From contig CAIZNP010000151.1 in assembly GCA_903934375.1 (NCBI GenBank), forward strand, positions 1 through 35,604: 35,604 nt of DNA, in the 5' to 3' direction. Both the position numbers and the translations under genes were made by a program. Under the pieces are notes generated by a model. The model saw nothing but the letters and a program-made list of their open reading frames with translations, was not told where the DNA came from and did not search any database. The DNA comes from an uncultured Synechococcaceae cyanobacterium. Its GTDB lineage: Bacteria > Cyanobacteriota > Cyanobacteriia > PCC-6307 > Cyanobiaceae. Positions within the stretch are counted from its first letter, which is position 1; every line of letters begins with the position of its first letter. This document shows positions 1 to 35,604 of this stretch, in pieces.

Positions 1-39
1 TTCGCCAGCTTCAACGACGGCCGCCGCCGTTTCGCCTGA
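1..39 (+). CDS. 3' end of an upstream CDS (…FASFNDGRRRFA*), product unknown
   Basis: Open frame from window start to TGA at 37-39; too short to identify. Confidence 0.35.
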   Translation, partial: FASFNDGRRRFA

Positions 40-50
40 GGGGCGACCGT

Positions 51-422
51 TCAGGGCAGTTCGCCGCCGGCACTGATCTCCCGGTCCCAGGCGGCCACCA
101 GTTCATCGCGCAGCCAGCTCGCCTGCCCCAGGGCCGCATCCAGCCCCCCCCACCAGTTGATCAGCGCCACCGGCACCGGCATGGCGTTGCACTCCAGCTC
201 GAACGACTGGATCACGTTGTCGTCGTCCGCCAGCACTGTGATCGTGAACTCCAGCAGCCCCTCCCGCCAGGGGTGCAGGGTCACGGTGGTGACGTCCGTG
301 CCCAGGTCGATCGTCCACCACGGGCCCGGTGGCGCCGGCCGTGGCACACCCGGCTGCACGTCCAGCTTCGCCCAGCCGCGCTGCACCAGCTGATTGAGCA
401 GATCTCGGAGGCTGGAGCGCAT
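51..422 (-). CDS. conserved hypothetical protein (about 123 aa from the internal Met MRSSLRDLL; track ORF extends to 536)
   Basis: ORF 51..536; the region from MRSSLRDLLNQLVQRGW has protein-like composition, the upstream extension looks non-coding. Confidence 0.6.
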   Translation of the reverse strand: MRSSLRDLLNQLVQRGWAKLDVQPGVPRPAPPGPWWTIDLGTDVTTVTLHPWREGLLEFTITVLADDDNVIQSFELECNAMPVPVALINWWGGLDAALGQASWLRDELVAAWDREISAGGELP

Positions 423-547
423 TGAGGCAACCTGCGCTGCTGTGCCTCCGTCATGGCACCGATCGCCGGCGCGCAGCAAGCCGCCGCGTGGGATGCGGCA
501 GATCGGCGGCCCATAAGCGGCGCTTTGCCGGTGCATAGGTAACGCCT

Positions 548-2485
548 TTGCAGCAGCAGGCCCAATGGCCTGGCGCGGTTTCTACTGTTCCCCTCACTCT
601 GCGAACACCCTGCGTGTCCTGGATCGGAACGGCCTGGCTGGTTCCCCTCTATCCCTTGGTTGGATCGGCCTTCAGCCTGCTGTGGTCGCCGGGGTTGATC
701 AAGCGCAGCGGCCCCAGGCCTGCCGGTTACATCAACCTGTTGATGGTGGCGATCGCCTTCGCCCACAGCCTGCTGGCCCTGATCAGCCTCAACAACAACT
801 CGGCGGCCGGGGCCTCAGCGATCTATGCCCCGCCCACCTTCGGCTGGACCTGGATCAACACCGCCGGCCTGCGCATTGGCTTCGATGGCCTGGTGAGCGA
901 GCCGGCCCTGATCGCCATGACGGTGATCACCGGTCTGCATGTGCTGGTGCAGATCTATTCCATTGGCTATCTGGAGATGGACTGGGGTTGGCCCCGCTTC
1001 TTCGGGGGCCTCAGTTTCTTTGAGGCCGGCCTGTGCGCCCTGGTGCTCACCGATTCGGTGTTCTTCAGCTACGTGCTGCTGGAGCTGCTCACCATCGGCA
1101 CCTACGTGATCGTGGGCACCTGGTACAACCAGTCGTTGGTGGTGAAGGGGGCCCGCGATGCCTTCCTCACCAAGCGCATCGGCGACATTGTGCTGCTGGC
1201 CGGGGTGATCGCCCTGCTGCCCCTCACCGGCACCTGGAATTTTCATGGCTTGCAGGGTTGGGCTGCCGACCTCACCAACAACGGCCAGCCCCTGCCCCCC
1301 GGCTTCCAGCTGATCCTGCTGGCCCTGATCGCCGGCCCGATGGGCAAGTGCGCCCAGATCCCTCTGCACCTCTGGCTGGATGAGGCGATGGAGAGCCCAC
1401 TGCCCTCCACGGTGCTGCGCAACTCCGTGGTGGTTCTGGGCGGAGCCTGGGTGCTGCTGCGCCTGGAGCCCCTGATCGAACTGAGCCCCCTGGTGCAGGG
1501 TGTGCTGGTGGTGGTGGGCGGCACCACGGCCCTGGTGGCGGCCCTGATCGCCCTGGGTCAGATCGATGTGAAGCGGGCGATGAGCTTCCTGGTGAGCAGC
1601 TGGCTTGGCCTGCTGTTCGTGGCCGTGGGCCTCGGCGGCATCGATGTGGCCGATCACCTGCTGCTCGTCTACCCCCTGCCGATGGCCCTGATGCTGATGG
1701 CGGTGGGGGCGATCGTGATCAGCAACGTGTCTCAGGACCTCACCCAGCTGGGGGGTCTGTGGAGTCGCCGGCCTCTGATCGGCATGGCCTTTCTGGCGGG
1801 AGCTTTTGGCCTGATGGCGCTGCCTCCCTTTGGTGGTTTTGCGGCCCTGCGCGAACTGCTGGAGCTGGCCATGGCCAGCAAGGCACCCGTGCTGCTGGGC
1901 GGCCTGGTGCTGATCACCAACACCCTGCTCTGCGCCTCGATGATGCGGGTCTTCGGCCTGATCTGGGGTGGCGTGCCCAAGGCATTCACCATCCGCTCGC
2001 CTGAGGTGCTGTGGCTGATGGTGCTGCCCACCCTGTTCCTCATGGGCCTCGTGCTGCACATCCCGCAACTGCTGCTGCATCTGGGGGTGTATCAGCTGAG
2101 CCCCCTGCCGGGCTGGGGGCCGCTCGGCTGGCCCCTGGTGGTGTCCACCCTGCTCGGCGCCGGCAGTTCGCTCTGGTTCTATCTGCGGCCGCACCCGCTG
2201 GCAGAACTTCCCGCCGGCCTCGGGGGCATCCAGCACTGGCTGGCAGAAGACATGCACACCGAGTCCTTTTATCACCGCACCGTGGTGGCCTTGGTGGTGG
2301 GTCTGGCCCGCTTCAGCGCCTGGAGCGACAGGGCTCTGGTGGATGGCTTCAGCAGTGGAACCGGTGGTGCTGCCATGGCTGGTGCCCGCCAGCTCAGCTT
2401 CACCACCAGCGGCAATTCCCAGGCCTATGCCCTCTCACTGGTGCTCGGTGTGCTGGTGATGTCGGCCTGGCTGCTCGCGCGTTGA
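548..2485 (+). CDS. ndhF: NAD(P)H-quinone oxidoreductase subunit F, CO2-uptake type (NdhF3/NdhF4 family)
   Basis: 645 aa polytopic protein with complex I antiporter-like motifs (LLELLTIGTYVIVGTWY, RDAFLTKRIGD, HLWLDEAMESPLPSTVLRNS), followed by ndhD and cup genes; exact start uncertain. Confidence 0.85.
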   Translation: MQQQAQWPGAVSTVPLTLRTPCVSWIGTAWLVPLYPLVGSAFSLLWSPGLIKRSGPRPAGYINLLMVAIAFAHSLLALISLNNNSAAGASAIYAPPTFGWTWINTAGLRIGFDGLVSEPALIAMTVITGLHVLVQIYSIGYLEMDWGWPRFFGGLSFFEAGLCALVLTDSVFFSYVLLELLTIGTYVIVGTWYNQSLVVKGARDAFLTKRIGDIVLLAGVIALLPLTGTWNFHGLQGWAADLTNNGQPLPPGFQLILLALIAGPMGKCAQIPLHLWLDEAMESPLPSTVLRNSVVVLGGAWVLLRLEPLIELSPLVQGVLVVVGGTTALVAALIALGQIDVKRAMSFLVSSWLGLLFVAVGLGGIDVADHLLLVYPLPMALMLMAVGAIVISNVSQDLTQLGGLWSRRPLIGMAFLAGAFGLMALPPFGGFAALRELLELAMASKAPVLLGGLVLITNTLLCASMMRVFGLIWGGVPKAFTIRSPEVLWLMVLPTLFLMGLVLHIPQLLLHLGVYQLSPLPGWGPLGWPLVVSTLLGAGSSLWFYLRPHPLAELPAGLGGIQHWLAEDMHTESFYHRTVVALVVGLARFSAWSDRALVDGFSSGTGGAAMAGARQLSFTTSGNSQAYALSLVLGVLVMSAWLLAR

Positions 2486-2498
2486 TCCGGAGGACACC

Positions 2499-3992
2499 AT
2501 GACCCTGCTGTTGCTGTTTCTGATTCCTCTGGGCGCCGCCTGCGGGCTGCAGCTCCTGCCGGCTGGAAGCCCATGGATCCGCCGCACGGCCCTGGCCGCG
2601 AGCCTGGCGCAACTCGTTACCGGTGTTGTGGCCTGGCGGGTGCCCCCCAGCGATCTCTCGCTGAGCTGGCTGCCCAAGCTGGGGCTGCGGCTGGATCTCG
2701 GGCTCGATGGCCTCAGCCTGCCGTTGGTGCTGCTGGCTGCCCTGATCACGGCCATGGCTGTGCTGACCACACCGCTGGATCAAACCCGCGCCCGCCTGTT
2801 CTACGGATTGCTGCTGGCCACCAATGTGGGCCTGATGGGGTCGTTCCTGGCCCGCAATGCCCTGCTGTTCGTGCTGGCCTATGAGCTGATCCTGATTCCC
2901 ACCACCCTGCTGGTGGCGATCTGGGGTGGTGAGCGTCGGGCTGGTGCCGCGATCCGATTCCTGATCTACGGAGCCGTGTCCGGCATCGCTCTCCTTGCCG
3001 CGGTGCTGGCCTTCGGCTGGCTCAACCCCGGCGGCCTGGATTTCAGCTTCTCGGCCCTGGCCAGCCACAACCTCACCCCGGATCAGCAACACATCCTGCT
3101 GGCCCTGGTGCTGCTGGCCTTCGGCCTCAAGCTGCCGGTGGTGCCGCTGCACGGCTGGCAACCGCTCACCTACAGCCAGGCCCCCACGCCGGTGGCGATG
3201 CTGCTGAGTGGTGCCGTGTCCAAGCTCGGGGCCTATGGCCTGCTGCGCTTCGGCATCGGCTTTCTGCCCGACGCCTGGAGCGATTGGTCGGCCTGGATTG
3301 CTGCCATCGGTGCGGTGAGTGCGATCTATGGCGCCCTGAATGCGATCGCGCAGCTGGATATGCGGCGTTTGGTGGCCTACAGCTCCCTGGGGCACATGGG
3401 CTTCCTGCTGCTGGCTCTGGCCGCCGCCACACCCCTGAGCCTGCAGGGGGTGATGGCCCAGATCCTGGCCCACGGATTGATCATCGCCCTGCTGTTCTGC
3501 CTGGTGGGTCTGGTGGAAACCAAGACAGGCACGGCGCAGATTCCTGAGCTTTCGGGTCTGTTGAATGCGCAGCGGGGTCTGCCGTTCACGATGGGCCTGA
3601 TGCTGATGGCCCTGATGGCCGCAGCCGGCGTGCCCGGCCAGGCCGGATTCGTGGCTGAGTTGCTGGTGTTTGAGGGCAGCTGGGTCGCCTATCCCATCCC
3701 GACGCTCGTCTGCCTGTTGTCGTCTGGGTTCACGGCCGTGTATGCGGTGCGCCTGTTCAACCGTGTGGGCTTCGGCCGACTCGACAACGCCAAGGCCAAC
3801 TGGGTCAGCACCAGCTGGACAGAGCGTGCTCCTGCCCTGGTGCTCACCGCTCTGGTGTTGGCGGGTGGCATCTGGCCCCCCCTGCTGACCGGCTTCAGTG
3901 AATCAGCCACCGCGCCCCTGGCCCTGCGTTCCAGTGAGTCGGTCACCGTGATCGCTCTTGCGCCCTCCTCCACGTTGCAGCTCCCCGCATGA
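2499..3992 (+). CDS. ndhD: NAD(P)H-quinone oxidoreductase subunit D, CO2-uptake type (NdhD3/NdhD4 family)
   Basis: 497 aa; YELILIPTTLLVAIWGGERR and LPVVPLHGWQPLTYSQAPTPVAMLLSGAVSKLGAYGLLRF are NdhD/NuoM signatures; GGAGG ribosome-binding site before ATG. Confidence 0.9.
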   Translation: MTLLLLFLIPLGAACGLQLLPAGSPWIRRTALAASLAQLVTGVVAWRVPPSDLSLSWLPKLGLRLDLGLDGLSLPLVLLAALITAMAVLTTPLDQTRARLFYGLLLATNVGLMGSFLARNALLFVLAYELILIPTTLLVAIWGGERRAGAAIRFLIYGAVSGIALLAAVLAFGWLNPGGLDFSFSALASHNLTPDQQHILLALVLLAFGLKLPVVPLHGWQPLTYSQAPTPVAMLLSGAVSKLGAYGLLRFGIGFLPDAWSDWSAWIAAIGAVSAIYGALNAIAQLDMRRLVAYSSLGHMGFLLLALAAATPLSLQGVMAQILAHGLIIALLFCLVGLVETKTGTAQIPELSGLLNAQRGLPFTMGLMLMALMAAAGVPGQAGFVAELLVFEGSWVAYPIPTLVCLLSSGFTAVYAVRLFNRVGFGRLDNAKANWVSTSWTERAPALVLTALVLAGGIWPPLLTGFSESATAPLALRSSESVTVIALAPSSTLQLPA

Positions 3993-5293
3993 CCGCCACC
4001 GTCGCCCCGGAGCGCACCCAGGCTTCGTTGATTCCCCCCTCCAGCCATCGCTATGCCGAGGTGATCCATCGCCTCGAGGCCGGTGGTTCGATGCTGCCGG
4101 ACTCAGAGGAGAACCTCAAGCAGATCATCGGCATCTACAAGGCCTATGCCGTGCCGATGGATTTCTACTGGCGCGATCTGCTTTACATCGCCGAGCGTGT
4201 CTTCCTGAATCCGCTGCCTGCCTTCAAGTACTTCATCTCGCAGGAGTACCTGGATCGCCCCAATAGTTACTCCGGTGATCAATCGAAGCTGCGCATCTGG
4301 CGTGGCACCGAGAAGGCCCATCCGGAGCTGCTTGAGTTCATGGCCCGCGGCGAAACCCGCGCCATGCCCAAGCTGCTGCATCACCTCTGGCACGACCGGG
4401 TGAACATGGAGTTCGCCGAGGCCTGCATGCAGGCGATGCTCTGGCACCAGGGCATGGGCGGCCGCTTCAACGATTACCTGGAGAGCGACGCCTACAAGGC
4501 CAACGCCGATCGGGCGATCAAGGCCTACTTCAAGGGCAACCCCCTGATGCTGGGTCTCTACAAGCTGTTCCCGGAGATGTTCCTGGAGCAGGTCCGCCAG
4601 CTTTCCTATTACGCCAACCTTGGCCTGGTCTGGGAGGTGATGGCGCCCGTGTTCTTCGAGATGAGCGACATCTACGACGAAGGCGGCTTCAAGGGTGTGC
4701 CTGATGCGATGGACTTCCTTGTGAATGGCATCTTTGCCGTTGCCGGCCGACCGATCTACCATCACCTCTATATCGGTGATGAGTGTTACGAGATCATCCC
4801 CAAGAGCGAGGGATTCACCTGGCTCTATGAGGCAGCACTGCCCTATGTGGAGGCGGTCTTCTACCGAACCGCACCGTTCCGCGGCACCAAGAGCTACAAC
4901 GCCCAGGCCGGCCAGGTGCCAGCTGATCAGGCTGACTTCCACTACGGCATCCTCTACGCCGATGTCTACCCCGTTGGCTCAGCCGGCATCCCGCCGACCC
5001 TGCTGATGCAGGACATGCTGCATTTCCTGCCCCTTTACCTGCGCGAGATCTATCGCGAGCATCGCCGTGGTGAGGAGGACGAGCTGGTGCAACTGGGCAT
5101 CACCTTCCAGCGCTCGATGTACAACGTGACCTCGGCTGTGATTCAGGCCCTGCGTTGCGCCCTGCTCTATCCGCTTGACGACACCGACCCCGAACACCTG
5201 ATGGCCAACCGCCGCTTCTTTGAGGCGCAGATGGACCGCTTCCTGCGGCCCGAGGCCCGTCTCCCCGACGTCCAGACCCAGGATTACCGCTGA
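3989..5293 (+). CDS. CO2 hydration protein, CupA/CupB (ChpY/ChpX) family
   Basis: 434 aa; ATGA overlap with ndh[66 protein letters not shown] is typical of this family. Confidence 0.9.
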
Positions 5294-5313
5294 GCCCCGC
5301 TGCGTCGAACCCG

Positions 5314-5715
5314 ATGGCCACGATTCTCGACACCGCCGCATCCGCTGGCGCTTTCAACACACTGCTGGCGGCCGTCGATGCCGCTGGTTTGCGCGGCGCG
5401 CTGGAGGGGCCTGGGCCGTTCACCGTGTTTGCGCCGGTGGATGAGGCCTTTGCAGCTCTCCCCCCTGGCACCGTGCAGACGCTGGTGGACAACCCGCCGC
5501 AGCTGGCCCGCATCCTCAAATATCACGTGCTGGCGGGTGCCCATTCCCAGTCTGAACTGGTAGCACAGCCCCAGTGGGACAGCCTGGAGGGAGCCCCGAT
5601 CCCGATCCGCCGAACCGAGCCGTTCGAGGTGAAGAATGCCACCGTTGTCAGTGCCGATATCGTTTGCGATAACGGCGTTGTGCACGTGATCGATCGCGTG
5701 ATCCTGCCGGGCTGA
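5314..5715 (+). CDS. fasciclin (FAS1) domain protein, CupS-like
   Basis: 133 aa; [45 protein letters not shown]…LKYHVLAG…[11 protein letters not shown] is FAS1; directly downstream of cup gene. Confidence 0.9.
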
Positions 5716-5748
5716 TCGGGCTGCCGGCGCAGCCAGGAGATCGCACTC

Positions 5749-6939
5749 ATGGGATCCTCGCTGCTCAGCATGCTGCTGTTGCTGCTGTTCGGCGTTCTGC
5801 TGGCGCGGCTCACGGCCTCCCGCCTGGCCCGTTGGGCGGTTCCGGCCATCGTGCTTGAGCTGCTGGTGGGGGTGGTGCTGGGCAACACCGTGCTCCCCTA
5901 CACCCGCATCGCACCGCTGGCTGGTCTCACCGAGTTGGGGGTGCTGAGCCTGTTCTTCCAGGTGGGGCTTGAGGTACGCGGCGGTCTGCTCGGATCGAGG
6001 CCGGCCAGCGTGCTGCGCACGGTGCTGCTGTCGGCCCTCACGCCACTGCTTCTCTGGTGGCCGCTGCAGCGGCTGTTCGGCCTCTCGACCCCCACCACTC
6101 TGCTGTGGCTGGCAGTGCTAGCTGCCACGGGCACCGGCGTGACCCTTCGGGCCCTCGCCGATGCGGGTGCACTGCACACGCCCTCGGGGCGGATGCTGCT
6201 CGGGGTCTCGGTGCTGGACGACCTGCCAGCGATCGGACTGCTCACCTTCTCGATGCTGCTCGTGGCCCCGCGTGCCCTGCCCGGTGCTGGCACCGCGGTG
6301 GTGGCCCCGCTGCTGGGCTTGGCGGTCATGCTGCTCAGCTTGCCCCTTAGCCGCTGCTGGCTGCAGCAGCGTGGGGCCTGGCGCCCGGGCCTGCTGGGGG
6401 TGCTCACCCTGCTGATCGGCTGCAGCTGGCTCGGTGAGCTGAGCGGCCTCACCAGTCTGCTGGGGGCGCTGTGGGGCGGTGTGCTGCTGCAGCGCCTGGC
6501 CCCGATGCCGGAGCAGGGGGATGCGGCCCGCGATCTGCGCGGCCAGCTGGCGCTGCTCTCGGAGGTGTTTCTGCCGCTCTATTTCCTGAGCGTGGGGATG
6601 CGGGTCCAGGCCTCCAGCCTGCTGCAGCCCGGCGCCTGGTGGATGGCCCTGGTGCTGCTGGTGCTGGCGCTCGTCAGCAAGCTGATCTGCGGCTTAGGGA
6701 TCGGCGCGGCCGACCGGGCTGCCGGTGTGGATCGCTGGCTGGTGGTGTTTGGTCTGATTCCCCGCGGTCTGCCGGGTCTGGTGTTCGCCTCCACCGCTTT
6801 GGCCGGCGGTCTGATCACGGCGCCCCAGTACGCCGCGCTGGTGCTCATGGTGAGTGCCACCACGGTTCTGGGACTGCTGTTGCTCGGCCGCCGTCTACAG
6901 GTCGTGATGAGTCAGTTCGCTGCAGATCGGCTAAATTGA
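5749..6939 (+). CDS. cation:proton antiporter (CPA2 / Na+/H+ exchanger family)
   Basis: 396 aa polytopic; ELLVGVVLGNTVLPY, LTELGVLSLFFQVGLEV, VLDDLPAIGLLTF, FLPLYFLSVGMRV. Confidence 0.85.
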   Translation: MGSSLLSMLLLLLFGVLLARLTASRLARWAVPAIVLELLVGVVLGNTVLPYTRIAPLAGLTELGVLSLFFQVGLEVRGGLLGSRPASVLRTVLLSALTPLLLWWPLQRLFGLSTPTTLLWLAVLAATGTGVTLRALADAGALHTPSGRMLLGVSVLDDLPAIGLLTFSMLLVAPRALPGAGTAVVAPLLGLAVMLLSLPLSRCWLQQRGAWRPGLLGVLTLLIGCSWLGELSGLTSLLGALWGGVLLQRLAPMPEQGDAARDLRGQLALLSEVFLPLYFLSVGMRVQASSLLQPGAWWMALVLLVLALVSKLICGLGIGAADRAAGVDRWLVVFGLIPRGLPGLVFASTALAGGLITAPQYAALVLMVSATTVLGLLLLGRRLQVVMSQFAADRLN

Positions 6940-6969
6940 GCCTGATTTGGACCTTCGACCCGTCCTCAA

Positions 6970-7010
6970 TTCAAGCGGCAAGTTTCAAGCGGTAAGTTAA
7001 GCGGTAAGGC
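6970..7010. repeat. imperfect tandem repeat: ttcaagcggcaagt / ttcaagcggtaagt / taagcggtaaggc
   Basis: Read directly; three copies of an approx. 13-14 bp unit in the intergenic region. Confidence 0.75.
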
Positions 7011-7025
7011 CTCACAAGCCGGTAA

Positions 7026-7054
7026 CCCTCCTGCGGACAACTCCATTCGGAGGG
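7026..7054 (+). promoter_or_regulatory. possible SD-sequestering stem CCCTCC…GGAGGG upstream of lipoprotein gene
   Basis: CCCTCC 7026-7031 pairs with GGAGGG 7049-7054; ATG at 7066. Confidence 0.35.
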
Positions 7055-7065
7055 CATGTAGCGCG

Positions 7066-7557
7066 ATGTACAGTGATCCCTGCCAATTCGATCAGCCGTG
7101 GCGGACGGGTGCTCTCGGCATGACCCTTGTGCTAGCTGGCGCTCTGCCGGGTTGTCTCACGGGAGGTGATCCTGCATCTCCCACCCACAGCCCCAACATG
7201 TATGACTGCCGCTTCCAGAACAACGGGCACCTGCATCTGCATCTTTCTCCCGCCCGTGGCAGCGGCAGCGTGATCACCGGTTACGAGCCCGGCCGCCAAG
7301 CGGACCATGCTGCCGATCTGCGGGCGGGCCGTGAAAGTGAGGGGCGTCTTGTGCAGCCGGGTCCAGGCAACCGCTACGCCGTTGAGCTGTTCCTGCTCAA
7401 TGACCATTTCGGCGAGCGCCCCAGTGAGAAGGTGGTGATCCGTGTCGGCGAGGATGGTCGCTCCCGGGTCGAAGCCACGGGCGTCGAAGTCAATCCACGC
7501 GTGATCGATTTCGGGACCTGCTCCAGCGCCGGCTACCAGCACAGCAGCGCCCACTGA
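7066..7557 (+). CDS. putative lipoprotein, hypothetical
   Basis: 163 aa; N-terminal hydrophobic segment ending in lipobox-like ALPGC. Confidence 0.65.
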   Translation: MYSDPCQFDQPWRTGALGMTLVLAGALPGCLTGGDPASPTHSPNMYDCRFQNNGHLHLHLSPARGSGSVITGYEPGRQADHAADLRAGRESEGRLVQPGPGNRYAVELFLLNDHFGERPSEKVVIRVGEDGRSRVEATGVEVNPRVIDFGTCSSAGYQHSSAH

Positions 7558-7655
7558 AGGGTCCTGAACGTTCGATGAGAGTGCCGGCAGACAGTCATCG
7601 AGGGGCTGTCTGGAGCGCTACCGTTCCCATGGACGAAGAAACGGATCGCTGACCT

Positions 7656-9119
7656 TTGGCTGGTTCCCGCCGCTGGATCGATCCCCTCCTCAGTCCCCGG
7701 ATCGCCAAGCCGGGCCTGCGCAAGCTGTGGGGCCTGATCTGGCGCCCCGAGTCAGTGCTGTGGCTCCTGCTCGCCAGCCTGCTGCTGCTGCCGGTGGTGA
7801 TGGTGAACTCCATGTCGGCCGCCACCGTGGCCCAGATGGAGCTCCAGGCCGATGAGATCTCCACCCTGGCCTCGGGGATCCGCGCTTACTACGCCGATAA
7901 CGTGATCGCCCGCCTTCAGGCCGCTGACGGCCAGGCGACATACTCGGAGAACTACCGCGACATCCACGGCGGCATCCCGATTCCGGCAACGCTCTCGATC
8001 GAGCTCGGCGCCCTGTTCGATAACGCGCACAGCGACGGGCGTATCTCCTACCATTTTCTTTCCGACTATCCCTTTGCCAAGAGGCTCTCCAAGCCGCTCG
8101 ATTCCTTCGAGCAGGAGGCGATCCAGTCCTTCCGCGTTGATCCGCAGCGCAAGACCTTCACCCAGCTCCGCGGCAATGGCCTCGGGCGCTCCTCCTATCG
8201 GCTGGCTACGCCGGTGATCATGCGTCCGGCCTGCGTTACGTGCCACAACGCCCACCCGGATTCCCCCAAGCGCGACTGGAAGGTCGGCGACGTCCGCGGC
8301 ATCCAGGAGGTGTCCGTCAACGGGTTGCAGGTGGATGGCTTCGGAAATCTCACCGGTCTGTTCGCCTACGTGGGCGTTGTGGGCCTCACCTCGGTGGCTG
8401 CCACCAGCGTGTTCCAGCGCCAGAGCCGGAAGCTCTCCCAGGCGAACCGCCAGCTGATGGATTCCAGTCAGCGCGAATCGAACCTGGCGGCCCGGCTGGC
8501 GGATCAGCTGCAGGAGCTTTCGATCTTCGGCAGCGTCGTGGACGACTCGGTGATTGGAATCACCATCGCCGACATGCGCAGGCCGGATGCGCCGCTGATC
8601 TACGTGAACAGTGCTTTCATCGCCATCACCGGCTACCCCCGCGATCTGGCGGTTGGCTATAACTGCCGCTTCCTACAGGGTCCGGAGACCGACCCAGCCG
8701 AACTCCAGATCCTCCGCGACGCCCTGAAAACGGGCCAGGCCTACAGCGGCGAGCTGATCAACTACAAACAGGACGGCACCCGGTTCTGGAATCGACTCAC
8801 TCTGTATCCGATTCGGCTCGGCGAAAACGACACCCCTGACTACTACGTCGCCAACCAGGTCGACGTCACAGCCCTCAGGCAGCGGTCGGGTCTGCCCCAA
8901 GGCACGCTGGATGCTCTCCAGCAGGACGCGGAGGACGCCCGGCTTGCTCTGCGCGATGCCGACCGCTTCTCGGAAGCCCTGCGCCAGCGCGTAACACAGT
9001 CTGACTCGAGCAGCCCTGAGGTGGAAGCCTTCTTGCTGGCGGATCAGCAGGCCCATGGCCGACTTCTTAAACTCATTGAAGCACTTCGGCGCCTGACGGC
9101 TAACGGACACCAGTTCTGA
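7656..9119 (+). CDS. membrane sensor: Tll0287/DUF3365-like domain with c-type heme motif plus C-terminal LOV (PAS) domain, no C-terminal enzymatic output domain
   Basis: 487 aa, TTG start; TM near N-terminus; CVTCHNAHPDSPKRDWKVGDVRGIQEV (CxxCH at nt 8232-8246); second TM; LOV signatures NSAFIAITGYPRD, GYNCRFLQG (Cys codon 8664-8666), ELINYKQDGTRFWNRL, YYVANQVDVT. Confidence 0.9.
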   Translation: MAGSRRWIDPLLSPRIAKPGLRKLWGLIWRPESVLWLLLASLLLLPVVMVNSMSAATVAQMELQADEISTLASGIRAYYADNVIARLQAADGQATYSENYRDIHGGIPIPATLSIELGALFDNAHSDGRISYHFLSDYPFAKRLSKPLDSFEQEAIQSFRVDPQRKTFTQLRGNGLGRSSYRLATPVIMRPACVTCHNAHPDSPKRDWKVGDVRGIQEVSVNGLQVDGFGNLTGLFAYVGVVGLTSVAATSVFQRQSRKLSQANRQLMDSSQRESNLAARLADQLQELSIFGSVVDDSVIGITIADMRRPDAPLIYVNSAFIAITGYPRDLAVGYNCRFLQGPETDPAELQILRDALKTGQAYSGELINYKQDGTRFWNRLTLYPIRLGENDTPDYYVANQVDVTALRQRSGLPQGTLDALQQDAEDARLALRDADRFSEALRQRVTQSDSSSPEVEAFLLADQQAHGRLLKLIEALRRLTANGHQF

Positions 9120-10324
9120 TGCCCGATCTGTCCAAGCCGCTGCTGCAAACGAATCGGTTTCTGCGCAACCTTCTGGTTGGCTTCTGGCTGGGAGGAGCTG
9201 CCCTTTGCACTGTGCTGCTCGGCACGATCGATCTGGTGGAGCGCCACCGCGAGGTGCTCAACGATGCCGAGCACGTGCGCGACGTCGTCGCGGCTTCCCT
9301 GATGACACCGATGGAGACGGCCAAGCGGCAGATGCTGCTGCAGTCGTATATCAACACCCCACGCGAGGACGAGCTGGATGGCATGAACCTGATGCTCGTT
9401 CTCAATGCCTCCGGTCGGGTGATCTACAGCTCAAGACCCAGTTGGCTGGGTCTGTCGGTCACTGACCCCCTGCTGAACCTCAGAGAGACCAGCGACCCCG
9501 ATTTCCAGGAACTGGCGGCCTGCTTCGGGCGAGCCGACCCCGACTGCATGACCTACAGCACCTCAGCCCTGGAGCTGCGACTCGGCAGCTTCACCGTGGT
9601 CCGGCCGCTGGAGCGTCCCTCCCGCGACATCGGCATCAGCCGCGAGAAGCTGCTGTTGGTGGCCAACTATGACCCCGGTGTTGTGCTGATCGACTACAGC
9701 CACGACCTGGTGATCCTGCTGCTCTCCAGCCTGGCCACCATGGGTGGTCTCACCCTGGTGCTGGCCTATCTGCTCTATTCATGGCTGCTGCCTCAGCTCA
9801 CCGAGACATCCCAAACCGACGGCCTGACCCAGCTGATCAATCGCAACCTGTTCATGGATCAGGCCAAGGAGCTGCTGGCCGAGGCGGAGGAGCGTCAGGC
9901 CGAGATGGTGTTCGCCATCCTCGACATCGATCATTTCAAGCTCATCAACGACACCTACGGCCACGCCTGCGGCGATGCTGCATTGGCCCATGTTTCGGCG
10001 ATTTTCCGCACGGTGACGCGGCCGGATGATCTGTTGTGCCGGTTTGGTGGCGAGGAGTTCGCCCTGCTGCTCAACGGCTCGCGTCAGGCCACCGGTCGCG
10101 CCCTGGATCGGATGCGGCTTCAGCTGGAGATGAGCCGCCTGACCTTCGCCGGACATCAGCTCAAGCTCACCGCTAGCTTCGGCGCTGCAGCCACGGCGGA
10201 TTGTGGCTACAACATCGATTATCTCTACACAACGGCCGATAAGGCCCTCTACATCGCCAAGCAGACCGGTCGCAACCGTCTGGAATGGAGCGATGGGCGG
10301 GTCCTCAGTCGGTTGGCCCGTTGA
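9119..10324 (+). CDS. membrane-anchored diguanylate cyclase (GGDEF domain)
   Basis: 401 aa; TGATG overlap with upstream gene; N-terminal and central TM segments flanking an extracytoplasmic region; DGLTQLINRN…LDIDHFKLINDTYGHACGD…RFGGEEFALLL with RPDD at I-site position. Confidence 0.92.
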   Translation: MPDLSKPLLQTNRFLRNLLVGFWLGGAALCTVLLGTIDLVERHREVLNDAEHVRDVVAASLMTPMETAKRQMLLQSYINTPREDELDGMNLMLVLNASGRVIYSSRPSWLGLSVTDPLLNLRETSDPDFQELAACFGRADPDCMTYSTSALELRLGSFTVVRPLERPSRDIGISREKLLLVANYDPGVVLIDYSHDLVILLLSSLATMGGLTLVLAYLLYSWLLPQLTETSQTDGLTQLINRNLFMDQAKELLAEAEERQAEMVFAILDIDHFKLINDTYGHACGDAALAHVSAIFRTVTRPDDLLCRFGGEEFALLLNGSRQATGRALDRMRLQLEMSRLTFAGHQLKLTASFGAAATADCGYNIDYLYTTADKALYIAKQTGRNRLEWSDGRVLSRLAR

Positions 10325-10329
10325 GCACC

Positions 10330-12282
10330 ATGCGCTTTCCCGCCATTCCAGAGGATGATCGGGCCCGGCTGCAGGAGTTGCATAGTTTCGGGGTGCTCGA
10401 TACAACCGCCGATCCCGATTTCGACGACATCACCGAGCTCACCCGCCGTGTGGCGGGCACTGAGATCGGCATCATCAGCCTCGTGGATCAGGATCGGCAG
10501 TGGTTCAAGAGCTGCGTCGGTGCCCCGCTGGCTCAGCAGGAAACACCACGCTCAATCTCGTTCTGCGGCCACACGATCCTGCAACGTGATCCGCTGATTA
10601 TTCCTGACGCCCGCGAGGATCCGCGCTTCGCCGATAACCCCCTGGTGGCCGGTGAGCCCGGGATCCGCTTCTACGCTGGCTTCCCATTGATCACCCCCAA
10701 CGGCTTCGCCCTCGGCAGCCTCTGCGCCATCAGCCGGCAGCCCCGGCAGCTCTCCCCCGGTCAGATTGACAGCCTGCGCCGTCTGGCCTCGATGACGGTC
10801 AATCACCTCGGCCACCTCCGCGAATCCGCCCTGCTGAATGCCTCGGAGCAATCGCTGAATGCGGAGCGCCTGAAGCAATCAAGCCTGAGGCAGGGCTTCG
10901 CCTCCCTCGATCAGCTGCTCAGCCGCGAGCAGTTGCTGCAGACGGTTGAGCTGATCATGGCGATGGAGGTGGGCTCCCCCTTCGCGCTGCTGCGCTGCCG
11001 CTTCCGCGACTACGACCGCATCAACGCCACCTTGGGCGGAGCGATCGCCGAGGAGTTCATCAACGAAGGTGCACGGCGGATGCTGGCGGCGGTGCCGCGC
11101 GGCAGCACCGTGGCCCGCTTCTCCGAAGCCGAGCTGGTGGTGCTGCTGCCATTCGACGAGGAAGATGCCGATGTGCAGCGGGCCGCGGAGCGGATCATCG
11201 GCTTCACCAACCAGACCTACCGCAGTGGCGCGCAGTCCCTGTCGATGGGGGTGGCCATCGGCATCGCCGTGTTCCGCCGCGACTACGACACGGTGGAGGC
11301 GATCCTGGCCGACACGAGCATGGCCGTACGGCTGGCGCTGCGTTCCGCCGGCAGCGCCTTCCGCTTCATCGACGCCGAAACACGGGTGCTGGCACGCGAG
11401 ACCTATCGGCTTGAATCCGATCTGCGCGAAGCCCTCAAGAACCGCCTGCTCGAGACCCACCTCCAGCCGATCGTGGATCTCAGCAGCGGCGAGCCAGTCG
11501 GCTTCGAGGCCCTGGCGCGCTGGCAGCGGGGCGATCAGTTGCTCAGTCCGGCCGCCTTCCTGCCGACGCTCAACGAGGGTGGCGTCACCGGCGAGCTCGA
11601 TCTGCTGATCATCGAGAAGGCGCTTGCCGCCGTGCCCCTGCTGGCCCTGCCCATCCCTCAGCGGCCGATGACGATGAGCGTCAACCTCTCCGGGATCCTG
11701 CTGGAGGAGCCCGATCTGCGTGCCCGTCTGCTGCAGCTGATCGAAGACAACCCGCTGCCGATCGGCTGGACCCTGCAGGTGGAGCTGCTGGAGGATGCCT
11801 TCCAGGACAGCAGCCCCGCCTTCGATCACTTCCTCGAACAGCTCGTGGCCCGATCGGTGGCCATCGCCATCGATGATTTCGGCACCGGCTATTCCTCTCT
11901 GGCCCGACTGATTTCCCTGCCGATCCATGCGGTGAAGATGGATCGCGCCTTCGTGCTGCGTCTGGATGAGGCGAGCGAATCGCCGCGCACCCTCCTGCGC
12001 ACCATGCTCACCATGCTCAACGACCTGGGCCTCGCCGTGACGGCCGAGGGGGTGGAAACCGCCACTCAGAAGCGATGGTTGCTCGATCAGGGCGTCCGCA
12101 AGGCCCAGGGTTACCTGTTCCACACGCCCCTGCCGGTGGATGCGGCGATTGAACTGCTGCAGGCGCTCGACTACCGCCCCAGAGCCATTCCCGTGGATCC
12201 CCGCCGGCTCAAGGCGATCCGGCGCCGGCGACAATCGTTCTGGCGCCTGCCCTTCTTCGACCGTCGCCAGCCCGGCGGATGA
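10330..12282 (+). CDS. GAF - degenerate GGDEF - EAL protein (putative c-di-GMP phosphodiesterase)
   Basis: Track ORF begins 10285; ATG at 10330 (MRFPAIPEDDRARLQELHSFGVLDT) matches a typical GAF N-terminus. GGDEF position reads ARFSEAELVVL; EAL region retains FEALARW, MSVNLSG, IDDFGTGYSSL, VKMDRAFV, TAEGVET. Confidence 0.92.
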   Translation: MRFPAIPEDDRARLQELHSFGVLDTTADPDFDDITELTRRVAGTEIGIISLVDQDRQWFKSCVGAPLAQQETPRSISFCGHTILQRDPLIIPDAREDPRFADNPLVAGEPGIRFYAGFPLITPNGFALGSLCAISRQPRQLSPGQIDSLRRLASMTVNHLGHLRESALLNASEQSLNAERLKQSSLRQGFASLDQLLSREQLLQTVELIMAMEVGSPFALLRCRFRDYDRINATLGGAIAEEFINEGARRMLAAVPRGSTVARFSEAELVVLLPFDEEDADVQRAAERIIGFTNQTYRSGAQSLSMGVAIGIAVFRRDYDTVEAILADTSMAVRLALRSAGSAFRFIDAETRVLARETYRLESDLREALKNRLLETHLQPIVDLSSGEPVGFEALARWQRGDQLLSPAAFLPTLNEGGVTGELDLLIIEKALAAVPLLALPIPQRPMTMSVNLSGILLEEPDLRARLLQLIEDNPLPIGWTLQVELLEDAFQDSSPAFDHFLEQLVARSVAIAIDDFGTGYSSLARLISLPIHAVKMDRAFVLRLDEASESPRTLLRTMLTMLNDLGLAVTAEGVETATQKRWLLDQGVRKAQGYLFHTPLPVDAAIELLQALDYRPRAIPVDPRRLKAIRRRRQSFWRLPFFDRRQPGG

Positions 12283-12312
12283 CCACAGCCTGCCGAAGAG
12301 CCGGGGAGCCGT

Positions 12313-13602
12313 TCAGGCGGCTGCCAAGGCCTGCAGGGCAGCGGCGATCGCTCCGTAGCAGCGTTGCAGCTGCTCCTCGCTGATGCCCAGGGGAGGCAGC
12401 AGATACACAACATTGCCCAGGGGCCGCAGGTACACCCCCTGCTGCATGCAGTGGCGCTGCAGCTGTTTGCCGATCGGGTTGAGATAGCTGGCCTCGCCGA
12501 TGCACACGTCGAAGGCGGCCATAGTGCCGAGGCAGCGGGGCCGCTGCACCGCCGGCAGGGTGCTCAGCTCCTCCAGCAGGGGCCGGTGGCGGCTCTCGAA
12601 GTCCTGGTAGCGGGGAGGATCGGACTGCAGCAGATCCAGGCTGGCCAGGGCGGCGGCACAGCCGAGCGGGTTTGCGGTGAAGCTGTGGCCGTGGAAGAAG
12701 GTGTGGCCGGGCGTTTCGCTGATGAAGCCGCGGTGGATCCGTTCGCTGGCCATCGTGACCCCCATCGGCAGGAAGCCGCCGGTGAGGCCTTTGGACAGGG
12801 CCATCAGATCCGGCTGAATAGCAGCCCGCTGGCAGGCAAACAGGGCGCCGGTGCGTCCGAAGCCGGTCATCACCTCATCGGCGATCAGCAGGGCGCCGCT
12901 GGCGCGCACGCGCTCCTGCACCCCCCGCAGGAAGGCCGGCCGCACCAGCCGCATACCGCTGGCGCCCTGGATCAGTGGCTCAAGGATCACGGCAGCGGTG
13001 GGGGTCTTGAGTGCCTGCTCGAGCTGATCGAGCGCCTCGCGCTCGCGCGCCTCCACGCCCTCGTCGTGCCAGTGGGTGTGCGGCCAGCCCACATGCCTCA
13101 CCTCGAACAGCAGCGGCTCGTAGGCCGTGGTGAACAGCGAGCGCTCCCCGAGGGCCATCGCGCCCACGGTGTCGCCGTGATAGGCGCCCTCGAAGGCGAT
13201 CAGCTGGCGCCGCTCCGGCGCATCCGTGCCTCCCTCCCGGTTTCGCCACCACTGCCAGGCCATCTTCAGGGCCACCTCAACGGCCGTGGAGCCGTTGTCG
13301 GAGAAGAACAGCCTCTCCAGGCCAGTGAGTGCGCTCAGGCGTGTGGCCAGCAGCTCGGCGGGCTGGTGGCTGAAGTTGGCGAAGATCACCTGCTCCAGCT
13401 GCAGCGCCTGCCGGGCGATCGCTGCGGCGATCGACGGTTCGGCGTGGCCGTGCAGCGTCACCCACCAGCTGCTGATGGCATCAATCAGCCGCCGCCCATC
13501 GGCCAGCTCCAGCTCGCAGCCCCGTGCCGAGCGCACCAGCAGGGGTTCCGGGGCGGTGGCCACCTGGGTGGTGGGGTGCCAGAGGTTGGGGTGCCAGCTC
13601 AC
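12313..13602 (-). CDS. bioA: adenosylmethionine-8-amino-7-oxononanoate aminotransferase
   Basis: 429 aa; LIDAISSWWVTLHGHAEPSI, LFFSDNGSTAVEVALKMAWQWWRN, IADEVMTGFGRTGALFAC, ALSKGLTGGFLPMGVT; apparent GTG start. Confidence 0.92.
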   Translation of the reverse strand: MSWHPNLWHPTTQVATAPEPLLVRSARGCELELADGRRLIDAISSWWVTLHGHAEPSIAAAIARQALQLEQVIFANFSHQPAELLATRLSALTGLERLFFSDNGSTAVEVALKMAWQWWRNREGGTDAPERRQLIAFEGAYHGDTVGAMALGERSLFTTAYEPLLFEVRHVGWPHTHWHDEGVEAREREALDQLEQALKTPTAAVILEPLIQGASGMRLVRPAFLRGVQERVRASGALLIADEVMTGFGRTGALFACQRAAIQPDLMALSKGLTGGFLPMGVTMASERIHRGFISETPGHTFFHGHSFTANPLGCAAALASLDLLQSDPPRYQDFESRHRPLLEELSTLPAVQRPRCLGTMAAFDVCIGEASYLNPIGKQLQRHCMQQGVYLRPLGNVVYLLPPLGISEEQLQRCYGAIAAALQALAAA

Positions 13603-13641
13603 AGCGTTGTCCTGCCTGTTCTCGTGTCGATGTCCTGTGCT

Positions 13642-13960
13642 TTAAAGGCAGGATTCCGTCCAGTAACGCACCCGCTGCATTGAGGGGAAGAAGCTCACCC
13701 GCTGCAGGCGGCACTGCCGTGTTGCCTGGCCTGGGGCACTGATGGCCACAGACCCGTTCAGACAGGTGTACACGGGCATGCGGTAGGGCGACAGGCGCAC
13801 GCTCTGATCAGCGCATTCGTTGATCTCGGCAAAGCGCAGACGCTGGTTGTTCGGCCAGTCACGCTTGGCATTGAGCCAGCGCTCGAATGCCGATGGCAGG
13901 GGATCGAAGGGCAGCGCCAGGGCTTGCTGTGGGGCTAGGAGCGTGTCGCGCGTTGCGCTG
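13642..13960 (-). pseudogene. probable 5'-truncated gene for a Cys-containing protein (…FERWLNAKRDWPNNQRLRFAEINECADQSVRLSPYRMPVYTCLNGSVAISAPGQATRQCRLQRVSFFPSMQRVRYWTESCL*)
   Basis: Manual translation of minus strand; long protein-like frame, absent from the ORF track because no ATG/GTG/TTG found upstream in frame as far as read; upstream boundary approximate. Confidence 0.45.
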
Positions 13961-14006
13961 AGGCCAGGAAGTGGTGATTGAGCTCCTGTGATTCCGGAAT
14001 ATCCGA

Positions 14007-14378
14007 TTGCAGCCGTGCCTGGTATCCGCAGGCGCCGATCTATCCCGTTGTGCTTCGCCCTGGCGGCGACCCCGACAGCCTCTCCGGCCTGACCCGGATG
14101 GATGCAGCCCAGCGTGTTGCCCTGCGCATGGCAGAGGCTCCGCCACCCGGCAGCGAACCACCATCGCCTTCCTCGAGGGGATGCTGCAGCATCACGGCGA
14201 TGCGCTGGCGATGGCCCATGAGGCCCTCGGCCGCAGCCACAACAGCACCATCCGCCGCTTGGCCCGCCTGATCGTGATCGACCAGCGGCGGCAGATCCTC
14301 GAGCTGCGGGGCATGCTTCACAACGCCGGGCTGAACAAGCCCGAGTACCACCGCTTCGATCCGTTGTTCCGGCTCTGA
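14007..14378 (+). CDS. DUF305-like protein with atypical N-terminus (possible 5'-truncated gene)
   Basis: C-terminal half FLEGMLQHHGDALAMAHEALGRSHNSTIRRLARLIVIDQRRQILELRGML resembles DUF305 (HHxxAxxMA); N-terminal half lacks a signal peptide and looks non-coding. Confidence 0.5.
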   Translation: MQPCLVSAGADLSRCASPWRRPRQPLRPDPDGCSPACCPAHGRGSATRQRTTIAFLEGMLQHHGDALAMAHEALGRSHNSTIRRLARLIVIDQRRQILELRGMLHNAGLNKPEYHRFDPLFRL

Positions 14379-14441
14379 CGCCACGCCTGGCTAGGCCTGA
14401 ACCAGCCCATTGCGCGCGTCAGTCTGCAGAATCAGCACACC

Positions 14442-15545
14442 TTGGCGCTGCTGATGAACTACACCCAGAGTTTTCTCGAGATCGTGGTGGGGATCCTGCT
14501 GCTGTTCGGCGGCGGTGAGTTGTTTGTGGCCGGCTCGGTGGCCCTGTCGCTGCTGCTGGGCATTCCCCAGATCGTGATCGGTCTCACGGTGGTGTCGATG
14601 GGCACGAGCGCCCCGGAGCTGTTCGTGAGCCTGCTCTCCACCATCCAGGGGGGTGCCGGAGGCGATGCCATCGCCGTGAGCAACGTGGTGGGCTCCAACA
14701 TCTTCAACGTGCTGATCGTTCTGGGTGCCAGTGCGGTGGTGATGCCGCTGCGCGTGAAGAGCCGGCTGGTGCGCCGTGATGTGCCGCTGCTCCTGGCCGT
14801 GTCGATGGCCACCTGGGGCATGGCCTCCGGTGGACGGCTCACCTGGGTGGCGGGTCTGGCGCTGCTCACCGGCACCGTGATCAACCTGCTCTGGGAGATC
14901 CGCTCGGCCAAGGAGGAGCCCGCAGAGGCCGCCGAGGAGCTCGAGGCCGATGGTGCCTCGCCGGCGCCTCAGGCGGCGATCAAGCTGGCGGCGGGCCTCG
15001 GTCTGCTGGTGTGGGGCTCGCAGCTGCTGGTCAAAGGTGCCATCGCCGCCGCTCAGGGCCTGGGCGTCAGTGAAACGGTGATCGGTCTCACCATCGTGGC
15101 CGCCGGCACCTCGATGCCGGAACTGGTCACCTCGCTGGTGGCGGCCTACCGCGGCAAGGCCGACCTGGCGATCGGCAACGTGGTGGGCAGCAACCTGCTG
15201 AACCAGCTGGTGATCCTTGGCCTCTGCGGTGTGGTGTCAGGCGGGCGCGGGCTGGCCGTCGATCCCGTGATGGTGGTGCGCGACTTCCCGATCATGGTGG
15301 CCACCACCCTGGCCTGCCTGCCCATCTTCTGGACCGGCGGCGTGATCACTCGCCTGGAGGGCTGGATTCTGATGGGCCTCTATGGCCTGTATGTGGTGGA
15401 GCAGCTCCTGTCCAACTCCGCCTCCACCGCCACCGATGAATTCCGGCTGCTGGTGCTGGTGGGCGTGCTGCCGTTGCTGCTGGTGTTCTTCACCTGGGCA
15501 GCGCTGCGCTGGCGCAGTCAGCGGCAGCAGCTGCCCGCTGGGTGA
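14442..15545 (+). CDS. calcium/sodium (cation) antiporter, CaCA/YrbG family
   Basis: 367 aa; two internally homologous halves: GTSAPELFVSLLS…NVVGSNIFNVL and AGTSMPELVTSLVAAYRGKADLAIGNVVGSNLLNQL. Confidence 0.92.
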   Translation: MALLMNYTQSFLEIVVGILLLFGGGELFVAGSVALSLLLGIPQIVIGLTVVSMGTSAPELFVSLLSTIQGGAGGDAIAVSNVVGSNIFNVLIVLGASAVVMPLRVKSRLVRRDVPLLLAVSMATWGMASGGRLTWVAGLALLTGTVINLLWEIRSAKEEPAEAAEELEADGASPAPQAAIKLAAGLGLLVWGSQLLVKGAIAAAQGLGVSETVIGLTIVAAGTSMPELVTSLVAAYRGKADLAIGNVVGSNLLNQLVILGLCGVVSGGRGLAVDPVMVVRDFPIMVATTLACLPIFWTGGVITRLEGWILMGLYGLYVVEQLLSNSASTATDEFRLLVLVGVLPLLLVFFTWAALRWRSQRQQLPAG

Positions 15546-16432
15546 TGATCGAGGCCTGTCCCTGCAGGCCTGTCTCCTTGCTGCCACCTCAGGCCCTCGA
15601 TCGCAGTGCCATGGCCCTGGGGCTCACACTGCTGGCGGGGCTCTCCACAGGCATCGGCAGCTTGATCGGCCTGGGCTCGCGTCCGTCCAGCCATCGCTTC
15701 CTCACCCTGGCGCTGGGCTTCTCCGCCGGCGCCATGGTGTACGTATCGCTGGTGGAGATCCTGCCGAAGGCGCGGCTGGTGCTGGTGCCGCTCCTGGGGG
15801 CCCGCCTCGGTTATGCCGCCGCCGTGCTCGGCTTCTTCGTCGGCATCGTCAGCATGGCGCTGATCGATCGCTGGCTGCCGGTGCACGATGCATCCGGCGC
15901 TCTGCAGCAGCTCGCCCCCGGCAGTGATGGTCGGCAGCGTGGGCCATCTGTTCTGAACAGCAGTGATCCGACTGAGCGCCGCCGTCTTCTGCGTATGGGG
16001 TTGTTCGCTGCCCTGGCCATTGGCATCCACAACTTTCCCGAGGGCCTGGCCACCTTCCTCGGGGCCCTGGCCAACCCTCAACTGGGGGTGAGCATCGCCG
16101 TGGCGATCGGCATCCACAACATCCCTGAGGGATTGGCGGTTTCGGCCCCGGTTTACTTCGCCACCGGCAGCCGTCGCCTTGCTTTCTGGGTGTCATTCCT
16201 GTCCGGTCTGGCGGAGCCGATCGGTGGTCTGGTGGGCTATGTGCTGTTTCGCTCCCTGCCCAATCCGATCGCCTTCGGCCTCGTGTTCGCCGGCCTGGCT
16301 GGCGTGATGGTCTACGTGTCGCTGGATGAGCTGCTGCCTGCCGCCCGCGACTATGGCGATCAGCACCTCACCATCCTCAGCCTGATGTCCGGGATGGCCG
16401 TGATGGCCATCAGCCTCGTGTTGCTGGCCTGA
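15542..16432 (+). CDS. ZIP family metal transporter (ZupT/GufA-like)
   Basis: 296 aa; HNFPEGLATF and HNIPEGLAVS motifs; ATGA overlap with upstream antiporter. Confidence 0.92.
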   Translation: MMIEACPCRPVSLLPPQALDRSAMALGLTLLAGLSTGIGSLIGLGSRPSSHRFLTLALGFSAGAMVYVSLVEILPKARLVLVPLLGARLGYAAAVLGFFVGIVSMALIDRWLPVHDASGALQQLAPGSDGRQRGPSVLNSSDPTERRRLLRMGLFAALAIGIHNFPEGLATFLGALANPQLGVSIAVAIGIHNIPEGLAVSAPVYFATGSRRLAFWVSFLSGLAEPIGGLVGYVLFRSLPNPIAFGLVFAGLAGVMVYVSLDELLPAARDYGDQHLTILSLMSGMAVMAISLVLLA

Positions 16433-16448
16433 ACCTCTGACCTCAGGC
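16427..16448. terminator. short inverted repeat with both convergent stop codons (GCCTGA…TCAGGC)
   Basis: Read directly; 6-bp arms, 10-nt spacer. Confidence 0.35.
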
Positions 16449-16703
16449 GAGTGGTTCAGGGGCAGCTGGTGCTGTCAGCCGCTGCACCCTCAGGCCTGCT
16501 GTCAGGGCATCGTCCTGAAGATTCAGGCTGGAGTCTGCGCTGATGCGCACCTGGCCTGAGCAGATCAGATCCCAGGTGCTGGCTTCGAAGTGGGTCTGCA
16601 GCCACAGCATGCCGATCACGCTGCCGGCACAGAGCTGAAAGCTGTCACCCCGGCGGATCAGGGTCAGATCAGCAGCCATCGGCGCGTCATAAAAAAGCTC
16701 CAC
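16443..16703 (-). CDS. conserved hypothetical protein
   Basis: 86 aa ORF (possibly starting at the internal Met MAADLT), convergent with zupT-like gene. Confidence 0.6.
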   Translation of the reverse strand: MELFYDAPMAADLTLIRRGDSFQLCAGSVIGMLWLQTHFEASTWDLICSGQVRISADSSLNLQDDALTAGLRVQRLTAPAAPEPLA

Positions 16704-16765
16704 CCATTGCAGGCGGAGCTTGGGTCGCGCGAGGTAGCCAATGCGACCGCGTGAGCGGGATGCTC

Positions 16766-16981
16766 TCAGGCCTCGTTCACGGCGTTGGCGGCCTCGGCGG
16801 CGCGGTGTTGATACACGTGGCCGCGGTAGTGGAGCTCGGTGCTGGTGTCGACATCGGCAGCCTCATGGCGCAGGGGAGCGCTGTAGTGCTGGCCCCGGTA
16901 GGCGTGGTCCACCGGTTGCTCGCTGGGCTGCTCATGGCGGCTGCTGTCGTAGCTGACGCCGCGGTACTGGAGTTGGGACAT
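16766..16981 (-). CDS. DUF4278-like protein
   Basis: 71 aa; three YRGxxY units: LQYRGVSY, HAYRGQHY, LHYRGHVY. Confidence 0.75.
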   Translation of the reverse strand: MSQLQYRGVSYDSSRHEQPSEQPVDHAYRGQHYSAPLRHEAADVDTSTELHYRGHVYQHRAAEAANAVNEA

Positions 16982-17261
16982 GGGATTCGGGCCTCGAAGG
17001 GTGGGTTGACGGTCTGCCGGGGCAGACGGGTCCGCTTCGTGGGAAGGAGCGTTGCTTCGCCTTGCGGAGGGGCTACTTCCGATGAGCCAGGGCCCGGGGG
17101 CGACTCATCCAACGTTTTGTCCTTCGGGCTGATTATGGGCATTTGCTGCTGTTCATGGCGAACAAAACGCTGATTCCTTCTTGATTTGTTGTGATCGAAT
17201 TGTGTGCTTCCGCGTACTTCGATGGCCCGAGAGCGTAGTGCCGAGCGCAGTAGCACGATTG

Positions 17262-17279
17262 CGAAACTTTTTGGTTTCG
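17262..17279. repeat. inverted repeat CGAAAC-TTTTTG-GTTTCG adjoining NtcA box
   Basis: Read directly; 6-bp arms. Confidence 0.6.
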
Positions 17280-17292
17280 TAACGCTTGCTAC
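17279..17292 (+). promoter_or_regulatory. NtcA box GTAACGCTTGCTAC (GTAN8TAC)
   Basis: Perfect match to GTAN8TAC consensus, 88 bp before amt ATG; AAAAAT at the expected 22-nt spacing as an imperfect -10. Confidence 0.75.
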
Positions 17293-17379
17293 GACAGCTC
17301 CTTGGCCTCTGGCAAAAAATGCGTCGCATGGTGGCCTGAGGTCGCCTTCCCCGTTCGCACAGTCCATTTCGGCTACCCC

Positions 17380-18828
17380 ATGACCGTTGCCACCCCTGAC
17401 GCCAGACGGCCTCAGGTGCGCAGCCTCCAGCAGGCCAGCCTGCTGGAGGCTCCGTCGCTCCTGCTGCGTAAGTTCCGAGGCCTTTCCTCCAGCCGTTCCC
17501 TCACCTGGCTGGCCTGTGTGCCGATCGCCCTCGCGGGTCTCGGTTTGTTCAACCTGGCGGCCCATGCCGCTGAGCTGCCTGAGCTCACGCCGGCCTTTCT
17601 GGCCAATAACACGTTCCTGCTGATCTGCGCCGTTCTGGTGATCTTCATGAACGCCGGCTTCGCCATGGTGGAAGCCGGGATGTGTCGCCAGAAGAACGCC
17701 GTCAACATCCTGGCCAAGAACCTGATCGTGTTTGCCCTGGCGGCAACCGCTTACTGGTTCATCGGCTACAAGGTCATGTACAACGCTGATTGGGTGATTC
17801 CCGGTTGGTTCAAGTTCGGTGGCCTGTTCTTTGACCCAACCGTCACCCCGGAGATGGTGACCGAGGGCAAGCTGGTTCCCAGCGTTGACTTCCTCTTCCA
17901 GCTGGCCTTCGCCGGCACTGCTGCCACGATCGTGTCCGGTCTGGTGGCCGAGCGAATCAAGTTCGGCGAGTTCATCATCTTCTCGCTGGTGCTCGTTGGC
18001 ATCCTCTATCCCATCTCCGGATCCTGGCAGTGGAACGTGGGTGAAGGTTGGCTGAACAAGCTCGGCTTCATCGACTTCGCCGGCTCCACCGTGGTGCACT
18101 CCTTCGGCGCCTGGGCTGGCCTGGTGGGTGCCCTGCTGCTCGGCCCCCGCATCGGCAAGTTCGTGGATGGTAAGCCCCAGGCCATCCCCGGCCACAACAT
18201 GGCCATCGCCACCCTGGGTTGCCTGATCCTCTGGATCGGCTGGTACGGCTTCAATCCGGGCTCCTGGCTCTCCATGGCCCCTGAGGTGCCCTACATCGCC
18301 GTGACCACCACCCTCGGCGCAGCCGGCGGTGGTATCGCCGCCACGCTCGTGAGCCAGTTCACCGGTGGCAAGCCCGATCTCACCATGACCATCAACGGCA
18401 TCCTCGCGGGCCTGGTGGGCATCACGGCTGGCTGCGACGCCTTCTCCATGCCTGCGGCCTGGGTGGTGGGCTTCATCGCCGGCGTGCTGGTGGTGTTCTC
18501 CGTCGCCTTCATCGACAAGCTGAAGATTGATGATCCGGTGGGTGCCTTCTCCGTTCACGGCACCTGCGGCATCTGGGGCACCCTGGCCGTTGGCCTGTTC
18601 AACACCGACAAGGGCCTGCTCACCGGCCACGGCTTCACCCAGCTGGGCTATCAGATCGTTGGTGCGGTGGCCGTCGGCATCTTCGCCATCGTGACCTCCT
18701 GGATCGCCTGGTCGGTCATCGGTGCCCTCTTCGGTGGCATCCGCGTGACCGAAGCCGAGGAAACCGAAGGCCTCGACATCGGCGAGCACGGCATGGAGGC
18801 CTATCCCGACTTCGCCTCCGCCAAGTAG
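17380..18828 (+). CDS. amt: ammonium transporter (cyanobacterial Amt1-like)
   Basis: Track ORF 17302..18828, likely start ATG 17380; [82 protein letters not shown]-type motifs. Confidence 0.95.
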
Positions 18829-18854
18829 GCCTCACCGGCCTCATCTCCCCCATC

Positions 18855-18883
18855 AGCGCCTGGCAGTGCCAGGCGCTTTTTTT
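18855..18883 (+). terminator. rho-independent terminator downstream of amt
   Basis: AGCGCCTGGCA G TGCCAGGCGCT followed by a T run. Confidence 0.92.
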
Positions 18884-18987
18884 GTGCCCGTTCTCAACCG
18901 ACCTGCTGCAGCAGATCGCGCAATGGTTCGTTCTGGACAGTGCGGGCGCCCTCAGCTCTTCAGTGTGGAGCTGACGAGAGGACCGTC

Positions 18988-19308
18988 ATGGCCTGCCCCC
19001 ACTGCGGTGAACACCTGCTTCACAAGCGCGATGGAGCCTTGCTGTGCTGTCGCTGCGGCCGTGTGCGCCACGACCTGGCCTCCGTACCGCTGCTGTCGTT
19101 GCTGCACCGGCACGGCATCGTTCTCGCCGTGCTGCTCGTCGGTGCGCCCCTGGCCCTTGGCGCGGCCGCCATGGAGGGGATGCGCTCGCAGGTGACGCAG
19201 TCATCCGCAGAGGCGGAGACGATTGAGCGATCCCGGCAGGCCGAGCAACCTCAGCTCGCTCTTCCCGAGGTGTTGCAGGTTTCCCAGGTCAGGCCGGCAG
19301 AGCGCTGA
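18988..19308 (+). CDS. small zinc-ribbon / single-TM protein (paralog A)
   Basis: 106 aa from ATG 18988; MACPHCGEHLL…LLCCRCGRVRHDLASVPLLSLLHRHGIVLAVLLVGAPLALG. Confidence 0.7.
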   Translation: MACPHCGEHLLHKRDGALLCCRCGRVRHDLASVPLLSLLHRHGIVLAVLLVGAPLALGAAAMEGMRSQVTQSSAEAETIERSRQAEQPQLALPEVLQVSQVRPAER

Positions 19309-19396
19309 TCTGTCAGGTCCCCCTGCTGCGCGCCACTGCTGCGCGCCACTGGTTCTGACGCCTGGCAGCCTGGGATGGTTGCCTGATGCGAGCTTC

Positions 19397-19717
19397 TTGG
19401 CCTGTCCCTCCTGTGGCGCTCGTCTGGTGGCCAAGACCAGTGATCGTCCGCCTCGGCTGATCTGCGTGAGCTGTGGCCGCCTGCTGCCGCAGACGACCCA
19501 GCCGCCGCTGCTGGGCCTGCTCAATCGCCATGGGCTGGGACTGCTGGCGCTACTGCTGCTGATCAGCATGCCTCTGGTGCTCACGAGCCTGTCCCCCTGG
19601 CTCGAACAATCGCCATACCGAGGCAGGGATCACGGCCGTCGAACCCAGCGGCAGGGCAGCCTGGAACCCTCCCGCTGGGACTTCCGCACAGGGGTTGTGA
19701 GGCGAGGCCAGCGCTGA
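19397..19717 (+). CDS. small zinc-ribbon / single-TM protein (paralog B)
   Basis: In-frame TTG at 19397 gives (M)ACPSCGARLV…LICVSCGRLLPQTTQPPLLGLLNRHGLGLLALLLLISMPLVLT, aligning with paralog A; 106 aa; track ORF 19223..19717. Confidence 0.65.
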   Translation: MACPSCGARLVAKTSDRPPRLICVSCGRLLPQTTQPPLLGLLNRHGLGLLALLLLISMPLVLTSLSPWLEQSPYRGRDHGRRTQRQGSLEPSRWDFRTGVVRRGQR

Positions 19718-19746
19718 GGGCGACGCCCTCAGGCATCAGCGCTGGC
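19707..19746. terminator. nested inverted repeats between convergent genes (outer GCCAGCGCTGA/TCAGCGCTGGC; alternative CTGAGGGC-GAC-GCCCTCAG)
   Basis: Read directly; contains both stop codons (TGA 19715-19717; TCA 19729-19731). Confidence 0.6.
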
Positions 19747-22494
19747 ACCTCGGCGCCACAACCTCCAGATCTTCTCGAGCTCCAGATAGAGGAACAGCAG
19801 CAGACTGAACCCCACGCAGATCAGCAGGTCATGGCCGCTGAGGGGTTGCGTGCCGAAGAAGTTCGCCAAAGGGGGCACGTAGAGCAGCAGCAGCTGCAGC
19901 CCTGAGGTGAGCAGCACCGCCCAGATCAGCCAGGGGTTGGAGAACGGCGCCACCTGGATCAGCGGCAGGTCGCTGCGGGCAGATAGGGCATGGCCCATCT
20001 GCGCCAGGCAGAGGGTGGTGAACACCATCGTTTTCCAGTGATCGCCGCTGTGCTCGGAGGCATAAAGCATCAGGGCGATCACGATCAGCGCGAACACCAC
20101 GCCGATCCGCAGGATGTAGCGGCCGATGCCGCGGGCGAAGATCGATTCACCGGGTTCCGCCGGCGCCCGATCCATCAGGCCCGCTTCGCCGGGTTCCAGG
20201 GCCAGGGCCAGGGCTGGAACGCCGTCGGTCACCAGGTTCATCCAGAGGATCTGCAGCGGCGTCAACGGCACGCCGACCAGACCCAGCAGCGGTGCTGAGG
20301 CGATCGTGATCAGCTCACCGACGTTGCTGCCCAGGATGTACTTCACGAAGCGACGGATGTTGGCGTACACCAGCCGCCCCTCCTCCACCGCATTCACGAT
20401 CGTGGCGAAGTTGTCGTCGAGCAGCACCATGTCGGCCGCTTCCTTGCTCACCTCCGTGCCGGTGATGCCCATGGCCACACCGATGTGGGCCTGCTTGAGG
20501 GCTGGGGCGTCGTTGACGCCGTCGCCCGTCATCGCCACCACCTGGCCGTTGGCCTGCAGGGCCTTCACGATCCGCAGCTTCTGCTCCGGCGCCACGCGGG
20601 CGTAGACGCTGCAGCGGGCCACGGCCTCGCGCAGGGCCGGCTCCTCCATCGCCTCCAGCTCGCGGCCGAGGATCACTTCCCCGTCGCTGTTGGTCAGGCC
20701 GATGGCGCTGCCGATGGCAAGGGCCGTGAGCGGGTGATCGCCGGTGATCATCACCGGCCGGATACCGGCCTGGCGGCAGGTGGCCACGGCGGCAGCCACT
20801 TCCGGCCGGGCCGGATCGAGCTGGGCCATCAGGCCCAGGAGCACCTGCCCGTTCAGGTCCTGATCCGGGCTGGCGTGGTGTGGAGCGCAGGCGAAGGCGA
20901 GAACCCGCAGGCCGGAGCCGGCCAGCTGGCGGGCCTGTTCCAGCCACCACTGGCGTTGGGGCTCGCTGAGGGCTACCACACCGGCGCCATCAATCCAGCG
21001 GCCGCACTGGCCGATGATCACCTCAGGGGCCCCCTTGCTGATCAGCAGGCGGCTGGACCCGCTGGCGCTGCTGCCAAGGGGAGCCTGCAGTTCGCCGCGG
21101 GGATCGTCCACCCACACCGCCATCAGCTGGCGCTCGGAGCTGAAGGGGATCTCCGCGGCCCGCTGGAAGTGGCTGCGCAGTTCGAAATCGTCGATGCCGG
21201 CTTTGGCGGCCACCACGGAGAGAGCGCCCTCGGTGGGGTCGCCGAGCACATCCCAGCGGCCATCGTCCTGTTGCTTGTGTTCCGCGTCGCTGCAGAGCAC
21301 CCCTGCCTGCAGCAGCAGCTGGCGGGCACCGGCCACGCAGCCGGGTGTGGCGCCCTCGGGAGGTGTGAGGGGGCTGGCGGTCAGGCTGCCGGTGGGCTCA
21401 TAGCCCTGGCCGCCCACGGCAACCGCTTCGGTGCCGAGCCGCAGCTCCTGCACCACCTGGCGGTTCTGGGTGAGGGTGCCGGTCTTGTCCGAACAGATCA
21501 CAGTCACCGAGCCGAGCCCCTCCACTGCAGGCAGCCGGCGGATCAGGGCGGCGCGGCGCACCATGCGCTGGGTGCCGATCGCCAGGGTCACGGTGATCAC
21601 CGCCGGCAGGCCCTCGGGCACGATCGCCACCGCCATCGACAGCGACACCTCCAGGAGGTTCAGCGGGTCCTGGCCCAGCAGAAGGCCGAGGCCCACCACA
21701 ACGGCCACCAGGGCCAGGGCGCTGCCCACCAACACCTTGGCCAGGCCGTCCAGCCGCTCCTGCAGCGGCGTGCTCTCGCCACCGGCCGTGTTGATCAGTT
21801 CAGCGATCTGGCCCAGTTCGGTGGCCATGCCGGTGGCGCTCACCAGGGCCACACCGCGCCCGCGCACCACCTCGGTGCCCTGGAACAGGCAGTTCTGGCG
21901 CTCCAGCACCGGGGTGCTTGCCTCCAGGAGCAGGCCTGGCTGCTTGAACACCGCTTCGGCCTCACCGGTGAGAGCCGCTTCACGCACCCCCAGGTCTGCC
22001 GCCTCCAGCAGGCGGGCATCGGCCGGAATCTTGTCGCCGGCCTCGAGGCGGATCAGGTCGCCGGGAACCAGAAGTTCGCTGGAGAGGCGCTGCCACTCGC
22101 CATCCCGGCGCACCACCACGAGCGGCTGGGCCATATCGCGCAGGGCCAGCAGGGCCTGCTGTGCCTTGCTCTCCTGCAGGTAGCCCAGCAGCCCGTTGAG
22201 CACCACGATCACCAGGATCGCCAGGGCATCCTTGGGGAACTCCTGCTGGTGGAGCGACACCGCGCTAGACACGGCCGCCACCGCCAGCAGCATGATCAGC
22301 ATGACATTGCTGAACTGATCCCAGAGGATCTCCCAGGTGCTGCGGCCGGCCGAGAGCTGCAGTTTGTTGGCTCCGCCGTCCGCGAGCCGCCGAGCCGCGT
22401 CAGCAGTGCTCAGGCCATCACGACTGGCCTGCAGCTGTTGCAGACAGTCGTCTGCGCTGAGGGCATGCCAGGGGGAGGACGGTGCTCGGTTCAA
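19729..22494 (-). CDS. cation-transporting P-type ATPase (P2 subfamily, Ca2+-type)
   Basis: 921 aa; [15 protein letters not shown] phosphorylation motif, M4 motif [41 protein letters not shown]. Confidence 0.92.
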
Positions 22495-22655
22495 GATCCA
22501 GACGTGGATTCAGTTCCAGGGATTCAAGCGGACCCCTGAGGCGATTGGGACGAAGGCCGCGGATTCCGCTCGGACCAAAACGGTATTGGTTGCGACGAAT
22601 TTTCGTGTTATCGCGGAAGGTAAGCCAAGCCCATTGTGTTTGGGTCGGTGAAACG

Positions 22656-22669
22656 GTTACAGCAGCTAC
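22656..22669 (+). promoter_or_regulatory. possible degenerate NtcA box GTTACAGCAGCTAC upstream of second amt
   Basis: One mismatch to GTAN8TAC; 64 bp upstream of ATG 22733. Confidence 0.35.
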
Positions 22670-22732
22670 AAGACGCTGTCCTGTCCTTGTCGGACTGTGG
22701 CCTGGCGAACGTTGGAGAGGTTTTCCCCCTTC

Positions 22733-24184
22733 ATGGCCCATGTCCCCTTGGCGGGCGGTGGTTCCACCCCGCTGGCTGTTTTTGATCGCTTCCGCACCAA
22801 GGCACTCGCCAAAGTTCAGGAGCCTGAGCTCAGGCGTTATGCCGTGATGCTGCTGGCCTTTGGTGCCGGTTTGCTGCCCCTGATGGCCGGTTCGGCCAAG
22901 GCTGCACTCACCAAGATGCCCACCGATGGCGCTGACACCCTGCTGATGCTGATGGGTTCAGCCCTGGTGCTGCTGATGACCCCCGGCCTCGCGTTCTTCT
23001 ACGGCGGCTTCACCCGCGCCAAGAACGTGCTGAACACGATGATGATGAGCTTCTTCCTGATGGGGCTCATCGGCGTCGTATGGGTGGTTCTTGGCTACTC
23101 CCTCTCCTTCGACACCGGCTTCGGCAGCCCCTTCATCGGTGGCCTCGGCCAGATGTGGCTCAACGGCGTCGGCGGTGAGCTCGGCGATGCCCCTCTCGCC
23201 GATGGTTTCGCCATCTCCGCTTCCTCGTTCGCCCTGTTCCAGGGCATGTTCGCCATCATCACGCCGGCTCTGATTTCCGGCGCCCTGGTGGAGCGCATCA
23301 ACTTCAAGGCCTGGTTCTGGTTCGCCCTGCTCTGGAGCCTGTTCGTCTACTGCCCCATGTGCAAGATGGTGTGGGGCGGCGGCTACATCGGTCCGTTCGG
23401 TGAGATCGGCGCGATCGACTTCGCTGGCGGCACCGTGGTTCACATCGCTGCTGGCGTGGCTGCTCTTGTGGCCACCGCCATCGTCGGCCCCCGCAGCGGC
23501 TTCCCCGACAGCAAGCGCCCCCCCCACAACGTGCCGTTCATCCTGCTGGGTGCCGGCCTGCTGTGGTTCGGTTGGTTCGGCTTCAATGGCGCCAGCTACT
23601 TCGCCGCCAAGGGCGCTGGTTTCTCCTTCATCACCACCAGCCTGTCCGCCTCGGCGGCTCTGCTCACCTGGTGCCTGATCGAGTGGTTCCGTGATGGCAA
23701 GCCCACGGCCGTGGGTGCCGCCACCGGCGCCGTGGCCGGCCTGGTGGGCATCACGCCCGCTGCCGGTTTCGTCTACATGCCCCAGGCGATGCTTATCGGT
23801 GTCGCCACCGCGACTGCCTGCTACATCGCTGTGCAGGTGAAGGCCGCCATCCAGTTCGATGATTCCCTCGATGCCTATGCCGTTCACGGCGTGGGCGGCA
23901 CCGTGGGGGCTCTGCTCACCGGTGCCCTGGCCGCTCCGGCCCTGGTGCCCGCTGATTACTTCCCCAAATCGGCTGAAATCCTGGCCGCCGGTGGCAACGG
24001 CGCCCTGTTCATTGCTCACGTCAAAGCCGTGCTGATCAGCTATGGCTTCGTCGGTGTTGGCACAGCCGTGATCCTCTGGATCGTGGGCGCCGTGGTGGGC
24101 CTGCGGGTCACCCCCGAGGAGGAAGAGCGTGGTCTCGACTTCGTCGCCCACGGCGAAGAGGCCTACGACCCCATGACCTACTGA
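22733..24184 (+). CDS. amt: ammonium transporter (AmtB-type), linked to PII
   Basis: Track ORF 22697..24184, likely start ATG 22733; MTPGLAFFYGGFTRAKNVLNTMMMSF, DFAGGTVVHIAAGVAALVATAIVGPRSGF, GWFGFNGAS, DAYAVHGVGGTVGALLTG. Confidence 0.95.
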   Translation: MAHVPLAGGGSTPLAVFDRFRTKALAKVQEPELRRYAVMLLAFGAGLLPLMAGSAKAALTKMPTDGADTLLMLMGSALVLLMTPGLAFFYGGFTRAKNVLNTMMMSFFLMGLIGVVWVVLGYSLSFDTGFGSPFIGGLGQMWLNGVGGELGDAPLADGFAISASSFALFQGMFAIITPALISGALVERINFKAWFWFALLWSLFVYCPMCKMVWGGGYIGPFGEIGAIDFAGGTVVHIAAGVAALVATAIVGPRSGFPDSKRPPHNVPFILLGAGLLWFGWFGFNGASYFAAKGAGFSFITTSLSASAALLTWCLIEWFRDGKPTAVGAATGAVAGLVGITPAAGFVYMPQAMLIGVATATACYIAVQVKAAIQFDDSLDAYAVHGVGGTVGALLTGALAAPALVPADYFPKSAEILAAGGNGALFIAHVKAVLISYGFVGVGTAVILWIVGAVVGLRVTPEEEERGLDFVAHGEEAYDPMTY

Positions 24185-24197
24185 GGCCCGCATCACC

Positions 24198-24536
24198 ATG
24201 AAACAGATCACAGCTGTGGTGCGTCCCTCCAAGGTGGACGCGGTCAAGAACGCCCTCGTCGCCATCGACGTGGTCGGCATGACCATCAACGATGTGCGCG
24301 GCTTCGGCCGCCAGAAGGGTCAGGTGGAGCGCTACCGCGGCAATGAGTTCACGGTGGACTTCCTCTCCAAGATCCGTATCACCACCGTCGTCGCCGACGA
24401 CAAGGTGGAGGCCGCGATCTCGGCCATCAGCGAGGCCGCCCGCACGGGTGAAATCGGCGACGGCAAGATCTTCGTGACCTCCGTGGAACAGGTGGTGCGC
24501 ATCCGCACCGGCGAACGCGGCGACGCTGCGCTCTGA
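24198..24536 (+). CDS. glnK: PII signal-transduction protein, GlnK-like paralog
   Basis: 112 aa; GFGRQKGQVERYRGNEFTVDFLSKIRI, ARTGEIGDGKIFV, VVRIRTGERGDAAL; 13 bp after amt stop. Confidence 0.95.
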   Translation: MKQITAVVRPSKVDAVKNALVAIDVVGMTINDVRGFGRQKGQVERYRGNEFTVDFLSKIRITTVVADDKVEAAISAISEAARTGEIGDGKIFVTSVEQVVRIRTGERGDAAL

Positions 24537-24593
24537 GGCCGTCTCTCCCGAGCGTCCCCACCCTCACCAGGACTGACCATGTGTCCTGCTTTC

Positions 24594-24620
24594 GCCCTCG
24601 GCATCCGTGCCGGGGGCTTT
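24594..24620 (+). terminator. probable terminator after glnK-like gene
   Basis: GCCCTCGGCA-TCCG-TGCCGGGGGC then TTT. Confidence 0.65.
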
Positions 24621-24659
24621 GTCATGGAGCCATCCGGCACTGGCCGGATGGCCATGCCA

Positions 24660-24986
24660 TCAGGGCTCGGACTCCACAGCGCTCTGCTCGCCTGTTGTCT
24701 TGTCACCGGGCTTGGATTGTGAGCCCTGCGGCGTCATGTCAGCCCCCAGCGCCTTGCAGGCGCTGATCGGATCCACCCCCGGCGCCACACCCAGAGCCTT
24801 GCGCAGGGCGTCCATCTGCGACATCGACTGCATGTCAAGGTTAGTGGCCGCATGCTCGCAGGCCAGCTTCTGCAGGGCAGTGCCATCGGGAGCCTGGCAG
24901 CCGGTCAGCAAGCCGGTGATCAGAATCACCCCCAAGGCGGCAGGGGAGCGGTGGCGAAACACTGGCCGCATCAGGTGGCGCATCAC
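24660..24986 (-). CDS. small putative lipoprotein
   Basis: 108 aa; hydrophobic N-terminus ending VILITGLLTGC (lipobox). Confidence 0.65.
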   Translation of the reverse strand: MMRHLMRPVFRHRSPAALGVILITGLLTGCQAPDGTALQKLACEHAATNLDMQSMSQMDALRKALGVAPGVDPISACKALGADMTPQGSQSKPGDKTTGEQSAVESEP

Positions 24987-25046
24987 GGTTGGATCATTCC
25001 TGTCTTCAGGCTAGGGAAACCCGGCCAGCAGAACTAGGTTGCTGAC

Positions 25047-25209
25047 ATGGCTCCCGATCGGCCCATGCCGCGCCTGCGTTTTGATCGGCTCAAGGCCGCC
25101 CTTGTCGGGGCACCGCTGCCCACCAGCGCCCATGCCGAGGAGCGGCTGAACAATGCCGAGGCGCTGGCGATTGTCAGCTCCGATGCTCTTTCCTGGGTGG
25201 CGCATGCCA
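25047..25209 (+). pseudogene. truncated N-terminus of an APC-family amino acid permease
   Basis: RLKAALVGAPLPTSAHAEERLNNAEALAIVSSDALSWVAHAT resembles the start of APC permeases (…ERL…ALAVFSSDALSSVAYAT…); homology stops before the first full TM helix. Confidence 0.6.
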
Positions 25210-25215
25210 CCAGGA

Positions 25216-25256
25216 ATCAGATGAAGGCTGATCAGATGAAGGCTGATCAGATGAAG
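25216..25256. repeat. 15-bp tandem repeat (ATCAGATGAAGGCTG), about 2.7 copies
   Basis: 25216-25230, 25231-25245, partial 25246-25256, read directly. Confidence 0.9.
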
Positions 25257-25678
25257 TACATCGCCTGGGCTTGCAGCCGCTGATCCCGCTGTTCCAGCAG
25301 GTTCGCCAGGGTGGTGCTCTCCAACTGGGCCAGGCGGGTGCGGGCCAGTTCCTCCGCCAGGGCATCGATCACCTGGAACTCGGGGCTGCGGGTCGACTGG
25401 TCGGGGCTGACGGCCGGATCTCCCTCCAGGCAGTGGATCACCTGGGCCAGGGTCACCGCTTCCGGTGGCCGCGTGAGCTGATACCCCCCGCGCGGACCGC
25501 GCAGGCTGCGCAGCAGACCACCGCGACGCAGGCTGGTCATCATCTGTTCGAGGTAGCGCTCGGGGATGCCCTGGCGGCTGGCGATCTCGGCCACCTGCAG
25601 CACCTCGCCGCTTGCATGCACGCCGGCAAGCTCCATCAGAGCGGCGATGCCATAGCTGGTTTTGGCGGGGAATCCCAA
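25247..25678 (-). CDS. Rrf2 family transcriptional regulator
   Basis: 143 aa; MGFPAKTSYGIAALMELA…VAEIASRQGIPERYLEQMMTSLRRGGLLRSLRGPRGGYQLTRPPEAVTLAQVIHCLEGD. Confidence 0.92.
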   Translation of the reverse strand: MGFPAKTSYGIAALMELAGVHASGEVLQVAEIASRQGIPERYLEQMMTSLRRGGLLRSLRGPRGGYQLTRPPEAVTLAQVIHCLEGDPAVSPDQSTRSPEFQVIDALAEELARTRLAQLESTTLANLLEQRDQRLQAQAMYFI

Positions 25679-25710
25679 AGGGTTGCCGGTGCGATGCAGC
25701 CAGTCTGACC

Positions 25711-25725
25711 GATACCCCGGTTATC
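25711..25725. promoter_or_regulatory. candidate Rrf2 operator GATACCCCGGTTATC
   Basis: 15-bp near-palindrome (6 of 7 symmetric positions) 33 bp upstream of the rrf2-like start, in the divergent intergenic region. Confidence 0.45.
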
Positions 25726-25871
25726 TGGTGGGAAACAGAATCGGACGGAGCGCGGTTGCTTGGACGAGTGGACCGAACAGCGGCCGGGAGCCGTGGCAAT
25801 CTGCCTATAAAATCTATTAACCCGATCCAGCTACCGGTGTATTATGGGCTCCGTTTTGTTCGCCTTGCGCC

Positions 25872-27692
25872 ATGGAGGCCTTCCTTGCGGCCGCCCGCGA
25901 GCCCGCCGGTGCCATAACCCTGGTGGTGTTTGCGGTCTCCATCCTCCTTTTCGTGACCGGCTGGCTAGCGCCTGAGGTCACCGCTCTGCTGGCGGCTGCC
26001 CTGCTGGTGGCCTTCAAGGTGCTCAAGCCCGATGAAGCGGTGCAGGGGTTTGGCAGTCCGGCCCTGATCACCCTGATGGGTCTGTTCGCTGTGTCGGCCG
26101 GTCTGTTCCGCAGCGGCGGCCTGGATCGGTTGCGGGCCTTGATCGCCAGCGATTCCGTGCGCAGTCCCCAGCGCATGATCGCTCTGATGGTGGGTGTGGT
26201 GGCGCCGATCTCCGGCTTCATCCCGAACACGCCGATCGTGGCCACCCTGCTGCCGGTGGTGGAGAACTGGTGCCACCGCCGCGGCATCTCCCCGTCCAAG
26301 GTGTTGCTGCCCCTCTCGTTCGCCACGGTGCTGGGGGGCACGATCTCGCTGTTGGGCACCTCTACCAACCTGCTGGCGAGCGATGTGAGCCGCCAGCTGG
26401 GCTTCGGCCCCCTGGAACTGTTCAGCTTCACGGCGATCGGCGTCCCGATTTGGCTGCTGGGCGGGCTCTACATGCTCTGGGCCTCCGACCGGCTGCTGCC
26501 GGATCGCGGCCTCGACAATGGCGATCTGCTTGGCTCCCTGGCCCGAGAGGGCTATCTCACCGATGTGCTGATCCCCGAGGGCTCCGAGCTGATCGGCCAG
26601 TCGTTGCATCGAAGCCGGCTGCAGCGCCGCTTCGACATCGACGCCCTCGAACTTCACCGCAGCGGCCAGGCCATCAGTGCCCCCCTCGCCGATGTGACCC
26701 TCCAGGCGGGCGACCGACTGCTGCTGCGCTGCAACCGTGAGAACCTGCTGCGGCTGCAGCAGGATCACACCGTGGCCCTGGCGGCCGTGGGCGATGAGCG
26801 CAACGATTTGAGCGAGCTCAGCGGTGCTCTCGACACGCCAATGCGGGTGGTGGAGGTGCTGCTGCCCAACGGCTCCACAATCGCTGGTACCAGCGTGCGC
26901 GACCTGCGCTTCCGCCAGCGCTACAACGCCACTCTGCTGGCGGTGCGCCGTGGCAACCAGGTGCTGCGCGAGCTGCTGGGGCGCGTGGTGATGCAGCCCG
27001 GCGACGTTCTGCTGATCCAGGCCCCCCTCGATGCCATCCGCGGGATGCAGGCCAACAACGATCTGGTGCTGCTGGATGAGCTCGAGAAGGACATGCCCAC
27101 CATGAATCGCAAGTGGGTGGCGGTGCTGGTGGCGGCGCTGGTCATCGTGCTCCCGCTGTTCAAGTTGCTGAACCTGATGGCCGCCGTGCTGCTGGCGGTG
27201 GTGATCATGGTGGCCACCGGTTGCCTCCGGCCAGGCGAGTTGCAGCGCTCGATCCGTTGGGACGTGATCCTGCTGCTCGGTTCGCTCTCCTGCTTCAGCG
27301 CCGCCATGCAGAAGACGGGCCTGGCCGAGGCTCTGGCCAAGGACCTGCTGCACGGCCTGCAGGGCTGGCATCCCTACCCGGTCCTGCTGGTGGTGTTCGT
27401 GCTCGCCCAAGTCTTCACCGAGGCTCTGAGCAACGGCACCACCGTGGTGCTGTTGATGCCGATCGCCACGGCCATCGCCACCGGCCTCGGGCTGCCGCCG
27501 ATGGCCTTCATCTTTGCGATCACCATCGCCGCAAGCCAGAGCTTCCTCACGCCGATCGGTTACCAGACGAACCTGATGGTCTACGGGCCAGGCCGCTACC
27601 GCTTCCTCGACATGACGCGCTACGGCGCGCCGCTGACCATCGGCCTTGCCTTGGTGGTGCCGTTCCTGATCTGCCGCCACTTCGGACTCTGA
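25872..27692 (+). CDS. SLC13/DASS family permease with RCK_C (TrkA-C) domains
   Basis: 606 aa; GFGSPALITLMGLFAVSAGL, SGFIPNTPIVATLLPVV, LLPLSFATVLGGTISLLGTSTNLL, two central TrkA-C-like segments, ALSNGTTVVLLMPIATAIA. Confidence 0.9.
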   Translation: MEAFLAAAREPAGAITLVVFAVSILLFVTGWLAPEVTALLAAALLVAFKVLKPDEAVQGFGSPALITLMGLFAVSAGLFRSGGLDRLRALIASDSVRSPQRMIALMVGVVAPISGFIPNTPIVATLLPVVENWCHRRGISPSKVLLPLSFATVLGGTISLLGTSTNLLASDVSRQLGFGPLELFSFTAIGVPIWLLGGLYMLWASDRLLPDRGLDNGDLLGSLAREGYLTDVLIPEGSELIGQSLHRSRLQRRFDIDALELHRSGQAISAPLADVTLQAGDRLLLRCNRENLLRLQQDHTVALAAVGDERNDLSELSGALDTPMRVVEVLLPNGSTIAGTSVRDLRFRQRYNATLLAVRRGNQVLRELLGRVVMQPGDVLLIQAPLDAIRGMQANNDLVLLDELEKDMPTMNRKWVAVLVAALVIVLPLFKLLNLMAAVLLAVVIMVATGCLRPGELQRSIRWDVILLLGSLSCFSAAMQKTGLAEALAKDLLHGLQGWHPYPVLLVVFVLAQVFTEALSNGTTVVLLMPIATAIATGLGLPPMAFIFAITIAASQSFLTPIGYQTNLMVYGPGRYRFLDMTRYGAPLTIGLALVVPFLICRHFGL

Positions 27693-27774
27693 TCCCGGTG
27701 TCCGCAGGGACCCCGCGGCCTCACCCCGACCGCCAGCATGGACGGGTCCCTCAGCCGGATGCGCGACCTCTCGG

Positions 27775-28287
27775 GTGATCGATCAGTTCCGCTCACGCTT
27801 CAGCACCAGGGTTCGCCAGCGCCCGCGCAGCCTGCGGCTGGGTCAGCTCCGCCGCCTGCGGGCCTACCTGCGCTGGCTCTGGCGCCAGGAGGGAAGTCAC
27901 GGCCAGCAGGCCCGTGGGTTGGCCGCCGGCATCTTCACCGGCTGCTATCCCTTCTTCGGTCTGCAGATCCTGCTGGGGGTGGGGCTGGCCACGCTGGTGC
28001 GCGGCAGCCACATCCTGGCCGCGGCGGGCACCTGGATCAGCAATCCGCTCACCTCGCTGCCCCTCTACTGGTTCAACTACCAGGTGGGTAGCTGGTTGCT
28101 GGGCCCCGGGCCCGGTTTCCCCTCGCTGCAGCAGGTGCAGGAATCGGGGCTGTGGGATCTGGGCCTCGCCTTCAGCGGCCGCCTGATGCTCGGCTCCACG
28201 GTGGTGGGCCTGCTCAGTGCCATGGCCATGGGGGGTCTGTACTGGTGGTGGATGAAGCGGCGCCAGCGCAACCGCCTGCAGCCCTGA
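27775..28287 (+). CDS. DUF2062 domain protein
   Basis: 170 aa; GLAAGIFTGCYPFFGLQILLGVGLATLVRGSHILAAAGTWISNPLTSLPLYWFNYQVG. Confidence 0.85.
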   Translation: MIDQFRSRFSTRVRQRPRSLRLGQLRRLRAYLRWLWRQEGSHGQQARGLAAGIFTGCYPFFGLQILLGVGLATLVRGSHILAAAGTWISNPLTSLPLYWFNYQVGSWLLGPGPGFPSLQQVQESGLWDLGLAFSGRLMLGSTVVGLLSAMAMGGLYWWWMKRRQRNRLQP

Positions 28288-28300
28288 AGCTCAGGGCTGC
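28278..28300. terminator. perfect hairpin GCAGCCCTGA-AGC-TCAGGGCTGC shared by convergent genes
   Basis: 10-bp perfect arms, 3-nt loop, contains TGA stop (28285-28287) and TCA stop (28291-28293). Confidence 0.65.
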
Positions 28301-29307
28301 TCCGCCGTCGGCTCGGTGGTGGCCACGCGTTTCCAACCCGCCAGCACGCCCAGGATGTCGGCGGCGCTCACCAGCCCCACGAAGGCGCCGAACTCATCCA
28401 CCACCACGCGGACGGCGCTGCGGTCGCCGCGGCGGAAGGTTGTGAGCAGCCGATCGGCACGGATCATCTCCGGTACGAAATGGGGCGGATCGCACACCTG
28501 GCTCACCAGCTGTGCACCATGGCCCCGCAGCAAATGGGTGAGGGCTTCTTCGCGGCTCAGAACACCGAGCACCTCATCCACCTCCTCCCCCAGCACCACC
28601 CACCAGGCATCCTCAGGGGCCGCGATGATGTCGTCGCGCTCAGCCTCAAGGCTGCTGGCTCCCGACAGCGACGGGGTGGCGACCCGGGCCACCATCAGAT
28701 CCCGGGCTGACAGGTCGTTGAGGGCGAACACCTTGCCGATCATCGCGGCCTCATCCGCCTCGATCTGACCCTGCTGCGAGCCCAGCCGTGCCATCAGGTG
28801 GATCTCGCGCTCGTTGGTGGTGAGCTCCGCCTCGGCGGTGATCGCCGGCATCAACTTCTCCAGCAGCAGCAGCAGCGGCAGGCTGAGGCGTTCGGCCACC
28901 AGCAGCACCCGCGAGGCCACCAGGCTGATCGGCATGGCGAAGCTGTTGCCGATGGTCTTGGGCAGGATCTCGGCGAACAGGATCACCATCACCGTGAAGG
29001 CCACGTTGAAGGCGATCAGGCCGGCGGCGCCGCCGAAGCCGGCGTGGAACACCCCATCGGCCTGGCTGCCCAGCAGCATCGAACCGGAGATGTTGAACAG
29101 GTTGTTGGCCACCACCAGCAGCGCCAGTGCCCGGCCTGGCCTCGCCTTGATGCGCTCCAGCGCCCGCGCCCCCGGCACCCGCTGCTGGGTGAGGGTGTGC
29201 ACCTGGATCGGGTTCACGGTGAGAACCGCCGCCTCGACCCCCGTGGCTATGGCTGAACCCACCAGGATCACCGCCGCCAGGACGATGAGCGCAACAACTG
29301 GGTTCAT
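28291..29307 (-). CDS. DUF21/CBS domain protein (CNNM/CorC-type transporter family)
   Basis: 338 aa; GVEAAVLTVNPIQVHTLTQQRVPGARALERIKARPGRALALLVVANNLFNI, LFAEILPKTIGNSFA, CBS-like C-terminal region. Confidence 0.9.
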   Translation of the reverse strand: MNPVVALIVLAAVILVGSAIATGVEAAVLTVNPIQVHTLTQQRVPGARALERIKARPGRALALLVVANNLFNISGSMLLGSQADGVFHAGFGGAAGLIAFNVAFTVMVILFAEILPKTIGNSFAMPISLVASRVLLVAERLSLPLLLLLEKLMPAITAEAELTTNEREIHLMARLGSQQGQIEADEAAMIGKVFALNDLSARDLMVARVATPSLSGASSLEAERDDIIAAPEDAWWVVLGEEVDEVLGVLSREEALTHLLRGHGAQLVSQVCDPPHFVPEMIRADRLLTTFRRGDRSAVRVVVDEFGAFVGLVSAADILGVLAGWKRVATTEPTAEQP

Positions 29308-29376
29308 GGGGGCGGCGAGCCTTCGTCCTGGACCGGACCTTACCTACGGTTTAGCGGTTCCACCCGCTGCGGCTGG

Positions 29377-30786
29377 ATGATCAGCGCCACGAAGACAAAC
29401 CCGCTCCAGTTTCTGTGGCGTTGGCGCCATCAGCTCACGGTGCCCCAGTTCACGGTTGTCACCGGCCTGCTGGTGATCCTGGTGGGCACCTTCCTGCTGG
29501 CCTCGCCCCTCTGCTCCAGCGACGATGTCGGCTTGTGGCAGGCCCTGTTCACGGTGACCTCGGCCATCACGGTGACCGGCCTCTCGATCATCGTGGTGGA
29601 CCGCGATCTCACCCTGCTGGGTCAGGCGGTACTGGCGGGATTGATCCTCACCGGCGGCTTGGGCCTGATGGCGATCACCACCTTCCTGCAGGGCTTCGTG
29701 CAGGGCCGTTCCGGCCTGCGCCAGCGGCTCGATAAGGGCCGCGCGCTCGATGAATTCGGCGTGGGGGGCATCGGCCCCACCTTCAACAGCATCCTGCTCA
29801 CCGCCACCTGTGTGATGGGCCTGGGCACGGTGGTGATCTACGCCTTCGGTTTCACCGACATCGAGCAGCCAGGGCGGCGCCTCTGGGCTTCGCTGTTCCA
29901 TGTGATCAGCGCCTACAACAACGCCGGCTTCGGCCTGTGGGCCAAGAACCTCGAGGGCTATCGCGACAACGCGGTGGTCAACGTCGTAATCGCGGCGATG
30001 ATCGTGATCGGCGGTATCGGTTGGCGTGTCGTCAACGACCTCTGGCTCAACCGCTTGCGGCTGCAGCGGTTGCGGCGGCTGAGCCTGCACACCCGCCTGG
30101 TGCTGCGCACCACCGCTGCCCTGATCGTGATCGGCTGCATCGGTCTTTTGATCACCGAGCACTTCGGCTATGAGGCCATGGCCCTTGGCAAGCTCTCCAT
30201 CTGGCAGAAGCTGCAGATCACCCTGTTCCAGTCGGTCACCACCCGCACCGCCGGTTTCAACACGATTCCGCTCTCGGCTGAAACGATCACCGATGCCGGC
30301 CTGTTGCTGATGATCGTGCTGATGTTCATCGGCGCCAGCCCCGGCGGCACCGGCGGTGGCATCAAGACCACCACGTTCGCGATCCTGATGGGCGCAACCC
30401 GCTCCACCCTGGAGGGGCGCGATCACGTGCTGCTCCATCGCCGGCAGCTGCCCGATGCCACCGTGCTGCGCGCCGTGGGAGTCACCCTGGCCTCGGTGCT
30501 GTTTGTGGTTCTGATGGCGCTGCTGCTTGGCGTCGGACCCACTGCTGGTGGCCTGCCGGGCCATCAGACCTACACCTTCCTCGAGAAGCTGTTCACCTGC
30601 GTGTCGGCCTTCGGCACCGTGGGCCTCGATCTGGGGGTGACCGCCAACCTCAACCGCTGGGGCCAGCTTGTGCTGATGGTGGGCATGTTTGTGGGCCGGA
30701 TCGGCATCCTGCTGCTGCTCTCGGCCCTCTATGGCAGTCGTCCCCAACAGCGGGTGGGCTATCCCCGCGAGGATCTGTATGTGTGA
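29377..30786 (+). CDS. ktrB: KtrB/TrkH-type K+/Na+ transporter subunit
   Basis: 469 aa; VTSAITVTGLSI, SAYNNAGFGLW, VTTRTAGFNTIPLS, MFIGASPGGTGGGIKTTTFAIL, SAFGTVGLDLG. Confidence 0.92.
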   Translation: MISATKTNPLQFLWRWRHQLTVPQFTVVTGLLVILVGTFLLASPLCSSDDVGLWQALFTVTSAITVTGLSIIVVDRDLTLLGQAVLAGLILTGGLGLMAITTFLQGFVQGRSGLRQRLDKGRALDEFGVGGIGPTFNSILLTATCVMGLGTVVIYAFGFTDIEQPGRRLWASLFHVISAYNNAGFGLWAKNLEGYRDNAVVNVVIAAMIVIGGIGWRVVNDLWLNRLRLQRLRRLSLHTRLVLRTTAALIVIGCIGLLITEHFGYEAMALGKLSIWQKLQITLFQSVTTRTAGFNTIPLSAETITDAGLLLMIVLMFIGASPGGTGGGIKTTTFAILMGATRSTLEGRDHVLLHRRQLPDATVLRAVGVTLASVLFVVLMALLLGVGPTAGGLPGHQTYTFLEKLFTCVSAFGTVGLDLGVTANLNRWGQLVLMVGMFVGRIGILLLLSALYGSRPQQRVGYPREDLYV

Positions 30787-30831
30787 AGCGGGTGCGGCCG
30801 CTTAGAACGGTTCCATCTGCATGGGGCAGTT

Positions 30832-31536
30832 GTGAATCAGTGGTGGCAGTGGGGGGCGGAGGGAACCGCCCAGCAGGGCGGCTTCGCGGTGATCGGTGTG
30901 GGCCGCTTCGGCTCCTCTGTGTGCGCTGAGCTGCTGCGATCCGGCGCCGAGGTGCTGGCCATTGATCAGAGCCAGCGCGCCATCGATGAGCTCCGCCATA
31001 TCGATGCGGCCATTGAGGCGCGCGTGGTGGACTGCACCGATGAGGAGGCCCTGCGCGCCGCCGGCGTGCTGGATCTGGGCACCGTGGTAGTGGCGATCAG
31101 CGATCCGATCGAGGCCAGCATCACCGCCACGCTGATCTGCAAGGACACCCCCGGCACGCGTGTGCAGCAGGTGATTGCCCGCGCCACCAGCGATCTGCAC
31201 GTGAAGATGCTCTACCGGGTGGGCGCTGACCGGGTGGTCTTCCCCTCAAAAATGATGGGCCAGCGCCTCGGCATGGAGCTGGTGCGGCCGAACCTGCTTG
31301 AGCAGCTCCGCCTCGACGACCGCAACTCGATTGAGGAGATCAAGGTTCCCGCGTCGTTCGTGGGCCACTCCTTGCGGGATCTCAACCTGCGCAAGCACTA
31401 CAACATCAGCGTGCTGGCGGCCGGGCCGAGCGGCCAGCTGCATGTGAATCCGCCTGCATCGCATGTGCTTGCCGAGGGGGAGCTGCTGGTGGTGATGGGC
31501 TCGTCCGAGGCCCTGCGCTCCCTCCCCGGCAGCTGA
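30832..31536 (+). CDS. ktrA: KtrA/TrkA-type RCK regulatory subunit
   Basis: 234 aa, GTG start; GGFAVIGVGRFGSSVCAELLRSGAEVLAIDQ Rossmann motif; directly after ktrB. Confidence 0.92.
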   Translation: MNQWWQWGAEGTAQQGGFAVIGVGRFGSSVCAELLRSGAEVLAIDQSQRAIDELRHIDAAIEARVVDCTDEEALRAAGVLDLGTVVVAISDPIEASITATLICKDTPGTRVQQVIARATSDLHVKMLYRVGADRVVFPSKMMGQRLGMELVRPNLLEQLRLDDRNSIEEIKVPASFVGHSLRDLNLRKHYNISVLAAGPSGQLHVNPPASHVLAEGELLVVMGSSEALRSLPGS

Positions 31537-31602
31537 TCCGCAGCTGATTCCACAGCGGCAGAGTGCCGGGCCCCTGTGGGGGTTTGCGCACAGCTTTCTT
31601 AA

Positions 31603-33006
<1,404 letters not shown>

Positions 33007-33025
33007 TCCCCCCTCATCCCCAGCG

Positions 33026-34693
33026 ATGGAACTCACCCTCTGGACCTACGAAGGCCCGCCCCACGTGGGCGCCATGCGCATCGCCGCTTCGATGGAGGGG
33101 GTGCACTACGTGCTGCACGCCCCCCAGGGCGACACTTACGCCGATCTGCTGTTCACGATGATCGAGCGGCGGGATCGTCGACCGCCCGTGACCTACACCA
33201 CCTTCCAGGCCCGCGATCTCGGCGGTGACACCGCTGAGCTGGTGAAACGCTCGATCGCTGAGGCGGTGGAGCGCTTCAAGCCCGAGGCGCTGCTGGTGGG
33301 CGAGAGCTGCACCGCCGAGCTGATCCAGGATCAGCCCGGTGCCCTGGCCGCCGGCATGGATCTGGGCGGCATCCCGATGGTGAGCCTGGAGCTGCCCGCC
33401 TACTCCAAGAAGGAGAACTGGGGCGCCGCTGAAACCTTCTATCAACTGGTGCGGGGGCTGCTCAAGCCGCAGCTGCCACCACCGGGTAGCCCCAAGCCCG
33501 ATCCGGCCCGCTGGCGCGCCGAGGGGCGCCGGCCGCGGGTGAACCTGCTGGGCCCCTCCCTGCTCGGCTTCCGCTGCCGCGACGATGTGCGCGAACTCAG
33601 CACGCTGCTGGGTAGTTACGGCATCGATGTGGCCGTGGTGGCGCCCCTGGGGGCCCGCCCGGCGGACCTGATGCGCATTCCCGCCGCCGATGCCAACGTG
33701 AACCTCTACCCGGAGCTGGCGGGGCCGGTGTGCAGCTGGCTGGAGCGCCAGTTCGGCATGGCCAGTGTTTGCACCGTGCCGATCGGCATCGGCGCCACCG
33801 TGGCCTTCCTCAGGGAGCTGCACAGCGTGCTGCAGCTGGAGCTGCCGGCGGAGCTGCAGCAGGGTGCCGATGGCGTGTGTGAGGCGGAGCGCCGCTCACG
33901 CCTGCCCTGGTACTCCCGCTCGGTGGATTCCACGTACCTAACCGGCAAGCGGGTATTCATCTTCGGCGATGCCACCCATGCCATTGCCGCCGCCCGCATC
34001 GCCAGCCGCGAACTGGGCTTCGAGGTGGTGGGCCTGGGCAGCTACAGCCGCGAGCAGGCCCGTGAGGTGCGCGCCGCGGCGGCCGAGCTGGGGCTGGAGG
34101 CCCTGATCTCCGACGACTACCTCGCCGTGGAGGCCGCCATGGCGGCGGCGGCGCCGGAGCTGGTGCTCGGCACGCAGATGGAGCGCCACAGCGCCAAGCG
34201 CCTGGGCCTCCCCTGTGCCGTGATCAGCGCGCCGCTGCATGTGCAGGACGTACCGGCCCGCTTCAGCCCGCAGATGGGCTTCGAGGGGGCGAACGTGATC
34301 TTCGACAGCTGGGTGCACCCGCTGATGATGGGCCTGGAGGAACACCTGATCGGCATGTTCCGCCACGACTTCGAGTTCGTGGAGGGCCACCGCAGCCACC
34401 TGGGTGAGGCGCCGCCACAGGCCACGGCAGCCACCGTCACTCCCACCGCCACCGCCACCGCCACCGCGGCCATGCCGTGCGTCGACGACTCCATGACAAC
34501 CACGGAGACCTCGGCGGCAGCTCCGGGTGGTGAGCTCCGCTGGAGTGCCGATGGTGAGGCGGAGCTGGCCCGGATTCCTTTCTTCGTGCGTGGCAAGGTG
34601 CGTCGCAACACCGAAGCCTTCGCCAAGGAGCGGGGGCTGGCGGTGATCGATGGTGAGGCTCTCTATGAGGCCAAGGCCCACTTCAGCCGCTGA
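33026..34693 (+). CDS. chlB: light-independent protochlorophyllide reductase subunit B
   Basis: 555 aa; [67 protein letters not shown]-terminal [21 protein letters not shown]. Confidence 0.96.
34443..34466. repeat. hexanucleotide repeat (CCACCG)x4 within chlB linker
   Basis: Read directly; encodes a Thr-Ala linker. Confidence 0.9.
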
Positions 34694-34732
34694 ATGGGTC
34701 GCTGAACGGGCCGCTGCTTCACCCGCACGTGA

Positions 34733-35604
<872 letters not shown>

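Follow-up and report, generated by a model that had tools for sequence, protein, structure and literature searches.

A heme-LOV sensor gene in a conserved operon with c-di-GMP synthesis and breakdown genes in freshwater picocyanobacteria

We describe a three-gene operon of Cyanobiaceae in which a gene for a membrane sensor with a Tll0287-type heme domain and a LOV domain is followed by genes for a predicted diguanylate cyclase and a predicted c-di-GMP phosphodiesterase. Because the sensor has no enzyme of its own, we propose, with a probability of roughly 0.6, that the three proteins form a c-di-GMP switch in which the dual sensor acts on its operon partners by contact. Briefly, the gene 1 product, probably a dimer, would read NO (the likeliest signal) or redox state through an extracytoplasmic heme-c Cache domain and blue light through its cytoplasmic LOV domain, and both inputs would converge on a single helical signalling spine. 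The signal would then pass by direct contact, through a C-terminal helical hairpin, the membrane helices or both, to the product of gene 2, an adjacent membrane diguanylate cyclase that is probably translationally coupled to the sensor, and possibly also to the soluble product of gene 3, shifting the balance between c-di-GMP synthesis and breakdown. A precedent is the stand-alone BLUF photoreceptor PapB, which acts on an EAL partner, PapA (PMC8846402).

The operon and its conservation

The window, by which we mean the whole stretch of 35,604 nucleotides analysed, comes from a freshwater picocyanobacterium and contains three codirectional genes at 7656–12282, in the order sensor, GGDEF, EAL; these and the features given below in the form start..end lie on the + strand. 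Gene 1 (7656..9119) encodes a heme-Cache (Tll0287) domain, a transmembrane segment (TM), a coiled coil and a LOV domain, with no catalytic domain (Pfam, alignment and structural model). Its start codon is a TTG at 7656; an in-frame stop at 7650 makes a start further upstream impossible, and the exact start is uncertain in that a later one is possible. Genes 1 and 2 overlap as TGATG, the first base of the gene 2 ATG (9119) being the last of the gene 1 TGA, and the ATG of gene 3, at 10330, lies 5 bp past the gene 2 stop. Just upstream of gene 1, at 7066–7557, is a gene for a 163-aa lipoprotein-like protein with no match in Pfam or NCBIfam, and such a gene is likewise found in L032, L040 and L049.

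The arrangement recurs in relatives. Among 251 sampled Cyanobiaceae genomes, 12 (that of the window included) carry full-length relatives of gene 1, at 15 loci when paralogs are counted. A GGDEF gene lies directly 3' of the sensor gene in all of these loci, and an EAL gene is third in all but one of those with enough sequence, the exception being L038/L061, which has a different GGDEF-EAL gene there on the opposite strand. The GTDB collection adds Cyanobium sp. FGCU52, whose contig stops after gene 1, as well as Cruz CV13-4-11 and CZS25K, both with the same gene order. Gene 2 is thus next to gene 1 in 17/17 Cyanobiaceae loci with downstream sequence. Because this order is kept in relatives while the 2.7-Mb host genome has just 18 matches to GGDEF and 10 to EAL, the three-gene arrangement is not chance. 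An initial annotation of this DNA had given the coordinates and junctions of all three open reading frames, which re-reading bore out, and had set conservation of gene order beforehand as a test, which the linkage passed for gene 2 at every locus with enough sequence and for gene 3 at all but one of these. Across the phylum, 386 genomes yielded no full-length gene 1 match outside Cyanobiaceae; the other proteins, among the matches listed, cover only half of it.

The heme-LOV sensor and its relatives

The N-terminus of gene 1 carries positive charge ahead of TM1 (~aa 33–52; 7752..7811), which predicts that it lies inside; TM1 itself is a hydrophobic stretch kept in the alignment. There follows a Tll0287/DUF3365 (sCache_heme) domain (aa 59–221; 7830..8318) that matches PF11845 at 7.5e-21 and 75.5 bits, against a curated cut-off of 24.1; 15/15 homologs match this family too. 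Its c-type heme motif, CVTCH (aa 193–197; 8232..8246), has C193, C196 and H197 invariant in the 15 homologs. With this score and the CxxCH, gene 1 falls by sequence among Tll0287-like, or sCache_heme, proteins and is predicted to bind heme covalently. TM2 (~aa 232–253; 8349..8414) runs on into a signalling helix that ends at aa 293. In a structural model of moderate confidence (mean pLDDT 68.8), TM1 is a long helix, the heme domain is mixed alpha/beta, helix 232–293 exits the membrane and leads into the LOV domain, and a two-helix hairpin forms the C-terminus. A sequence search of the PDB with the heme domain alone gave no match at E<=1, and for this reason we used no solved template for it.

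The LOV domain (aa 295–406; 8538..8873) matches PAS_9 in Pfam (4.7e-17, aa 310–406) and Chlamydomonas phototropin LOV1 by phmmer (4.8e-29), in an alignment that pairs NCRFLQG and the remaining flavin-contact residues; Foldseek aligns its predicted structure to CrPhotLOV1 entries at TM-scores of 0.87–0.89. In and around the photo-adduct motif GYNCRFLQG (Cys337; 8655..8681), the residues N336, C337, R338, F339, L340, N369, N379 and Q401 are invariant in the 15 homologs. The domain thus has the NCRFLQ, the adduct Cys and the flavin-contact Asn and Gln that mark a photoreceptor, and a photocycle is predicted. Pfam found no output or catalytic domain in gene 1 and no H-box or HATPase_c, so the protein does not qualify as a sensor histidine kinase.

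Which signal the heme might read can be approached through its ligands. A 2026 preprint moved the DUF3365/Tll0287 family, about 99% of whose members carry CxxCH, from the PAS to the Cache domains, with heme c covalently attached (PMC12889525). In that work, a signalling-type member without an axial Cys bound NO tightly and formed no stable oxy complex, and a stand-alone Tll0287-type member with an axial Cys showed redox-like behaviour. The extracytoplasmic part of gene 1 has Cys only within CVTCH and so lacks an axial Cys, and the 15 homologs share no further invariant Cys ahead of that of the LOV domain; with TM2 and LOV following, the protein fits the signalling, NO-type class. Because its heme domain has no Cys beyond CVTCH, our first guess for the heme input is NO, with redox as the main rival, although this assignment has a thin base in that it leans on one homolog tested in the preprint.

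In a few Betaproteobacteria, Rubrivivax (L062) and Macromonas (L063), the same heme-TM-LOV sensor is joined to a histidine kinase, and both proteins retain CxxCH and the LOV Cys (LOV motifs HNCRFLKG and RNCRFLQG). The heme-LOV kinase is rare: a sample of 351 genomes from the Macromonas family contained it in 2. The Macromonas genome carries two copies of its gene head-to-tail (L159 and L161; G581:C160:10353-14247). Two further loci, L064 and L065, encode a heme-PAS protein that has neither an output domain nor the LOV Cys, and in L064 its gene overlaps that of a membrane histidine kinase, a split layout like that of genes 1 and 2 with another output. In a tree of heme domains, gene 1 of Cyanobiaceae joins Rubrivivax L062 (97/97) and not the three Tll0287 cyclases from Cyanobiaceae that the tree also contained, although the Rubrivivax grouping is uncertain owing to long branches. 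Gene 1 probably shares descent with the heme-LOV histidine kinase, and the direct kinase fusion in Betaproteobacteria supports a signalling role for its sensor. In other Cyanobiaceae genomes, proteins at L045 and L047 join a Tll0287 domain to the catalytic domain of an adenylate/guanylate cyclase.

The C-terminal helical hairpin of gene 1 (8877..9113) weakly resembles the DHp hairpin of the betaproteobacterial heme-LOV kinases, aligning to it gap-free directly past the H-box. The hhalign score is 24.0 at a probability of 20%, whereas none of 200 column shuffles scores above 14.9 and reversed profiles reach about 11. Between subclades the hairpin is divergent. We suggest that gene 1 could be the sensor half of a heme-LOV kinase, retained as a partner-binding module. 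Many cyanobacterial LOV proteins matched a gene 1 profile into the C-terminus; on inspection these proved to be kinases, cyclases and PAS chains of ordinary, different types, and were dropped as evidence of common origin for that reason.

The two enzymes and the case for contact signalling

Gene 2 (9119..10324) encodes a membrane diguanylate cyclase (GGDEF, 4.3e-42 in Pfam) with an unclassified extracytoplasmic domain. The active-site motif GGEEF (10046..10060) is invariant in 13 homologs, and the I-site, RPDD (10019..10030), is RxxD in 10/13. In a model of the protein (pLDDT 85), TM1 and TM2 flank a small alpha/beta domain outside the cytoplasm, and an unbroken helix, 186–232, leads into the GGDEF domain; the best structural match of the model in Foldseek is the coiled-coil protein DgcB. 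The GG(D/E)EF A-site, the domain score and the DgcB match together are those expected of an active cyclase. The extracytoplasmic domain matched no Pfam family in the 13 homologs, and its Foldseek matches, among those listed, are GGDEF proteins only. Two Cys in this domain, C135 and C143, are invariant and perhaps form a disulfide switch.

Gene 3 (10330..12282) encodes a soluble protein with GAF (10420..10794; 3.5e-16), degenerate GGDEF (10912..11334; 2.1e-14) and EAL (11419..12129; 5.8e-53) domains, as assigned by Pfam and alignment. The sequence FSEAEL replaces GGDEF, and the EAL domain has complete metal and catalytic residues: E393, N452, E485, D515, D516, K536, E573 and Q593 are invariant in homologs, and E-N-E-DD-K-E-Q is what we take to be the catalytic set of EAL enzymes. 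Gene 3 is thus predicted to be an active phosphodiesterase. Its GAF domain is shrunken or missing in a divergent subclade and is therefore not core.

These results agree with the initial annotation on all three proteins. It had read gene 1 as a TM, a Tll0287/DUF3365 region with CVTCH, a second TM, a coiled coil and a LOV domain with no output, gene 2 as a GGEEF diguanylate cyclase with an RxxD I-site (now specified as RPDD), and gene 3 as GAF, GGDEF* and EAL; Pfam concurs on the domains of all three. Its broader reading, of an output-less heme and LOV protein tied to c-di-GMP genes, stands as far as domains, invariant residues and gene order are concerned, and the contact signalling and redox or gas input that it advanced are still proposals here; it had not mentioned the betaproteobacterial kinase relatives.

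A feature that weighs against a contact switch is the extracytoplasmic domain of gene 2, which is conserved, has the two invariant Cys and could allow gene 2 to sense independently. If it does, the three proteins may be co-expressed and otherwise independent, with gene 2 sensing through this domain, gene 3 through its GAF domain and gene 1 signalling to another partner without contacting either. We consider this unlikely: gene 1 is output-less, its adjacency to gene 2 is kept over distinct genomic sites and subclades, and the operon is still there in the divergent subclade in which the GAF domain of gene 3 is reduced or lost. A further reading is that one of the two sensors is vestigial: the LOV domain would be a PAS that serves purely for dimerisation, or the heme domain would be an anchor. 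The betaproteobacterial proteins L064–L067 have lost the LOV Cys motif and are still Tll0287 proteins, with CxxCH in L066 and L067. In Cyanobiaceae, however, both cofactor motifs are invariant in 15/15 aligned gene 1 homologs at 50–71% identity, diverged paralogs included, and we regard a vestigial sensor as very unlikely.

The alternative to which we give somewhat more weight, while still judging it rather unlikely, concerns the nature of the input: the heme domain may be a redox sensor or an electron-transfer site coupled to lumenal or periplasmic carriers, and the LOV domain may likewise sense redox state through its flavin. Electron carriers on the p-side are abundant in cyanobacteria. Stand-alone Tll0287-type domains, moreover, behave like redox proteins (PMC12889525), but the axial Cys of that redox type is absent from gene 1, and its fusion to a TM, a coiled coil and LOV is that of the signalling class in the same work.

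Linkage to CO2 uptake and comparison with known systems

A CO2-hydrating NDH-1 cluster, ndhF4-ndhD4-cupB (548..5293), is the upstream neighbour of the operon in the window and lies outside it. NCBIfam identifies chpXY CO2 hydration protein (1.7e-220) and the NdhF3 family (1.7e-200); we infer the names ndhF4 and ndhD4 from position beside cupB. The operon, not mentioned in this connection by the initial annotation, is found beside or inside this cluster in 8 loci, with at least three insertion points and always codirectional (among them the window, 548–12282, and L034, L035, L056, L032, L036 and L049). It sits between the antiporter gene and bioA in the window, between ndhF4 and ndhD4 on the same strand in G243, G062 and CZS25K (smallest gap, 37 bp), and upstream of ndhF4 in G203 and G150; in Cyanobium sp. 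FGCU52 the cup cluster is upstream of the operon, as in the window. Genomes with the operon elsewhere, G195, G158 and G223, have the order ndhF4-ndhD4-cupB-fasciclin-antiporter-bioA, with the cluster 12 kb upstream of the operon in G223, which is counted among the eight linked loci. The operon and cluster are on different contigs in G250, no close cupB ortholog was found in G140, and none of the six diverged paralog loci is linked to the cup cluster. Four genomes have another GGDEF-containing gene (31–36% identity to gene 2) at the edge of the cup-fasciclin cluster (L164:3711-5384, L165:5670-7898, L167:1782-4040 and L168:12431-13906).

Its repeated occurrence in a single island suggests that the operon is co-expressed with CO2 uptake, though the linkage could also stem from a common integration preference or from ancestral proximity and later rearrangement. 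We hold it doubtful, but worth stating, that the heme and blue-light c-di-GMP switch is co-expressed with NDH-1MS' (ndhF4-ndhD4-cupB) and tunes it or is tuned by it. If true, c-di-GMP would tie carbon acquisition to light and to NO or redox state. No paper connecting c-di-GMP with cupB came up in a literature search, and the linkage is a concrete lead that the two may be coupled in freshwater picocyanobacteria.

The components of the operon are of known kinds; the combination of the heme-LOV fusion with the split operon is new. In the open-licence literature, where absence is weak evidence, we found no paper on a DUF3365-LOV fusion or a cyanobacterial heme-LOV protein. With a covalent heme and a photoactive flavin predicted on opposite sides of the membrane, the single sensor polypeptide would make a natural two-input gate for c-di-GMP, one in which integration of gas or redox state with blue light becomes directly testable. 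The operon also offers a naturally split sensor-cyclase pair to compare with kinase-fused relatives: the Rubrivivax and Macromonas proteins share Tll0287-TM-LOV and both motifs with gene 1, but have a fused kinase and no c-di-GMP operon.

Among heme sensors, H-NOX and NosP are cytoplasmic and unrelated to gene 1, with neither covalent heme c nor a light sensor. They resemble it as auxiliary heme NO sensors, a role that gene 1 may share, which tune c-di-GMP directly or via a kinase (PMC8846402). The sCache_heme (PF11845) proteins share with gene 1 the CxxCH, an extracytoplasmic Cache fold flanked by TMs and a signalling class without axial Cys (PMC12889525); to these gene 1 adds LOV, a word absent from the main text of that work, and it has no fused output. 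Cyanobacterial LOV control of c-di-GMP is represented by SL2 of Synechococcus elongatus, a LOV-GGDEF-EAL blue-light phosphodiesterase (Cao et al. 2010, cited in PMC8846402); SL2 is a single polypeptide, with no heme domain described, whereas three proteins are encoded here. A parallel in logic to the contact switch that we propose is PapB-PapA of Rhodopseudomonas palustris, which likewise pairs an output-less blue-light receptor with a separate c-di-GMP enzyme, but uses BLUF instead of LOV and has neither a heme nor a cyclase partner (PMC8846402).
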